From assembly GCF_000613865.1 (NCBI RefSeq), contig NZ_BAJU01000002.1, positions 124,001 through 188,000 on the forward strand: DNA of 64,000 nucleotides. The letters run 5' to 3'. The position numbers and the translations under genes are program-made. The notes beneath the pieces were generated by a model. The model ran no database searches and was not told the DNA's origin. It saw only the letters and a program-made list of their open reading frames with translations. This DNA comes from Acetobacter okinawensis JCM 25146 (GTDB lineage Bacteria; Pseudomonadota; Alphaproteobacteria; Acetobacterales; Acetobacteraceae). Below are positions 1 to 64,000 of this stretch, piece after piece (positions within the stretch are counted from its first letter, which is position 1; every line of letters begins with the position of its first letter).

Positions 1-396
1 GTCAGCCAGCGGACGGGTCATTTTACCGAACATGGCGGGGCAGCGGCACTTGTTGGTGAGGCCACACAAACTGGGGTCACATTTGCAACCTTTGGGTTGC
101 GGGCTTCCTCCACATTCCATGCGTATGGTGCGCTGCTTACACCGCATGCCACGTTGGGTTACCGGCATGCCTTTGGGCTGACAACCGCTACAACACACGA
201 GCGTTTTGCCGCAGGCTCACAAACCTATGACATGGATGTTGCAGGCATTGCCCTCAGCCGTGATACCGCAGTGGTGGATGCTGGCGTGGCGGTAAAGCTG
301 ACCGACAGGATTGACGTTGGACTGTCCTATATGGGGCAGTATGGCGGGCTGTTTACCAGTAGCGGCGCACATGGGCGTGTCACGTTCCGCTTTTAG
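1..396 (+). CDS. Autotransporter beta-barrel domain, C-terminal end (5' truncated by window edge)
   Basis: The reading frame is open from base 1 to the TAG at 394-396, so this is the last 131 codons of a larger protein. The text has the alternating pattern of an outer-membrane beta-barrel and ends in RVTFRF, a terminal phenylalanine typical of proteins inserted by the BAM complex. The stretch FTEHGGAAALVGE followed by VTFATFGLRAS resembles the last strands of the type V secretion translocator domain (Pfam Autotransporter family). The passenger domain lies outside the window, so its role cannot be stated. A strong hairpin terminator follows within 70 bases. Confidence 0.8.
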   Translation, partial: VSQRTGHFTEHGGAAALVGEATQTGVTFATFGLRASSTFHAYGALLTPHATLGYRHAFGLTTATTHERFAAGSQTYDMDVAGIALSRDTAVVDAGVAVKLTDRIDVGLSYMGQYGGLFTSSGAHGRVTFRF

Positions 397-462
397 GCGT
401 GCCCCGGTCCGGCGTGAGGCATAAGAACCACGCCCGACACTATTGTAAAGAATACTGCTTAC

Positions 463-502
463 GCGAATGGGATATCTGGAAAGTCCCATTCGCTCTGCTT
501 TT
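463..502 (+). terminator. Rho-independent terminator after the autotransporter
   Basis: A perfect 10-bp inverted repeat (GCGAATGGGA at 463-472, TCCCATTCGC at 484-493) with an 11-base loop is followed by a T-rich tail (TCTGCTTTT). It lies 67 bases after the autotransporter stop codon, which fits intrinsic termination of that transcript. Confidence 0.8.
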
Positions 503-787
503 AAGGTGTACTTGATATAACACTTCAGTTTTTCCTGTATAGGCAAAAATTTCAACACATGAATATTTTTATTGTTCTGATATTTTTCCAAAAATCGTGC
601 TGCAGGCGGGTAAAGCTGCTCTTTTTTAAGGCTGATATAGTCTTTTCAGGGGAGTTATTCGTCTTTGTCACCCCTCGGGGCGTAAGCTTTGGTTTCTTAA
701 ATCCAAGGCAGAGCGTCTGTTGGGTGGATACCGCAAGGATGTCTCACGCTCCCGCTTCGGGTTCTGATGGTTTTGGAGTGAGTGTTT

Positions 788-1204
788 GTGACGCAGGAAA
801 GACGTTCTTTGGGTGTGGGCTCGTGGCGTGCCTCGCCCAGTGCGATCAGGCTGAACCAGTCTGCGCGGTTTATGCGCCGCGATCTCCTGCTGTCCGGTAT
901 TGGTGCTCTGGCTGTGTGAGGGGCGTGGGTGCGGCCCCCGTAATGGCGGATACCTCGCCCGCGCCAGTGCAAGACCTCGGCGTTGCCCGGTTTATGGATG
1001 TCTCGCATTGTCTGACGGATCGCAGTGCAGCGCCTGAGTGATGATGAGATTGCCAGACTGGTCAAGTGCCTGACCCAGCGCTTTGGTAGTGGTGATCATC
1101 ACGTAACAGGGGCGCAGGTCGGGGCCATGCGCCCATCATCGCCTACGCCGCCGCCTGCTGCATCCTCGAGCACTGATCATGCGGCGGCCTTGGAGCATAC
1201 GTAA
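788..1204 (+). pseudogene. Decayed small subunit of an FAD-dependent sorbitol/fructose-type dehydrogenase
   Basis: No single frame is open, but three successive frames read like one protein. From the GTG at 788 there is a Tat-like leader, with FMRRDLLLSGIGALAV just before a TGA. The next frame gives PVQDLGVARFMDVSHCLTDR, and a third gives LSDDEIARLVKCLTQRFG to the TAA at 1202-1204. A twin-arginine leader, then 'FMxvSxxLTdR', then a helical tail is the layout of the small subunit of the three-subunit membrane dehydrogenases of acetic acid bacteria (FAD-SLDH family). At least two frameshifts are needed. No large flavoprotein or cytochrome subunit follows, so this would be an orphan relic. The assignment rests on short motifs only. 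Confidence 0.4.
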
Positions 1205-1578
1205 ATGTGAGTGCCCCCTTGGGTCGCCCGGAGTTTGGGGAAGGGAGGCTGCACGTTAGTCTGCCAACAGATGCTTTTGCTGTCTGCCCCGCTCTTTTTC
1301 CTTCTGGGAGCAGCGTGCATTTGGGCCGTGGCATGAACACTCTATGCTAAAAGTGTATAAGAATGTAATTGAATGTGCATGGTGCCACGCTGCATGGCGT
1401 AAGGGAAAGGTGTATGGCGGATTATGGAAGGTGACTTGCATGGTGTGCCCTCTCGCGCCGATACTGGGTGCTGGTGATTTTGGTTGAGGGTTACGGGCAT
1501 GGCTGACTTGTCAAAGCTGGTAGAATCGTAACAAACTCAGATTATTTATTGTTTGGTCAGGTCTTTAGGAGATTTCCC
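1205..1578. other. Intergenic stretch, nothing recognised
   Basis: I see no supported gene, repeat or RNA here. Short ORFs on the minus strand have no domain signature. The last bases carry the TAGGAG ribosome-binding site of the next gene. Confidence 0.5.
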
Positions 1579-2145
1579 ATGTGGGAAAACCCAAAACATA
1601 TTATTGTTCCCGTGTTCTTCAATTACCGTGGAACTGCGCTCTTCCACGAGGACCCGGTCAAGGTAAAGGCCAACCCCAGTGGTTTTCAAAAATTCATGGG
1701 CCTGTTTAACGAGAAGTACCTGCCTACAGACGAGATTCGTTACCAGAAGCATTTTTACTATGGCTTTGAATTCAATCCGCGCGAGGTCAAGGCAACCCAG
1801 TGTCTGATGGGGGGTATTTTTGACTTTTTTCATGCACGTGGACTGACATTCAACTATCCTGATATTTCCAACCGCAAGGGAGCGGAAATCTGGATTGGGG
1901 AATATAAATGCCATCTGTTTGATATTATGGCAGATATCAGAAACCCGCATCTGTGTGATTTTGGTTATTTTGACCCCAAAACCGGTAATGTGGTGCTTGA
2001 TGACAACGTGCGCCGCACGGGTGGCCAGCACAAATCCACAGATCTGTCTCGACGCATGGTTCGTGACAGCTTCCTGAACGGGAAGATCCTGACCAGCTGC
2101 ATCCGGGTGCTGGAAATGCCCAAAGACAAAAAGCCTGAGGCCTGA
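1579..2145 (+). CDS. Conserved-looking protein of unknown function, 188 aa
   Basis: ATG at 1579 is chosen because TAGGAG lies eight bases upstream; an in-frame TTG at 1549 would leave this site inside the gene. The protein is soluble, with no signal peptide or membrane segment. It is rich in aromatic residues (FFNYRGTALFHEDP, FGYFDPKTGNVVLDD) and ends in a lysine-rich tail. Codon use resembles the neighbouring housekeeping-type genes, and the opposite-strand ORF of similar length has no start signal, so the plus-strand gene is preferred. I do not recognise a family. It stands alone, between the decayed dehydrogenase relic and the c-di-GMP gene. Confidence 0.7.
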   Translation: MWENPKHIIVPVFFNYRGTALFHEDPVKVKANPSGFQKFMGLFNEKYLPTDEIRYQKHFYYGFEFNPREVKATQCLMGGIFDFFHARGLTFNYPDISNRKGAEIWIGEYKCHLFDIMADIRNPHLCDFGYFDPKTGNVVLDDNVRRTGGQHKSTDLSRRMVRDSFLNGKILTSCIRVLEMPKDKKPEA

Positions 2146-2383
2146 CATCGTCTTCATAACACTCTGGAGCCTTAGGGTCATCATGAGCGGCTTACTGGCA
2201 GGTCAGTCAGAGCACTGACGGGGCGTCAGCCCCAGTTGCCAACAGATGGTCTTTTAATTCCCGATATATACACAAAATAAATGTATTTTATTCATCGCTT
2301 TTCGCCATTGTTCTATAAAATCTTCTTATTTTGGGAGTAAAAACTCACCCATGCTGTGGGGCAGTCTGGGGCCGTAGCGCAGC

Positions 2384-5300
2384 ATGGTTTTTGGGTTTCA
2401 GGAAGGGTTTGTCGGTTTTATGGGGAATGCAGCAAGCCCGGATCTGGTACAAAGGCTCTATCGCGCCCTTCTCAATACGGCGGACGCGGTTCTTCAGGCG
2501 TCCACTGAACGCGAAATGTGCGACAAGACATGCACCGATCTGGTGTATGATGCACTTTTTCAGGCTGTGTGGATCGGGCGCAAGGATGAATCCGACACGT
2601 TACACGTTCTCTCCTGCATGGGAGCGGGAACGCAGGGCCTTGCTAACCTGAAGTTCAGTTTTGATAACAACCCTCTCCAGTTCCCCGTCGCAGTGGAAGC
2701 GTGGGACCGGCAGACCCTTGTTTATAGTAATGATGAGCTGAACGACCAGAAAAACGCGCCGTGGTATGATTTTCTGTGCCACAACCAATGGCGCTCTGTG
2801 CTGGCTGTGCCTATCTGGCGCGGAGGGGAGCGCTGGGCGGTCATCTCTTTTGTTTCTGCCCAGACCGATATGTTTGATGAGCAGTGCATTGGTTTATGCC
2901 AGAAAGTGTCTGAACTGCTCGGGCATGCGCTGGATAAGCTGGATGGTCAGAAACGGCTGGAAAAACTCCAGAATGAGGAAGCAAGTCGTGCACGCCATGA
3001 CCCGCTGACCGGGCTGCCTAACCGGTTGGCGCTTGAAGAGTATATGCCGCAGGCCATAGCCCGGGCAGTACGTCAGGGCTCGTCAGTGGCTGTGGGCATG
3101 CTGGATCTGGACGATTTCAAGCTGGTTAATGACGGGTATGGGCACGAGGCTGGCGATCGTCTTTTGCAAACACTGGGGCGGCGCCTGCAAGAGCATGTGC
3201 GCCATACGGATTATGTCGCCCGGCTTGGGGGGGATGAGTTTGTCATTATTCTGGAAAATCTCGACCCACTTTTGCAGGTAACACAAGCCACGAAAATTCT
3301 GGACACTCTGCACAAGGCGGTGGAAACGCCTTTCCCCATTTCCAACGATGCCTTTGCCATGGTGGGTATGACGCTGGGGTTGGCACTCTACCCGGTGGAT
3401 GGGGAGGACCCGGACACGCTGTTACGGCGTGCGGATGCGGCTATGTATTTGTCCAAGCAGAACAAATCCACGCGCAAAACCTGGTGGTGCATGGCCAGCA
3501 ATACCCGGCAGTTGCCTGTTGAGGAGAGTGTGGAGCAGGTTGCATTCAATCCCTACGGTGCAGAAGCGGCGGAACTGCTGACCCGGGCCAAGGCTTTCCT
3601 CACCCGCATACGGCAGAATTTTATTGAATGTTTTTATGACAGCCTTGCAAAACTTCCTGATGCCCGCACCGCATTGTCCGCTCTGGCACCAGAGCAGCTT
3701 GAGCGGCTGAAAAGCCAGCAGGCAGCCCATCTGGATTTTCTGTTAGGAGCTCAGACACAGCGACAGGAAATTCTACAACAGGCCCGCCGCCTTGGCGTTA
3801 TTCATACATTATGTGGTATTTCGCCCGCATTGTTGGGAGAAGCTTATAGTATTTACAGGCGTTTGTTGATTGACAGTCTGGATAAAGCTCTGCTGCGTGC
3901 CTATGACCGGTACCATATTCTGCTGACAACAGAAATGCGCTTACAGGATGATAAAGGCGCACAGCTTGAGGCGGGTCAGAAGATCGAGGAGCACTACTTC
4001 TCTCTTTTATCAACCCGTTTGCCGGTAGCGGGTTGTGTCTGGCCAGATGTCAGCGAACAGGGGGTGGAAGCATTGGGCCGCTTGCCTGGCATCCGCGCTG
4101 TTCTGCTTTTTCGTATGAATCCGGCCGGCGAACTGGTGGTTGAACATAGTGGTGGCACCGTCGGTGCGCATTTGACGCAGACATTAAGGGAGAAGATTTC
4201 GCAGCCTGTTGTCAATGCCCAGTCGGTTTTTGGTAATACGGTTACCGGTCTGGCTTGGCGGACACGGCAGCAGCAGAGCTGTGCTTCCTATTCGACTGAC
4301 CCAAATGCCCAGCTCTGGCGCGGATGATGGAGACATTGGGTATCAGCTCTTCCATCAGCATTCCAATTTCCGTGGAGGAGGAACAGGTTGCAGTCGTGCT
4401 GGCATTGTTTGGCGCGTACCCCAATCAGTTTGAAACACAGCGGATGCAGCAGTTTGCCCGCAGCCTGCAGCACCGTTGGGAACAGATGTGGCTGCGGTGC
4501 AGCTTCCAGCGTGGTTCCGGCGTTGCTGAAGAACAGTCCTGTTACATACGCGACAGGCTGTTCAGTGATGGGTTGCGTATGTACGTGCAGCCTATTGTGA
4601 ATTTGCGTACAGGTGCTCTACTGGAGGTGGAAGCTCTTGTCCGTATTCAGGATACAAACGGCAGCATCATAGAGCCAGGGAGTTTTTTGTCCCTGCTAGG
4701 CAGAACGAACTGGACAGGCTGTTCCATATGGGGCTTGAAGACTGCCTGGCCCTGCTGGAGCGCTGGCAGAAGGATGGGCAGGTTATTAACCTTGCCATCA
4801 ATATGCCCCCGACTTACCTGCTGAATGAGGATGGGCCCGCCTGGGTTGCAGGGGCGTTGCAGCGCTACAATATTCAGCCGGAGCAGTTAACGGTTGAACT
4901 GCTGGAAACCCAGATGATCGACCGGCCATACAGGATGAAGCCATCCAGAAGTTCAAGGCGACAGGGGTTAAAATCGCTATTGATGATCTGGGGTCGGGGT
5001 ATAGCAACCTCTTGCGCCTCTCTTCCCTCCCTTTTGATATTATCAAAGTGGATCAGGGGCTTTTGCGCAACATTCGTACAGCTCCTCTTCAGACCTTCAG
5101 TATGGTCAAGTCCGTGCTGGATATGGGGGTGGATTTCCACGAACTGGTTATTGTGGAAGGGTTGGAAGATGATGATGTTATTGAAGCCATTTATCATCTG
5201 GGGTGCCGCTACGGTCAGGGCTATGGCATTTCGCCTCCCATGCCGCCAGAGCAGTTTCCACAATGGTATGACGCATATCGCCTAAAAACACATGCCTGTG

Positions 5301-5587
5301 CGTATGGCACGGAGTTGGTCAGTGACCTTGGTGTGTTGGCTTATCATTGGTTGTCCACTCGGGGTGGGCAAAGTGCCAGCAAACACTCTTTGCATACATG
5401 TCTTATAACGCGCTGGCTGGCAGCGCAGGGTTTGGAAGGGTCGGAGTCAGCACAATGGCATGAACAATGCCACGGCGGAGAGGATATTATTGAGGCATCC
5501 CGCAAATTTATTGGCTGGTTGGTCAAAAGAGTGACGGACGCCAATGCTAAGCGTCAAATTCTGGCACAAAGTGCGCAAGGCAGTTAG
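2384..5587 (+). pseudogene. GAF-GGDEF-globin-like-GAF-EAL cyclic-di-GMP protein, broken by three frameshifts
   Basis: This would synthesise and/or degrade cyclic di-GMP. Reading through the breaks gives a GAF-like domain (about residues 20-180) and a GGDEF domain with an intact RLGGDEF signature near residue 283 and an RxxD inhibitory site (RHTD) just before it. A helical segment of about 150 residues follows with LKSQQAAHLDFLL and RRLGVIHTLCGI, resembling globin-coupled sensors, with a candidate proximal histidine. A second GAF-like segment and an EAL domain (EVEALVRIQD; IAIDDLGSGYSNLLRL) come last. Single-base frame changes occur near 4320, 4695 and 4928. At the first, the TGA overlaps an ATG (ATGA), so two separate polypeptides are formally possible. 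The next two breaks cut the EAL domain and would remove phosphodiesterase activity if real. The GGDEF half could still work alone. Confidence 0.8.
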
Positions 5588-5680
5588 TCAATGCACGCCT
5601 GAGGTGGAAGTTGCCGTATCTGGAGTGGGTACGGCATTGGGCGGGCTATGCTGCTATCCTATGCAATGTTGCAGGTCTGG

Positions 5681-6646
5681 TCAGATTTTGTCCTGAATAA
5701 AAAATTTAGGTCTATGCTTGGTTTCCATGTAAATTTTTCCAATATATTCACCTATAACGCCAAGGCAAAGAAGTTGAACACCGCCAAGGAAGAAGATTGA
5801 AATTTCTACGGACGCCCATCCAAGAATAGCATGACCATAAAACTTTTTTATAATAACAAAAATACTGATAAATATTGAAAAAAGACAGGTAAATGCGCCA
5901 AGGAGCGATATCAGGCGTAATGGTTTTATTGTAAGGGAGGTAATGCCCTCGATGGCAAGTGAGAGCATTTTATAAAAGGGATATTTTGATTCTCCAGCAC
6001 AGCGTTCCTTGCGGGAATAAAAAACCTGAGTGCTCCTGTACCCCAACAAAGGGATCATACCCCGCAGGTATATGTTCTGTTCTTCAAATTGTAAGAGGCT
6101 GTGCAGGGCGCGGCGGCTGAGCAACCTGAAATCCGCATGATTGGCAACCTGCTGAATGCCCATAACTTCCATCAGCTTATAAAAGCTGTTGGCGCTCCAT
6201 CTTTTAAAAAAACTGTCACAGGAACGGTCGGAGCGGACGCCATAAACAATCTCGTTCCCCTCCATGTATTTTGCAACCATTTGGGGAATGCAGGCCGTAT
6301 CGTCCTGCAAATCGGCATCAATACTAACGCTAATATCTGTTTCCGTGCAGGACAGGCCAGCCATCAAGGCAATCTGGTGGCCACGGTTGCGGGAAAGCCT
6401 GATTCCATGCACCAGATTGTCTGTTTGGGCTGCCTGTTCAATCAGGCTCCAGGTTTTGTCACGGCTGCCATCATCCACAAACAGGATGTGGCTCTGTACT
6501 GTAATTTTTTTTTCTTCAATAGCGGTGTTCAGAAGAGACGTGAGCTCGGACACACAGAAAGAAAAAACCTCCTCCTCGTTATAGCAAGGAACAACTATCG
6601 TAAGAGATGGAATATCGTCTCTGTGCTGTGGAGGAAACGTGTGCAT
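5681..6646 (-). CDS. Family 2 glycosyltransferase, polyprenyl-phosphate (GtrB/DPM1-like)
   Basis: It is predicted to transfer a sugar from a nucleotide donor to undecaprenyl phosphate on the cytoplasmic face of the inner membrane. The N-terminal catalytic domain has TIVVPCYNEEE, LFVDDGSRDKTW and SIDADLQDD, the nucleotide-binding and metal-binding aspartates of GT2 enzymes. Two long hydrophobic segments near the C-terminus (about residues 235-310) match the membrane anchor of GtrB and ArnC-like proteins. Length (321 aa) is normal for the family. ATG at 6644-6646 begins the protein. It faces away from the two polytopic membrane proteins at 7211-10290, which are plausible users of the lipid-linked sugar. 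Confidence 0.9.
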   Translation of the reverse strand: MHTFPPQHRDDIPSLTIVVPCYNEEEVFSFCVSELTSLLNTAIEEKKITVQSHILFVDDGSRDKTWSLIEQAAQTDNLVHGIRLSRNRGHQIALMAGLSCTETDISVSIDADLQDDTACIPQMVAKYMEGNEIVYGVRSDRSCDSFFKRWSANSFYKLMEVMGIQQVANHADFRLLSRRALHSLLQFEEQNIYLRGMIPLLGYRSTQVFYSRKERCAGESKYPFYKMLSLAIEGITSLTIKPLRLISLLGAFTCLFSIFISIFVIIKKFYGHAILGWASVEISIFFLGGVQLLCLGVIGEYIGKIYMETKHRPKFFIQDKI

Positions 6647-7210
6647 TTATGAGAGCCAACCCCTTAAGAACCGCGATCGAAAACTATTGTTAAGGCTCTA
6701 TATAGGATGTGTGCGCCATTTTGTATCCACCAGAAGCGGGACAGACCCTATTTTTATGGGGGTATGGACCTAGATGTGGTGTTAAAGATTCCGTGGGATT
6801 TTATTCCTGCGGTCAACTGCTGTTATGCACCAGATGCGTCAAGGTTCCGCGCCATTGGAGCCGTTGCGCAGTCTACTACGCAAGGTTCTGCGGCCATGCC
6901 TGCAGCCGCCTTAGCCTATCGTGCCGTATGAATGTACCGAACTGCGCTGCTGTCATGGTTACCCATTGTTGAAATCTATATGAGCCCTAAAAAGCTCAAT
7001 ATTGCGTAGATTGGCTAATATTTATCATTCTTCATCTGTGGGGTTCATGCGGTAAGAATGTTATTTTTTGAGTGAGAGTGGTATTGAATATTTAAAATCG
7101 TACCGTGAAGACTCTATTGGGGTTGTAGTGTTTGTAAAAATTTAGCTTATGATATAGCTTTTCAAGCTATTTTTCGGTATGGAACGCCCATACGGAGTGG
7201 GTGGTTGGTT
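6647..7210. other. AT-rich intergenic stretch between divergent glycosyltransferase genes
   Basis: No supported gene. Overlapping short ORFs at 6707-6972 have no recognisable domain. The right half becomes very AT-rich and probably contains the promoter of the membrane protein starting at 7211. A GGAG lies about 11 bases before that start. Confidence 0.4.
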
Positions 7211-8647
7211 ATGGACAATTTGATAAAAAAAATCACAGAAAAGACAAAATTACAAAAAAACATTCTCAGAATGTGCGTGTTTTTGTTTCTTTCGACATTT
7301 TTAGTTTATTCATCCAGTTTTTTTCTGGCACCCTTTAATGATTGGGATGTCAGTTTTTATCCAGTTATTGGACGGGGGATATTTGAACATCATCTTTTGC
7401 CGTATAACTACCTGTTTGATCATAAGCCTTACCTTGTTTACGTGCTTTATTATCTCTGGTGTCGGGTGGAGCCGCTCGTTAATGGGCGCTTTATGCTCCT
7501 GACGCTCGCCTGTGCTGGAATGACTTCTTTTTTTCTGGGGAAAGTATATAAAGCCAGTAAATGGAGGATATTTATTTTTCTCTGCCTTTTCTCAGCGTTC
7601 TGTGATTACTTTGACGGAAACACAGAGGTAATTCAGGCAGCATTGATATCTTTATTTGTTTATTTAATTACAAAAAGCCTAAAATTATATGAAGATATAA
7701 ACCTTTTTCTATCAGGATGCGTTTTATCATTTTCATCAAATATAAATTATTTATCTGGGTTTATATTGGCGCTGATCTCCGGTGCCTTTTTCATTTGCAC
7801 AAATTTGAATTTTCGTAGAATTTCATGGTTTTTATTTGGAATAATTTCATCACTTTTTGTGATATTCCTGCCATTTTTTGTTATGGATCATGGAAACATT
7901 GTTGAATATTTTTTCATGCAGCATCACTTCCTTCATAATTATGCATCCAGCTTTAGGGACCGAATTGCTGGTATTGCATATTTGTTTTGCGATTTGCTAT
8001 TTTTACTGCCTATCCTCATATCGTGGGTGGCAGGAAGATACTTTTTTTCAGATATAAAATATAAAGTTCTTTCTTTTTGGTTTGTGTTTGCGGTTCTGGC
8101 AACAGCGTTATCGGGCCATGGTTATACACATTATTTCTCGTTGTTTTATGTCCCAGCTATAATGATGCTCGTGATTTTATATCATGACGGTAAGTTGAAG
8201 TATCCTTCTGTGCTTATACCCTTCATTCTATATGTCGAAATTTCCATGATCTTGGCTGTTATCTCTAATGTGAATAGTATGAAGCATACGGCAAGGGAGA
8301 ACCCGGCTCTTGTTACCCAGTTGGTTGGTCACGAAAAGGTTTTGAACATAAATTCAGACCATTCTCTATATTATCTCGCGAATTTGGAACCATTTGAAAA
8401 ATTTTCTTTTCAAGGACAAATGGAAATTTATTATAAAGATAATTACAATGATATGTACATGAAAGATTTAATGGATAAACCAAAGTTCGTAATTTTACCG
8501 TATCGAGGGTGTGTGGATGACACGGTAGATAAGAGTATTTGCTCATTTATTCTCAAAAACTACAAGCTGGATTTTGTGTCCTACAGCAAGAAAAACCCTA
8601 ACAACAACAGTGGGAGGTATTATGAATTATATGAGCTACTAAAATAG
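7211..8647 (+). CDS. Polytopic membrane protein, probable GT-C type glycosyltransferase
   Basis: About 479 aa with roughly ten hydrophobic segments. Near the N-terminus, PFNDWDVSFYPVIGRGI followed by LFDHKPYLVYVLYYLW resembles the first periplasmic loop of GT-C/ArnT-like enzymes, where an acidic residue and the (D)HKP motif lie near the polyprenyl-phosphate-sugar site. A soluble C-terminal tail follows the last helix. ATG at 7211 is preferred over the TTG at 7205. It probably moves a lipid-linked sugar on to surface polysaccharide, in partnership with the GtrB-like enzyme next door. The gene is noticeably richer in A and T than the rest of the window, a sign of horizontal origin. The precise acceptor cannot be read from sequence. 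Confidence 0.7.
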   Translation: MDNLIKKITEKTKLQKNILRMCVFLFLSTFLVYSSSFFLAPFNDWDVSFYPVIGRGIFEHHLLPYNYLFDHKPYLVYVLYYLWCRVEPLVNGRFMLLTLACAGMTSFFLGKVYKASKWRIFIFLCLFSAFCDYFDGNTEVIQAALISLFVYLITKSLKLYEDINLFLSGCVLSFSSNINYLSGFILALISGAFFICTNLNFRRISWFLFGIISSLFVIFLPFFVMDHGNIVEYFFMQHHFLHNYASSFRDRIAGIAYLFCDLLFLLPILISWVAGRYFFSDIKYKVLSFWFVFAVLATALSGHGYTHYFSLFYVPAIMMLVILYHDGKLKYPSVLIPFILYVEISMILAVISNVNSMKHTARENPALVTQLVGHEKVLNINSDHSLYYLANLEPFEKFSFQGQMEIYYKDNYNDMYMKDLMDKPKFVILPYRGCVDDTVDKSICSFILKNYKLDFVSYSKKNPNNNSGRYYELYELLK

Positions 8648-8660
8648 TGCTGCGGCCACA

Positions 8661-8708
8661 AAGTATGAGCTGACAGATCCGGAGTGGAAACGTAAGGGCT
8701 TTCCTTGG
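8661..8708 (+). mobile_element. Possible start of an IS5-family transposase, tiny remnant
   Basis: The frame reads KYELTDPEWKRKGFPW and then stops. 'YxLTDxEW' is the usual beginning of IS5-family transposases common in acetic acid bacteria. Only about 16 codons remain and no terminal repeats are visible, so this is at best an insertion scar between the two membrane-protein genes. Confidence 0.3.
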
Positions 8709-8798
8709 TAGTACCAAAAGCATTGTCATGGAAAGGGTATAAGATCGTGTTCAGAGACGATTTTACATACCTTAAATGTGAGTTAGAGTTATAAATAT

Positions 8799-10290
8799 AT
8801 GCATAAACTAAATGATAATTTTAAAAACAGAAGCTTCTTTTTTGTTTTTATGTCATATATATTGTTTTCGCTCCCCATATTTTTGGCCAATGTATATTAT
8901 ATGGATGATAATGCCCGTGCGTTATATGGGTACACTTGGAGCCGAAGCGGACGTATATTTTCGACTTTCATCATGAATGCCCTTGATTTGCGTCTGAATA
9001 ATATTATTGACTGCGCACCGTTGGGACAGATTCTTGGTTTGGCAGTTCTGGCGTGTTCCGCTGTCTTTTTTACACAGAGAGTAACGCGCCAATCTTCGCC
9101 AGATTGGGTTTCTTTAAGCATATGCGGTGTGCCTCTGGCTGCACAGCCCTTTTTTCTTGAAAATCTGTCTTACAGGTTTGATGCTTTACCCATGCTTATG
9201 GCTCAGGCCTGTGCAGTCTTTGCGTGTGCTTTGCCATTAGACTGGTCAATACGCCGGAAACTGGGAGTATGTATTGCTCTTGTTTTTAGCATTATGGCTT
9301 TTTATCAACCGAGCTTGAATACATTTTTAGGGCTCTCTCTCATTGTTTTCCTTGCAGACTGCCAGCATGAAAATTGTGCCAGAGCATGGCGTTCTTTAGG
9401 GATAAAAGTTGCATCGCTTGTTGTAGCTGGGCTTTTTTATAAAGCAGTCATAGTGCGCTATTTTGTGCATGGTGATTTTGAAAGCAGTCATGCTGTGGCT
9501 GTGAGTCTGCGTGATGTATCTTTGATACAGTTTAAAAATAATGCGGCAGAAGTCTTGGGGTTGTTGAATGCCCTGTTATCAGGTGGGGCAAAACCAATTT
9601 TTCTTGCTCTGTATGCCGTATCAACACTGGTGACGTTTTTCTTGGGTTTTCAGATTTTAAAGGAAAAATCAAAGGAAAATATTGTCTCAGGTTTGTTTAT
9701 TTTTGTAATACCTTTTGCAATTCTATTTCTTTTATCTGGAATTATGTTTTTATTGAAAAATCCCTATAGTGTTCCACGTACATTTGTGTCTTTTTCGACA
9801 TGTGCTATTTTTGCTAGTCTTTTTTTTCTTGCAGCCATTTGCACAGAAGTTTCGATGGGTCGGGTTGTTACCGATACTGTATTTTTTTGTCATTTCTTTC
9901 AGTTATGGAAATGCTCTCAAAGAAAATGCCCATTTTCAAACATATCACATAGAACGTATTGCAGGAGTTCTGGAAGATGCTGGGTTTGAGGCTGGGGATG
10001 ACTTGTTCCTTTACGGTGATGAGGTGCAATCCCCCATTGTGCATAACGCTATTGTCGCTATGCCTGTGCTTGGCAGGTTAATGCCCCGTCAGGGAATCCA
10101 TGAAGACGATATTTTTGGATATTCGTTGTTGCGTGGGCGCGGCATAGAAGGGCGCGAACATACTGCACAGGAATGGGGCAACGCTCGTACGTGCCTTAAA
10201 CCAGAATATCGCGTGCATGTATCATCTGATTTTGCAGTATTTCATATCAACCATACGTTCTGTGTGCAGGAACTTCGCCCTAAAGCGTAA
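8799..10290 (+). pseudogene. GtrII-like membrane glucosyltransferase, one frameshift in a T run
   Basis: The N-terminus (NVYYMDDNARALYGYTW then RSGRIFSTFIM) matches the start of the GtrII glucosyltransferase family: an acidic pair after helix 1 and a GR motif. About nine hydrophobic segments follow. The frame closes around 9989, but the rest of the protein continues in another frame to a stop at 10290, ending in a soluble domain (YGDEVQSPIVHNAIV). The switch falls in a run of eight T at about 9823-9830; removing one T joins both halves into a protein of about 496 aa. It may therefore be a slippage site, a sequencing error or a true null. With the GtrB-like and GT-C-like neighbours it forms an O-antigen or cell-surface glucosylation set. 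Confidence 0.75.
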
Positions 10291-10492
10291 CAGCCGCTTT
10301 TGGAGGACGATGGTGAGTTGGGCTTGCCCTGATGTGTGGCAGGTCCGGGGGCAGGGCGTGGTTTTATCCGCGCCTGCTTGATCCTGTATTTAGGCCTGTG
10401 TTGCAGTATTTTATCAGGCACTCTGTAAGATAGATCTGTATCGGTTTTGTGTTCTGTCATCCCGTAATATACTGGTCTTCAAAAGTGGGTTC

Positions 10493-11536
10493 TCACTGTG
10501 CTTTGGAGGAGAAAATATTAGCTCCCAGGGTCTCAGCAATAAATTGTACGGCCAACTGGCCGCGTACACTGTTCCCCGCAGCATCAAGCTGGGATGAATA
10601 AACACCAATCGCCAGCTTACCGGGAACTACTGCCACAATACCTCCGCCAACACCGCTCTTGCCAGGCAAGCCAACCTTGAACAGCCATTCACCTGTTGTA
10701 TTGTAAAGGCCTGCTGTAGCCATGACAGCCAGAACATGTGCGCTTGTTGTGGCGTCAACAACAGGGAGGTGTGTGCGCGGGTTTGTGCCGCCGTTAGCCA
10801 GTGTGGCTCCCATAGTGGCAAGGTCAAGGGCGTTGACATCGTAAGAACATTCACGGGTGTACAGGTCTACAGTTTCTACTGGGTCAGCATACAGAGCATC
10901 ATAACTATGCAAGAGCACAGCAATGGCCTGATTGTGCTGATTACTGGCCATTTCTGACTGATAGACATCTTCATTCAGGTGCAGTGGGTGCCCGGCAAAG
11001 GCTGATGCAGTATCGAGCACGCTTTTCCATTTTGCGTCTAGCGTCTTGCCATCAACCAGGCTGGCGGTTGCAATAGCGCCAGCATTGACCAGTGGGTTAC
11101 CTGCGGGGGGGCTGCCCCCTAGTTTGTCGTTATTCAGTTCAATTGCCAAAACGGAGTTGAAAGGCAGGCCAGTCGCGTTGACGCCAACTTTATGCAGGAT
11201 GGTATCGCTTCCCTTTTTTTGAAGAACATCTGCCAGCGTAAAGATTTTGGAGACAGATTCTACCGGGAAATCATGGTCTGCATTGCCAACCTTGAAGATT
11301 TGACCATCAACAGTCACGACAGCAATGCCATAAAGAGCACTATCTGCTTTGGCTAGGTAGGGAATGTAGCTTGCATTTTGCCCATCCAGAACAGGTTTGA
11401 ATTTTGTATAGGCTTGTTCGATTGTTTTTTGAATAATACTGGGCTGAACCTGAGGGACTTTCTCTCGCGCTGTGGCATTGTTACTGAAAGTTGTTAAAAA
11501 GGTACTGCTCAGAACCAAAAATGTGCAAAGTTGCAA
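10493..11536 (-). CDS. glsA: Glutaminase, serine-dependent, exported
   Basis: It hydrolyses L-glutamine to glutamate and ammonia. The beta-lactamase-like fold is marked by VESVSKIF (SxxK nucleophile), PLVNAGAI, SEMASNQHN and GLPGKSGVGGG, and the core length is normal. The open frame starts only with a TTG at 11536. Two ATG codons lie at 11555 and 11558 behind AAGGTGAG, out of frame by one base across a run of eight A (T run at 11539-11546). With seven A the protein would start MMNKKKILQLCTFLVLSSTF, a textbook Sec signal peptide. The likely gene is therefore 10493-11558 with an indel in the A run. An exported glutaminase would release ammonia in the periplasm. Confidence 0.9.
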   Translation of the reverse strand: MQLCTFLVLSSTFLTTFSNNATAREKVPQVQPSIIQKTIEQAYTKFKPVLDGQNASYIPYLAKADSALYGIAVVTVDGQIFKVGNADHDFPVESVSKIFTLADVLQKKGSDTILHKVGVNATGLPFNSVLAIELNNDKLGGSPPAGNPLVNAGAIATASLVDGKTLDAKWKSVLDTASAFAGHPLHLNEDVYQSEMASNQHNQAIAVLLHSYDALYADPVETVDLYTRECSYDVNALDLATMGATLANGGTNPRTHLPVVDATTSAHVLAVMATAGLYNTTGEWLFKVGLPGKSGVGGGIVAVVPGKLAIGVYSSQLDAAGNSVRGQLAVQFIAETLGANIFSSKAQ

Positions 11537-11558
11537 AATTTTTTTTCTTGTTCATCAT

Positions 11559-12124
11559 GTTTCTCACCTTTTCCAAGTATATATGTTCTCTAAAATATAT
11601 GAATTATGAAAATAATAACAGTCTCAAAAAATAAAATTAGAAGGATGCTTTGTGGATGGTTAATATTTAATTGATTTTCTTGATGCGCATATTGTAAAAA
11701 AAATATACAAATTTCTAACAAAATATGAATAAAATTAAATAATAATAGCGTGATTCCCACTGAATTGTTCGAGATGTACTTCATAATATTTAATTTTTTA
11801 CAATTTTTTGCATCGGATTAAGGGCAGGTACTCCTGCACTATAAGATAATATAAAATCGAGCAAAATATTTTTGTTATGACAAAAAGAAGACAAGATCGT
11901 GAATTGATAATCTTGTAAATCCGTTTTATTCAGAAAAAAACAGTCATAAGAAAAACAAAAACATGTCTGATATAACACAATACCGCATGCCACCGGACCC
12001 TAAAGGGCAATGCAAGGTTTATGTTCCACTGCGTGTGGCACATAAGCCTTAATTACGTCTTTTTATTCCAACCAGAAATCCGGTCACTCTATTTCAGTAT
12101 TATCTGAGGTGGAGAGGAAGAGCT
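11559..12124. other. AT-rich intergenic region upstream of glutaminase and porin genes
   Basis: No supported gene. Minus-strand ORFs at 11590-11993 are low-complexity products of AT richness. The region separates divergent genes and should hold both promoters. A purine-rich GAGGTGGAGAGGAAG sequence at the right end is the ribosome-binding site of the porin. Confidence 0.4.
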
Positions 12125-13708
12125 TTGGATAAAATCATGTCCAAATTCCTTTATCATGCCCATAAACTCGTTTTTTTACGTGCGATGTCCCTGCTGGGGC
12201 TGTCGTATATTGTTCTTGCGGTAGGAGGCGTTCTGATCGTGGGGACCTTCTCCCACGTCCTTGCGCAAGAGACAAAGCAGATCACGTCGGGCGAGTCAGC
12301 CCGACAAAACCAGACGTCTTCCGTTGTGCTATTGCCAAAACATAAGCGCCCGATTGCGGAGGAACGGCTTGAATCCCTGTTTAATACCGAAAGCATTTCC
12401 TACTTATTGAACCATAATGAGGATGCATTGCGGCGGGGGGATGTCAGTGCCGGTTATTATGTGGCCGAACAGGCATTTGGCAATCTGGTGCCCGCACTCA
12501 AACCGCTGCGTGAACGCCTGGCTAATCATGGATTCAGCTTTGAGTTGACTTATAAGGGGGAGGCCATGGGCAACATGAGTGGTGGTCTGTCAAAAGGCAT
12601 GGATTATACACATGAAGTCCGTATTGCCATGCTGTTTGACTTAGGCAGGTTGACAAAATGGGAGCCGCTTAACGGCTGGTTTTTGCATGGTATTGTCATG
12701 AACCGGGAGGGACGTCAGGTTGGATGGGACCATGTGGGGGAGCGCAATGTTCTGTTGACCGAAGTCTGGAGTATTCATGGGCCTGCGGCAGCCCGTCTGG
12801 CTGATCTTTACGCAGAAAAGTCATTCCTGAATAACCGGATCAACATCAATCTTGGGCGTATTGCACTGACGCATACGTATTCGACCTCAGTGCTGCTCTG
12901 TACGTTTATGACCATGTGTTCGGCACCTATGGCCATCCGTGAGCCTGCGGGCTGGAGTGTTTACCCCAAAACCTCATGGGGGGGCACATTTCGCATACGG
13001 CCTACGCGTGACCTGATATTAAGAACAGGAGTGTATCGTATTGGCCCCAAGGCGGCTGATAATACCGGCTGGGCGTGGGGGAGTGAACCTTCCACCGGTA
13101 TTCAAACACCGGTGGAACTGACGTGGGAACCCTTTTTTGGAGCGCGGAATTTACCGGGGCATTATAAAATTGGATATGGGCATGATACATCGCCCTATGC
13201 CGATATGATCGGGACCATTCCCCCTGCTTTTGCAGGAGTTGTGCACAAGCACAAGGAAAAAGCCAGAGACACGTTTTATATAGAGGCGGATCAGATGGTT
13301 TATCGCAGTCATGGCCAGCATCAGATGGCGGGTGGCTATGTGCTGGCTGGTTTTGTTCATAACACCCCAAGCAATTCAACATTTTCCAACGAGTTTTATG
13401 CAGGCGCTTCCCTTCTGGGCATTATTCCGGGACGACCGTTTGATCGGTTTGGCGTCATGTATTCCTATTACCAGTTAAGCCCCCGCACGACCTATGGCCA
13501 GCAGTTGCGGCAGATGGCAGGGATGTCTATGGGCGAGTATGTCAATGCCCCACAAACGCACTCCGCTATTCTGGAGGCTTATTACGGCATTCCCATTATG
13601 CCCGGTCTCGTGGTGACGCCGGAATTTGAATATATGATGCGACCGGGAGAAACATCGGTGATTCCGAATGCCGTTCTGGCCGGGCTTAAAGTGATTAGTG
13701 CCCTGTAG
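12125..13708 (+). CDS. Carbohydrate-selective porin, OprB family
   Basis: Outer-membrane beta-barrel expected to pass sugars into the periplasm, where acetic acid bacteria oxidise them. A hydrophobic leader ends around VLAQE, followed by a periplasmic N-terminal segment and a long alternating barrel. Motifs such as FSFELTYKGEAMGN, the central VYRIGPKAADNTGWAWG and a C-terminal VTPEFEYMMRPG region are OprB-like; length (about 527 aa) is normal. The start is uncertain: TTG at 12125 has good spacing from GAGG, while ATG at 12137 is the stronger codon. The gene converges on the ABC transporter, with only 11 bases between them. Confidence 0.88.
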   Translation: MDKIMSKFLYHAHKLVFLRAMSLLGLSYIVLAVGGVLIVGTFSHVLAQETKQITSGESARQNQTSSVVLLPKHKRPIAEERLESLFNTESISYLLNHNEDALRRGDVSAGYYVAEQAFGNLVPALKPLRERLANHGFSFELTYKGEAMGNMSGGLSKGMDYTHEVRIAMLFDLGRLTKWEPLNGWFLHGIVMNREGRQVGWDHVGERNVLLTEVWSIHGPAAARLADLYAEKSFLNNRININLGRIALTHTYSTSVLLCTFMTMCSAPMAIREPAGWSVYPKTSWGGTFRIRPTRDLILRTGVYRIGPKAADNTGWAWGSEPSTGIQTPVELTWEPFFGARNLPGHYKIGYGHDTSPYADMIGTIPPAFAGVVHKHKEKARDTFYIEADQMVYRSHGQHQMAGGYVLAGFVHNTPSNSTFSNEFYAGASLLGIIPGRPFDRFGVMYSYYQLSPRTTYGQQLRQMAGMSMGEYVNAPQTHSAILEAYYGIPIMPGLVVTPEFEYMMRPGETSVIPNAVLAGLKVISAL

Positions 13709-13719
13709 TGTTGGTTTGA

Positions 13720-15353
13720 TCAGGGCTTTCTGCTGTTTGGGGGGGATGAGGTTAAGCCGGGTATGGAGGCAATCAGACGTTTTGTATAATCAGTCATCGG
13801 TTTTGAAAATATTTGCTCTGTTTTTCCATACTCGATCTGTTCCCCGTTTTTAAGAATCAGAACCTCATGCGAAAGGCGTTTGATGACAGAAAGATCGTGT
13901 GAGACAAAAATATAGGTTAATCCAAGATCTTTCTGGAGATTTTCCAAAAGAGTCAGAATTTCGGATTGGATGGAAACGTCAAGGGCGGAAACAACTTCGT
14001 CCAGAATCAGTATCTCTGGCTGGCAGAGCAGGGCTCGTGCCAGAGCCAGCCGCTGTGCCTGCCCACCCGACAGGGCAGACACCTTGCGCGCCAATAGTGT
14101 GGGGCTGAGGCGTACCTTCTGGAGCACGTCATCTATGAGTTTACGGCGCTGTGCGCGGTGATGCAGCCCGCTATTGATAAGGGGCTCCTCCAGTGCCTTG
14201 AGTGCACTGTAACGGGGATCAAAAGACACATGCGGATTCTGGTAAACAAACTGCACTTTGCGGCGCAGGTTGCGCAGAGCCTGCCCTTTAAGCCTGCTGG
14301 GGTTCTGGCCGAGTAGCTCTATTGTACCAGCCTGTGGGGTAATCAGGCCGAGCAGGCAGCGGAGAAGCGTGGTTTTGCCAGAACCAGATTCGCCCACAAT
14401 ACCTAGCGTTCTTCCTTTGGGAACAGTGAAGGTAATATTCTGCATGGCATGCCGGTAGCCAGAACGGGTGGTCTGGGCATAGCTGTACCCTAGACTGGCC
14501 ACTTTAATCACGTCCTGAGGCGTGGGGGCGCCGGGGTCTGGCACACTGGCTGGCGTTTGGTGAAAAACAGGAAGATTGGCAATCAGGCGCTGTGTGTATG
14601 CTGTTTGGGGGGCAGAAAAAATCTGTCTGGTCGGTGCGGTTTCGCAAATAATGCCGTGGTTGAGAACACTCACACGGTCAGTCTGCTCACTGGCGAGTGC
14701 CAGATCATGGGTGATAAATAAAATGGCTGTACCCAATTCCCGCCGGAGTGTTGCCAGCAGTGCCATGATCTGCACCTGCACGGAAACATCCAGAGCGCTG
14801 GTCGGTTCATCAGCAACAATCAGGGCTGGGCGCTGGGCAATGGCGGCTGCAATAAGTACGCGCTGGCGCATACCGCCAGATAACTCATGCGGGTACTGCC
14901 CAAGCCGTTGTGCCGGGCGGGAGATACCCATCTGGTCCAGCAGGGCGATCGCTTCTGCCCGCGTGTTAGAGCGCTTGAGGAAACTCGACTTGTGTGGGCG
15001 CAGTGCTTCCGCCAATTGCGCACCGATCGTGCGCACCGGTCCAGTGAATGAGCGGGGTCTTGGGGAATCAGGGCGACTTTTTTGCCACGAATCTGCCGCC
15101 ATGCCCGCTCGGACAAATGGGTTACGTTGTGCGCGCCAATATGGATGCTACCGTGCTGCACGCTGGCATTGGGCGGCAGAATACCCAGCACAGCCCGCCC
15201 CAGAGTGGATTTACCAGAGCCTGATTCCCCCACAAGGGCCAGCATTTCTCCCGCATGCAGGTCGAGTGAGACATGGTTGAGAGCCTGATGGGTGCTGCCA
15301 TGGCGGGTGTAACTGATGTCCAGATCATGGATACTCAGGCATGTCTGGGTCAT
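13720..15353 (-). pseudogene. Peptide-type ABC transporter, fused double ATPase (DppD-DppF like), one frameshift
   Basis: Energises import by the two permeases encoded just upstream. Two nucleotide-binding domains lie in one chain. The first has Walker A GESGSGKST, signature LSGGMRQR and Walker B LIVADEP; the second has Walker A GESGSGKTT, signature LSGGQAQR and Walker B LILDEV. Such fusions occur in YejF-like importers. ATG at 15353 has AGGAG six bases upstream and overlaps the permease stop (ATGA). The frame breaks near 15050, between LIPQDPAHSLD and the continuation PVRTIGAQLAEAL; adding one C to the CC there restores a single protein of about 544 aa. If the break is real, the first domain is lost and transport should fail. 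Confidence 0.85.
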
Positions 15354-16146
15354 GGCGTACTCCTGATGGCATGGGAGACAAGGCTTGCAGTCCAAGCTGA
15401 AAAAATAATGGCAAGACCGGGAAACGTGGTGATCCACCATGCGGTGGAAAGGTAATCTCGTCCTTCTGTAATCATCAGCCCCATTCGGGCGTGGGTGGTG
15501 GTGGGCCATACCCCAGGAAGCAGATGGTCGAGATTGCCAGAATAGCTGTGCCAAGCCTGAGGGATGCCAAAGCTAGCGCGGGTGCAAGGCTGTTTGGCAA
15601 TACGTGCCGTAGAACCACCTGGCTGAACGTCCCGCCGATCCCGATGGCGGCCTCCATGTATTCTGTCGCCTGTACGCGTGCAACTTCAGTATGAATCATG
15701 CGCACAAAGCCGGCGGTCTGGCTGATACCAACTGCGAGTGCAACATGAATGGCACCCGGACCTATGAGGGTGATGATACTGAGGGAGAGAAAAATTTCGG
15801 GTATGGACAATACAATATCAGCACAGGCCCGTATGGCCCGTTCTACACGTGGACTGCCCAAACCTGCCAACAACCCGGCAGGAATAGCCAATAGCAGGCT
15901 TACGCCGACCGCGAGCACAGCGGAGGAAAGAGTGGAAAAACTGCCGTAAACAACACGTGCAAACACATCCCGACCGAACTGGTCGGTACCGAACCAGTGA
16001 TGGAATGAAGGAGCAGTCAGATATTCCACTGGCAGGCCAGTCAGAGGGCTTTGGGGGCTGAACAGCGCAGGCCAGAAAGCCGCCAGTGCCAGCACAGTAA
16101 TCGGTAGCGCCACAGCCAGCCGTGTGGGCGTAATGTGGTGCGGCAT
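15350..16146 (-). pseudogene. Peptide-type ABC transporter permease (DppC-like), frameshift near the C-terminus
   Basis: Inner-membrane channel subunit. It has the N-terminal helix, the HHWFGTDQFGRDVFARVVYG motif of DppC/OppC proteins and the EAA-like loop (EYMEAAIGIGGTFSQVVLRHVLPNS). The open frame closes at 15475 after PPPPTPEWG. The normal family ending, LMITEGRDYLSTAWWITTFPG, continues in the next frame to a TGA at 15350-15352 that overlaps the ATPase start. One extra C in a CCCC run near 15481-15484 would join them. The ATG at 16146 directly abuts the preceding permease stop codon. Confidence 0.85.
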
Positions 16147-17105
16147 CTAGTATTTCCTTTGCCGGGCGTTGCGGCCTATGCGGGGGTCAAGCAGAGGTTG
16201 TATAATTTCACTTGCAAAGCCGATGGATACAAAGCCGCTTACGGAAATCAGAATAATGGCTTGCAGGACCGCAACATCCTGGCTGGCGACGGCCTGCTGT
16301 GCCAGTTGCCCCAGCCCATCCAGCCCGAACACGGTTTCGGTCACAACGGCCCCGGCCAGAATTTCACCAAACACAAGCCCGCTGACTGTCAGTGTCGGGG
16401 GCAGGGCGTTGGGGAGGATATGGGCGTAAAGAATCCTGAAGGGGGAAACACCGCGTGCGCGTAGCACATCGATAAAGGGCAGTGCTTCCACCGATGTGCC
16501 GCAGCCATAAACACCTGAGCCAGCGGCGCAGAAATGGGAATGGCCAGTGCAAGGCCGGGCAGCAGGACAGCACTCCACCCGGATAGCCCGACAACGGGTA
16601 TCAGCTTCCAGTGGAAGGAAACCAGTTGTATGGCAACAATTTCAAGCCAGAAAACGGGGATGCCGCTGGTAATGCCGGGAATAGCGCCAATTGCTGCGGC
16701 CAGATACCGCCCAACCGGGTTGCCGGAAAGCAGGATGGCCAGAGCGCAGCATATGGCGGCAAGGGCAAGAGCCCCCGTAAAGCTGACAATGGCCAGCCGG
16801 AGTGTGGTTGGGTACGCAGCATGGAGCATCTGCCCTACAGGCAGGCCTGTTTCAATAGAATAACCCAGATTGCCATGCAGGGTGCGGCCAAGCACGTGCG
16901 CATATTGTGTTATTGCAGATTCGTCCGCCCCATAGGTTGCGCGCATATCTGCGATCTGCTGTGGGCTCAGGCCCAGTTCGGGGTCCTGAAACTTTACCAG
17001 AACCGCATCTCCAGGCATGACCTGAAGCAGGACAAAGGAGAGCGTAAAAGCACCCCACAGGACAAAAATCGCATGTAAAAACCGGGTAAACAGGTAGCGG
17101 ATCAT
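16147..17105 (-). pseudogene. Peptide-type ABC transporter permease (DppB-like), one frameshift
   Basis: Partner channel subunit. It begins MIRYLFTRFLHAIFVLWGAF, typical of DppB/OppB, followed by a periplasmic domain (GLSPQQIADMRATYG, GNLGYSIETG) and about five helices. The frame breaks near 16495 inside the EAA loop: upstream ends LAQVFMAAA, downstream continues GTSVEALPFIDVLRARG to LLDPRIGRNARQRKY. ATG at 17105 is chosen from family alignment; ATG at 17117 adds four residues. It sits 16 bases after the binding-protein gene and abuts the DppC-like gene. Confidence 0.85.
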
Positions 17106-17121
17106 GGAAATTTGCATCCTG

Positions 17122-18773
17122 TCAGGGCTGGTCGAGCGATGCGCGGTAGAACACGGGCCGCCCTACGGCTTCAAAGTGCATGTCATGGACATGGGCGCTA
17201 CCAGCGTAGACCTGTGGTTCTTCAAAAATGGGTATGCTGTAGGCATTGGTGAGGATGGCGTTTTGTACATCTGCGACAAGGTCCAGCCGCCGTTTTGGGT
17301 CGGTCTCGGAGGCAATGGCAAGTAGCAGACGGTTGCACTCGGGGTCGGTAAAGTGCCGGACATGCTGGCTCTGCCCACCTTTTTGCAGCAGAACATTACG
17401 GTTTGTCGGGTAATAGGCACTTTTGAGCACGTCAGGGTCGGCGCGTCCGACTTCGGCCTGATACAGCGGGGTGGTTTGTGGGTCCAGATCATCCAGCACG
17501 ACCATGGCCGGGCTGCCAGTCAGAATATCAAGCCTGACACCTACTTTGCGCCATTGTTGCGCAAGAAGGACAAGCATGCTGCGGCTTTGCGGGTGTGGTG
17601 CAGAAACATGAATGCCAAGAGAGAGTATCTGGCCATTCCTGTAACGCCAGCCATCTGGGTGCTGTAGCCAGCCTGCCTCGTCCAGCAGGTGTTTGGCCTG
17701 TTCTGGGTCGTAGCCAAGTTCGGCACTGTGATCCTGAAAACCCTGTGTGTCGGAGGCCAGAATGGAGCGTGCCAACGGGTAGCGGGGGGAAAAGAGCGTG
17801 CGCAGGATTTCTTCCCTGTCAGTTGCGCGTAACAGGGCCAGACGCACGCGCCGGTCTGCAACCTTGTCGTTGTCGGGGCGGAAAACCACACTGTCGTTCA
17901 CGCCGCGTGTGGAAGGGGCGTAAAGCCTGTTACCACTGCGCGTGATCTGCCCTTCATCATAGGCTTCCACTTCCCGGATAAAGTCCGCCTGCCCGCTTAG
18001 AAAAGCACCAATGCGAATACTGTCTTCTGGTACAACAAGAATACGGATTGCATCCAGCCTTGCGGGGCCCTGTGGGGCCAGTTCGGGTGGGCCCCATGCG
18101 TAATCGGGGCGGGCACGTAATGTTATGGATTTTCCGGGCACGTCACCCTGCACAACAAATGGCCCGGAACCGATAATATTGCGGCCATCCCCCCACTGTT
18201 CCAGTGGTTTGTGCAAAAGACGGGTGGAGACAAGCCCCGAACCGATAACGGATGTGCCTTGGAGGAAGCCGGGCGAGGGTTTGTTGAAGTAGAAACGCAC
18301 CGTATGCGAGTCCAGCACCTCGCTATGGTCATAATTGTTGATGACCTCGGAAGGGGGGAGATGCAGGGCTTTGTTGCCCTTGCCGTATGTATCAAAATTA
18401 AGGGCCACGGCTGCGGCATCGACAGGTGTACCGTCGGAGAATGTTACGTCGGGACGTAACGTAAAAGTATACACGGTATTATCGGCATTGATCTGCCATG
18501 ACGTGGCAATCCATGGCTCCATGCACAGTGTTTGCGTGTTCTGCCATGTCAGCCGGTCGGTAATCTGGGCGAGAATGCCACCATTGGGATAAAACCCCCC
18601 TGCTGGGGGTAGAGTGACTTGTGGGCCTGTTTTTCAAGGTACAGAAGGGTTCTGCTCTGCTGCACGGGGGCAGCAGACAGTGGGGGGGTATATCCCCCCA
18701 CATTCCCCACAAACAGGGCCGACACGGCCAGTGTCGCGCAAAAGGAGCGGCGCAAAAGTGGCATGCAATCCAT
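17122..18773 (-). pseudogene. Peptide-type ABC transporter substrate-binding protein (SBP_bac_5), frameshift near the N-terminus
   Basis: Periplasmic receptor of the transporter. The mature part has the family's landmarks: WIATSWQINADNTVYTFTLR, FSDGTPVDAAAVALNFD, IIGSGPFVV and a long C-terminal lobe. The leader MPLLRRSFCATLAVSALF and the first residues (to LYPQQGGF) are in another frame; adding one base to the C6 run at 18595-18600 joins them as GGFYPNGGILAQITDRLTWQ. Start is ATG 18773 or 18764. It follows the TonB receptor stop by four bases. Gene context (luciferase-like monooxygenase plus two CMD proteins, divergent) fits the KPN_01854-type binding proteins, which I recall being defined by that association. 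The ligand is unknown; a peptide or a sulfur- or nitrogen-containing organic is plausible. Confidence 0.82.
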
Positions 18774-18777
18774 CGTT

Positions 18778-21196
18778 TTAAAAGGTGTAGCCCATGCGGG
18801 CGTAGTAATAGCCGCCTTCATAACCACCGGGTGCAGTCATGGGGTAAGCAAAAACACCGCTGCTTTCCTGTAACGCTTTGTGGTTCGTGTGGGTGGGATA
18901 TTTATTGAACAGGTTGTTCGCACCCAGTGTGGCGGTAAAGCCATGCCCAAGCTGGGCCGAGACTTCCAGATTGGTGATAACCTGTGGGCGCACATGCGTC
19001 CAGTAGCTGCTTGGATCACTCTGATAAACCAGCCAGGCAACACCTGCATAGCGCTGTTCCTGCACAAACACGTTAAAGCGGCCTTTGCTCCAGTTCAGGG
19101 AGAAGGACTCCTTGTTCTTGGGGGAGGAACGGAGCAGTTCCGTTTCCGCCGCCTTGGAAAAATAGCTCTGCCCAAGGGAAGTCAAAATGGCAGGTGTGTC
19201 TGCATAATGTGTCAGTTCCGTATCGGCTGCGTTAATCTGTGCGGAACCTACCAGCTCCCCATAAGCGGGTTTGATGGGGAATTTATAAGTGGCTTTGGCG
19301 GTAAAGCCGTTGGTGCTCGTATTGCCGATGTTGGTCATGTAGCTGGCATAGGTAATGTTGCTGCCAACGCCTTGCGCGGCCAGATACGCTGCCATGGTAG
19401 AACCGGTAAAAGCGCTTGTGCTTTCAATACGGTCATTAATATCTATGCGGTAAGCATCCAGCGTTAACTGTAGGCTTGGTATGGGTTTGTAATCGATTCC
19501 GATGCTGTAGCTGCGTGAGTATTCGCCTTTGGGTGCATGTGCCCCCAGCAGACGTGCAACTTCGCTGGTTTCGGACAGGTTGACGGTCGTATATCCCGGA
19601 CCAGAGGATGTGGCATCGTAATGGATTGCCCCCAGAGTGGGAGGGCGATACCCTGTGTTGACATTGGCATGTACTGCAAATGTTTTTGTAAAGTTATAGC
19701 GTGTGCCAATGGAACCGGTGGGCGCGGTAACCGTATCGGAATAGTTTACGACGTGGCCGCCCAGCGTCCACTCCCATTTGGGAGTGACAAAAAAATCAAG
19801 CCCGACATGCCCGTCAAAAATGTCCCGCGACCAGTTACCCGCATTGCTGGGCTGAAAACCATTATACCAGTGGAGCCCGGGGAGTTCAGGCCATTGTAAT
19901 ACGGTCCCTGCGCCCAGGATTGATAATCCCCCGCGCCGATCTGGTAGGTATTGTGCCGGTATTCCAGCCCCCATTCCAGAGCCGCAGGTTTTGATAGCGT
20001 CGGAACAGTAAAGTTTTTGGAGAACTTGATGCCGCCAATCAACTCGGTGCTGATGATCTTGCCCATTTTGAAGCGTGTCTGGCTTTCCGGGCCAAAGGTT
20101 GGGTTGTTGTCGTCATACGCTTCCTGATTCACCTGTTCACGACCAAAAGAAGCATAGGTGTTCCATGCGACACCCCCACCTAATGTGCCACGCAGGCCAC
20201 CATTGACCTGAAAATCCATTTCATCAAAGGTTTCAATCGGTTCAAACCCGTTAGGGTGCAGGGACTGTACGTTGTTGATGTTGTTTGCACCACGCACAAA
20301 CCCCACACGGTCCGTGAGTCGGTGCGCGAGTGTTGCCGTAAGATATGACCGGATGGAACGTGTAACGGGCATATGTCCGTTAAAGGAAAAAAGCTCAGAC
20401 AGCGTACGGCTGACGCCTTCAATCCGGTTTACATCGCCCAAGGACGGATTGATGCCATCCCGGTGGGTGGGGAGTTGGTTCTGGACTTGCCACGCCAGAT
20501 CCATGCCGCCCCCTTTGGTACCAATGGTGCGCGAGATATCGCCATAGCCGGTAATGCCCTGTCCGTCGCCTTTATAGTACCCGCTGTTTTGTAAATTTGC
20601 GGTGCCGCCGTTGCGGGTGCCGCTCTTGAGCACAATGTTAATGGCCCCGCCAATTGCATCCTGCCCGTACAGGGCCGTAGCGCCTTCGGTTACGATTTCA
20701 ACATGGTCAATAGCGCTGAGCGGGATCAGGCTCAGGTCGCAGGCTCAGTCCCCTGTGCGGGGCCGTAGTTCCAGTTGCCCAGTGCACTGGAGTGGCGGCG
20801 CACGCCATTGACCAGCACCAGAGTTTCGTCCGCGTTAAGGTTGCGTAGGATGACGGTCTGGGTTGGGGTTGTTGAATATCCCCCCCCACCGCCGCCGGGT
20901 GGGGCATTGATCTCGGGCGATGCCTGTTGCAACGCGTTGATGATGTTTGTCTGCCCGGTTTTGAGCAGTTCCGCCCCAGTGATGACAGTCACGCGTGTTG
21001 TACTATGCCGGGGCGTGGATGTGCGAAAAGCGGGGGGAATATCGGTTGTGTCTTTGGTGACCGTCAATTCTTCCACAGCTGCTGCGGAAACAGCAGTCGT
21101 CCGCGCATGTGCCGTGATGGAAAAAGCAGATGACGGGAAGATGATTGCAAGAGACAGCCCTGCTTTAATGCGGCTTTTGCGTTTTAAGTTTGCCAT
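18778..21196 (-). pseudogene. TonB-dependent outer-membrane receptor, two frameshifts
   Basis: Outer-membrane active transporter, first gene of the ABC-transporter operon. It has a signal peptide, a plug domain (RVTVITGAELLKTGQTNII, then TVILRNLNADETLVLVNGVR) and a barrel ending ARMGYTF with terminal Phe. Frame changes occur near 20745, just before LSLIPLSAIDHVEIV, and near 19880, between GLNSPG and LHWYNGFQPSN in a CCCCGGG context. Repairing both gives a normal receptor of roughly 800 aa. Start ATG 21196 is preferred over GTG 21205. With the ABC importer four bases downstream it forms a two-membrane uptake route for one substrate. Confidence 0.85.
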
Positions 21197-21576
21197 TTTT
21201 TCCACTGACTATAATCAAAAAATCTGTTTTTTCGGCCTTGGGGTCATGCTCGGGCGGACAACATATGCACAACGTGTTCATGTGGATATCCTAATTTAAC
21301 TATAAAAAATAGGATGAATATAATTGCACATTATCGTCAAGTTTAAAAAAAATTATATTTATAAAATCCGTTTTTTGTTGTTTTTACGACTCAGTGCGGT
21401 TTTAATCCGATATGCCCCGACGCACCTTATGGTCCGGGGGATATGTTCTTTTTGGAATTCAGTAAAAAATACGTCTATTGGAATATTTGGAATGAAATTT
21501 ATGGAAAAATCATAAAATATAAAATTGAATATTCTCTTTGTATGGAAATTTTTAATTATTCAGGGTGTTATTGAGC
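21197..21576. promoter_or_regulatory. Divergent promoter region between importer operon and monooxygenase operon
   Basis: About 380 bases, very AT-rich in the right half, with no supported gene (a 63-codon ORF at 21324 looks like chance). It must hold the promoters of both divergent operons, which suggests shared control. No convincing operator was identified by eye. Confidence 0.5.
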
Positions 21577-22584
21577 ATGAGCGTAAAATCCATAGGGTTT
21601 TTTACACGGCTTTTGGATGATGTGCCGGCGGGTGAGCGGTATGCTCTGGCTGTTGAGCAGATTGAGAAAGCCGAATCTCTGGGGTTTAATACGGCGTGGG
21701 TTGCCCAGCATCATTTCCACGGTGATGAAGGTGGCCTGCCAGCACTTTTTCCCTTCTTGTCTTATGTGGCGGCGCGCACAAAGCGGATTCGTCTGGGCAC
21801 AGGCGTTGTGACCCTGACCATGGAAGACCCCATTCGTGTGGCTGAAGATGCGGTTGTGACGGATATTCTGTCGGGCGGTCGGCTGGAAGTCGGGTTTGGT
21901 TCCGGCGGTACACCGCGTTCATACGAGGCTTTTGGTCACCAGTTCGCCCAACGACATGCCTTGATGGACCGTAACCTTGGGGTCGTCAAAGCTGCATGGA
22001 AGGGGGAGAGCCTGCCAGGCCGTAACCATTTATGGCCAGATGGGCAGGGGCTGGAGCAGCGGAGCTGGCAGGCGACTTTTTCAGCTGTCGGGGCGCAAAA
22101 GGCAGGGGAGGCCGGCGACGGGCTCATGCTCTCCCGCACTCAGCCGCGCCCTCAGGGACAGGGGAATGCCAGCCTTGCAGATATACAGTTGCCTCTGGTG
22201 CAAACGTATCTTGAGAGTCTGCCTGTTGGGGCTGCACCACGGATTATGGCATCACGCAGTGTTTTTGTAGCAGATGACCGCGCTCAGGCGCTGGATTTTG
22301 CCCGTAACGGTCTGGTGCGGCAGGTGGAAAAATTCCGTGCCAGCGGTCACACAATTGACGACAGCAGCATAGACAGCCTCCTGCGCACATTTGATGTGCA
22401 TCTGGGCACGCCAGAGGAGGTTGTGCGCTCTTTGGCTGCGGACCGCACCCTGGAGCATGCGACCGAAGTGAGCATTCAGGTACATTCTGTTGACCCGCCA
22501 CATCCTTTTATTCTGCGTTCTCTGGAACTGTTTGCAACACAGGTCGTACCCGCTTTGGGGTGGGGTAAGCCTAACGGTGGCTGA
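21577..22584 (+). CDS. Luciferase-like FMN-dependent monooxygenase (KPN_01858-type)
   Basis: Predicted flavin-dependent oxygenase using reduced FMN and oxygen. The TIM-barrel family signature is visible: IEKAESLGFNTAWVAQHHF, LSYVAARTKRIRLGTGVVTL and DILSGGRLEVGFGSGG. It is 335 aa, without signal peptide, so cytoplasmic. ATG 21577 is preferred over GTG 21565. Two CMD/AhpD-like proteins follow directly. This trio beside a peptide-type ABC importer is a recurring cluster that I recall from TIGRFAM definitions. A reasonable inference is oxidation of the imported compound, with the CMD proteins handling peroxide or a reactive product. The substrate is unknown. Confidence 0.85.
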   Translation: MSVKSIGFFTRLLDDVPAGERYALAVEQIEKAESLGFNTAWVAQHHFHGDEGGLPALFPFLSYVAARTKRIRLGTGVVTLTMEDPIRVAEDAVVTDILSGGRLEVGFGSGGTPRSYEAFGHQFAQRHALMDRNLGVVKAAWKGESLPGRNHLWPDGQGLEQRSWQATFSAVGAQKAGEAGDGLMLSRTQPRPQGQGNASLADIQLPLVQTYLESLPVGAAPRIMASRSVFVADDRAQALDFARNGLVRQVEKFRASGHTIDDSSIDSLLRTFDVHLGTPEEVVRSLAADRTLEHATEVSIQVHSVDPPHPFILRSLELFATQVVPALGWGKPNGG

Positions 22585-22607
22585 TGTGCCCGAAAAGGTG
22601 TAAAAAT

Positions 22608-23245
22608 ATGGTTCACAATTCTGCGGTAACACAAACCATTATTGAACAGCTTGCCGGGATAGAGCCTGATAGTCCGGTTGCAAAAAATTACCAGCGCAGA
22701 GCAATCGCGCGGGAACAGGCCGAACTGAGCTACCAGCTTTTGCTACACCCGCAAGCGCCAGGGTCTGTCAGTCTGGAGGAGCGGCGTGTTATTGCCGCGT
22801 TTGTGGCGGGACTTTATGAGGAGCCTGCAACACGGCGTCATTATGTTGGGCTTTTGCAGGATGTTGCTCCTGCTTTTGTTCACAGTCTTGAACAGATTTT
22901 GCAACAGGCCAGCACGCATGGTCCTTGGGGCGCGTATCCGCAAGGGCCGTTGAGTGTGGAAGATGTGGGCGGCACACCGTGCACAGCACCCCCGAGCAGG
23001 TAGGTGTTTTTGGTCCACGACTGGCGGCAGCACTGGAGCATGCGCATCTGCTGGTCACGCACCCGCGCGATGCCAACCCGGCGGCTCTTGGCCGCCTTGC
23101 GGCTGCGGGATGGGATGAAGACGGCCTTGTTGTTCTGTCTCAGCTTATTGCATTTTTGAGCTTTCAGGTTCGTATTGTTTCGGGTTTTTCGGTTCTTGTA
23201 GCGGCGTCTTTTGCGCAGACAACAGAAAGTGCACATCATGCCTGA
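22608..23245 (+). pseudogene. CMD (AhpD-like) domain protein, Avi_7170-type, one frameshift
   Basis: Partner of the luciferase-like enzyme. The first frame (NSAVTQTIIEQLAGIEPDSP to EDVGGTPC) and a second frame (VHSTPEQVGVFGPRLAAAL to TTESAHHA) together give a protein of about 212 aa of the expected length; the break is near 22978. ATG 22608 follows AAGGTG; the upstream ATG at 22584 overlaps the monooxygenase stop (TGATG) but is poorly spaced. The second half contains the helical core seen in carboxymuconolactone decarboxylase-like proteins, but no CxxC pair is visible, so it may be non-catalytic. The next gene overlaps its end by eight bases. Confidence 0.7.
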
Positions 23246-23831
23246 CATTCTCTCCTACCCCGATGCCAAGCCGGTTAACACTTTTACGCTCAGCCAGCTT
23301 GATTGGCTGCCGTGGATTGCTCCGCTGGACCCACAGGACCTGACCCAGCAACATTATGACGGGCTGGTGGATCGTGCGCGGGCAAAGTCTGCTTATTTTC
23401 GCCTACTTGCGCGTGATCCAGATGTACTGGGGGCCAGAACACGGCTGGATAAGGATATTTTTTATTCAACTGGTGGCTTGCCAAGAGCCGAGCGGGAGTT
23501 GGCTGCTGCTGCGGTATCGCGCTTAAATGGCTGTATTTATTGCGCATCCGTCCATGCTAGATTCTCCGTGCAGTTTTCTAAAGATGATAAAGACGTCAAT
23601 GCTCTTTTGGAGCATGGGACAAAGAGCATTACGGATGGGCGTAATGCCGAAATTGTACATGCTGCTGTGACATTGACAGAAAATGGCAACAAGTTTGGTA
23701 AAAAAGATATTGATCGGTTGCAGGCAGCTGGTTTTTCCCAAGAAGAAATTCTGGACCTGATTCAGGCCGCAGCATTTTTTAACTGGGCAAACCGTCTGAT
23801 GCTCTCTTTGGGGGAGGCAGCACCAGAATAG
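23238..23831 (+). CDS. Alkylhydroperoxidase-like CMD domain protein, Avi_7169-type
   Basis: AhpD-fold protein of 197 aa. The catalytic motif is present as GCIYCASVHARF, with CxxC and a histidine three residues later, as in AhpD-like thiol peroxidases. ATG 23238 (MPDILSYPDAKPV) is chosen because it begins the family-typical N-terminus and couples to the previous gene by an eight-base overlap. Preceding DLTQQHYDGLVDRA and following IVHAAVTLTENGNKF segments match the CMD helical bundle. It probably detoxifies a peroxide made by the monooxygenase, which is inference from context. Confidence 0.88.
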   Translation: MPDILSYPDAKPVNTFTLSQLDWLPWIAPLDPQDLTQQHYDGLVDRARAKSAYFRLLARDPDVLGARTRLDKDIFYSTGGLPRAERELAAAAVSRLNGCIYCASVHARFSVQFSKDDKDVNALLEHGTKSITDGRNAEIVHAAVTLTENGNKFGKKDIDRLQAAGFSQEEILDLIQAAAFFNWANRLMLSLGEAAPE

Positions 23832-23931
23832 CGTATATGGTCGACCATGGCGTTTTATTCACTTCCATATCGGCCCAGTGAATAAACGCCTGTAATGATT
23901 TTTGAATTATAAATGTATTGATAAAGAAATT

Positions 23932-24444
23932 TTATAATTTCTGACGCATTTTCTGGCGGAGATCGTTGCAGCGTTTTGTATAATGCGCTGCTTTTGAAGC
24001 TGTTAGAAAATTGACAAAAAATGCAGCAGCAAGAGAGAAAAAAGAGAGCAGGGTTAAAATCTCTCCGATGATGCGAATGGGATCATCATAATGCAGGCCG
24101 GAATACCATAACAGGCTGATGCTCAGAATAGCGCCTATAAAACCGAAGACACCTGTGGTTTTGATCATGGAATCTTCCACCGTTTCAAATTCGGATGTAT
24201 TGCGCCACAGATCAAAAAGCTGGCGGTCTATTTCTCCCACCATGCCTGCATGGGCTTCTTTGTCTTCCGTGGTGATTTTGTGCGGGTTTGCACGGTAGAT
24301 TTCAAGCTCCTGCCGTGCCTTGGTAAAAACACGCCTGCGTTCCTTGATCGCAGGGATACTGATATCGACAAAACTGAGAATAGCCACATTCAGGCCAGCG
24401 GAAAGCTGGATAATTGCTTGAAAATCTCCCCAAGAAATACTCAT
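23932..24444 (-). CDS. Membrane protein of unknown function, 170 aa
   Basis: ATG at 24442-24444 starts a protein with one weakly hydrophobic N-terminal stretch (IIQLSAGLNVAILSFVDIS), a charged, probably coiled region (AIKERRRVFTKARQELEIY) and two clear membrane helices near the C-terminus (TGVFGFIGAILSISLLWYS and LTLLSFFSLAAAFFVNFL). The end is basic (KMRQKL). I do not recognise the family. It is monocistronic between convergent and divergent neighbours and sits in a fairly AT-rich region. Confidence 0.65.
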   Translation of the reverse strand: MSISWGDFQAIIQLSAGLNVAILSFVDISIPAIKERRRVFTKARQELEIYRANPHKITTEDKEAHAGMVGEIDRQLFDLWRNTSEFETVEDSMIKTTGVFGFIGAILSISLLWYSGLHYDDPIRIIGEILTLLSFFSLAAAFFVNFLTASKAAHYTKRCNDLRQKMRQKL

Positions 24445-24716
24445 GACTTTCCTGTTTCTGGTAAAGGCTAAAAATTATCCTAGACCGTAACAATAAAGAG
24501 GAGGAAGGGGCCGCCAGCATGTCTGCCATTCTCCAGAGTGTTCGGTCATCAATGTCATGACTGCCATGTTTTTTGACTATTTTGTGCGTGTCTAGGTGGT
24601 TCCTCATGGAGTGGTCCATGCACGCAGGGAACTTGGTCTTCGGGTTTTGTTGATATTACGGTATATGGAAGAGCCTTGCTGTATTTTATCAGAGTCAGGC
24701 TTTAGGTATATCCTCC

Positions 24717-25445
24717 ATGTTTCGTTGTATTGTCCTTGTTCCTTCCTATAATTCGGGAGCATTACTGCACAGGACCGTGCTGGCTGTTCTGGCGGTTTGG
24801 GCAGATGTTGTTGTGGTGATTGATGGCAGCACGGACGGGAGCGGGCAAGCGGTAGAGAAAATGCTCGCCACGCATGCAGGGCTGCACGTGCTCCACCTGC
24901 CCCGGAATGGAGGCAAGGGGGAGGCTGTGCTGCATGGTGCGGAATGGGCATTGCAGCATGGATACACCCATGTGCTGACCATGGATGCCGATGGCCAGCA
25001 CCCCGTTGCCGCCGTGCACGATTTTGTGGCGGCGGCCCGTTGTGCGCCACAGGCCATGGTGTTGGGTGTGCCCATGTTTGGGCCGGATGCTCCGGCTTTG
25101 CGTGTCTGGGGGCGTAAGCTGTCCAACATACTGGTGCAGGTGGAAACACAGGGGGCGGTCAGGGACTGCCTGTTCGGCTTCAGGGTTTATCCTGTACAGC
25201 AGATGGTGGCGGTGCTGAGGGAGTCGCGCTTTATGCGTGGGTTTGACTTTGACCCCGAAGTGGCCGTGCGCATGGTCTGGCGCGGCGTGCCAGTGCTTAA
25301 TAAACCCGCCTCAGTGCAATATTTTGATGCCGCACAGGGAGGGATTTCGCACTTCCATTATGTGCGGGACAATGTGCGCCTGTTTTTTATGCATCTGAGG
25401 TTGTTGTTCGGTTGGCTGCGGCGCGTGCGCTGCAAAATGCGGTAA
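24717..25445 (+). CDS. Family 2 glycosyltransferase, aryl-polyene-cluster type
   Basis: GT2 fold with VLVPSYNSG, VVVIDGSTDGSG and LTMDADGQHP, the sugar-nucleotide and metal-binding motifs. There is no membrane anchor comparable to GtrB, but the C-terminus (VRLFFMHLRLLFGWLRR) is amphipathic and may associate with the membrane. Genes of this type occur in aryl-polyene and related type II fatty-acid clusters, and the genes to the right are of that kind. It converges on the COG4648-like gene, overlapping its 3' end by 59 bases. Confidence 0.82.
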   Translation: MFRCIVLVPSYNSGALLHRTVLAVLAVWADVVVVIDGSTDGSGQAVEKMLATHAGLHVLHLPRNGGKGEAVLHGAEWALQHGYTHVLTMDADGQHPVAAVHDFVAAARCAPQAMVLGVPMFGPDAPALRVWGRKLSNILVQVETQGAVRDCLFGFRVYPVQQMVAVLRESRFMRGFDFDPEVAVRMVWRGVPVLNKPASVQYFDAAQGGISHFHYVRDNVRLFFMHLRLLFGWLRRVRCKMR

Positions 25446-26061
25446 CAGTTGTTCTGAGTGAGGCGTGTTTAAAATTGCGTATGACAATGCGCCTGACGCC
25501 TGCCTCAAGCAGCATGAGTGTTAGGGCCGCAGCAAAGGTGCCCCCACTTTGTGGCCAGCGCCATGTTCCTTGCGGCCCTAGCCAGAACAGGAGTGCCGGG
25601 GTCAGCAGGGCTGCAGCAAAAAACAGGGTCCAGAAAATGGTCAACGCATGTGTGTACAGGGCTACATCCGCACGTAATGGGCCATGCACCCTGCTGGCGG
25701 CCACAGCTATCAGAGGCTGGCGTGACGGCAGGAGAGAATGTGCAAAAACAAACAGCATGATTCCCATGGAGAGCGCATACAAGGCGCAGTGATCGACCAC
25801 CAGAGCCTGTGGCGGCCAGTAGAGTGCAACCGGCACCACAAGGGCGGTCATAAGGGCAAAGGCTCCCGCATGCCGGGTCAGCAGGGCGGCTGCGATGCAC
25901 TGCAACAGGAGTGAAAAGGCACAGGCCAGCGTTGCAGCAGAAGTGTGCCCTACCAGAATGGAACAGGAGAGAAGTGCAGCCGCGACTCCCCGGCGTACAG
26001 AGGGGTACCTTTGCAGCCAGGTCGGCTTTGCGATCATGGATGTATGTGTTAGCTGAACCAT
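25387..26061 (-). CDS. COG4648-like inner-membrane protein of an aryl-polyene-type cluster
   Basis: About six hydrophobic segments and little else, in roughly 224 residues. Characteristic pieces are WLQRYPSVRRGVAAALLSC, PQALVVDHCALYALSMGIM and SLLPSRQPLIAVAASRVHG. Predicted membrane proteins of the COG4648 group are regular members of aryl-polyene clusters, where their role is unclear. ATG 26061 is chosen because a longer reading (to 26238) would run through the acyl-carrier-protein gene. It is transcribed opposite to the rest of the cluster, which is unusual. Confidence 0.65.
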   Translation of the reverse strand: MVQLTHTSMIAKPTWLQRYPSVRRGVAAALLSCSILVGHTSAATLACAFSLLLQCIAAALLTRHAGAFALMTALVVPVALYWPPQALVVDHCALYALSMGIMLFVFAHSLLPSRQPLIAVAASRVHGPLRADVALYTHALTIFWTLFFAAALLTPALLFWLGPQGTWRWPQSGGTFAAALTLMLLEAGVRRIVIRNFKHASLRTTVTAFCSARAAANRTTTSDA

Positions 26062-26077
26062 CTGACCCGCATTAAAT

Positions 26078-26377
26078 ATGAGACATGCTGTGAATACGAC
26101 CAGTTCGACAACATCACAAACGCCTTTTGAGCATGAAGTTGCTGAACGTCTTGTCGCAGCACTCCAGCTGGAAGTGACAGCGGAGGAGATTGCGCCGGAA
26201 GCTCCCCTGTTTGGTGAAGGGCTGGGGCTGGACTCCATTGATGCGCTGGAGATTGCTCTGCTTGTTGGGCGGGATTATGGCGTTACCCTGCGCTCGGATG
26301 CTCCGGATAACCGGCAGATATTCAGTTCCCTGCGCGCCTTGTGCCAGTATGTTCAGGCTCACCGCGCAGCAAGATGA
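26078..26377 (+). CDS. Acyl carrier protein
   Basis: 99 aa with the 4'-phosphopantetheine attachment motif GLDSIDALEI; the serine lies near residue 52. Carries acyl intermediates as thioesters. The overall pattern (FEHEVAERLVAALQLE, then LFGEGLGLDSID, then a helix YGVTL) is that of type II ACPs. It starts 16 bases from the divergent membrane gene and ends in an ATGA overlap with the next gene, heading a tightly coupled set of five genes. Confidence 0.88.
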   Translation: MRHAVNTTSSTTSQTPFEHEVAERLVAALQLEVTAEEIAPEAPLFGEGLGLDSIDALEIALLVGRDYGVTLRSDAPDNRQIFSSLRALCQYVQAHRAAR

Positions 26378-26817
26378 GTTTTATGCCAGATGGCGTATGG
26401 GGTCATGACTGGCCTGATCTTTCTCTTGTCCATGCGCCAGATCGCCTCCTGCTGCTGAGCGGGGACGCCGCTATTGGCGGGCGTGACTTTTTGTGGGCGG
26501 CCCATCAGCTTGCAGCCTTGCTGCCAGATGCGCCTGTTGTGCCTGTCTGCTCATGCGTAGGCCATTTTACCCTGCTGTTTGCCGCCACATTGCTGCGTGG
26601 CCAGCATGTTCTGCTGTGCAGTGAGCGCACACCTGCGCGCCTGACCCCGGACGCATCGCGCATGACGCGCCTGCCTGTGCCGGGCTCCGCCAGCTTGCGT
26701 ATGCCAACTGCGGCTGCGGGGCTGGCGCTGCTCCAGCAGATTGCCAGCGCTCAGACAGGGGAGGTGCATCTGGCCAGCCAGCCCGGTTCGCTTCGGGTTA
26801 TGGTGCAGCCATGTTAG
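26374..26817 (+). CDS. N-terminal fragment of an acyl-adenylating (AMP-ligase) enzyme, 147 aa
   Basis: The reading LLLLSGDAAIGGRDFLWAAH followed by PVVPVCSCVGHFTLLFAATL and HVLLCSERTPARLTPDA resembles the first domain of AMP-ligases from aryl-polyene clusters. The protein stops before the ATP-binding YTSGSSGxPK signature, so it cannot activate acids by itself. The frame is nevertheless clean: ATG at 26374 overlaps the ACP stop, and its own TAG overlaps the dehydratase start at 26811. That coupling suggests an established short gene, or a precise internal deletion removing the rest of the ligase. Family assignment is moderate. Confidence 0.5.
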   Translation: MSFMPDGVWGHDWPDLSLVHAPDRLLLLSGDAAIGGRDFLWAAHQLAALLPDAPVVPVCSCVGHFTLLFAATLLRGQHVLLCSERTPARLTPDASRMTRLPVPGSASLRMPTAAAGLALLQQIASAQTGEVHLASQPGSLRVMVQPC

Positions 26818-27266
26818 GGCGTGCGGAGATTATGGCGCGTATTCCGCATCAGGGGGCAAGTTGCCTGATCGAAACGTGCTCATCATGGTCCACGGAGGTT
26901 CTGCGCGCGCACACCATGGCGCATTTGTGTGCGGACAATCCCTACCGCTATGGCGGGCGGCTGGATGTTCTGGTCGGGGCGGAAATGGCCATGCAGGCCG
27001 CAGCGCTCCATGGCGCCCTGACCGGGAGCCAGACATGCCATAAAGGCGGTTATCTGGCTGCCTTGCGGGACTTGCTGAGCCAGTGCGACAGGCTGGACTG
27101 CCCGGAATACGGTCAGTTGCAGATTGACGTGACGCGCGAGCAGATGGACAGCGCTGGCATGGTTTACGGTTTTACCATCCATTCCGAGCCGGGGGGCCTG
27201 CTGCTACAGGGGCGGGGAACAGTCATGTTTGGTCTGATCCCTCCCGCAACGGATGCAGCGGTATGA
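26811..27266 (+). CDS. Hotdog-fold 3-hydroxyacyl-ACP dehydratase, aryl-polyene type
   Basis: 151 aa. IPHQGASCLIE at the N-terminus and YRYGGRLDVLVGAEMAMQAA in the middle match the small dehydratases of aryl-polyene clusters (compare 'IPHxGxMCLLD' and the conserved Glu of the hotdog helix). It would remove water from 3-hydroxyacyl-ACP to give the conjugated double bond. It overlaps the AMP-ligase fragment by seven bases and the reductase by four (ATGA). Confidence 0.78.
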   Translation: MLGRAEIMARIPHQGASCLIETCSSWSTEVLRAHTMAHLCADNPYRYGGRLDVLVGAEMAMQAAALHGALTGSQTCHKGGYLAALRDLLSQCDRLDCPEYGQLQIDVTREQMDSAGMVYGFTIHSEPGGLLLQGRGTVMFGLIPPATDAAV

Positions 27267-27982
27267 GGCGCGCTCTGGTGACTGGGGGAAGCAGCCCCAT
27301 TGGTCAGGCCATCTGCCTGCGGCTGGCCGCAGAGAACCTGCATGTTCTGGTGCACACCCACAAGTCCGTTGGCAGGGCGCAAGACCTTGTTGCGCAGATC
27401 AAGGCCGGTGGTGGCTCGGCGGAGGTCTGGTGCTGTGATCTGGCTAACGGAAGCGCCACAGGGCAGGCGCTAGAGCCTGTGCTGATGGCAGGGGTGCCGC
27501 AGGTAATCGTGCACAATGCTGGCACGCATGATGATGTGACCATGGCGGGCATGAGTACTGCACAGTGGCGTGATGTTCTGTCCGTCTCGCTGGATGGTTT
27601 TTTCAATGTTGTGCAGCCATTGCTGCTGCCTTTGACCCGCACCCGCTGGGGGCGGATTATTGCGCTCTCCTCCATAACCGCACGGATGGGGAACAGGGGA
27701 CAGGTGAATTACGCTGCTGCCAAGGCCGGGCTGGAGGGGGCTGTGCGTTCTCTTGCGCGGGAGGTTGGCAGCAGGGGGATTACGGTCAATGCCGTAGCGC
27801 CGGGCGTTATTGCCTCCCCCGCAACTGCTGCAGTGATGACGGAGGCAGACATTGCCGCCATGGTTCCAGCACGCCGGGCAGGCCAGCCGCAGGAAGTGGC
27901 TGATCTGGTTGGTTTTCTGGCATCGGAGCGCGCGGCGTATATTTCCGGGCAGATTATCGGGGTCAATGGAGGAATGGCGTGA
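27263..27982 (+). CDS. 3-oxoacyl-ACP reductase (FabG-like SDR)
   Basis: Short-chain dehydrogenase of 239 aa. The cofactor motif is TGGSSPIGQAI, HNAG follows, then the catalytic Ser (SSITARMGNRGQ), Tyr and Lys (NYAAAKAG) and the terminal ISGQIIGVNGGMA typical of FabG. Reduces the beta-keto group in chain elongation. ATG 27263 overlaps the dehydratase stop, and its TGA overlaps the GTG of the oxidoreductase. It may serve this cluster only or supplement the main FabG. Confidence 0.88.
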   Translation: MRRALVTGGSSPIGQAICLRLAAENLHVLVHTHKSVGRAQDLVAQIKAGGGSAEVWCCDLANGSATGQALEPVLMAGVPQVIVHNAGTHDDVTMAGMSTAQWRDVLSVSLDGFFNVVQPLLLPLTRTRWGRIIALSSITARMGNRGQVNYAAAKAGLEGAVRSLAREVGSRGITVNAVAPGVIASPATAAVMTEADIAAMVPARRAGQPQEVADLVGFLASERAAYISGQIIGVNGGMA

Positions 27983-29246
27983 ACGGTTCGGATACAGCGT
28001 CCCACGTGTGTGATGTACTGGTTATTGGCGGCGGTCCTGCGGGTAGTACAGCGGCAACATTGCTAGCCCGGCAGGGTGTGTCTGTCATCCTTTTGGAAAA
28101 AGACCCGCATCGGCGCTTCCATATTGGTGAATCCCTGCTGCCTTGTAACTTGCCTTTGCTGCGGGACCTGGGTGTGCTGGATAAGGTGCGCGAGATCGGG
28201 GTCTTCAAACCCGGTGCAGAATTTGTCTCTGACCGGGGGGAGGGGCGACTGGCGTTTCCGTTCCGATATGCCATCAGCCCGAAGGACACTCACGCCTATC
28301 AGGTCAGGCGTTCCGAGTTTGATGAAATTCTGTTCCGTAACGCCCAGTCGCATGGGGTAAAAACCTTTGAAGGGTTACGCGTAACGAGGCATGTTTTGCC
28401 CCCCGTAAGCCCACGCAGGTGACGGCGCAGGACGAGGCCGGGCAGACATATGCCTTTACCCCCCGCTTTGTGCTGGATGCATCCGGGCGGGATGGGTTTC
28501 TGGCCCGCCGCCATCACACCCGGCATGCGGATAAAAACAATTCCACGGCGGCTATTTTTGCCCATTTCCACAATGTGCAGCGGCGTGAGGCCGATATGGA
28601 AGGCTATATTTCCATCCATCTTGTAGAAGACGGGTGGTTCTGGATGATTCCCCTGCGGGACAATATTATGAGCGTAGGTTTTGTCGGGGATAAAAACGCG
28701 TTCAGCACGCACACCGGCCTCAAAACGGACCTGTTCTGGAAAAAGGTGGCGCAAAGCCCCAGTGTTGCGCAACGTCTGGCACCGGCTGAACTTCTGGGTG
28801 AGCTGACAACTACGGGCAATTACTCCTATTGCGCCAACACGAGCTGGGGTGAAGGGTATTATATGATCGGGGATGCATTTGCGTTCCTTGACCCTGTTTT
28901 TTCCTCCGGTGTACTATTGGCCATGAAGAGTGCCTACCGCGGCGCCAGAGTAGCGCAGGCATGGCTGCGGAGTCAGGCGGAGGGGCGTAAGGTCGCCCGA
29001 CATGAAGAGTGCTGCACCCGTGCGGAAATGCGCCGGGTAGCATGGCTGATTTATGGGATTAACGATCCGGTTCTGCGCACACTGTTCCTTAACCCGCGCA
29101 ATATCCTGCGGATGCGTGATGCCATTATTTCCCTTCTGGCAGGGGATTTTGTTGGGCGTTGGCGCGTGCAGGCTCCTCTTGCTGCGTTCCGGGCGGTGCT
29201 GGGGGCCATGCGCTGGAAGTGGGCGCGGCAGCGGAGAGCAGGGTAA
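27979..29246 (+). pseudogene. FAD-dependent oxidoreductase (tryptophan-halogenase-like), one frameshift in a C run
   Basis: An N-terminal Rossmann fold binds FAD (DVLVIGGGPAGSTAATLLAR, then ESLLPCNLPLLRDLGV). The second half has RFVLDASGRDGFLARR, GWFWMIPL and the GDAFAFLDPVFSSG motif of the halogenase/geranylgeranyl-reductase superfamily. GTG 27979 overlaps the reductase stop. The frame closes at 28422, then resumes in another frame. One extra C in the C6 run at about 28399-28404 gives a continuous 422-residue enzyme (LPPRKPTQVTAQDEAG). Related flavoproteins accompany aryl-polyene and xanthomonadin genes. I do not see the WxWxIP pattern exactly, so halogenation should not be assumed. Confidence 0.75.
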
Positions 29247-30546
29247 GCCCTTTGTCAACCAGGCTTTTTTGCACCTCTAGCCATATGTAGTACGCGTTAT
29301 AAAAATTTATGAAATCAGAAGGTTCTTTTTTAAGCCATTCTGAAAGTGGTCGGCGTTCATGTGCAATGCGTGTGTAAAGTGTGCTGTACCACAGCAGATT
29401 TGCATGCAGGTCATGGTAGCGTGGTTGGTCAAGATAGTGCTGGAAGGTCTGGTTATAATGACCAAGGAGCGGGTCATCGTAAAAAATAAGCGATAATCTG
29501 GTATTATACACAGCATTGGGGGTTTGTACCGTGTTGGAGTCCAGAATAACGCCGGGCTCACCCGGTAGCCACCCATCGTGGAGCAGGGTATGGCGGGTCA
29601 GGGGGTCATGGTAGAGGGCATGTAGGTCACCCGGATCATGCCGTCTGGTACGATCGAGCAGGTTGAGAACTTCATTTTTGGGCACAGGGAAGGTCAGCGC
29701 GGCCTTGAGAATAAACTGATGAACCGGTAAGTCCCGCCAGAAATCTGCTGCCGCGAGCGCGTTGTGGATAAGGTGGTTGCAGTTATCCTGTAAAACATTG
29801 GTCTCAAATGTTCCGGGACCATGTTGGTACAAAGCGTTGCGTGTGTTCAGGAAGTCTACAATCTGTGTCATCTGGGTGGCTGTTACAGGCAGACGTGCGC
29901 AATAGCGTGCGCGCCCGTAACTGACTGCATAATCCGTGCCGATCGAGACTTCATATTTCCAGTCTTCGGCCGGGGTGCCGGGTGGTTTGTCTGCCAAAGC
30001 CCAGTCCCGAAAAGAGATGGCGCTGTAAAGCCCGTGCTGTTTGGCTGCATTTTGGGTGGCTGTATAAGCCTCCCGCGTCAATCCCTCGTCTGGTTTGAGA
30101 ATGCCATTATAAAAAAACATACGTCCGGAGACGCCAACCCAGTTTGCGTTGACAAAATGGGCGTTCATGCTCACGCCGGTTTCGCCCTGAGGGCAGGTTT
30201 TCAGTATGGGGTAGGTGGATGTGGGGTCAAGGCAGGCTCCATGGAGGAACAGTACGGCATGCCCTCCCGGCCCCCCTGCTATGTCTGCGCCAAAACCGGG
30301 CTTTTTGGAAATCTGGGAAACTGCGCAAAGTTCAGCCCACTGTGGGAAAAGGGCGTTGTAGGCGCTTTCCTGCTTTAATGGCCCCGGAGTGCGAAAGTCC
30401 GGCGGCGTGCAGCCTGCAAACGCAAATACGGCAAGCAACAGAAGGATGACAGTTTGTAAGGAGACACAAAAATCTCGAATTCCTAGAGCAACAACAACGC
30501 TACATAGCAGACGTTGGCTTGTCCCGCAGGCTAATGCAAGCCACAT
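29125..30546 (-). CDS. Large lipoprotein of unknown function with a possible permuted papain-like site
   Basis: 473 aa from ATG 30546. A hydrophobic stretch QTVILLLLAVFAFAGC ends in a lipobox (Cys46), so the mature protein should be membrane-anchored. Two segments are suggestive: GGPGGHAVLFLHGACLD (His96) and VLQDNCNHLIHNAL (Cys256). Histidine before an 'NCxH' cysteine is the order seen in circularly permuted NlpC/P60-like (LRAT/PPPDE) folds; this is inference. The last 40 residues, rich in Pro, Ala and Gln, overlap the end of the oxidoreductase gene by 122 bases, so the true stop may lie earlier in the cell if a frame error exists. No family recognised. Confidence 0.6.
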   Translation of the reverse strand: MWLALACGTSQRLLCSVVVALGIRDFCVSLQTVILLLLAVFAFAGCTPPDFRTPGPLKQESAYNALFPQWAELCAVSQISKKPGFGADIAGGPGGHAVLFLHGACLDPTSTYPILKTCPQGETGVSMNAHFVNANWVGVSGRMFFYNGILKPDEGLTREAYTATQNAAKQHGLYSAISFRDWALADKPPGTPAEDWKYEVSIGTDYAVSYGRARYCARLPVTATQMTQIVDFLNTRNALYQHGPGTFETNVLQDNCNHLIHNALAAADFWRDLPVHQFILKAALTFPVPKNEVLNLLDRTRRHDPGDLHALYHDPLTRHTLLHDGWLPGEPGVILDSNTVQTPNAVYNTRLSLIFYDDPLLGHYNQTFQHYLDQPRYHDLHANLLWYSTLYTRIAHERRPLSEWLKKEPSDFINFYNAYYIWLEVQKSLVDKGLTLLSAAAPTSSAWPPAPPGTQQEEPARANAQQNPLPEGK

Positions 30547-30927
30547 GGGCGTGCATGGCTAAAAGTGTGAGCTTAGAAAGTGCTTTGCAGTCTGGAACAA
30601 CAGGCCTCTGAACCGAGGGGGTTTCATGGGCCGGGAGGATCATCTCCCATACTATGCGTGGCAGAAGAGGTGGTCGTAAGCTTTCCGGCATCAGGAATGT
30701 TGTCTATATTCAAAGGAATATGGACATATCCCGGATATGCAGCCTGCCCCGAAAAACATTTTGACATCGGAATAATATGCCGCCATCCTTGGCTTAGATC
30801 TGGGAGGTGTCAACGCTGGCATTCGGTCCATAGGGTCATAATAAATATCTACGATTGAAGTCCAATGACGGTCTTCTTGCCTGTGGTGGGCGTGTCTGAC
30901 TGTACAGTCCGGCACTAGGTATTGGTG
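30547..30927. promoter_or_regulatory. Upstream region of the nitrate operon
   Basis: No supported gene in about 380 bases. It separates the unknown lipoprotein from the first nitrate gene and should contain the operon promoter. It holds a 12-bp perfect palindrome close to the start codon and, at 30633-30648, a 5-bp hairpin with a 6-base loop. Confidence 0.5.
30898..30909. promoter_or_regulatory. 12-bp perfect palindrome upstream of the nitrate transporter
   Basis: GACTGTACAGTC is its own reverse complement and ends 18 bases before the ATG at 30928. Its position suits a repressor site or a short RNA hairpin near the ribosome-binding region. The binding protein cannot be named from sequence alone. 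Confidence 0.35.
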
Positions 30928-32148
30928 ATGGATAAGGGTTTTCTCAAAGCAGGTAATCCCCGCACTCTTCTTGCCGCTTTTCTTTATTTTGATGTGTCAT
31001 TCATGGTCTGGGTTCTGCTTGGACCTCTGGGTATAGCCATATCACATGACCTGCACCTGAATCCTGGCCAAAAAGGTCTGCTGGTGGCTATGCCAGTGCT
31101 GGCCGGGGCACTGCTGCGGGTTGTGGCTGGTGCGCTGGTTGACCATTATGGGCCACGTCGTGTTGCCATTGGCATGCAGTCTTTTGTTATTGCGGGTCTT
31201 GCTGCGACGTGGGTTTTGGCACCGCATACATATGTCGGTCTTTTTCCGGTCGCTTTTGTGCTGGGGGTTGCGGGAGCTTCCTTTGCTGTGGCTCTACCCT
31301 TGGCATCTGGCTGGTATCCTCCACAGTATCAGGGCACGGCACTGGGCATTGCCGGAGCGGGTAATTCGGGTACGGCGCTTGCTTCCCTTTTTGCTCCGGG
31401 GCTTGCTGCTCTTTATGGCTGGACCAACGTATTCGGGCTGGCAACCGTGCCGCTTGTTCTGGTGCTGTGCGCCTTTATCTATCTTGCCAAAGAACCACCC
31501 CGCCGCCCGGGTGCTGGTCTGGTGGCATGGTTGCCTGTGTTGAAAAAAGCTGATTGCTGGGCACTCATGTTCTTCTACGGGGTCACTTTTGGTGGTTTTG
31601 TGGGACTGGCCTCGTTTTTAACCATCTATTTTAATGACCAGTACGGACTTTCTCCCGCAATTGCTGGGAGTTGTACTGCGCTGGTTGTATTTGCCGGGTC
31701 TTTTATCCGTCCGCTGGGTGGTGCGTTTGCAGACCGCATTGGCGGGGAGCGGGCGCTGTGCATGCTCTATGGGGCAGCAACAGTTATTTTTGGCCTGATT
31801 GGTCTGGGGCTTCCGACAATCTGGCTCGCGTTTCCTGCATTTTTTATCGGCATGCTTGTGCTGGGTCTGGGCAATGGTGCCGTTTTCCAGCTTGTGCCAA
31901 CACGCTTTCCGCAGCAGGTCGGCATATTGACCGGTCTGGTTGGCATGAGTGGTGGGGTGGGCGGTTTTTACCTTGCGTCCTCTCTGGGGGCCGCACGGCA
32001 GGCTACAGGTTCTTATAACCTGGGCTTTATGGCCTTTGCCGGCATTGCCCTGCTGGCGCTTGTCTGTGTCTCCCTTTGCCGCAAAAGCTGGAAAAAAACA
32101 GCCAGTGCGCAGGGGGCTGATCCAGCCAGCTTTTCCGCCATTTCCTGA
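30928..32148 (+). CDS. Nitrate/nitrite transporter, major facilitator superfamily (NarK/NasA type)
   Basis: Twelve-helix inner-membrane protein of about 406 aa that brings nitrate into the cell. The nitrate-porter signatures are clear: an N-terminal WVLLGPLG segment, GNSGTALASLFAPGLA in the first half and GMSGGVGGFYLASSLG in the second, with arginines in LLRVVAGALVDHYGPRR and SFIRPLGGAFADRIGG. ATG 30928 is preferred over TTG 30922. It opens the assimilatory nitrate operon, followed after 27 bases by an outer-membrane porin. Confidence 0.9.
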   Translation: MDKGFLKAGNPRTLLAAFLYFDVSFMVWVLLGPLGIAISHDLHLNPGQKGLLVAMPVLAGALLRVVAGALVDHYGPRRVAIGMQSFVIAGLAATWVLAPHTYVGLFPVAFVLGVAGASFAVALPLASGWYPPQYQGTALGIAGAGNSGTALASLFAPGLAALYGWTNVFGLATVPLVLVLCAFIYLAKEPPRRPGAGLVAWLPVLKKADCWALMFFYGVTFGGFVGLASFLTIYFNDQYGLSPAIAGSCTALVVFAGSFIRPLGGAFADRIGGERALCMLYGAATVIFGLIGLGLPTIWLAFPAFFIGMLVLGLGNGAVFQLVPTRFPQQVGILTGLVGMSGGVGGFYLASSLGAARQATGSYNLGFMAFAGIALLALVCVSLCRKSWKKTASAQGADPASFSAIS

Positions 32149-32175
32149 TTTCCTTTCAGACACGGATTATAACAC

Positions 32176-33858
32176 GTGACCTTGAACAAGATCCACGTGC
32201 GCTCCAGATGCGCTCTTTTTCGTAGCCTGTCCGTCTCGGCTCCTGCGGTTGTACTGGTGGGTATTGTGATTACGCACCCAGCTTTGGCCCAGGTGGCCAG
32301 TTCCTCAACTTCTACCGCGCCTCAGACCGCCGGCCAGACCATTATGGCGGTGGAGAAAAAAAATACGCTCAAACCGGCTAAAACTGCGGAACGTCCCCCT
32401 CATACACAGGATTGGGGGGTGTTCAACGCCGGTAAACAGGCTGCCAGCGGTTTTGGAACAGTAGCGGGTTTTGGGCAGGCCCGCTGGGCGGAGGACTGGA
32501 GCGATCTTGCCAGCGTTCCGACCGAAAAAAGGAACAAGGACTGGTTCAACCGCCTTAAATATATACGCCTGAATACTACAGGCAGTATCTGGCTCTCCCT
32601 GAACGGGGAGGAGCGTTTGCGTTATGTGTTTGAAAATCAGCCGACAATGGGCACAGCGGGTAAGACCAACGCCAATCGCGTGCTGTTGCGCAACATGTAC
32701 GGTGCTGACCTGCATCTGGGGGAGCATGTACGTGCCTACGCGGAGTTTTTATGGGGTGTGGCCGGGGGCTCCAATTACTATGGGTATCAGGCGGGCACGC
32801 AGCGCGAAAGGCTGGACCTGCAACAGGGTATTCTGGAAGTAAAAGGGCAGTTGCTTGGGGCCAGAATGGGTGTCATTGGCGGGCGGCAGGTGTTTGTGGA
32901 TGCTCCTGTTTCCATGCAATCTGCGCGGGACCTGCCAAACGTGCAGCAGACATGGGATGGTGTGCGCGGTTACGCGGTGTGGAAATCTTTTCGTGTTGAT
33001 CTGTTTGATTTTATGCAGACCAATAAACAGCCGATTGATGTTTTTTCAGACGGTACCAGTTATAATGCCCGCATGTATGGGGCTTATACATCGACCGCTT
33101 TGCCGTCTTTTTCCTTAATGGGACAAAAAAGCCAGATTTTTGCGGATGTTTTTTTTATTGGTTATCTGTTTAATGGGGCCAATGCGGCGCTGCCCCTTGC
33201 TCAGGCTGGCAAAACGGAGGCGGGCTCAACCCGCAGGGACAATATAGGGGGGCGCTTGTGGGGAAATGCCGGTCCGTTTGATGTTAGTCTGACCGGGGTT
33301 TTTCAGGGAGGGGAGTTCCGCCCTGCGCAAAAAGCGGCGCAGAGCCGTCCTGTCCGTGCATTTGCCGTGAACGGCAGTATAAGCTGGAATGCAAAAAACC
33401 TGCCAGGAAAACCCTCTTTTGGTATTCAGGCAGATGTATTTTCTGGCGGGAATTATCATAGCCAGAATGGTGCGGTGGGGACTTTTGCAACGCCTTATGT
33501 TGCACTCCCCTATTATAATGACGTCACACTTGCCCTGACATCGCAGAACCTTGTGGGGGTTGGTCCACTGCTTACGGCAGCACCCCGGCCCAATCTGCGC
33601 CTGAGGCTCCACGTGCCTGCCTTCTGGCGGGAAAGCACGCAGGATGCCGTGTACGGCACGGGCAAAACCTATGCCTGGCGTGATAATCTGCATGGGGGTT
33701 TTGTTGGCGTTTCTCCCCAGGCACAGATTGCATGGAGCTTTGCGCCACACTGGACATGGACGCACGATTTTGCCGGCTTTGCAGCGTCTCACGGTATGCA
33801 TGATGCGGGTGCCAAAAGTGGTATGTTTTACATGCAGACAATGGAATTCAAATTCTGA
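32176..33858 (+). CDS. Alginate-export-family outer-membrane porin associated with nitrate assimilation
   Basis: 560 aa with a leader ending near THPALAQ and a long beta-barrel that ends MFYMQTMEFKF with terminal Phe. The block WLSLNGEERLRYVFENQPTMG, followed by RVLLRNMYGADLHLGEHVRA, and GRQVFVDAPVSMQSARDLPN match the alginate-export (AlgE-like) porin family, whose members are often not linked to alginate. Located between the nitrate transporter and nitrite reductase, it most likely lets nitrate or nitrite cross the outer membrane. It starts with GTG at 32176. Confidence 0.8.
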   Translation: MTLNKIHVRSRCALFRSLSVSAPAVVLVGIVITHPALAQVASSSTSTAPQTAGQTIMAVEKKNTLKPAKTAERPPHTQDWGVFNAGKQAASGFGTVAGFGQARWAEDWSDLASVPTEKRNKDWFNRLKYIRLNTTGSIWLSLNGEERLRYVFENQPTMGTAGKTNANRVLLRNMYGADLHLGEHVRAYAEFLWGVAGGSNYYGYQAGTQRERLDLQQGILEVKGQLLGARMGVIGGRQVFVDAPVSMQSARDLPNVQQTWDGVRGYAVWKSFRVDLFDFMQTNKQPIDVFSDGTSYNARMYGAYTSTALPSFSLMGQKSQIFADVFFIGYLFNGANAALPLAQAGKTEAGSTRRDNIGGRLWGNAGPFDVSLTGVFQGGEFRPAQKAAQSRPVRAFAVNGSISWNAKNLPGKPSFGIQADVFSGGNYHSQNGAVGTFATPYVALPYYNDVTLALTSQNLVGVGPLLTAAPRPNLRLRLHVPAFWRESTQDAVYGTGKTYAWRDNLHGGFVGVSPQAQIAWSFAPHWTWTHDFAGFAASHGMHDAGAKSGMFYMQTMEFKF

Positions 33859-33972
33859 CCGATGATATCTGTATCTGGTGCGAACGAGAGGGGATGTCAG
33901 ACATAATTACGATATCTGGTTCCCTATTGATTTTATTTCGTGTAAGGAACTATTGAGAAGCATCCCATCAAA

Positions 33973-34073
33973 GTTACCGTCAACGGCGGCGGTAACAGGA
34001 TAACGGCGCGTGATTCAGGGGCCAACGGTGGCTCCTTGGCCTGAACAGGGCGCATTTGCATATACTGCAAATG
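33973..34073 (+). promoter_or_regulatory. Three consecutive hairpins in the leader upstream of nirB: candidate NasT-responsive element
   Basis: Three exact inverted repeats stand in a row. GTTACCG/CGGTAAC spans 33973-33996 with a 10-base loop. GGCCAA/TTGGCC spans 34020-34041 with a 10-base loop. CATTTGCA/TGCAAATG spans 34053-34073 with a 5-base loop. They lie in a 392-base gap within the nitrate operon, before the AGGAG site of the nitrite-reductase gene. The same operon encodes NasT, an ANTAR RNA-binding antiterminator, whose known targets are paired hairpins in leaders. The loops do not show an obvious ANTAR hexaloop, so the link is inference. The rest of 33859-34250 has no convincing gene. 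Confidence 0.45.
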
Positions 34074-34250
34074 CAGGAACCGTTACAAAATGGTGCAGTG
34101 TTTTACCCATCCTGCTTTCCATTATTTGGATTTTTCTGTTCTGTGCAGGATTTTTCCTGATCTGGCGTTACAGCCTGTCTGGCACGCACGCACCTGCTCA
34201 TGCGCAGGCTTTGCCCCCCTCTACCCCCAAATTGCGAGGAGTTACGAACC

Positions 34251-37148
34251 ATGACCACTACCGGCACTCTTGTTATCATCGGCAATGGCATGGTGGGGCA
34301 CTATTGTGCCGAACAGCTGGTTATGCACGGTCTACATGAACATTATGCCATTCATGTATTTGGTGAGGAGTTGCACGATGCATATGACCGCGTGCACCTG
34401 ACTGATTACATGACCGGTCAGGACGCGCTGGCCCTGCGCCTGCACGCGGAGGATTTTCATGCCGCGCATGGTATTACGCTGCACCGGGGTGTGCGCGTAA
34501 CGGGGATCGACCGTCAGGCGCGTGTGGTGCAGAGCACGGAAGGTACCTTGCCCTACACAACCCTGATTATGGCTACTGGCTCCCTGCCCTTTGTACCTCC
34601 CGTTCCCGGCAATACCGGCACGGCAGGGCTTGTCTACCGTAATCTGGAGGATCTGGACTTTATACGCGCCGCTGCACAAGGGGCGCGGCATGGCACGGTT
34701 ATAGGGGGAGGGTTGCTGGGGCTGGAGGCAGCCAATGCCTTGCGCATACTAGGCCTGCACACCAGCGTTATCCAGCTTGGGGGACACCTGATGTCCGCTC
34801 AGTTGGATAAGGAAGGCGGAGATGCCCTGAAATGCCGGATTGAGGCGCTGGGCATTGATGTGCGCACATCGCATGCGACAAAACAGATTGTGCCCGGGCA
34901 GAACTGCCGACATCGCCTGATTTTTGCGGACGACACAACTCTTGAGACGGATATGGTGGTGTTCTCCGCCGGTATTCGTCCGCAGGACCAACTGGGCCGC
35001 GACTGCGGTCTGGAGGTGGCTGCGCGTGGAGGCATTGTGATTGACCAAAGCTGCCGCACGTCAGACCCAGCTATTTTTGCCATTGGGGAATGTGCGTCCT
35101 GGCAGGAGCAGGTTTTTGGTCTGGTTGCACCGGGTTACGCCATGGCCCGTACGGTCGCTGCTATTCTGGCGGGCGAGGAAGCCGCGTTTACCGGTGCGGA
35201 TATGTCCACCAAGCTGAAATTGCAGGGTGTGGATGTTGGCTCCATTGGAGATGCCTATGGCGCCACGCCGGGGAGCAGAAGTTACCGCTTTATTGGTGAA
35301 GCAGATGGCACTTACCGACGCCTTGTGCTGTCGGGTGATGGTACGCAGGTGCTCGGTGCCGTGCTTGTGGGCGATAATTCCTATTACGATACCATTCTCC
35401 AATATGTGCAGAATGCCATTAAACCCCCGGCTGATCCGGCGGTGCTGATTCTGCCACGTGGAGAAGGGGCAGAACTGTTAGGCGCAGATGCCCTACCCGA
35501 TACGGCCATGGTCTGCTCATGCCATAATGTGACCAAAGGCGCGATCTGCGCGACCATAGATGCCGGGTGCACGGACCTTGCAGAGCTTAAGCAGACCACA
35601 AAAGCCAGCACGGGGTGTGGAGGCTGCGCAGCTCTTTTGAAAAGTGTTTTTGAAACAGAGCTGGAAGGCAGGGGTATTACGGTTGATCGTAGCCTGTGCG
35701 AGCATTTTTCCCACACCCGGCAGGAGCTGTATTCGCTCGTCAGGGTGCATGGTATCCAGACATTTGAAGAGCTGATGCAGCAGTACGGCAATGGTGGTCT
35801 GGGGTGTGACATCTGCAAACCTGCCGTTGGCTCCATTCTGGCTTCTGCATGGAATAAACCCATAACGGACCCGCTGTATATTCCTTTGCAGGACACGAAC
35901 GATACGTTCATGGCCAATATGCAAAAGAATGGCACCTATTCGGTTGTGCCGCGCATTGCCGGAGGAGAAATTACACCAGACAAGCTGATTGTGCTTGGTC
36001 AGGTGGCTAAAAAATATGATCTGTACACCAAAATTACCGGTGGACAGAGAATTGACCTGTTCGGTGCACAACTCCACCAGTTGCCGGAAATATGGGGTGA
36101 ACTGCTGGATGCTGGGTTTGAGACAGGGCAAGCCTATGGCAAATCTACCCGTACCGTAAAGTCATGCGTGGGCAGCACATGGTGCCGCTATGGTGTGCAG
36201 GATAGTGTTGGAAAAGCCCTTGATCTGGAAAACAGGTACAAGGGATTGCGCTCGCCTCATAAACTCAAGTTCGCAGTCTCAGGCTGTACGCGTGAATGTG
36301 CAGAGGCACAGAGCAAGGATGTGGGGGTCATCGCAACAGAAAATGGCTGGAACCTCTATGTTTGTGGCAATGGCGGCATGCGGCCGCGCCATGCGGAACT
36401 GTTTGCAACGGACATAGATTCTCAAACACTGATAAAATATATAGATCGTTTTCTCATGTTCTATATCCGCACAGCCGACAGGCTTCAGAGGACTTCTGTC
36501 TGGCGTGAAAATCTTGAGGGTGGTCTGGATTATCTTAAAGACGTTATCATCAACGATAGTCTTGGTATTGCAGAGGAACTGGAGCGCCAGATGCAACTGG
36601 TGGTGGACCGCTACCATTGCGAATGGCGTGATGCGCTGAGCGATAAAGATAAACTCAAGCGGTTCCGCACATTTGTAAACGATGCACGCCCAGACCCCAA
36701 TATTCGTACCGAGGCTGAGCGCGATCAGGTCAAGCCTGCGGCCAACCTGCCTGAGAAAGGAACTTCTGTAGGTCCAAAGGCATGGACGGAGCTATGTGCA
36801 CAAACCGATCTTGTAGAAAAATCTGGTGTGGTTGCATGGTGTGAGGGCAATCAGGTCGCCCTGTTCTATGTGCCACAGACGCAGGATAAACCTGCATGTG
36901 TGTACGCGCTGGATAACCATGACCCGTTTTCGCATGCCAATATTATTGGTCGTGGACTCATAGGGGAGATCAGGGGGCAGCGCGTTGTGGCATCTCCGTT
37001 GTATAAGCAGCATTTCCGTCTGGAAGATGGACAGTGTCTGGAGGATGCTGCGGTAAGGCTGCGCACATGGGATGCACGATTGGTTGAGGGCAAGGTGCAA
37101 ATCAGGGTACGGGCCGATCAGGGCGTACCAGAATTGACAACTGCCTGA
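34251..37148 (+). CDS. nirB: Assimilatory nitrite reductase, NirB-NirD fusion
   Basis: Reduces nitrite to ammonia with NAD(P)H in the cytoplasm. About 965 aa. Residues 1-400 form the FAD/NAD domain (VIIGNGMVGHYCAEQL, IGGGLLGLEAANALR). A BFD-like [2Fe-2S] segment follows (VCSCHNVTKGAI with STGCGGC). The siroheme-[4Fe-4S] half carries SCVGSTWCRYGVQDS and SGCTRECAEAQSKDVG, the four cysteine ligands. The last 120 residues (from about 845) are a complete NirD small subunit: LCAQTDLVEKSGVVAW, ALDNHDPFSHANIIGRGLIG, ASPLYKQHF. NirB and NirD are usually separate, so this is a natural fusion. ATG 34251 follows AGGAG with eight-base spacing. The next gene starts one base after its stop. Confidence 0.93.
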   Translation: MTTTGTLVIIGNGMVGHYCAEQLVMHGLHEHYAIHVFGEELHDAYDRVHLTDYMTGQDALALRLHAEDFHAAHGITLHRGVRVTGIDRQARVVQSTEGTLPYTTLIMATGSLPFVPPVPGNTGTAGLVYRNLEDLDFIRAAAQGARHGTVIGGGLLGLEAANALRILGLHTSVIQLGGHLMSAQLDKEGGDALKCRIEALGIDVRTSHATKQIVPGQNCRHRLIFADDTTLETDMVVFSAGIRPQDQLGRDCGLEVAARGGIVIDQSCRTSDPAIFAIGECASWQEQVFGLVAPGYAMARTVAAILAGEEAAFTGADMSTKLKLQGVDVGSIGDAYGATPGSRSYRFIGEADGTYRRLVLSGDGTQVLGAVLVGDNSYYDTILQYVQNAIKPPADPAVLILPRGEGAELLGADALPDTAMVCSCHNVTKGAICATIDAGCTDLAELKQTTKASTGCGGCAALLKSVFETELEGRGITVDRSLCEHFSHTRQELYSLVRVHGIQTFEELMQQYGNGGLGCDICKPAVGSILASAWNKPITDPLYIPLQDTNDTFMANMQKNGTYSVVPRIAGGEITPDKLIVLGQVAKKYDLYTKITGGQRIDLFGAQLHQLPEIWGELLDAGFETGQAYGKSTRTVKSCVGSTWCRYGVQDSVGKALDLENRYKGLRSPHKLKFAVSGCTRECAEAQSKDVGVIATENGWNLYVCGNGGMRPRHAELFATDIDSQTLIKYIDRFLMFYIRTADRLQRTSVWRENLEGGLDYLKDVIINDSLGIAEELERQMQLVVDRYHCEWRDALSDKDKLKRFRTFVNDARPDPNIRTEAERDQVKPAANLPEKGTSVGPKAWTELCAQTDLVEKSGVVAWCEGNQVALFYVPQTQDKPACVYALDNHDPFSHANIIGRGLIGEIRGQRVVASPLYKQHFRLEDGQCLEDAAVRLRTWDARLVEGKVQIRVRADQGVPELTTA

Positions 37149-37149
37149 C

Positions 37150-40100
37150 GTGGCTATGCCTGAATCCGAATTCCGTTCTGTCTGCCCGTATTGTGGTGTA
37201 GGGTGCGGTATTATTCTGGACGTTAGGGATGGAAAAATTGGCAGGGTGCGCGGGGATGCAGCGCACCCTGCCAACGCCGGTCGCCTGTGCACCAAGGGCA
37301 GTTCGTGTGATAAACCGCTCTATGCACAGGAGCGCTTAAAAACAGCAATGCTGCGCCCGCTGCGCACAGCAGAGGCCATAACGGTTCCAGTTGAACAGGC
37401 GATTGCAGCAACAGCGAAAAGATTACGTAAGATTCTGGAGGCGTATGGACCAGATGCCATTTCTTTTTATGTTTCTGGTCAAATGTCGATGGAGGCGCAG
37501 TATCTTATTAACAAATTGGCAAAAGGATATATCAGAAGCCAGTATATAGAATCTAACTCCCGCTTGTGCATGGCAGCGGCTGGGACGGGGTATAAGCTCT
37601 CGCTCGGGGCAGATGCACCACCGGGCAGTTATGAGGATATTGACTGTACCAATCTGTTTTTTGTTATCGGCTCCAATATGGCCGATTGTCACCCTATCCT
37701 GTTCCTGCGCCTGATGGACCGCAAGCGCTCGGGCGCAAAGCTGATTGTTGTAGACCCACGCAGAACAGCTACAGCGGAAAAAGCTGACCTTTACCTGCCC
37801 ATACGACCGGGAACAGACCTTGCTCTGCTGAATGGCATTTTGCATATTCTCGTTGAAAATAACGCCATAGATCAAGAATTTATTGCACAGGCAACGCGTG
37901 AATGGCAGGTTATGCCTGCTTTTCTTGCTGAGTATACACCCCACCATGTTGCGCAGATAACGGGCCTGCCCGCGGCGGATATTCTGACAGCCGCACATTG
38001 GATTGCACAGGCCGGAGAGTGGATGAGCCTTTGGACCATGGGGCTGAACCAGAGTGTGGCAGGAACGTGGAATGCCAACGCATTGTGCAATCTGCACCTT
38101 GCAACTGGCACTCTTTGCAAACCTGGTTGCGGTCCGTTTTCCCTGACCGGGCAGCCCAATGCCATGGGTGGGCGCGAAATGGGCTACATGGGGCCAGGTT
38201 TGCCCGGCCAGCGCAGCGCGCTGGTTGCTGAAGATCGAGCGTTTGTGGAGAGCCAGTGGCGCCTCCCCCCCGGCACCTTGCGTGATGTGGGGGGCAATGG
38301 TGCAATTGCCATGTTCGGTGCCATGGAAGAAGGGAAGATCAAAGCCTGCTGGATTATCTGCACCAATCCCGTGGCAACAGTCGCTAACCGTGCGCATGTT
38401 ATTCGGGCTTTGGAAAAAGCGGATTACGTGGTTGTGCAGGATGCTTTTGCCGACAGTGAAACCGCAAAATTTGCTGATACAGTGCTCCCCGCCGCCTTAT
38501 GGGCGGAAGCGGATGGTGTGCAGGTCAATTCCGACCGGACCATGACGCTGGCACAAAAGGCTGTTGCTCCACCGGGGGAGGCACTGGCCGATTGGGAACT
38601 GATAGCCCGTGTTGCCTGTGCAATGGGGTTTGAGGAGGGTTTTTCCTTTACCTCTGCTGCCGATGTGTTTGCCGAGGCCAGCAGGTTTACAAACCCCAAA
38701 ACCGGTTATGATTGTGCTGGCGTGACTTATGAACGTCTGCGTCAGGGTCCGGTGCAGTGGCCTGCGCCTGTGGGTGATGTACAGGCCCGCCATCCGGTGC
38801 GCTATGTGCCTGCGGGGCAGGAGTTGCCGGTTTTTCCTACCCCGGATGGGCGTGCGATTTTTTATGCACGGCCATGGATGCGGCCGCAGGAATGGCCAGA
38901 TGAGCAGTTCCCTTTTGTGCTCAACAGTGGCCGATTACAACACCAGTGGCACACCCTGACCAAAACGGGCCGTGTTGCCAGTCTTAACCGCCTGAACCCC
39001 GGTCCGTTTGTGGAAGTGTCTTTGCAGGATGCCCAGTCCCTTGGGTTACAGGCCGGTGATCAGGTTAAGGTCACCTCCCGGCGTGGACATCTGGTTCTGC
39101 CTGCTCAGGTCAGTGATCGTGTGCAGGCAGGGCAATGTTTTGCACCATTCCACTGGAATGACCGCTTTGGCCCGGACATGGCCGTTAACGCGGTAACTGC
39201 GGACGACGTGGACCCGCTCTCTCTTCAGCCGGGCTTCAAGCTCTGTGCCGTTAGGTTGGAGCGGGTTGCGCCCGCTGCGTCCGTCTCACCTCCAACCGGT
39301 CAGGAAGAAGGAAGAGCCCCTATGCCGCTTGATACCCTGATACGCCATTTTGCTCTGGATGAACCTGCTCTTCAGCCAGAGTTGCCTGAACAGAGCAGAA
39401 TATGGCTGAAGGGTTTTCTGGAAGGGTTGCGTATGGTGCCGCCGCAACCCGGTATGGTGCCAGATGTACCAGCTAACGCACCCTTGCCAACTGGTGTGCG
39501 GAGTTATGTGAGCGGTTTGCTGGCAGGGTTGTACAGCCGCGTGGGGGAAGGAGCGATTCAGCCTGTGCCGCAGGCGGCCCTTGTGGGGCGGCAGGCGATA
39601 AGGGTCTGGTGGGCATCGCAGACGGGACGTGCGGAGGCTCTGGCCGCCACTGTTGCATCATGGTTGCGTGAGGCAGGGTACGTGGTGGAACTTGCCTGTC
39701 TGGACGGTTGTAAAGATGCGGATTTTGGGCAGGGTAAGGCGATTTTTGTTGTCTCCACGTTTGGGGATGGAGACCCGCCAGACTGCGCAACATCGTTTTG
39801 GGATATTCTGCGAGCCCGCAAGGATGCCCTGAATGATCTGTCCTGTGCTGTTCTGGCTTTGGGGGATTCCTCCTATGCGAGTTTCTGCGGTTTTGGGCGC
39901 GCGCTTGATGAGCGTTTACAAGAACTTGGCGCGCATATGATAATGCCGCGTATGGATTGCGAGCCTGATTTTGAGGATACGGTAGAAGTCTGGCGTGGTC
40001 AGTTGTTGAGTGTGCTGGACAAGGCATCCACCTCTTCTGCAATGCCAGCCGCGGGTGGGGTGGCAACTGTTCCAGCTGAACCCAGAGTTGGCACAAGGGA

Positions 40101-41124
40101 CGCGCCGGTTATTGCCCGTCTGGTGCTGAATGAGCGCTTGTGTCAGGGCGCTGCCAGTAAGGATACACGCCGCATTGGTCTGGACCTGGGTAAAAGTGCT
40201 CTGGACTGGAGGCCGGGTGATGCACTGGGTATCTGGCCATGCAACGCCATAGAGGTGGTCAAAATTACGCTGGCAGCCCTGAACCTGCCGGAGGATACAC
40301 CCGTCACACTCAAGGGAGCGGGCACTGTGGGGTTGCATGATGCCCTGTTGCGGCACTTCGACCTGGCGCGGCCCAACCCCGCAATGCTGCATGCATTGGG
40401 CAGAACCGAAGGTGGTTACCTGCCAGAACTGTTGTCGAGCGCAAGGCTTGCCGTCACCGCACAGGACGTGCCGTCCCTGTTCCGCAGGATGCAGCCCCGG
40501 CTTTATTCCACGGCATCTTCTCCTCTGGTATCGGGGCGGGTGGTGGAGTTGACTGTTGGCATCAATAACGACCCTTGGCCGGGAGTGTGCACAAACTGGC
40601 TTGCCGGGTTGCCTGCCGGGGCGGATGTGCCTGTTTTTGTTCAGCCGACCACCCACTTCCGTTTGCCTGCCGATAACGGGATGGATGTGATTATGATCGG
40701 CCCGGGCACAGGGGTTGCCCCGTTCCGTGGTTTTTTACAGGAGCGCGAAGCCTGCGGGGCTACAGGGCGGAACTGGCTGTTTTTTGGTGAGCAGCACGCG
40801 CAGGAGAGTTTTTACTACCAGACGGAGCTGACCCATTTTGTGCAAAACGGGTGCCTGACACGGCTGGATACCGCGTTCTCGCGCGATCAGCCCAAGCGGA
40901 TATACGTGCAGGACCGCATGGAAGAGGCGGGTGCAGAACTCTGGAACTGGTTGCAGGCAGGGGCTTTCCTTTATATCTGTGGAGATGCGGCGCGTATGGC
41001 GCGTGATGTGGATGCCGCATTGCGCCGGATTGTTGCGCGGCATGGGGATATGCCTGCAAGTCAGGCTGATGAGTATGTGGCCGGACTGACCAGAGGTGGG
41101 CGTTACCTGCGAGATATTTATTAA
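37150..41124 (+). CDS. nasA: Assimilatory nitrate reductase fused to a CysJ-like flavoprotein reductase
   Basis: Single 1324-residue chain. The first 700 residues are a molybdopterin-guanine-dinucleotide nitrate reductase with an N-terminal [4Fe-4S] site (CPYCGVGCG, then GRLCTKG) and NasA motifs (SNSRLCMAAAGTGYK, LTGQPNAMGGREMGYM). After a linker come a flavodoxin domain (about 815-960; WWASQTGRAEALA, STFGDGDPPD), an FAD domain (RLYSTASSP) and an NADPH domain (GPGTGVAPFRGFLQER, LYICGDAARM) ending RYLRDIY, as in sulfite-reductase flavoproteins. The protein can thus take electrons directly from NADPH without a separate NasB or ferredoxin. Start is GTG 37150 or ATG 37156. Its last base overlaps nasT (TAATGG). 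Confidence 0.93.
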   Translation: MAMPESEFRSVCPYCGVGCGIILDVRDGKIGRVRGDAAHPANAGRLCTKGSSCDKPLYAQERLKTAMLRPLRTAEAITVPVEQAIAATAKRLRKILEAYGPDAISFYVSGQMSMEAQYLINKLAKGYIRSQYIESNSRLCMAAAGTGYKLSLGADAPPGSYEDIDCTNLFFVIGSNMADCHPILFLRLMDRKRSGAKLIVVDPRRTATAEKADLYLPIRPGTDLALLNGILHILVENNAIDQEFIAQATREWQVMPAFLAEYTPHHVAQITGLPAADILTAAHWIAQAGEWMSLWTMGLNQSVAGTWNANALCNLHLATGTLCKPGCGPFSLTGQPNAMGGREMGYMGPGLPGQRSALVAEDRAFVESQWRLPPGTLRDVGGNGAIAMFGAMEEGKIKACWIICTNPVATVANRAHVIRALEKADYVVVQDAFADSETAKFADTVLPAALWAEADGVQVNSDRTMTLAQKAVAPPGEALADWELIARVACAMGFEEGFSFTSAADVFAEASRFTNPKTGYDCAGVTYERLRQGPVQWPAPVGDVQARHPVRYVPAGQELPVFPTPDGRAIFYARPWMRPQEWPDEQFPFVLNSGRLQHQWHTLTKTGRVASLNRLNPGPFVEVSLQDAQSLGLQAGDQVKVTSRRGHLVLPAQVSDRVQAGQCFAPFHWNDRFGPDMAVNAVTADDVDPLSLQPGFKLCAVRLERVAPAASVSPPTGQEEGRAPMPLDTLIRHFALDEPALQPELPEQSRIWLKGFLEGLRMVPPQPGMVPDVPANAPLPTGVRSYVSGLLAGLYSRVGEGAIQPVPQAALVGRQAIRVWWASQTGRAEALAATVASWLREAGYVVELACLDGCKDADFGQGKAIFVVSTFGDGDPPDCATSFWDILRARKDALNDLSCAVLALGDSSYASFCGFGRALDERLQELGAHMIMPRMDCEPDFEDTVEVWRGQLLSVLDKASTSSAMPAAGGVATVPAEPRVGTRDAPVIARLVLNERLCQGAASKDTRRIGLDLGKSALDWRPGDALGIWPCNAIEVVKITLAALNLPEDTPVTLKGAGTVGLHDALLRHFDLARPNPAMLHALGRTEGGYLPELLSSARLAVTAQDVPSLFRRMQPRLYSTASSPLVSGRVVELTVGINNDPWPGVCTNWLAGLPAGADVPVFVQPTTHFRLPADNGMDVIMIGPGTGVAPFRGFLQEREACGATGRNWLFFGEQHAQESFYYQTELTHFVQNGCLTRLDTAFSRDQPKRIYVQDRMEEAGAELWNWLQAGAFLYICGDAARMARDVDAALRRIVARHGDMPASQADEYVAGLTRGGRYLRDIY

Positions 41125-41741
41125 TGGATAAACCTGCCTTATCTTCTGCACGCGCACCTATTAATGTTCTGGTCGCGGATGCAAACCCAAGACGGGCAAA
41201 GGCGTTGTCTGATACGCTGCGGGCCGATCCTTCCCTGCACGTTCAGTCTGTCCCCGTTGGCATGAGTCTGATTGATGCCGTGCACCAGTATTACCCCGAT
41301 GTTGTGCTGGTAGATATGGCACGGGCTGACCGGGATGCGCTGGACAGTGTGCGTGCGCTATCCGTCCCCGCGCTGGAAAGGCCGATAGCGCTTTTTGTAG
41401 ATGAAGATGATGTTAATCTGATGGAAACCGCGTTTGATACGGGGGTATGTTCCTATAATGTTTTGGATGCCCCTCCAGACGATGTCAAACCTTTGCTGCG
41501 GGCGGCCATTGCCCTGTACGCACGTTTCCAGCGCACGCGGGCAGAACTGAATGCCGCACAGCAGGAAATTGAAGAGCGGAAAATTATAGATCAGGCAAAA
41601 AAGCTTTTCATGAAAAATGAAAAAACGAATGAGATGCAGGCCTATCGCTGGTTCAGGGGGCGGGCGATGCAGACATCCCAACGTATTGTGACCATTGCCA
41701 TGCAGTACCTTGCCGCTCAACAGAAAAGCGATTCACCATGA
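41124..41741 (+). CDS. nasT: NasT-type antitermination response regulator (REC-ANTAR)
   Basis: 205 aa. An N-terminal receiver-like domain (NVLVADANPRRAKALSDTL; DVVLVDMARADRD with the acceptor-like Asp) is followed by a coiled linker and an ANTAR RNA-binding domain (QQEIEERKIIDQAKKLFMKN to MQTSQRIVTIAMQYL). In known systems NasT prevents termination in the leader of nitrate genes unless held by NasS. Start ATG 41124 overlaps the reductase stop and its end overlaps nasS by four bases (ATGA). Its target is probably one of the leaders in this operon. Confidence 0.9.
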   Translation: MDKPALSSARAPINVLVADANPRRAKALSDTLRADPSLHVQSVPVGMSLIDAVHQYYPDVVLVDMARADRDALDSVRALSVPALERPIALFVDEDDVNLMETAFDTGVCSYNVLDAPPDDVKPLLRAAIALYARFQRTRAELNAAQQEIEERKIIDQAKKLFMKNEKTNEMQAYRWFRGRAMQTSQRIVTIAMQYLAAQQKSDSP

Positions 41742-42736
41742 CCAGACCTCTTCGTATTGGGTTGCTGCGCCTTTCCGATAGTGCGCCAGTTATGATTGCG
41801 CATAATGCGGGCCTGTTTGCACACCATGGTCTTGAGACTGAACTGGTGGTTTCTCCTTCATGGGCAAATATTGCAGATGGTCTGGTATGGAAGACGCTCG
41901 ATGCGGCAATCATGTTTGCCCCTCTGGCGATGATGACGTCTCTGGGACGGCGTGGTCATACGTCCTCCCTAAAACCACTTAAAACACTAAGCTACGGTGG
42001 AAACACGGTCATATTGCGCGGCAACAACCCATTAACGGGTTTGTGGCCCGTGGGGGAGGAGGGGCGGGAGGCTTTTGAAAAATGGCGTGCCACAATTGGC
42101 CGCCGTCCCAGACTTTCGGTCGTGCATATGTATTCAACACATTTTCTGATTCTCAAGCGCTTCTTGTTATCCATAGGTGTTCATATGGAGCATGACGTTG
42201 AGATTCAGGTTATGCCACCACCAGATATTATAAATGCCTTGATTGAAGGGTCAGTGGATGGTGGATGTGTAGGCCCCCCATGGGGAACGGAAGCATGTTT
42301 GCGTAATCTTGCATTTCTGGCCGGGGGATCGGAGACCGTTATGCCACGCCATATTGAAAAACAGCTTGTTGTTCCAGAAGTGGTGTATGACAACCACCAC
42401 GTATGTCATGCACTCGTCAGTGCTTTGGACGATGCAATGCTACCGTTACATGCCGTGGAAAACAGACAGAGTATTGCGCATGATCTGTCTGCATCTCTGG
42501 AAAACAAAGGACTGGACTTACCCGAGGAAGCAACATTGAGGGCTCTAAGTGGTGAGGATATGGCTGAAAGAACGTATTATATGCGTGCTTCCGGCAAAAA
42601 GGAAAATGTTACGTGGATGCTGGATGACATGCTGGGGTTGGACTGGATTGATAAAGAGGAATACAAGATTCTGGAAACAAAATGGAATGCTTCATTGTCG
42701 GTGCCACGTTCTACAAATTTGGAGACTTTTAAGTAA
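41738..42736 (+). CDS. nasS: NasS-type cytoplasmic nitrate/nitrite sensor
   Basis: 332 aa resembling the periplasmic nitrate-binding proteins NrtA/NasF but with no signal peptide (MTRPLRIGLLRLSDSAPVMI). That combination defines NasS, which binds NasT when nitrate is absent and releases it when nitrate binds. Landmarks are AGLFAHHGLETELVVSPSWA, PLAMMTSLGRRGH and GSVDGGCVGPPWG. It is the last gene of the operon. The order nasT-nasS at the 3' end differs from the nasS-nasT order at the 5' end seen in several proteobacteria, and would make the regulators part of the operon they control. Confidence 0.9.
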   Translation: MTRPLRIGLLRLSDSAPVMIAHNAGLFAHHGLETELVVSPSWANIADGLVWKTLDAAIMFAPLAMMTSLGRRGHTSSLKPLKTLSYGGNTVILRGNNPLTGLWPVGEEGREAFEKWRATIGRRPRLSVVHMYSTHFLILKRFLLSIGVHMEHDVEIQVMPPPDIINALIEGSVDGGCVGPPWGTEACLRNLAFLAGGSETVMPRHIEKQLVVPEVVYDNHHVCHALVSALDDAMLPLHAVENRQSIAHDLSASLENKGLDLPEEATLRALSGEDMAERTYYMRASGKKENVTWMLDDMLGLDWIDKEEYKILETKWNASLSVPRSTNLETFK

Positions 42737-43086
42737 AGTCCAATCGATTGAAGCATTTTGTCTGTGCTGGAATGCAGGGGGTATCTTCTGTTTGTCTGGC
42801 ACACTCCCCAGTATACCATGGCCACCTCATGTAACCATGAGCCTACCATGTCGGTATATGAAGGTAAGCTGAGTAGATTTTATCAAGACAGACAGTATGG
42901 AGTTTTGATATCAGGCAGCCTTATGGGTTTTGGACGTGGTTAAGGAAAATCCGGTTGAAGACACTAGGGCGCTTCTACCGGATAAAGTGCTTACATAAGG
43001 TTTGCGGAAGGCAATTTAGTATTTGCTAAGCTGTTGCAGTGTATCCTTGGGGGTTTGCAAGCCTGAATACTGCATGACCCCGAATG
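42737..43086. other. Intergenic stretch between convergent operons, nothing recognised
   Basis: Short ORFs on both strands (for example 42577-42849 minus, 42758-42943 plus) lack domain signatures. No strong terminator hairpin was seen by eye, although convergent nitrate and efflux operons end here. Confidence 0.4.
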
Positions 43087-44556
43087 TCATTGTGGCATCG
43101 GGGGTAGGCAGGTCATTCTGACGCCATCCTCCACCCAGAGCGCGGATGAGCCAACAGTGCTCTGTAAGGCACGGGCCTGTACCTGCACACGGTCGATCCG
43201 CGCATCCAGCGTGTTGACCTGTGCGATCAGCGCATCCAAATAATTGTCTGCACCGCCTTTATACAGTGTCATTGTCAGCGTCTGTGCTTTTTGTGCTGTT
43301 GCCACTCCCTGTGCCAGACGTTCGGATTCTGCACGCAAGCGATTGGTGAGTGAAAGCCCGTTTTCGACATCCCCAAAAGCGGAGAGAACCGTTTTGCGGT
43401 AATTGTCCAGTGTTTCACGGTAAACAGACCACGAATGCTGCAATTGCGCGCGGCGTAACCCGCCTTCAAACAGGGGCATGGAAACCGATGCGCCATAAGA
43501 CCACATGCTGTTGGCCAGATTAGCCAGGTTGAACCCATTGGAATCAAACCCGCCATTGGCGCTGAAGAACACATGCGGATAAAACGCGGCGCGGGCAATG
43601 CCAATAGCCCGGTTGGCCTGTGCCATGCGCCGCTCTGCTGAGGCGATGTCTGGCCTGCGTTCGAGCAACTCAGATGGCAGGCCGGTGGGTACAATCGGTT
43701 CTATATTGGTCAGGTCATCGGCGGGTGCGATATGGAATGTGGAGGGCTGCTCATTGACCAGCACGGCAATACCGTGTTCGAGCACCTCACGCTGGGCCTG
43801 CACATCCAGCAGGTGGGCCTGTGTCATGTAAAGCTGGTTCTGCGCTCTGGCCACGTCAATGCCGGTTGCGTCCTGATTATCCAGCCGGGTCTGGGTTACG
43901 TGTAGTGCCTGCTGGTAATAGGCGATGGACTGCGTGTAAATGGCATGCTGGGCATCCAGCCCGCGCAGGGCAAAGTAGTCTGTTGCCAGTTCTGCCTGCA
44001 AACTCAGTCGTGCGGCGGCATAGTCTGCAGCCTGTTCCTGCGCATAATATTTCTGCACCCGTACCCGGTTACGGATACCCGACCAGATGTCCGGCTCCCA
44101 GCTTGCAAGACCTGAATAGAACTCGTCCGTTGCTGTGATGGGGCCTTTGAAGCGGAACAGTCGATCGGTCGAGCTTTTGTTGTCGCTGGCACCAAATGCC
44201 ATACCAAAATGTGGCAGCAACTCTGAGCGTGCTTCCATGACTATTGCGCGGGATTGGGAAAAGCGCTCCGCTGCGGCCTGAAGGTCCGCGTTGCTGGCAA
44301 GCGCTTGCTGTTCCAGCCCGTTGAGGGTGGTATCCCCAAACAGCGTCCACCAGTCAGGCTTCAGAGCAATGGTGCCGGGTGCTGCATCCTTGAAGAGTCC
44401 CTGCCCGTGCCACGATACAGGCACAACGTAGTGTGGCGGGTTATAAGCTGGTGCAAGGTCACATGCGCTCAGTGCTGTCAGGCAGAGCAGCAGACCACCC
44501 CGCGCCGTCAGACGACGCGGGGACAATGTGCGGAAATGCGAGAGGATCTGTTTCAT
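43087..44556 (-). CDS. RND efflux outer-membrane lipoprotein, NodT/OprM family
   Basis: Outer-membrane exit duct of the tripartite pump, 489 aa. The leader LLLCLTALSAC ends in a lipobox cysteine (about residue 32). Two TolC-like repeats follow: PDWWTLFGDTTLNGLEQQAL with NADLQAAAERFSQSRA, and LPSELLERRPDIASAERRM with SYGASVSMPLFEGGLRRAQL. ATG 44556 overlaps the stop of the adaptor gene (ATGA), so it is the third gene of the operon. Confidence 0.93.
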   Translation of the reverse strand: MKQILSHFRTLSPRRLTARGGLLLCLTALSACDLAPAYNPPHYVVPVSWHGQGLFKDAAPGTIALKPDWWTLFGDTTLNGLEQQALASNADLQAAAERFSQSRAIVMEARSELLPHFGMAFGASDNKSSTDRLFRFKGPITATDEFYSGLASWEPDIWSGIRNRVRVQKYYAQEQAADYAAARLSLQAELATDYFALRGLDAQHAIYTQSIAYYQQALHVTQTRLDNQDATGIDVARAQNQLYMTQAHLLDVQAQREVLEHGIAVLVNEQPSTFHIAPADDLTNIEPIVPTGLPSELLERRPDIASAERRMAQANRAIGIARAAFYPHVFFSANGGFDSNGFNLANLANSMWSYGASVSMPLFEGGLRRAQLQHSWSVYRETLDNYRKTVLSAFGDVENGLSLTNRLRAESERLAQGVATAQKAQTLTMTLYKGGADNYLDALIAQVNTLDARIDRVQVQARALQSTVGSSALWVEDGVRMTCLPPMPQ

Positions 44557-45749
44557 TCGTCATCTTCCTCCTTTTCTGCGGCTGGTGTGCTGAGATATCC
44601 TTTTTCAGGCTCTACGGACCGGACTTTACCGCCTTCCATCAGATCTGCGGGTGGGTTGTTGATGATCCTGTCATCCGCAGAGAGTCCGGCACTGACTTCC
44701 GTATAGGCGTCCGACATCCGCCCCACGGTTATGTTGTGGAAATGTGTTGTGTCCTGTGCGTCGACAGTGGCCACCTGCATGCCATGTTCCTGGAACACCA
44801 GTGCGCCGGTAGGGATCGTATAAACCCCCTTGTCAGCTGGAGCACTCAGGGTGACGGAGGCAAAACTGCCGGGCCACAGCTTCTGCTCCGCATTGTCGAT
44901 CGAGAATTCCGTGATCACAGTACGCGTGTTTGGGTCAAAGCCTTTTGCAATGGTCAGGAACTTGGCTTCAAACACAGTGTTGGGGAACTGGGGGACCGTA
45001 ACCTTTGCCACCAGCCCCGGCCGCAGGAGCGAGGAAAATGTTTCCGGCACGGACACAAACAGACGCATGGCATGGGTATCGGCTACGGTAAACAGCTCGC
45101 TGGCTGTGCCGTTTGCGTTCATGCTGCCACTGCCGGCCCCGACATAATCACCCACATTGATATTACGGGCGATAACCACACCATCAAATGGGGCTTCAAT
45201 ATTTTTGAAGTGGATCATGGCCTGATATTGGGCAACCTTGTGTTCGGCTGCTTCCAGTTCTGCCTTGGCCGACTGCTCGTTCGCATTCTGTACGGATACG
45301 GACTGACCGGACACAGCCTGAGATTGCCCCATGGCCCGCCAGCGTGTGGCGGTTATAGTCGCTAGACCATATTTGGCCTGTGCAACCTTGAGGTCTGCCT
45401 GAGCTTGAGCATATTCCGCATCCAGCCGAGGGGTGTTGATTTCGGCCAGAAGGTCACCTTTTTTAACAACTGCGCCGTAATCGCGGTACCACATTTTCAC
45501 GTAGCCGGAGACCTGCGCATAAATAGGCGCTTCGTACCATGCGCTGACTGTGCCAGGCAAAGTCATGGTTAAGGTTGGTGGTGCAGGCTTGGGGTGTACC
45601 AGAGCCACATCGGGGATCCGGTCATAGACTGCGTCGTTTTGGATGCGCACGGCATTCCGGGCGCGCTGGACAAGCAGGTATCCAATATCCGCCACCATGA
45701 CAGCCAGAAGAAGAATAACAAAAATTCTGCCTTTGCTAGGAACAGACAT
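44553..45749 (-). CDS. RND efflux periplasmic adaptor (HlyD/AcrA family)
   Basis: Membrane-fusion protein of 398 aa linking pump and outer-membrane duct. It has an N-terminal anchor (IFVILLLAVMVADIGYLLV), the lipoyl half-motifs (YAQVSGYVKMWYRDYGAVVKKG; FDGVVIARNINVGDYVG), an alpha-hairpin between them, and barrel domains (WPGSFASVTLSAP, IPTGALVFQ). The C-terminus is acidic (EKEEDDE). Its ATG overlaps the pump stop by one base (TGATG). Confidence 0.93.
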   Translation of the reverse strand: MSVPSKGRIFVILLLAVMVADIGYLLVQRARNAVRIQNDAVYDRIPDVALVHPKPAPPTLTMTLPGTVSAWYEAPIYAQVSGYVKMWYRDYGAVVKKGDLLAEINTPRLDAEYAQAQADLKVAQAKYGLATITATRWRAMGQSQAVSGQSVSVQNANEQSAKAELEAAEHKVAQYQAMIHFKNIEAPFDGVVIARNINVGDYVGAGSGSMNANGTASELFTVADTHAMRLFVSVPETFSSLLRPGLVAKVTVPQFPNTVFEAKFLTIAKGFDPNTRTVITEFSIDNAEQKLWPGSFASVTLSAPADKGVYTIPTGALVFQEHGMQVATVDAQDTTHFHNITVGRMSDAYTEVSAGLSADDRIINNPPADLMEGGKVRSVEPEKGYLSTPAAEKEEDDE

Positions 45750-48700
45750 CAGACAGCCTCCTGCCGGTCGGTCACATCCGTGCTGGATGGCTTTTCCGGA
45801 CGATGATGGAAAATTGCATAAACACAGGGAACAAAAAGCAGGGTGGAAAAGGTCGCGACTATCAGCCCGCCAATAACAGCTTTGCCCAGAGGAGCATTCT
45901 GCGAATTACTGATCGCCATTGGCACCATGCCAATAATCATGGCTGAAGCTGTCATGATAACGGGGCGGATACGACCTATTCCTGCTTCGACCGCTGCGAC
46001 CACAGCACTGCGGTGCAGGGCAAAGCGCTCCTTGGCAAAGGACACGACCAGAATGGAATTGGCCGTGGCTGTTCCCATGCACATGATCGCACCCGTTAGC
46101 GCAGGAACGGAGAGGCGCGTCTGGGTCAGGAACAGGCTCCACGCAATGCCTGCCAGTGCTCCGGGCAGGGCCGAGATAATAATGAAAGGATCAATCCAGG
46201 ACTGGAAGTTGATCACAATCAGCATGTAGATCAGCACGACTGACACTATAAGGCCCGCTATCAGTTCCACATATGCGCCATGCATGGTGGTGGCCTGCCC
46301 TCGAATGTCCACGGCAACACCGCGTGGCAGGTCGCCCTTTGTCGCAGCAATGTCCCGCTTGACCTGTGCCAGAACCGACCCGAGATCCGTAAACTCGGTG
46401 GATACATAAATATCTATATCGGGCATGGAGTTGTAATGGGACACCTGACCAGGTGTGCCGACAGGAGTAATGGTGCTGATGCTCCCCAGAAGCTGCATGT
46501 CCTTGCCCTCGGGGTCGTTATCACCTTTATCAACAGGAATGGTCAGCAGGTTGTTGTAGTGCGTCAGCTGGTCCTGCGAGACATAGACATTCAGCGGGAA
46601 TGTTATGCCGGTTTTGGGGTCAAGCCAGTATTGTGGGTCCACCGTCTGGCTGCCGGACAGGGTCATCAGTTCGTTGCTGGCTATGTCTCCTTCTGTCATG
46701 CCGGTAGCCTGCCCGAAGGTGCGATTACCCTGCACAAACAGTGTTGGCGTGCGCATGGTCTGCTGGATGACCGTATCCACCGCTCCGGGTATGCCTCTCA
46801 GGCGGTTAACCAGCAGGCGGGCATAGCGGTAGTTGTCACGGATATCCGGACCGGAAATCTGGATATCCACCGGTGCAGGCGAGCCAAAGTTAAGAATTTT
46901 CTCGGTCAGGTCAGCCGGCTGGAATGTAAAGACCGTACCGGGGAAGCTGGCCGAAAGCTTGCGCCGCAACAGGGCGCGGTAATCCCATACGGGGGAGACT
47001 TCGTCCTTGAGCGTAATGCTCAGGTCGCAATCCTGCGTGCCGATGGAGGGGGTGGGAATAAAGGCCTGATTATGCGGGCCTTCAGGTAAGCCGCAGTTGT
47101 TGATAATCCCTTCCACCTTGTTGGGTAGAATCTGCTCAATGCGGTCGTCCACCAGACTGGCGATACGTCCTGTAGTTTCTATCCGGGTACCAAGGGGCAC
47201 ACGCATGTGCATCTGCAGCGCGCCGGATTTGACCTCGGGGAAGAAGTCCTGCCCCACCACTGTAAACAGAACCGTGGATATGACAGATAGCCCCAGAAAT
47301 AGCGGAACAAATTTGCGGCGCTGGTTGACCACACGTTCCAGAACCCGCCCGTAACGGAGCTTGAAGGCATGGAAGGCGTGTTCAAACTTGTTCTGGAATC
47401 GTCCAAAGAATCCTTTGGGGAGTGCCTCGTGCTCGTCACCATGCAGGCCGGGATGTACCTGCCCTGCGAGCAGGTATTTGGCCATGGTCGGCACCAGTGT
47501 GCGTGACAGGATGAATGATGCCAGCATGGCGTAAACAATGGCCTCAGCATGGGCATAAACAGCCAGCCCGCTACACCGCTGAGGCGGAAGAGTGGAGTCC
47601 ACACAATGCAGATGCATAAAGTGGCAACGAGTGTGGGAATGACTATCTGATTGGCGGCATCTATGATGGCATTTTCAAGGTCTTTGCCCATCTCAAGGTG
47701 CGTATCGATATTCTCGATCATGACCGTTGCGTCGTCCACCAGAATACCCACAGCCAGTGCAAGCCCCCCCAATGTCATGACATTGATGGTCTGCCCCGAC
47801 CACAACAGGCAGATAATGGCTGCCAGAATGCACAGGGGAATAGATGTGGCGATGATGATGGTAGAGCGCCATGATCCCAGAAACAGCAGCACGACCAGAC
47901 CAGTCAGCACTGCGGCTGTCAGCATTTCGCGCACCACGTCGCGGATGGCGTCTTTAACAAAAACCGAGGCGTCGCTCATGACCGAAATATGCACGTCCGG
48001 TGGCACAAGCTGCTGGATGCGCGGCAATAGCGCCTTGGTTCTGGACACAACATCAAGGGTCGAGGCATCACCGCTTTTCATCACAATGACCTCAACACCC
48101 TGCTTGCCTTTTACAAGCACGAGGTTGGTTTGTGGGTGTCCGCCACGGTACACATTGGCGACGTCATGCACATAAATAACGGAGTTTCCTACGCGTTTAA
48201 CAGGAATATCGCCCAGTTCCTGCATCGAGCGTGGTGTGGCATTGGTCTGAACCATCCAGTCCGTGCGGTCGATTTTCTGGTCCCCTGCGGGGAGGACGAT
48301 GTTCTGCTTGCGCAAGGCATTCTGCACATCCATGGCAGAAAGATGGTGAGCCTGAAGCTGCTTCTGGTTCAGTGCGACCATGATAAAGCTGTCCATGCCA
48401 CCGTAAGCCTGTGGCAGAACAGACCCGGGTACGGTCACAAGAATGGGCCGGATGCGTGTCATCGCGATCTTGAATAGATCAGAGGGAGTCTGCTTGTCCG
48501 ATGTGACCTGCAAAGCCAGAACCGGCACAGAAGATGCATCAAGACGCATGACCATGGGGGCGGGAATATTGTCAGGCAACTGCTTGATTACGGTTTGGGA
48601 AATAGCCGTAACTTCAGCCTCTGCTTCGCCAATATCCGTTCCGGGCTGGAAGTAGATATTGACGATACTGCGGCCATAATACGAGCTGCTCTCCATATGC

Positions 48701-48939
48701 TCGATGCCCTCAACGGTAGAGGTCACAGCCAGTTCGTAATTATAGGTTATGCGTCCTGCAAATTCCTCTGGCAGCATACCGCCATATGTCCATACGACAG
48801 ACACCACAGGCAGTTTGATGTTGGGAAATACGTCGGTTGGTGCGCGCAATACTGACAGCACACCAAACGCGAGAATGAGCAGTGAAAGGACTACAAAGGT
48901 GTAGGGTCGTTTCAATGCGGTTATGACTATAGCATTCAT
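45749..48939 (-). pseudogene. RND multidrug-type efflux pump (AcrB-like inner-membrane subunit), one frameshift
   Basis: Proton-driven exporter of about 1060 residues when joined. The start MNAIVITALKRPYTFVVLSL and APTDVFPNIKLPVVSVVWTY, the FGV-free hairpin region and the TM4 segment ALAVGILVDDATVMIENI with paired aspartates are all typical of AcrB relatives. The frame breaks near 47548 after GVAGWLFMPM; the second frame resumes AEAIVYAMLASFILSRTLVP and runs to the stop at 45749, including the second porter half and the TM10 region. One extra G makes it continuous. Adaptor and duct genes downstream are intact, which argues that the pump may be functional and the break an error. Substrate unknown. 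Confidence 0.85.
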
Positions 48940-49191
48940 GCCTTCCCAGTGCTCAATGGAATGTGGTTGGGATTGGCCTGACGCTATAAATTTTTTATTT
49001 GAAAATCTTTTAGAAAAAAATTTATTGATATAAAAACAAAATTAATATTGGCGCATCCCTCATTATAGATGGCTCAGGATATGTTCACGCCATTGCACTG
49101 AGCCAGAGGTTGTCTTGCGCATGTCTGTTATGGAACTGACCAGATCAGATTCGCTGGTGCATGTGGCTTTATGCGTGGGCGCCAGTTTCCC

Positions 49192-50244
49192 TTAGCATGT
49201 AAAAAACTGGCTTAGCCCCATTGCGCGTAATGCGCGGCGATAGGCGATTGAACTGCGGTCGGCCGTAATGTGGGCTTCCAGCGTTGGGTCTAGTGGCAGG
49301 TTTTCTGGCCTCTGGCTCTCTACCAGCGCACGGTCCTCCTCAAAAACCTTGAGATTGAAGTCATAAACATCCTGTAATGGCAGGTCTTTATCAAAATTTC
49401 TGCACATGGGAGCGAACATCCGTGTTTGCCGTGCCGATACGGGGGAGGCGGCATTCATGATGACGAGGCGTCCATGATCGGGGAAATGAATTTCCAGCGT
49501 TGCGACAAAAGGTGCATGCACACGGAAATGCCGGAGCCATTCAAAGCCAGGGCGTCCTTTATCGGCTTTGCCAATCGGGTAATTGCCAACGCTGCTGCGA
49601 TACTCCGCCTCAAACCCGTCCTGTGTGATACTGGTTTTGTAAGGTGGCACAACAGGGTTATCGGGATCTGCAAATGTGTCAGTATGCACAAAGGCAAAAT
49701 GGGCGACGTCAATAAAGCCCTCAACCTGCCGCCCTGCAAAACCTGCAATATCAATCCATGGGCAGTTGATCTGCTGGAAGGATGGATCATCCCAATGCGG
49801 CATGGGCGGAATGGTAATGTCCTCCGCTGTTGCGAGCAGGCTGGTCCAGATCAGGCCATAGCGTTCTACCATTGGATAAGTGCGCAGGTTAAGCTTGCCT
49901 GGAATACTGCTGTCCGGGTGGGCTGGAACCCGAATGCACTTGCCCTGCCCACCAAACCGGAACCCGTGGTAGGCGCAGGCAACAGCCTGTCCATCGCCTT
50001 TTCCCATACTGAGCGGCACACCGCGGTGTGGACACAGGTCATTGGCAATTACAATGTTTTCACCCGCACGGTAGATGACCAGTGGGGTATCCAGCAAGGT
50101 TACCCCCAGCGGTTGGTCACCTAGCTCGCGCGTCAGTGCTACCGGGTGCCAGCATCTGGCAAGAATGGTCCAGTCATCCACATCAAATGTCATGTTGCGG
50201 GGCAAGCGGATATTTGGGTCGGAGGACGTGGTGGGGGTGATCAT
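49192..50244 (-). CDS. Rieske-type aromatic ring-hydroxylating oxygenase, large subunit
   Basis: 350 aa. The Rieske [2Fe-2S] centre is formed by CPHRGVPLSMG and CAYHGFRFGGQG. The catalytic mononuclear iron site is EGFIDVAHFAFVHTDTF, with the bridging Asp and two His ligands. The layout is that of vanillate O-demethylase or toluenesulfonate-monooxygenase-like enzymes, which use a separate ferredoxin-reductase not seen nearby. ATG 50244 is chosen because AGGAG precedes it with eight-base spacing; the open frame runs further, to 50298. It is divergent from a LysR regulator, its probable controller. The substrate (an aromatic acid or ether) cannot be fixed. Confidence 0.88.
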   Translation of the reverse strand: MITPTTSSDPNIRLPRNMTFDVDDWTILARCWHPVALTRELGDQPLGVTLLDTPLVIYRAGENIVIANDLCPHRGVPLSMGKGDGQAVACAYHGFRFGGQGKCIRVPAHPDSSIPGKLNLRTYPMVERYGLIWTSLLATAEDITIPPMPHWDDPSFQQINCPWIDIAGFAGRQVEGFIDVAHFAFVHTDTFADPDNPVVPPYKTSITQDGFEAEYRSSVGNYPIGKADKGRPGFEWLRHFRVHAPFVATLEIHFPDHGRLVIMNAASPVSARQTRMFAPMCRNFDKDLPLQDVYDFNLKVFEEDRALVESQRPENLPLDPTLEAHITADRSSIAYRRALRAMGLSQFFTC

Positions 50245-50363
50245 GCTGGGCTCTCCTGAACTGGCCGGACATTTGCTGGTGGCTTCCAGAAAGATCATTT
50301 CACAATCAGTACAATATCAGATATATCATAATTGATCATATTTCATTCTCAAAACGAGAACAC
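50245..50363. promoter_or_regulatory. Divergent promoter region of oxygenase and LysR genes
   Basis: 119 bases, AT-rich at 50310-50345 with overlapping imperfect dyads around ATCATAATTGATCAT (near 50325-50339). This is the usual place for a LysR-type regulator to bind between its own gene and its target. No exact T-N11-A box was assigned. Confidence 0.45.
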
Positions 50364-51269
50364 ATGCAGCCTTTCTCCCGATTTCTGGTCTATTTTCTGG
50401 CTGTGGCGCGGCACTGTTCTATTCGCAAGGCAGCAGAGGATTTGAACATTGCCGGTTCTGCCATCAACCGGCATATCCTGCTGGGTGAGCAGCAGTTGCA
50501 AACCCCATTGTTTGAACGCCTGCCATCTGGCATGCGGCTGACAGCAACAGGGGAACTGCTGTATGGCTGTGCCCAGCGCTGGGTAAAGGATCTGGATGAT
50601 CTGAACCGCCAGATAGAAGACCTGAAAGGGATACGCCACGGACAGGTTGATCTGCTAGCGCCCGAAGCCTTGTCGCGCACGTTTCTGCCAGAACTGGTTT
50701 GCCGCATGAAGGTGAGCCACCCTGGAGTAATCCTGAATATGACTATTCGGGATAACCAGAGTATTCCTGTGGCACTCCTTGCCGGGAAAGGGGATATTGC
50801 TCTTGTGCTGGACCCTGAAGACATGCGTGACCTTACGGTCATTGCGCGTATGTCTTTCCCTCTGGGTTTTATCTGTCGTCCTGATCACCCTCTGGCAAAA
50901 CTTCCAGCCATTCGGCTGACGCAATGTGCTGAGTATGACATGGTTGTACCCGAAGCGCCGTTAGCACTTGCGTCCGTTTTTACACGCCTCGTCGACGCGG
51001 GGCGTGTGACGCCCCATGTAGCTGCGCGCGCAAATAATGTTCAAATGATTATATCTCTTGTCACGACAGGCATTGGTATTGGCTTCCTCAGCTATCTGGA
51101 TGTCATGTCTGAAGTCAGGAAAGGTGATCTGGTTTTTGTGCCGCTGTTAGGGCCTCATGTACCACATTTGACGTTGGCACTTGTTCATGATCGGACACGT
51201 CAACTTTCGCGTACAACGCAAGTCGTTGAAAACGTGATTGAAGAAATTATGCGTCTGAATATGAATTAA
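50364..51269 (+). CDS. LysR-family transcriptional regulator
   Basis: 301 aa. The N-terminal winged helix-turn-helix is FLAVARHCSIRKAAEDLNIA then SAINRHILLGEQQLQTPLF; the effector domain follows (GQVDLLAPEALSRTFLPELV, GFICRPDHPLAKLP, VTTGIGIGFLSYLDV). Likely activates the divergent Rieske oxygenase gene in response to its substrate or a metabolite and represses itself. Length and layout are normal. Confidence 0.9.
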   Translation: MQPFSRFLVYFLAVARHCSIRKAAEDLNIAGSAINRHILLGEQQLQTPLFERLPSGMRLTATGELLYGCAQRWVKDLDDLNRQIEDLKGIRHGQVDLLAPEALSRTFLPELVCRMKVSHPGVILNMTIRDNQSIPVALLAGKGDIALVLDPEDMRDLTVIARMSFPLGFICRPDHPLAKLPAIRLTQCAEYDMVVPEAPLALASVFTRLVDAGRVTPHVAARANNVQMIISLVTTGIGIGFLSYLDVMSEVRKGDLVFVPLLGPHVPHLTLALVHDRTRQLSRTTQVVENVIEEIMRLNMN

Positions 51270-51399
51270 TGCGACGGCATAAACAGAGTTCATGCTCTAC
51301 TAACAGACATGGATATGCTGCAATAATTTTGTTGGGGACGCTGGAGCTTGCACGCAATACGACGCGTGTGATTTTGTAATTTGAGGTGGAGCATGAGCC

Positions 51400-51431
51400 A
51401 CGCTGATACCCCTTATGTCAGGTATCAGCGT
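51400..51431. terminator. Hairpin between convergent LysR and dehydrogenase genes
   Basis: A perfect 11-bp inverted repeat (ACGCTGATACC at 51400-51410, GGTATCAGCGT at 51421-51431) with a 10-base loop lies between two convergent genes, ending ten bases before the dehydrogenase stop. The position fits a bidirectional terminator, although the T tract is weak on both strands. Confidence 0.65.
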
Positions 51432-51441
51432 GTAAAACAGA

Positions 51442-52811
51442 TCAGGGCCTGTGGATCAGCTTGCGGTTGAGAAACTCTTCAATACCAAACTCTGAAAGTT
51501 CACGACCAAAACCAGAGTTTTTTATGCCACCAAATGGGAGGTCTGGTGCTGTGCCTGTGATGTCATTAATAAAAACCATACCCGTATCAATCTTCAAGGC
51601 CAACTGGTAGCCTCGCTGCTCGTCACGTGTATGAATGGAACCGCCAAGCCCGTAAGGGGAGTCGTTGGCAAGCGCGATTGCTTCATCATCATTGTTGACA
51701 GAATGAATGACTGCAACAGGACCGAAAATCTCTTCATGATAAATTGGATTATCTTTCTGAACATCAGTCAGGATCGCGGCTTGCATGAAGAAGCCTGAGC
51801 GATCAATCTGCTTGCCGCCGCACACAAGTTTTGCTCCGTTGGCTACGGCTTTTTCAACCTGAGATAAGGCATGCTTCATGGCGGTTTCACTGCTCATGGG
51901 GCCATGTGTCACACCTTGTTCCAACGGATCACCATATTGGAAGGCCTCAGTGGCCGCCTGCAGTCTGGACGTAAAGTCTTCTACCAGAGAGTGATGTACA
52001 ATCATACGCTTTGCTGCTGTGCAGACCTGTCCGTTATTCCCCATTCTTGCCGCTGCTGCACGTGGGACTACGACATCCAGATCGGCATCATCGAGCACAA
52101 TAAAGGCATCTGAGCCTCCGAGTTCCATGGTGCTTTTTTTGAGGTTATGCCCCGCCTGTGCGGCCACCGCACTGCCTGCGCGTTCACTGCCGGTAAGCGC
52201 TACGCCACGCACCTCTGGTCGACCAATTAAAATTTCCGACTGGTCATTGGTGATAAACAGGTTGGTATAGCACCCGCAGGCAATCCAGCAGACTGAAACA
52301 GTGTCTCAAAAGCCAGTGCGCACTGCGGCACCCCAGGTGCATGTTTCACCATGACAACATTGCCAGCCATAAGATTGGGGGCGGCTACTCGTGCAAGCTG
52401 ATAATACGGGAAGTTCCATGGCTCAACGCAGTAAATGACCCCCAGAGGTTCGCTCAGAACCACTGCTTTGCCTTGAGTAACAGGCAGTTCCCGTGGCTTC
52501 AGGAATGTTTCTGCCATATTGGCATAGTAGGTAAGGATATCTGCCGAGAGTTCAATCTCCCAAACAGCCTCAGAGAGAACTTTACCCATTTCTATGGAAA
52601 TGAGGCGGGCATGGTGTTCCTTGTTGGTACGCAAAATATCTGCGGCTTTACTGAGTAAGGCACTGCGGTCCGTAATGGAACGGCGGCGCCAGTCATGCTG
52701 CCAAAAATGATGAGCATGTTCGAGCTTCTTTATCATGTCATGCGTAGTATGCAGGTCAAAAACTTTTTCTGTCTGACCTGTAGTTGGATTGAGCGTGCGA
52801 TACGGGCTCAT
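51442..52811 (-). pseudogene. NAD(P)-dependent succinate-semialdehyde-type aldehyde dehydrogenase, one frameshift
   Basis: Oxidises an aldehyde, probably succinate semialdehyde, to the acid. The N-terminal half has EPLGVIYCVEPWNFPYYQLA and NVVMVKHAPGVPQCA; the C-terminal half has ALTGSERAGSAVAAQAG, the general base in STMELGGSDAFIV, the catalytic cysteine in GNNGQVCTAAKRMIVH, and EEIFGPVAVIH. The frame changes near 52268: GLPAGA should continue YTNLFITNDQSEILIGRPEV. Repair gives about 456 aa, the usual size for YneI/GabD-like enzymes. ATG 52811 follows AAGGAC. If the break is real, the catalytic half is not translated in frame. Confidence 0.85.
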
Positions 52812-53049
52812 GGAGATGTGTCCTTTGCTTAGGCACTGAAAGATGGGCAAGGCTATCTATATATATATGAATATAGTTGTCTCGACCAAATTTCGCTTTT
52901 TTAGTATGAACGATATTAACTGCGCAGATGTCACGCATATGTGTACTATATGGTTGTAGGATTCGCTCAGGTTTATGCCTGTATAAGCAGCAATAATGTT
53001 CTCTGCCTGAACGTCAGAAAGAACGCATTACGCTACATTTTCTTCTGGC

Positions 53050-53560
53050 GCATGCATGCTACGAGTGGACGACAAACGGGTGCTGAGCAGGATCGTTTAC
53101 GTGATCCGTAACAGGCTTTAATGGAAAGATGCTCCCAAATCATATGGTCTGCTTAAAACGTTGTATAATCGTCTCAGCCGGTGGAGCCTCTTGGGCGTTT
53201 TGCTCGTCTGCATCTGAGCGCAGGGCAGGTTAGTGCCTTCAGAAGACTTGATGTTCTGCTGGTCGATCTGAAAGATAAGGCAAAAGAGCTTATCGGGGAC
53301 CGTGGTGATAATAGTAATAAAATCAGGTTGTCTCTTGTAGATTACAACATCACGGTCTGTATTCCGTCTAAGAATAACTGAAGGTTGAAGCAACCTTAAT
53401 TGGAATCTGTATAAAAAGTGCCACCTGATCGAAAATATATCCGCAAAACTGAAAGAGTAGCGACGTGCTGCCATCAGATATCAGATGCGAGCGTCGCGCT
53501 CACACTTTCATATCCGCAGTTTACATCGCGGCAAGCTTCTATTCTATCTCAAAAATGAGT
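53050..53560 (+). mobile_element. Degenerate IS5-family transposase
   Basis: Translations in successive frames spell out pieces of an IS5-family transposase: VDDKRVLSRIVYVIRNRL, then WKDAPKSYGLLKTLYNRLSR, then KELIGDRGDNSNKIRLSL with TVCIPSKNN, then RCERRAHTFISAVYIAASF. These match the usual 'VDDRRVLxGI', 'TxYNRFxRWS', 'LxGDRGYDAD', 'ACIPSK' and 'RCAHTFxSAIxIAA' landmarks in order. Several stops and shifts are present, the DDE tyrosine is lost, and no terminal inverted repeats were found, so the element is dead. It sits exactly at the 3' edge of the amine-dehydrogenase block. Confidence 0.75.
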
Positions 53561-53598
53561 CCTGAGCGCAGTCATCTGCGGACATCAGAAATGACCAA

Positions 53599-54204
53599 TC
53601 AAGCAGCGAGAGACTGTTTGTGGCGGGCCAGATATGTTTGGACGGTACCGTAGCCACTTTCCCATGCATTCAAAAGGCTCTCCAAATGCTCGCGGTTATT
53701 CACCAACCCACGAGCCACCAGTTTTCCGTCAACATTATACAGAAAAGCGGAAGGTAGTTTATCCACTTCCAGTAAACGCCCCAGCGTCTGGTCATTGATA
53801 AGGATGGAAGGCGAAAAATCAGCCAGACGTGCAAATTCCTGTTGCACATCTGGAGTATCATCCCCAGCCAGAATCAGGGAAATCCGTTCCCGCATACAAA
53901 AATCTTTTGCAATAGGAAGTATTTTTCGAGAAATAGGACATGAACCGGACACAAACAGAATCAACTGTGGAAGGGTGCTTGAGCTCAGGTTTATTTTCTG
54001 TCCCGATAAGGTTACAAAATCTCCAGTAGGAGCCAGCGTGCCCGGTTGAGGGCCCTGTACACTTGTCAACGCTCCCACAGGGGCGATTTCCTGAAAAAGG
54101 CTACGTACACGCCGCATAAGCATAAACGCAACAATACAGGCGAGCAGAAGCACAGCACTTAAAAAAAAGCTGGCATAAATCATGTCCGTCATCAAGGAAG
54201 ACAT
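53599..54204 (-). CDS. MauD-like thioredoxin-fold protein with degenerate CPIS site
   Basis: 201 aa, anchored by an N-terminal helix (IYASFFLSAVLLLACIVAF) with a periplasmic thioredoxin fold, like MauD, which is needed to form or sort the six disulfides of the amine-dehydrogenase light chain. The redox motif reads VSGSCPISRKIL: the second cysteine of CxxC is a serine (Ser92). The intact paralog at 55476-56084 has CPVC. A single-cysteine version cannot carry out a normal dithiol cycle; it could work as an isomerase-like trap or be degenerate. It is the last gene of the block. Confidence 0.8.
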   Translation of the reverse strand: MSSLMTDMIYASFFLSAVLLLACIVAFMLMRRVRSLFQEIAPVGALTSVQGPQPGTLAPTGDFVTLSGQKINLSSSTLPQLILFVSGSCPISRKILPIAKDFCMRERISLILAGDDTPDVQQEFARLADFSPSILINDQTLGRLLEVDKLPSAFLYNVDGKLVARGLVNNREHLESLLNAWESGYGTVQTYLARHKQSLAA

Positions 54205-54221
54205 CCGCTACTGCCTCTCGT

Positions 54222-54763
54222 TTATTGCGGCGTGGTTATGGTGGACTTCTGGCAGGCTGCCAGTGATCGTTGTAATACTTCTGCACGATGTTTCATAAAA
54301 TCTGGCATCGACATCGGATGTTGTCGCCATTCGTGGATTTCTGCCGCTGTGTAAGGTTTAAACCCCGTTTTTGTGCTGTGGCCACCAAGGGTAAACAAGA
54401 CAAAATTCATGACATCGGCCAGTTCCTGATCATCCCGGATCAAAGACATGGATACACCGGGAACCCGCACCAGATATTCTCGCCCTTCGTCGGTGCAGCC
54501 AAAGCTACCCACGACATCACGCAAAGGAGGCACAAATGTTGGCCCAGAAATGCCTTCGATCCCGTGGCATCCGCCACAATGAGACAGATAGTTGGATTGT
54601 GTGCGGTTTAGGTTGTTGCCCCTTTAACGGCATCTTCAGCCCGCACTACCTTTGTTCCCGCAAAGCTGATAGCCGCCATACAGACCAGTGCAGCCAATCC
54701 AGCATTGGGTCGCAAAGAAAAAATCTCTCTTTTACTTTTTTTAAAAAACGGGACGAAGAACAT
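54222..54763 (-). pseudogene. Periplasmic c-type cytochrome (system 1), one frameshift before the haem site
   Basis: Probable electron acceptor for the amine dehydrogenase. From ATG 54763 there is a signal peptide (MFFVPFFKKSKREIFS, hydrophobic core, cleavage near VVRAED). The frame then shifts at a run of four C/G at 54619-54622; one more base gives continuous reading into HCGGCHGIEG, the haem-binding CxxCH. The rest, with GREYLVRVPGVSMSLI and LADVMNFVLFTLGG, is a short class I-like domain; the Met in VSMS is a candidate axial ligand. Two cysteines (GCTDEG, LAACQK) recur in the paralog at 60037-60624 and may form a disulfide. Confidence 0.75.
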
Positions 54764-54909
54764 GCAACGCATTCTGCTCTTTCAAAACAAATTTCAGGAT
54801 ATAGAGAAACCTCTCTTTATTCCTGTTTTCCATCAGTAAAAGATCCTGAAGCGCAAACACGGGGTTCGTATAACCCGAGATGAGGCTTCAGGAACGACGT
54901 ACTGAAAAA

Positions 54910-55422
54910 TTATGCTGCCTTGCCAATAACCGCAGCTGTCGAGCAGTTATACATCTCTGACGTTCCTGTGCCGAAACACCAGATAATGTCATTATTAGCC
55001 ATTGGCCGGTAAGCAGGCTGCTCTGCATCTGTATTTAAACATGTAACCTCGTTACAGGAGTCCTGACCACAGCAGTCACGGTAGGCAATCATATAGGAAT
55101 TGCCATCCTGAGGATTATAACAGCTCCCGATCCACGACGTTGGAGAAGGGGCCGTACCTGGCGGACAACTATGGATACCTCCCCCACACGTGGAGCACAA
55201 ATTGCCATCAATGGCGCAGTAACGCCAGTAATCGCAGGCTGTCTCATCCTTGGTTTGTGCCTTTGCGGCAAATGGCGTAGGCGCTTTAACCTTGGCAGTC
55301 GTATTGGCCGCACTGGCTCTACTTACCGGCAAAAGAGGAAAAAGCGGCACGGCTGCTGCCAACCCACCCAGCCTGGCAAGAATGCCACGACGAGAAGAGC
55401 GGCCGGCAAAACGCCGCAGCAT
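54910..55422 (-). CDS. mauA: Amine dehydrogenase light chain (TTQ subunit), paralog 1
   Basis: Carries the tryptophan tryptophylquinone cofactor of a periplasmic amine dehydrogenase. After a twin-arginine leader (RSSRRGILARLGG, cleavage near SRASAA) the core reads CDYWRYCAIDGNLC, SWIGSCYNPQDG, IAYRDCCGQ and NDIIWCFG. Trp97 and Trp148 are 51 residues apart, the same spacing as Trp57 and Trp108 in the Paracoccus subunit, and the disulfide cysteines are in place. The true start may be ATG 55459: one extra T in a run of eight (55441-55448) would add MDKTFFFDQATEA, matching the N-terminus of the paralog at 60627-61187. About 50 bases downstream of mauD. Confidence 0.92.
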   Translation of the reverse strand: MLRRFAGRSSRRGILARLGGLAAAVPLFPLLPVSRASAANTTAKVKAPTPFAAKAQTKDETACDYWRYCAIDGNLCSTCGGGIHSCPPGTAPSPTSWIGSCYNPQDGNSYMIAYRDCCGQDSCNEVTCLNTDAEQPAYRPMANNDIIWCFGTGTSEMYNCSTAAVIGKAA

Positions 55423-55475
55423 AGCTTCTGTCGCCTGATCAAAAAAAAGTTTTGTCCATATTCAGATTTTTATTA

Positions 55476-56084
55476 TCAGACGGCAACATGGGAAGTCACT
55501 CCTGTATGGGCCAGTTCCTGAGTGGTATCGGCCGTAGCGGCATCAAGCAACCCCTCAATCTGACGGCGTGTATTTACAATATCCTTGGCGCGGATAGTTC
55601 CGCGGTCATCCAGTACAACCATGGCAGGCAGCCTGTTGATCTGGAGCACCAGACCAAGCTCAACCCCAGTCAACAGAGGCAAGCCTTGCATTTCCGGTCG
55701 TTCTGCAACCATTGCTTTCAATTCAGGCAAAGGGCCATCACCAATCAACAGCAGATCCATACCCCGCTCAGTCGCTGCCTGTTTGGCCAAAGGCACTACT
55801 CTTTTGCAAACCGGGCATTCTGGTGCAACAAAGACCAGTAACTGAAAGCGCCCTGCAGGCAGGGCATCGCCTACCGTTAAGGGCTGACCCTCCAGCGTGT
55901 GCAAAACCAGGCGCGGTACCAACTGCCCAACTTCCAAGCCAGTATGGCTATTCTGCTGCTCTCCAAGTGGGGCTAGCCGTTCGTGCAGCACACCGATTTG
56001 CCGGGCCAGTGCTAGCAAAACGACGACCAGCCCAATAGCCAGTATGCTCAGCGCAATAAGCCAGAGAAAAAGCGCTAACACCAT
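55476..56084 (-). CDS. mauD: MauD, amine dehydrogenase maturation thioredoxin-fold protein
   Basis: 202 aa with an N-terminal membrane anchor (FLWLIALSILAIGLVVVLL) and a periplasmic redoxin domain. The active site is APECPVCKRVVPL (Cys90, Cys93), intact unlike the paralog at 53599-54204. In methylotrophs MauD and MauE are both required for correct disulfides and stability of the light chain. It begins three bases after mauE ends and leads into mauA, the classical mau order. Confidence 0.9.
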   Translation of the reverse strand: MVLALFLWLIALSILAIGLVVVLLALARQIGVLHERLAPLGEQQNSHTGLEVGQLVPRLVLHTLEGQPLTVGDALPAGRFQLLVFVAPECPVCKRVVPLAKQAATERGMDLLLIGDGPLPELKAMVAERPEMQGLPLLTGVELGLVLQINRLPAMVVLDDRGTIRAKDIVNTRRQIEGLLDAATADTTQELAHTGVTSHVAV

Positions 56085-56087
56085 TCG

Positions 56088-56657
56088 CTATCGCCCTCCC
56101 AAGGCAGGCTGGGCTTTAGGTAAAGTGTATGCCGCAAACCACAGCAGGTAGATGCACAAACCGGCCACCACACCAGCACACCAAATAAATGGCATAGCCA
56201 TGGGTTGCCCATAAAGAGGTACGATTGCCAACGGAATATAAGCAAGTGTGCGTCCTACTCCCTTCCATGAAAGAAATTCGGACGTAATTCCCGGCGTGCA
56301 GCCGCATGAAAGACTGGTGCGTCCCCGCATGAGGTTAACACTCATGGCCAGAGCAAATATTACCAGCATTGCGGTAATGGCTACCCCACCCCACAGGACA
56401 TAACGACCAGACATCATGGCTAAACCCGCCAGCAGTTCTACAATGCCCAGCCCCCATGCCATAGGTTCAAGCATAAAGGCTGGCAGTAGACGATACCCTG
56501 CCAATAAAGTCAGAAACGTGTCGTGATTCTTCAGCTTGGCAAAACCTGCCAATACAAACAGGCTTCCCATCCCACCTGCACAGACCGGAGCCAGACCCAG
56601 AAAAAGTGACGATACCACACGGGTCTCCATAAACGGCATGGCCATAACCATGCTCAT
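56088..56657 (-). CDS. mauE: MauE, membrane protein for amine dehydrogenase maturation
   Basis: 189 aa with four to five hydrophobic segments and the family motif SLSCGCTPG, a Cys pair thought to pass electrons or disulfides to MauD, plus MGSLFVLAGFAKLKNHDTFL at the start of the DoxX-like core. ATG 56657 overlaps the stop of the heavy-chain gene once that gene's frameshift is repaired (ATGA), which supports both the repair and the start. Confidence 0.9.
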   Translation of the reverse strand: MSMVMAMPFMETRVVSSLFLGLAPVCAGGMGSLFVLAGFAKLKNHDTFLTLLAGYRLLPAFMLEPMAWGLGIVELLAGLAMMSGRYVLWGGVAITAMLVIFALAMSVNLMRGRTSLSCGCTPGITSEFLSWKGVGRTLAYIPLAIVPLYGQPMAMPFIWCAGVVAGLCIYLLWFAAYTLPKAQPALGGR

Positions 56658-57852
56658 TCTTCTCCGGGTGCAACCGTAAAGGTTACTGAGGTACCAAGCT
56701 TTTTAATCGTTCTCAACAGATGTCCCGTCTGCGCATCATAGACGAAGAGGTCACCATCTGTATCTGTTGTAAACATAAGTGGATGATCGTCCTGTGTTAC
56801 CCCCACCATGTTACTGGTCTTTTTGAGTGGAATACGGCGCAGCTCTTATGTGTCTGCGCGTCATAAACCCAGACTTCGGTACCATCTTCCTTATGTGTCC
56901 AGAATGTGCCGCGATGCATGAGCACATACAATTCATGATCCGATTGATGTAGCGCAATCAACTGAATGCCACCCGGCCGCCATGTGGTCTCGAATGGGGC
57001 GGAGGCATCGGACGCGGGTTTCATGCCAGCGCCGACCTGCAGCGACCAAGGCGCTTCCACTGTGCTATTTGCTCCCAGGTGGGCTGGGTAGATGTTCCCG
57101 GTGTAGGATAGAAAATAGGCTTCGCCCGTTTTGGTAACAGATGGACTGTTTTCAAAAACAGCATCTTTGTCAGGTGCGAAAAATACCGCAGAATGCGTCA
57201 TGCTGGCCTTTCCGTCCTCACCCAGGGACACATTGGCCAGCGTTCCATCCGCACAGAGGGATGAAAAACCATTGGTGCCCCAAGGATAAGTCAGGGCACA
57301 ACCCGGAAGATCCACAGACTGGATCACCTTGTGCGCATGTGTATCCACCACTTCCACCCCATTATTGGGGCTCATCTGGTAAACATACGCGTAGGAGGCT
57401 CCTACATTCAAAGTCAAACTATTACGCTTGGGAGTGATCAGTGCACGAGCAGGTAACTCTTCGTCTGATGTCAGCTTGAGTGTGCGGGCATCATACTCTG
57501 CAAGCAGATCGTACCGCGCACCACGGTTGCCATGCGCCCATGTGGTTTCTCCCACATAAAAACGACTGGCATCCGGGACCATGGCTACATTGGGATTGTA
57601 CGCAGCCTGAACCATACCCAACAAGGCACCCCGGTCAGCATCGACCACATAAACGCGGCCATCCTTGGCGTGAGTGCCAGCAGAATCCATGACCAGAATG
57701 GTATGAGGCGTATAGGGCTTGAGCGTAACAACATCGCTCTGCTCGGTCTGCAGAACAGGTTCTGCTGCCAGCGCATTTCCACCCAACGTGACTATTGCAA
57801 CGCCCCCTAGAAGGGAAAGCGCAAAACTTCTACAAGAATTATGAAAAAACAT
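56654..57852 (-). pseudogene. mauB: Amine dehydrogenase heavy chain (beta-propeller), paralog 1, one frameshift near the C-terminus
   Basis: Non-catalytic heavy subunit that binds the TTQ light chain. It has a signal peptide (ALSLLGGVAIVTLGGNALAA) and a seven-bladed propeller with landmarks RVYVVDADRGALLGMV, PGCALTYPWGTNGFSSLCAD and FWTHKEDGTEVWVYDAQTHK. Straight after this last motif the frame shifts near 56845 and ends early at 56797. In the correct frame it continues ELRRIPLKKTSNMVG and FTTDTDGDLFVYDAQTG to a TGA at 56654, overlapping mauE. Repaired length (about 399 aa) is normal. It begins 211 bases after the hydrolase gene, the largest gap in the block. Confidence 0.85.
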
Positions 57853-58063
57853 GCTGCCTGTTTCTTTCGGGATCGAAACGGTTTTCTCATACTATGCAGA
57901 CACTCTCAGGCTGGCAAGGGCAATAATGTGCCTTATGACCCATCGGGAAAGACAAAACGCAACAACAGGCTATCAGAACAGAAATTTTATGAACATCTAG
58001 AGCTACATACCCGTCCAGACCTTAAAAATTAAAGCACCAGAAAGGTGTGATATATTCAAATCT

Positions 58064-60010
58064 TTATGGGTGTGCGCCCATACGGTTCACCACAGGCAGG
58101 TCCACCCGACTCTCATCCTCATAAAGCTGCACGGTCATTGCTTTATAGGCTTCTGGTTGAGCCAGAAAAATATTATCCACAAAGGTCTGTGGGTTCCGAT
58201 CGTAAAGTGGAAACCAGCTTGACTGGACCTGAACCATAATGCGATGGCCTGGCAGAAAAGTATGATTGGCCACAGGAAGGTAAAAACCGTACATCTGTGG
58301 TGTATTGGCAGGCACCGCTTCTGGTTTGTTCAGGCCATTCCTGTATCGCCCACGGAAAATATCTGCACTGATCATAAGCTGATACCCTCCCAGTTCAGGC
58401 TGGTCGGCAACCTCATCTGGGTAAACGTCTACCACCTTTACCACAAAATCAACATCTGTGCCCGATATTGCAGCTTTGAGATGCGCATAAGGCTGTCCAC
58501 GCACTGTCAGAGGTGCTTGCAACACTTCTGAGACAAACGCCACTACGTCTGTTCTACCTGATGCCTCCCGCTGGTCATCCACCAGCCAGTTGTGCCACGT
58601 TGACCCCGCACCATCCATGGCCAGAATGGGTCTGTGCCGATACGGGACCGGTCTGGTAGGATCAGACACATAGGCAACTGAGGCATTGAGCGGACCGGCC
58701 TGATTTGTGAAGACAAGTTTGTGGTCGGGCCTGAAAGCTGCGGGAATCATATCTGCGGTTTTGGCGGGAGTATCTAGGTTAACCAGAGGCCATGCAGGCA
58801 AACTCTCCCAACGGTTTTCTCCCGTTACAAAAGCCACAACAGGTGGTGTCTGAGCGGATCGCCCCCAAAGAGCCGAAGCCAGAAAAGGAGCCAGAATCTG
58901 CTGCCGAAAATAAACTCCGGTATCACTCCCGAATTCTATGGTGCCTAGCTGCGCCCCCTTCCTGATTTCTCCCCCATGGAACCATGGTCCTATGACTAGA
59001 TGCAGCATGTCTCCTTGGCTGTCATGTGGTTTCATGGCGTAATATGTTGCCATGGTACCGTAAATGTCTTCCTGGTCCCACAAGCTGTGCACTAGCATTG
59101 TTGGAATATGCACGGGCTGGCGGGCCATAATTTTATCCACCGCCTGAGCCTGCCAGAAGCTATCATAAGCAGGATGAGCCAGAACAGCTCTATAAAAACC
59201 AATCTGCTGCATCCCCCGCGCATTACCCAAGGCCCCTGCGGATACTGCGTTCATATAGGTATCGTAATCGTCGTAATGTGAGGACCACCATATTTCCGAA
59301 TTATCTCGTGTCGCTCCTTGCTCATACAGGTAAGGCAGCATCTGCTCACGGAATGCACCATTGTGGAACCAGTCATCCCCACGCCAACCATCCACCATCG
59401 CATTCATCGGCACGGCAGCTTTCAGGGCAGGGTGTGGATGCACAAGCCCCATAAGCACTAGAAAACCATCGTAGGAAATGCCTAGAAGACCCACACGGCC
59501 ATTGGATTGAGGCAGGTTTTTAACCAGCCAGTCTATTGTGTCGTAAGCATCTGTTGATTCATCTGTTCCGCCAGATTTGGGTGCTGCAAGCGGCTTTTGC
59601 ATGACATAGTCACCTCCAGAGTCATACTTTCCCCGCACATCTTGCAGAACTCGAATATAACCACCTTCTTTAATCATATCAGACATGTTGTCATAACCGT
59701 GCAGAGCCACATCCATATGGCTACTATGCTGATTATGTGCCATCTGGTCGGCATCATAGGGCGTGCGTGTCAGTAAAATAGGAGCATTATGCACATTGTT
59801 AGGTAGTAAAATAACTGTATGTAGTTTTACCCCATCTCGCATGGGGATCATGATATCTCGTCGTGTGTAATCAAAGCCGTTGTTAACAGCATGAAAATGG
59901 GAAGGCATATCCAATTCACGCGCACCAGAGGGTGCGACACAGAAAGAGATATCACCGGCCAAAAAACCTGTAGAAATAAAAAGATTTAGAATTATTTTTT
60001 TTAAAAACAT
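58064..60010 (-). CDS. Alpha-amino-acid ester hydrolase (CocE/NonD family), exported
   Basis: 648 aa. It hydrolyses esters, and in characterised Acetobacter and Xanthomonas enzymes also amides, of alpha-amino acids such as phenylglycine-type acyl donors. The alpha/beta-hydrolase nucleophile is in LLGISYDGF (Ser179), the acid in HSLWDQEDIYG (Asp312) and the base in GPWFHGGEIRKG (His345). VDGWRGDDWFHNGAFREQ and the jelly-roll C-terminal domain also match. A hydrophobic leader (KKIILNLFISTGFLAG) indicates export. It lies inside the amine-dehydrogenase block, 26 bases after the cytochrome gene, which suggests it supplies or modifies the substrate of the dehydrogenases; that link is inference. Confidence 0.88.
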   Translation of the reverse strand: MFLKKIILNLFISTGFLAGDISFCVAPSGARELDMPSHFHAVNNGFDYTRRDIMIPMRDGVKLHTVILLPNNVHNAPILLTRTPYDADQMAHNQHSSHMDVALHGYDNMSDMIKEGGYIRVLQDVRGKYDSGGDYVMQKPLAAPKSGGTDESTDAYDTIDWLVKNLPQSNGRVGLLGISYDGFLVLMGLVHPHPALKAAVPMNAMVDGWRGDDWFHNGAFREQMLPYLYEQGATRDNSEIWWSSHYDDYDTYMNAVSAGALGNARGMQQIGFYRAVLAHPAYDSFWQAQAVDKIMARQPVHIPTMLVHSLWDQEDIYGTMATYYAMKPHDSQGDMLHLVIGPWFHGGEIRKGAQLGTIEFGSDTGVYFRQQILAPFLASALWGRSAQTPPVVAFVTGENRWESLPAWPLVNLDTPAKTADMIPAAFRPDHKLVFTNQAGPLNASVAYVSDPTRPVPYRHRPILAMDGAGSTWHNWLVDDQREASGRTDVVAFVSEVLQAPLTVRGQPYAHLKAAISGTDVDFVVKVVDVYPDEVADQPELGGYQLMISADIFRGRYRNGLNKPEAVPANTPQMYGFYLPVANHTFLPGHRIMVQVQSSWFPLYDRNPQTFVDNIFLAQPEAYKAMTVQLYEDESRVDLPVVNRMGAHP

Positions 60011-60036
60011 TCAATTTCTCGTCTATATGTGCCCCT

Positions 60037-60624
60037 TCAATGTGAAGGAGAATTGCCCCCCATATTGGCCACTTCCTTCTGATCCAGTGCTGTACCGTAA
60101 ACCTGAAGCTTACCAACCGCTGCAGGGCAGGCGTGTAGCACTGATTCTACAACTGCCTTTCTATAAGCCTGTAAGCTGTAATCATGGAATGAACGTTTGC
60201 GTAAATTGTCCACTTCAGCAGCCGTATAAGGCTTGGCCCCAGTGGGTACGCTCCCTTTGCCCAGCGTAAAAACGACATAGTTCATAAGGTCAGCCAACTG
60301 CTGGGACGGTAGTTTGACAAATGCTACATTAGGTAAACGTATGATGTAATCCCGGCCTTCTGGAGAACATAAAAAAAATCCTGCTTGATCTAGAAGATCA
60401 GGCACCAGTGTTTTACTCGAATGTCCTTCCAAACCATGGCAACCAGCGCAATTCAGCAGATAATGTAAACGCGGCGGGGGAAACGCCCCTTCATTCCTTC
60501 CACTCTCGGCATGCACAGACTGCTCAGGGAACACCATAATTGCAAATGGCAGCATGAATAGTGCGTAAGAAAGAACCTGCAAAGACCTCCACTTCGGGCG
60601 ATTATGGAGTGTCTTCTTGAACAT
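60037..60624 (-). CDS. Periplasmic c-type cytochrome (system 2)
   Basis: 195 aa from ATG 60624, two bases after the light-chain stop. Signal peptide (VLSYALFMLPFAIMVFPEQSVHA), haem site NCAGCHGLEG, then EGRDYIIRLPNVAFVKL and LADLMNYVVFTLGKG, closely parallel to the cytochrome at 54222-54763. Where that paralog has VSMS, this one has VAFV, so the candidate methionine ligand is replaced by Phe. The C-terminus is about 40 residues longer. A likely electron acceptor for the amine dehydrogenase encoded by the two preceding genes. Confidence 0.87.
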   Translation of the reverse strand: MFKKTLHNRPKWRSLQVLSYALFMLPFAIMVFPEQSVHAESGRNEGAFPPPRLHYLLNCAGCHGLEGHSSKTLVPDLLDQAGFFLCSPEGRDYIIRLPNVAFVKLPSQQLADLMNYVVFTLGKGSVPTGAKPYTAAEVDNLRKRSFHDYSLQAYRKAVVESVLHACPAAVGKLQVYGTALDQKEVANMGGNSPSH

Positions 60625-60626
60625 AT

Positions 60627-61187
60627 TCAGGCCTGGCCAACAATAGCAGCTGTGGAACAATGATAAGTGGTCGATGTTGTACCAAAACACCAAATAATAT
60701 CATTGCTAGTCTGAGGTCGATATATCGGCATCTCCCGATCAGCCGTATTGCAATGACAATCAGGTGTGGACGCACACGTTGTTCGACCACAACAATCCCT
60801 GTAGGCAATAACATATTGCCGTCCATCTGATGGATTGCGACAGGTGCCGATCCACGAAACGGGGGACGGCTGAGTGCCCGGCGGACATGTATGCACACCA
60901 CCACCGCAGCAGCCACACAAGACCCCGTCAATAGCACAGTGCCGCCAATAATTGCATTTTGTTGGATCAACTGATTGTGCCAGACGGTCAAAGTCGGAAG
61001 CTGTGTTGGGTGGGACAGGCACACTAGCCCGGCTTTCCGCTTGCGCGCGCTGCACTGGCAAAAGTGGAAAGGCCCCAGAACCTGCAACAAAGGTCGAGAA
61101 CCAACCCAGAAACTGACGGCGCGGGGAATGCGAGGCCAGATGGCGTGTAAAAGTTTCTGTTACACGGTCAAAAAGAGGAACACGCAT
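60627..61187 (-). CDS. mauA: Amine dehydrogenase light chain (TTQ subunit), paralog 2
   Basis: 186 aa. It has a twin-arginine leader (HSPRRQFLGWFSTFVAG) and a mature core with CNYWRHCAIDGVLC, SWIGTCRNPSDG, IAYRDCCGR and NDIIWCFG. Both TTQ tryptophans are present (Trp112 and Trp166), 54 apart because three residues are inserted in the TCASTPDCHCNT loop, which also gains a cysteine. It differs substantially from paralog 1, so the duplication is not recent and the two enzymes may prefer different amines. It lies 64 bases after the heavy-chain gene and two bases before the cytochrome gene. Confidence 0.93.
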   Translation of the reverse strand: MRVPLFDRVTETFTRHLASHSPRRQFLGWFSTFVAGSGAFPLLPVQRAQAESRASVPVPPNTASDFDRLAQSVDPTKCNYWRHCAIDGVLCGCCGGGVHTCPPGTQPSPVSWIGTCRNPSDGRQYVIAYRDCCGRTTCASTPDCHCNTADREMPIYRPQTSNDIIWCFGTTSTTYHCSTAAIVGQA

Positions 61188-61251
61188 GACCGAAGCTGCC
61201 TTTCATCTTTGCCAGAAGGCATATTTTGAAAATATATTTTTCTTCGCAGAA

Positions 61252-62421
61252 TTACGGCGTGGGAACTACAAGAAAACCAGCTACCCTTGCCTCAATTGTT
61301 TTTGTCACCTCTCCACTCTCGGCAGAAAGAATAAACAGTTTACCCGATGGCTGCACAGCAAATAGCAATGGATGCTTGGTGTCCGGACTAACAGCAATGC
61401 TGGCTGTCGGGCCTGGTAAAACAATCCGCTGCAGCAACCGATGCTGCACGACATCATAAACCCAGACTTCCGTCCCATCCTGTTTATGGGTCCAGTATGG
61501 CCCCGTATGCATGAGCGCATACAGGCGGTTATCGGCTGTGTGCCAGAAAAACGGCTGTTTACCCCCTGGTCGCCATGCCAATTCCTGCACACCGGTACCG
61601 GCCTTGGGTTGGGATGCCGCCTCCTGCAAAGACCACGGTTGACCGAGCACTGGTTGTGCGGACAGAGTCGCCGGATAAACCATGCCTGTATATGTCACGA
61701 ACAAAGCCTGTCCAGTGCGCCTGTTTACCTGACTTTGCTCAAAAACAGGGTCTGTATCAGCATCAAAAAATGATTTTGTTTGAGTAACCTGAGCTTTTTT
61801 TCCGTCAAAAGCTACGTTGGTCAATGACCCGTTGCCACACAGGGAAGAAAAACCATTATGTGCCCACGGGAAAATAAGTGCACAACCTGGCGTATCCACC
61901 GTTCGGACAACTTTCCGGTCATGCAGATTGACAATGGAAACTCCAGTTGCTGGGCTCATATTAAAAATATATGCCCACTGGCCGTCTGCACTTAATTCCA
62001 AATTCTGCTGCTTGAAAACAGCAAGAGCCCGGGGCGGCAAGTCAATCTCATGTTCTAGAGCAAGGTGTGGTGTATCATATTCCTGTAAAAAATCCTCCCG
62101 CGTACCATGATCTTCCCGTGACCACATGCTGACAGCGGTATAAATTTTTGTTCTGTCGGAAGAAATGGCAAGGTTATCAATCATTTTTGCCGGAACGGTG
62201 CCAAGGATTGTTCCTTTGTCACCATCGTATAATGTAAAAGCAACGTTATTTGTTGCGATCAACGCCCAATGATCAGAAAAATGGGGAAGTGTAGCAACAT
62301 CACTTGTTTCAGCAGCCTGTGGTGGTGCAGGGGGCGCTGCCAGAGCAGACCCTCCTGAGCAGAGTAAAAAAGCAAAGAAGGCAAATGCCTTGTTCTGGCA
62401 TCTATGGCCAAAGCGGCGCAT
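61252..62421 (-). CDS. mauB: Amine dehydrogenase heavy chain (beta-propeller), paralog 2
   Basis: 389 aa. It has a signal peptide (NKAFAFFAFLLCSGGSALAA) and a seven-bladed propeller with FTLYDGDKGTILGTV, GATGV-like MSPATGVSIVNLHDRKVVRT, PGCALIFPWAHNGFSSLCGN and YWTHKQDGTEVWVYDVVQH, the last nearly identical to paralog 1. ATG 62421 is chosen because AAAGGG lies nine bases upstream; ATG 62430 would begin inside that site. The open frame extends to 62577 through the end of the TonB receptor gene and is not used. No frameshift here. Confidence 0.9.
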   Translation of the reverse strand: MRRFGHRCQNKAFAFFAFLLCSGGSALAAPPAPPQAAETSDVATLPHFSDHWALIATNNVAFTLYDGDKGTILGTVPAKMIDNLAISSDRTKIYTAVSMWSREDHGTREDFLQEYDTPHLALEHEIDLPPRALAVFKQQNLELSADGQWAYIFNMSPATGVSIVNLHDRKVVRTVDTPGCALIFPWAHNGFSSLCGNGSLTNVAFDGKKAQVTQTKSFFDADTDPVFEQSQVNRRTGQALFVTYTGMVYPATLSAQPVLGQPWSLQEAASQPKAGTGVQELAWRPGGKQPFFWHTADNRLYALMHTGPYWTHKQDGTEVWVYDVVQHRLLQRIVLPGPTASIAVSPDTKHPLLFAVQPSGKLFILSAESGEVTKTIEARVAGFLVVPTP

Positions 62422-62485
62422 ATTTTTCATCCCTTTTCTACCACGCCTCGTGCTGGCCAGCATAAACTGGCCAGCGCTCTTGCTA

Positions 62486-64000
62486 TTAGTAAGATGCCTT
62501 GATGGTGCCAAAGAATTCACGTACGGCACCGCGTTCGATGGACTGCATATCACCCGTGGCCGGGAAACCATTTTCACCCATCATGGCAATGTATTTTGCG
62601 TTGAAGAGGTTATAGACCATGAAGGACGCCTTGACGCCACGCAGCGGACCAACATCCCCAAAGTCATAGCTGGCACCAAGGTTGGCAAGCCAGTAAGCGG
62701 GAACATGTGTGTCGTTCAGGAGCGAATACTGGCGCTTGGAGTAGTAGTTTACATCCATCCAGGTGGAGGCCCCATGCCATGTGTAGCTGATGTTGGCTTT
62801 ATACATGACCGACGGATAGCCAGCCATTTTCTTGCCCTTCAGGTTACCATAGCCCGTGCAGTTACCATCATCGTCCGTTGCGTTACAGATCGGAAGATTG
62901 TGCCCATAAGTGAAGTGGTTGTAGCTGACCGAGTTGGTAATCGCGAGGCCATGAATTGGCACAAGCGTAACCACACCATCCACACCCCACTGGGATGCAC
63001 GGCGGGTATTGAGCAGCGTGGCCCCCTGATCTGCCCCACCAATACCAGTTGCACCAGAAATCAGACGGTTATGGTTATCGGAGTGGTAACCATCCACACC
63101 AGCCGTGATAAACTGCGAGGAGTAGCGATACCCAAGAACATACGTAAAGTCACGTTCGGGAGTGAGGCTCTTCTTGGCGGCACGGAAAGCAGCCTGATCC
63201 TGCAACATCCACGGGCCAGGAGACGTTGCACTTGCATAAGACGATGCGTTGAAGGGCCGCATATTTTCAGCAAAGTCAAAATACAGCTCATGCCCAGGCA
63301 GAAAGCGCCAGTCGAGGTTGACTGAGGGCAGGAATCCAGCAGCGGATGTAATGGAACCTTTTGGTCCCTGCGCGTTCAGGCCGGAATAATTACCCGTGGA
63401 ATCCCAAGCTATATTGCCACCACCTGTCTGCTGCACCGTGGATTTGAAACCATATGTTGCCGTCAGGTTATCCAGAATACGCCACCGATCCATGGCATGG
63501 AACTGGAATGTATTCGTATGCCAACGATAGGCCCAGCCTTTGGCAAACTCTGCACCATACACATCGTAAGGACCAGTCGTGCTCAGCGGAGAGCCCTGGC
63601 CAAGCTGTGGCTCGTTAAAGTAGCCTGTGCTGGCAGTCGCATCGTTGTGTTCGTACCAAATGCCAACATTAATATTGTGACGGGCAATCTTGTAATCCAG
63701 CGCAGACGTGAAGCCTTCGCGCATTTCACGGTTCATCCATACCTGCTCGGAAAGGGGAACCTGCCCGTCAACATAGTTGCCGTTGTCCGAACCATCAGCT
63801 GCACAGGTCCCAGCTGCGCTGGTCCCAGGAGAACAGACACCAGGTGCACTGTAGGTTGCGTTGGAAATATCGCGGTGTGCGTAAAGAACAGACTGCCAAC
63901 GCAGGTTATCGTTCAGGGCCATATCGAAGTTGATTCCTCCGATATAATCCTGGGTGGACTGACCTGCATCATACAGCTGTGTATAATTACCACTGACCAG
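62486..64000 (-). CDS. TonB-dependent receptor, C-terminal barrel (5' truncated by window edge)
   Basis: The frame is open to base 64000 (LVSGNYTQLYDAGQS before the internal Met at 63922), so the plug domain lies outside the window. What is seen is a TonB receptor barrel: DYKIARHNINVGIWYEHND, VNLDWRFLPGHELYFDFAEN, SLTPERDFTYVLGYRY, ending VYNLFNAKYIAMMGENGFP and FFGTIKASY. It ends 64 bases before the heavy-chain start, on the same strand, and probably imports the substrate of the amine dehydrogenase/ester hydrolase system. Iron-complex receptors share this fold, so iron uptake cannot be excluded. Confidence 0.9.
   Translation of the reverse strand: MVSGNYTQLYDAGQSTQDYIGGINFDMALNDNLRWQSVLYAHRDISNATYSAPGVCSPGTSAAGTCAADGSDNGNYVDGQVPLSEQVWMNREMREGFTSALDYKIARHNINVGIWYEHNDATASTGYFNEPQLGQGSPLSTTGPYDVYGAEFAKGWAYRWHTNTFQFHAMDRWRILDNLTATYGFKSTVQQTGGGNIAWDSTGNYSGLNAQGPKGSITSAAGFLPSVNLDWRFLPGHELYFDFAENMRPFNASSYASATSPGPWMLQDQAAFRAAKKSLTPERDFTYVLGYRYSSQFITAGVDGYHSDNHNRLISGATGIGGADQGATLLNTRRASQWGVDGVVTLVPIHGLAITNSVSYNHFTYGHNLPICNATDDDGNCTGYGNLKGKKMAGYPSVMYKANISYTWHGASTWMDVNYYSKRQYSLLNDTHVPAYWLANLGASYDFGDVGPLRGVKASFMVYNLFNAKYIAMMGENGFPATGDMQSIERGAVREFFGTIKASY

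Follow-up and report, generated by a model that had tools for sequence, protein, structure and literature searches.

The nitrate operon of Acetobacter okinawensis JCM 25146, with the gene order narK-porin-nirBD-nasC-nasT-nasS, raises the question of whether the regulators encoded at its end act on RNA leaders of the same operon and, if so, at how many points. Throughout, the window denotes the whole stretch of DNA that was analysed, 64,000 nucleotides in length.

Organisation of the operon

The genes of the operon are as follows:

30928–32148, + strand: narK, nitrate/nitrite MFS transporter (PF07690, 137 bits; TIGR00886 is the top NCBIfam match, below its cut-off)
32176–33858, + strand: porin-like outer-membrane protein (Alginate_exp, PF13372, 102 bits)
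34251–37148, + strand: nirB-nirD fusion, assimilatory nitrite reductase (TIGR02374, TIGR02378, PF13806)
37150–41124, + strand: nasC (the name used here), a fusion of a nitrate-reductase-type molybdoprotein with a CysJ-like flavodoxin/FAD/NAD portion, from Pfam domains
41124–41741, + strand: putative nasT, ANTAR domain (PF03861, 43.9 bits against a cut-off of 27.3)
41738–42736, + strand: putative nasS, NMT1_2 nitrate-binding-type sensor (PF13379, 130.2 bits)

ATG 30928 was preferred as the start of narK over TTG 30922, where the mechanical ORF begins, because relatives start at the matching codon; the start codon of nirB is ATG 34251. The Pfam domains of the nasC product lie above their cut-offs while its NCBIfam matches (NasC, CysJ) lie below theirs. 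Assignment of the products of 41124–41741 and 41738–42736 as NasT and NasS rests on domains and synteny, an ANTAR protein adjoining an NrtA-like sensor within a nitrate locus. The nasT product also carries a receiver-like domain below the Pfam cut-off, and no NCBIfam model above its cut-off names either product. This putative NasT is the single ANTAR protein detected in the genome (92.1 % complete), and among named NasT proteins its nearest is the A. okinawensis one, at 98 %. A preliminary description of the locus had placed NasT/NasS at the 3′ end of the operon that they probably control, and the domain matches at 41124–42736, downstream of the leader considered below, bear this out. The pair lies downstream of nasC in 45 of the 48 loci with nirB, nasC, nasT and nasS (loci, not independent genomes) and upstream in the remaining three, which are more distant.

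A dual-hexaloop leader between porin and nirB

The gap between the porin gene and nirB (33859–34250) measures 392 nt and is the largest of the operon, in keeping with its earlier description as the only large one. The three exact hairpins that had been reported there have their arms in place, at 33973–33979/33990–33996 for hairpin 1 (7 bp), 34014–34019/34040–34045 for hairpin 2 (6 bp, TTCAGG/CCTGAA) and 34052–34060/34066–34074 for hairpin 3 (9 bp). A search for perfect arms of ≥7 with loops of 3–12 returned four entries that represent two hairpins only, the site of the third being counted three times, and as many entries occurred in 2 of 500 dinucleotide shuffles. Redrawing turns hairpin 1, together with a portion of hairpin 2, into an ANTAR dual-hexaloop motif and gives the following elements of the internal leader:

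33973–33996, + strand: internal P1, 9 pairs, hexaloop AACGGC (33982–33987) with A1 and G4
34017–34036, + strand: internal P2, 7 pairs, hexaloop AACGGT (34024–34029) with A1 and G4
34039–34051, + strand: internal P3, a 4-pair hairpin two bases 3′ of P2, in single folds only
34052–34074, + strand: internal P4, 9 pairs, identical to hairpin 3
34014–34045, + strand: alternative fold, identical to hairpin 2, overlapping P2 and P3 and competing with both

Six-base loops whose first base is A and whose fourth is G are the signature reported for ANTAR target RNAs in the cited passages of PMC3369931 and PMC8164766. Two stem-loops with such loops are present both here and at a second site before narK, the scan that yields these hexaloops itself asking for the A1/G4 letters. 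None of 1000 shuffles of the internal gap attained its dual A1/G4 hexaloop score, and the two tiles containing the motif were the best of the 650 tiles of the window.

Which of the competing folds is predicted depends on the segment folded. Hairpin 2 was preferred when 33965–34060 was folded alone or when the whole gap was folded, and P2 and P3 were preferred over it in the folding of 33965–34110. Going by the ANTAR literature, P2 would be the NasT-bound form; in the window's version of its loop, folding allows A1 to pair with U6. Stability relative to shuffles gave z values of −2.24 for 33965–34060 (4 of 200 shuffles as stable), −2.26 for the whole porin-nirB gap (3 of 100) and −3.20 for 33965–34110 (0 of 200). 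We regard 33971–34074 as very probably a target RNA of NasT (ANTAR), to which NasT itself would bind.

A second, weaker motif before narK

A second ANTAR motif, at 30801–30880, precedes narK and scores 23.1 bits under the covariance model R1 introduced below. Its elements are:

30806–30823, + strand: head P1, 6 pairs (three G-T), hexaloop AACGCT
30857–30876, + strand: head P2, hexaloop AATGAC, stem interrupted by one T-T mismatch
30879–30891, + strand: head P3, drawn by eye from single folds
30892–30915, + strand: head P4, ending just before the narK ribosome site

The dual-hexaloop score of the head gap was reached in 14 of 1000 shuffles, and at least five tiles elsewhere in the window, among those listed, outscore the head site in the simple scan. 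The head site of the window is believed because of its position and its alignment with its clade, not because of its score. A directed search, limited to 40–75 nt, found the dual-hexaloop motif at the head of 45 of the 48 loci tried, with the end of the P2 loop 49–68 nt before the place matching TTG 30922. This search found no motif in L050 and L060, both of a distant type, or in L124, which has a transposase gene between leader and narK. The directed search supersedes an earlier best-pair scan, which had pointed to other places in, for example, L045, L056, L062, L116, L122 and L123 and to none in L058 and L110. Because the head motif is so widely present, the head site is probably, on this comparison, the ancestral one.

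Distribution and origin of the internal leader

Forty-seven loci have both a porin gene and nirB. In 30 of these the gap between them is 16–48 nt and has no room for a leader, and in 14, representing nine distinct places (some were fetched twice), it is 354–392 nt and contains the internal unit. The three special cases are L061, with a truncated porin match, L102, with a split porin frame, and L042, which has a transposase gene. A single change accounts for the internal leader (8 rows) on a 40-row NirB tree, with support of 100/100. Judged from gap lengths and this tree, the internal site was added once, in a single Acetobacter clade (nine places). The clade offers a natural case of an RNA control point added inside an operon, the internal leader being present in it and unseen in its neighbours.

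The six distinct sequences of the clade are conserved at 133 of 180 columns over 33916–34095. Conservation runs from about 33916 to 34100; the flanks are poorly conserved, up to the ribosome site of nirB. A blastn search with 33905–34125 found matches in six of 397 sampled Acetobacteraceae genomes, a sample that does not include the other clade members; matches covered most of the query in the genome itself, G317 and G242, and 20–28 nt in the other three. The internal unit had no match in phages, and a plasmid search (query 33800–34300) returned an A. ascendens record only. Neither recent local duplication nor a donor of the unit finds support in sequence comparison, as the similarity of the unit to heads of its own clade does not exceed that to other heads: the P1 block compares at 0.49–0.55 with the clade's own heads and 0.53–0.83 with other heads, and the P2–P4 block at 0.56–0.61 and 0.52–0.67, respectively.

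Covariation and covariance model tests

We aligned 33 head leaders, all from outside the window's clade (alignment A1); their choice rested on a motif scan of the stretch 40–75 nt before narK, a selection that favours pairing. RNAalifold returned both hexaloop hairpins from A1. In this structure 90.3 % of cells pair and 82 cells are double-sided, compared with 33.8 in shuffles (0 of 500), and the same structure slid along the alignment reached at most 60.0 % pairing and 42 double-sided cells. Evidence more independent than the pairing in A1 comes from model tests on the internal sites and on new genomes. The covariance model R1, built from A1 and containing no clade or internal sequence, matches the internal site in all nine clade places at 35.8–41.0 bits (six distinct sequences) and the clade heads at 18.6–29.6 bits, the internal site outscoring the head site in 9/9. 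In L098 the R1 match to the head stops earlier than the motif from the directed search. The internal site is the top match in the window's genome (41 bits, E 5.4e-6), where no site scores better; the head site comes second (E 0.062) and a third match has an E of 1.5. Covariance search of both gaps, foreseen in the preliminary description, thus gave a clear match in the internal gap, while that in the head gap was weak.

Over 47 other loci R1 gave 40 matches with E < 1e-5, all upstream of narK. Thirty-three of these are the model's own rows, L117–L119 are copies and L124 is a near-copy, leaving three new matches outside the model rows (L162, L163 and L170); in the seven loci with no match, the sequence upstream of narK is absent. 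The sites of L162, L163, L164 and L170 all lie 52 nt before narK. Weaker matches were found at 27–28 bits in unrelated places of three other genomes (L167–L169) and at 23–25 bits in four Acetobacter genomes with no detected ANTAR protein (G319, G329, G117, G323), and weak matches of 22–27 bits occur in the genus.

The pairing extends beyond the hexaloops. Alignment A3 holds 38 of the 44 leaders, heads L049, L056, L057, L058, L116 and L123 being left out for a post-P2 layout that differs by eye. In this chosen set, to which the P4 statistics apply, P2 and P4 together are 93.0 % paired with 139 double-sided cells, compared with 41.0 in shuffles (0 of 500), and P4 has double-sided changes at 7/7 pairs. 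P3 is absent from the consensus structure, its four pairs being confined to single folds. Covariation is found across the whole leader type; the six internal sequences of the clade vary little among themselves.

The notion that the hairpins are plain intergenic structure with no connection to NasT could draw on Rfam, where no model reached its gathering score in the window and a search of 30300–34400 at E ≤ 5 gave a single match, to an unrelated snoRNA inside the porin gene. Set against the covariation of the leader type and the recognition of left-out sequences by the model, it is extremely improbable. A loose IUPAC hexaloop pattern was uninformative (2 found, 3.1 expected). Among 49 genomes of the genus, 27 have both the RNA (E < 1e-3) and an ANTAR protein, 18 have neither, three have the RNA only and one the protein only. 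This co-occurrence is weak support for a cognate pair, because RNA and protein are linked in one operon.

Is the head site functional?

On the model of the preliminary description the internal leader alone would matter, with the transporter and porin constitutive and the enzymes induced by nitrate. The presence of an ANTAR motif also before narK, at a position so widely occupied among relatives, speaks against a constitutive narK-porin half, which we consider probably not the case; the internal leader then adds a gate, and does not separate a free half of the operon from a controlled one. The earlier view gains from the higher score of the internal site throughout the clade under a model containing neither site, and from the possibility that the head is decaying, as the T-T mismatch in P2 of the window's head may indicate, and likewise P1 of the L098 head, where only three pairs are left. 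In all five distinct clade heads, however, both loops retain A1 and G4. Two P2 pairs have double-sided changes in L098, the outermost P1 pair has changed on both sides between L040 and L097 (by eye), and the spacing of the head site to narK agrees with that in relatives. Weighing these observations, we judge it improbable that the internal leader acts alone; decay of the window's head site is possible.

A conserved block upstream of the internal leader

Conservation in the clade begins upstream of P1, in the following element:

33916–33955, + strand: AT-rich block, 33 of 40 columns invariant in six clade sequences; candidate promoter or binding site

This block lies directly 5′ of P1, and the sequence preceding it (33856–33915) is conserved at 10 of 60 columns. 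In the heads P1 likewise follows a conserved stretch, one containing TTGAC (by eye). The block may be a promoter, in which case the gates would be parallel: a transcript of nirBD-nasC-nasTS, carrying an ANTAR leader of its own, would begin near 33.95 kb, and narK-porin would form a separately started unit with the head leader. Against such an arrangement, a sigma-70 scan found no + strand site in 33916–33955, its one site at the block being on the − strand (33959–33930), and its four sites in 4 kb are near the 3.0 expected. The internal block is, by eye, unlike the block upstream of the heads, and the 30 relatives with a 16–48 nt gap have no room for such a promoter, which would have to be a gain. 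We hold parallel promoters as a tentative but genuine possibility.

How NasT might act on the leaders

In the preliminary description NasT, if it acts at the nirBD gap, would do so by antitermination. A target RNA is indeed placed to gate nirBD-nasC-nasTS, but a search for a classical attenuator gave none. Under the rule of the scan, 30547–30927 and 33859–34250 contain no terminator-like site, and hence no terminator stem overlapping P2 as in attenuators of the nasF/eut type; in the heads P4 is not directly followed by a stretch of at least four T (by eye). Terminators of other shape, or Rho, are possible in the leaders. The 44 distinct natural leader sequences provide material for asking how NasT works with no evident terminator.

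Forcing P2 on or off in silico changed the predicted exposure of the ribosome site by more than 0.05 upwards in 10 of 44 leaders and downwards in 13 of 44, and such modelling does not support the freeing of the ribosome site by P2 as a common switch. In the heads this test took the start at the equivalent of TTG 30922, 6 nt before the likely start, and the ribosome-site segment examined spans roughly −20 to −4 relative to that likely start. The predicted probability of P2 is below 0.5 in five of 44 leaders, the heads L044, L112, L116 and L056 and the internal leader L002I (0.30). In the predicted fold of L044 and L112 the 5′ flank of P2 pairs with the narK start region and P2 is not formed, making a switch possible in this subgroup.

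A candidate ORF follows P4 in the internal leader:

34090–34254, + strand: candidate leader ORF of 54 codons, with its start codon 3′ of P4 and its stop at the start of nirB (ATGA)

The head-like order of stems, followed by a start codon (34090), suggests that the internal unit is a whole leader and not a bare protein-binding site. The ORF is open in all nine clade places and ends at the nirB start, with its stop within a few bases, and its alignment has two gaps, of 3 and 18 nt, both multiples of three. Comparable openness was obtained in 267 of 5000 column shuffles, a second frame across the region is also stop-free in 8/8 sequences, most of the peptide is not conserved (by eye) and no Pfam family matched at E ≤ 0.001. 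Taken together, these features are suggestive only of a translated leader ORF. A GTG ORF at 34010–34339, considered as a small membrane protein, was rejected, as TAA occurs in its frame in six of nine clade sequences (by eye).

Under translational control, NasT would govern initiation just 3′ of P4, at narK in the case of the head leader and at the nirB-coupled ORF 34090–34254 in that of the internal leader. This would fit the position of P4, which adjoins the narK ribosome site in head leaders (by eye), the retention of a start codon after P4 in the internal unit with an ORF reaching nirB in all nine places, the pairing predicted at the narK start in L044 and L112, and the translation-acting ANTAR RNAs described in actinobacteria (cited passages of PMC8164766). 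The ease with which shuffles and a second frame match the openness of the ORF, its mostly unconserved peptide and the inconsistent direction of ribosome-site exposure over the 44 leaders make it unlikely nonetheless.

We are similarly sceptical of a fuller scheme, in which the internal unit would be a leader with perhaps its own promoter and a translated leader ORF, on which NasT would act free of any intrinsic terminator, through P3/P4 beside a start codon and coupled to nirB. That a unit working in this way was gained once inside the operon and gates the enzymes, together with the genes of the regulator itself, a second time is a rather doubtful proposition. A terminator-free P3/P4 switch of NasT is of a type not found in the literature searched, and its coupling to nirB would proceed via overlapping or adjoining stop and start; we put it forward with little confidence.

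A proposed arrangement of two gates in series

The reading that we consider likely is that the internal leader at 33971–34074 and the ancestral head leader before narK both bind NasT and form two gates in series. In the cited passages of PMC3795266, nitrate-driven dissociation of NasS-NasT and binding of NasT to leader RNA have been shown in Paracoccus, and by analogy with Paracoccus and Bradyrhizobium nitrate would here free NasT from NasS and NasT would bind the leader RNA. NasS would hold NasT when nitrate is lacking; with nitrate, the freed ANTAR dimer would bind the P1/P2 loops of each leader and allow downstream expression. The weak head leader, if functional, would gate the whole operon, with read-through from the head to the enzymes, and the internal leader would gate nirBD-nasC-nasT-nasS a second time. 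The enzymes and regulators would thus stand behind two gates, and the transporter and porin behind one.

From the anatomy of the operon, on which the two-gate reading itself is based, we infer that two gates would give a steeper and later response of the enzymes, together with feedback through nasT. The predicted staging is that the transporter is made first, and the enzymes and regulator only after a second pass of the same factor.

Comparison with known systems

Neither the presence of several ANTAR sites in one locus nor that of two sets of NasT hairpins within an operon is new in itself: the cited passages describe four ANTAR sites in the Enterococcus eut locus (eutP/eutG/eutS/eutA; PMC3369931, PMC3369936) and, for a Bradyrhizobium operon, NasT hairpins predicted ahead of narK and again ahead of bjgb (PMC6759348). 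No paper on NasT leaders in Acetobacter was among the literature matches listed, in which subscription journals are sparsely covered.

In the Paracoccus nasA and Bradyrhizobium nosR/narK systems, as far as the cited passages describe them, a NasT ANTAR protein and a NasS sensor are likewise combined with a hairpin leader before nitrate genes; in P. denitrificans the hairpins HI and HII lie 137 and 91 bp before nasA (PMC5424462). Whether control is positive or negative does not follow from a predicted hairpin, because nasT mutants of Bradyrhizobium gave contrasting results: narK-bjgb-flp, which has predicted NasT hairpins, was expressed more strongly in the mutant under denitrifying conditions (PMC6759348), whereas aerobically narK-lacZ needed nasT and was undetectable in the mutant (PMC4724949). 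The nasTS genes lie upstream of the controlled genes in Paracoccus and apart from the narK operon in Bradyrhizobium, in contrast to their position at the 3′ end here (cited passages of PMC4724949).

The eut, nasF and amiE RNAs share with the leaders described here two hairpins with six-base loops and A1/G4 (PMC3369931, PMC3369936, cited passages). In those RNAs, as described, an intrinsic terminator overlaps P2, whereas here no terminator-like site was found and P4 follows P2. Actinobacterial ANTAR RNAs, according to the cited passages of PMC8164766, are also of the dual-hexaloop type and few have a predicted terminator; in about 37 % of those analysed the RNA itself extends over the start codon or the ribosome site, and in a mycobacterial case translation is repressed. 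Unlike the overlapping type, the leaders described here have P4 between P2 and the ribosome site. Relative to Paracoccus and Bradyrhizobium, what sets this operon apart is that its second leader is, as far as the tree and gap lengths indicate, the addition of a single clade, and that further stems follow P2.

Leaders and regulators in related nas loci

Two nas operons of different lineages (loci L096 and L113) are carried by a single genome, G310, each with an ANTAR protein of its own, and the internal leader is present in one of these operons and absent from the other. A second genome, G299 (L100, L101), contains an extra copy of nirB which lies near the first copy on the NirB tree; none of narK, nasC, nasT or nasS was detected within the 16 kb surrounding this second nirB.

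In L062, an Acetobacter oryzifermentans plasmid locus, the match to nasC is restricted to the first 197 residues and an IS5-family transposase gene is located 3′ of this partial nasC, as is also the case in L118. Neither nasT nor nasS was found across 20 kb of L062 (likewise L118), yet the head ANTAR leader is retained in both, scoring 63.4 bits under the covariance model of head leaders. Transposase genes were also identified in two further loci:

L042:2728-4113 (G169), opposite strand, DDE transposase gene in the porin-nirB gap
L124:2363-3199 (G281), transposase gene immediately upstream of narK

The former occupies the same gap that holds the internal leader in the Acetobacter clade of the window, and the latter separates narK from its head ANTAR leader (3345-3429).

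Fused enzymes and conserved upstream stretches

Two fusion proteins are encoded within the operon of the window:

34251-37148, NirB-NirD fusion
37150-41124, fusion of a nitrate-reductase-type protein with a CysJ-like flavodoxin/FAD/NAD module

Together these represent one packed electron-transfer chain.

The internal leader gap contains a clade-conserved AT-rich block (33916-33955) whose two ends carry GTTCC and GGAAC. A TTTTGACATC-like stretch (30758-30770) lies approximately 45 nt 5′ of the first stem, P1, of the head leader. By eye, stretches of this kind recur 5′ of many acetic acid bacterial narK leaders. They resemble a -35 element, but in several of these leaders the corresponding -10 element is poor.
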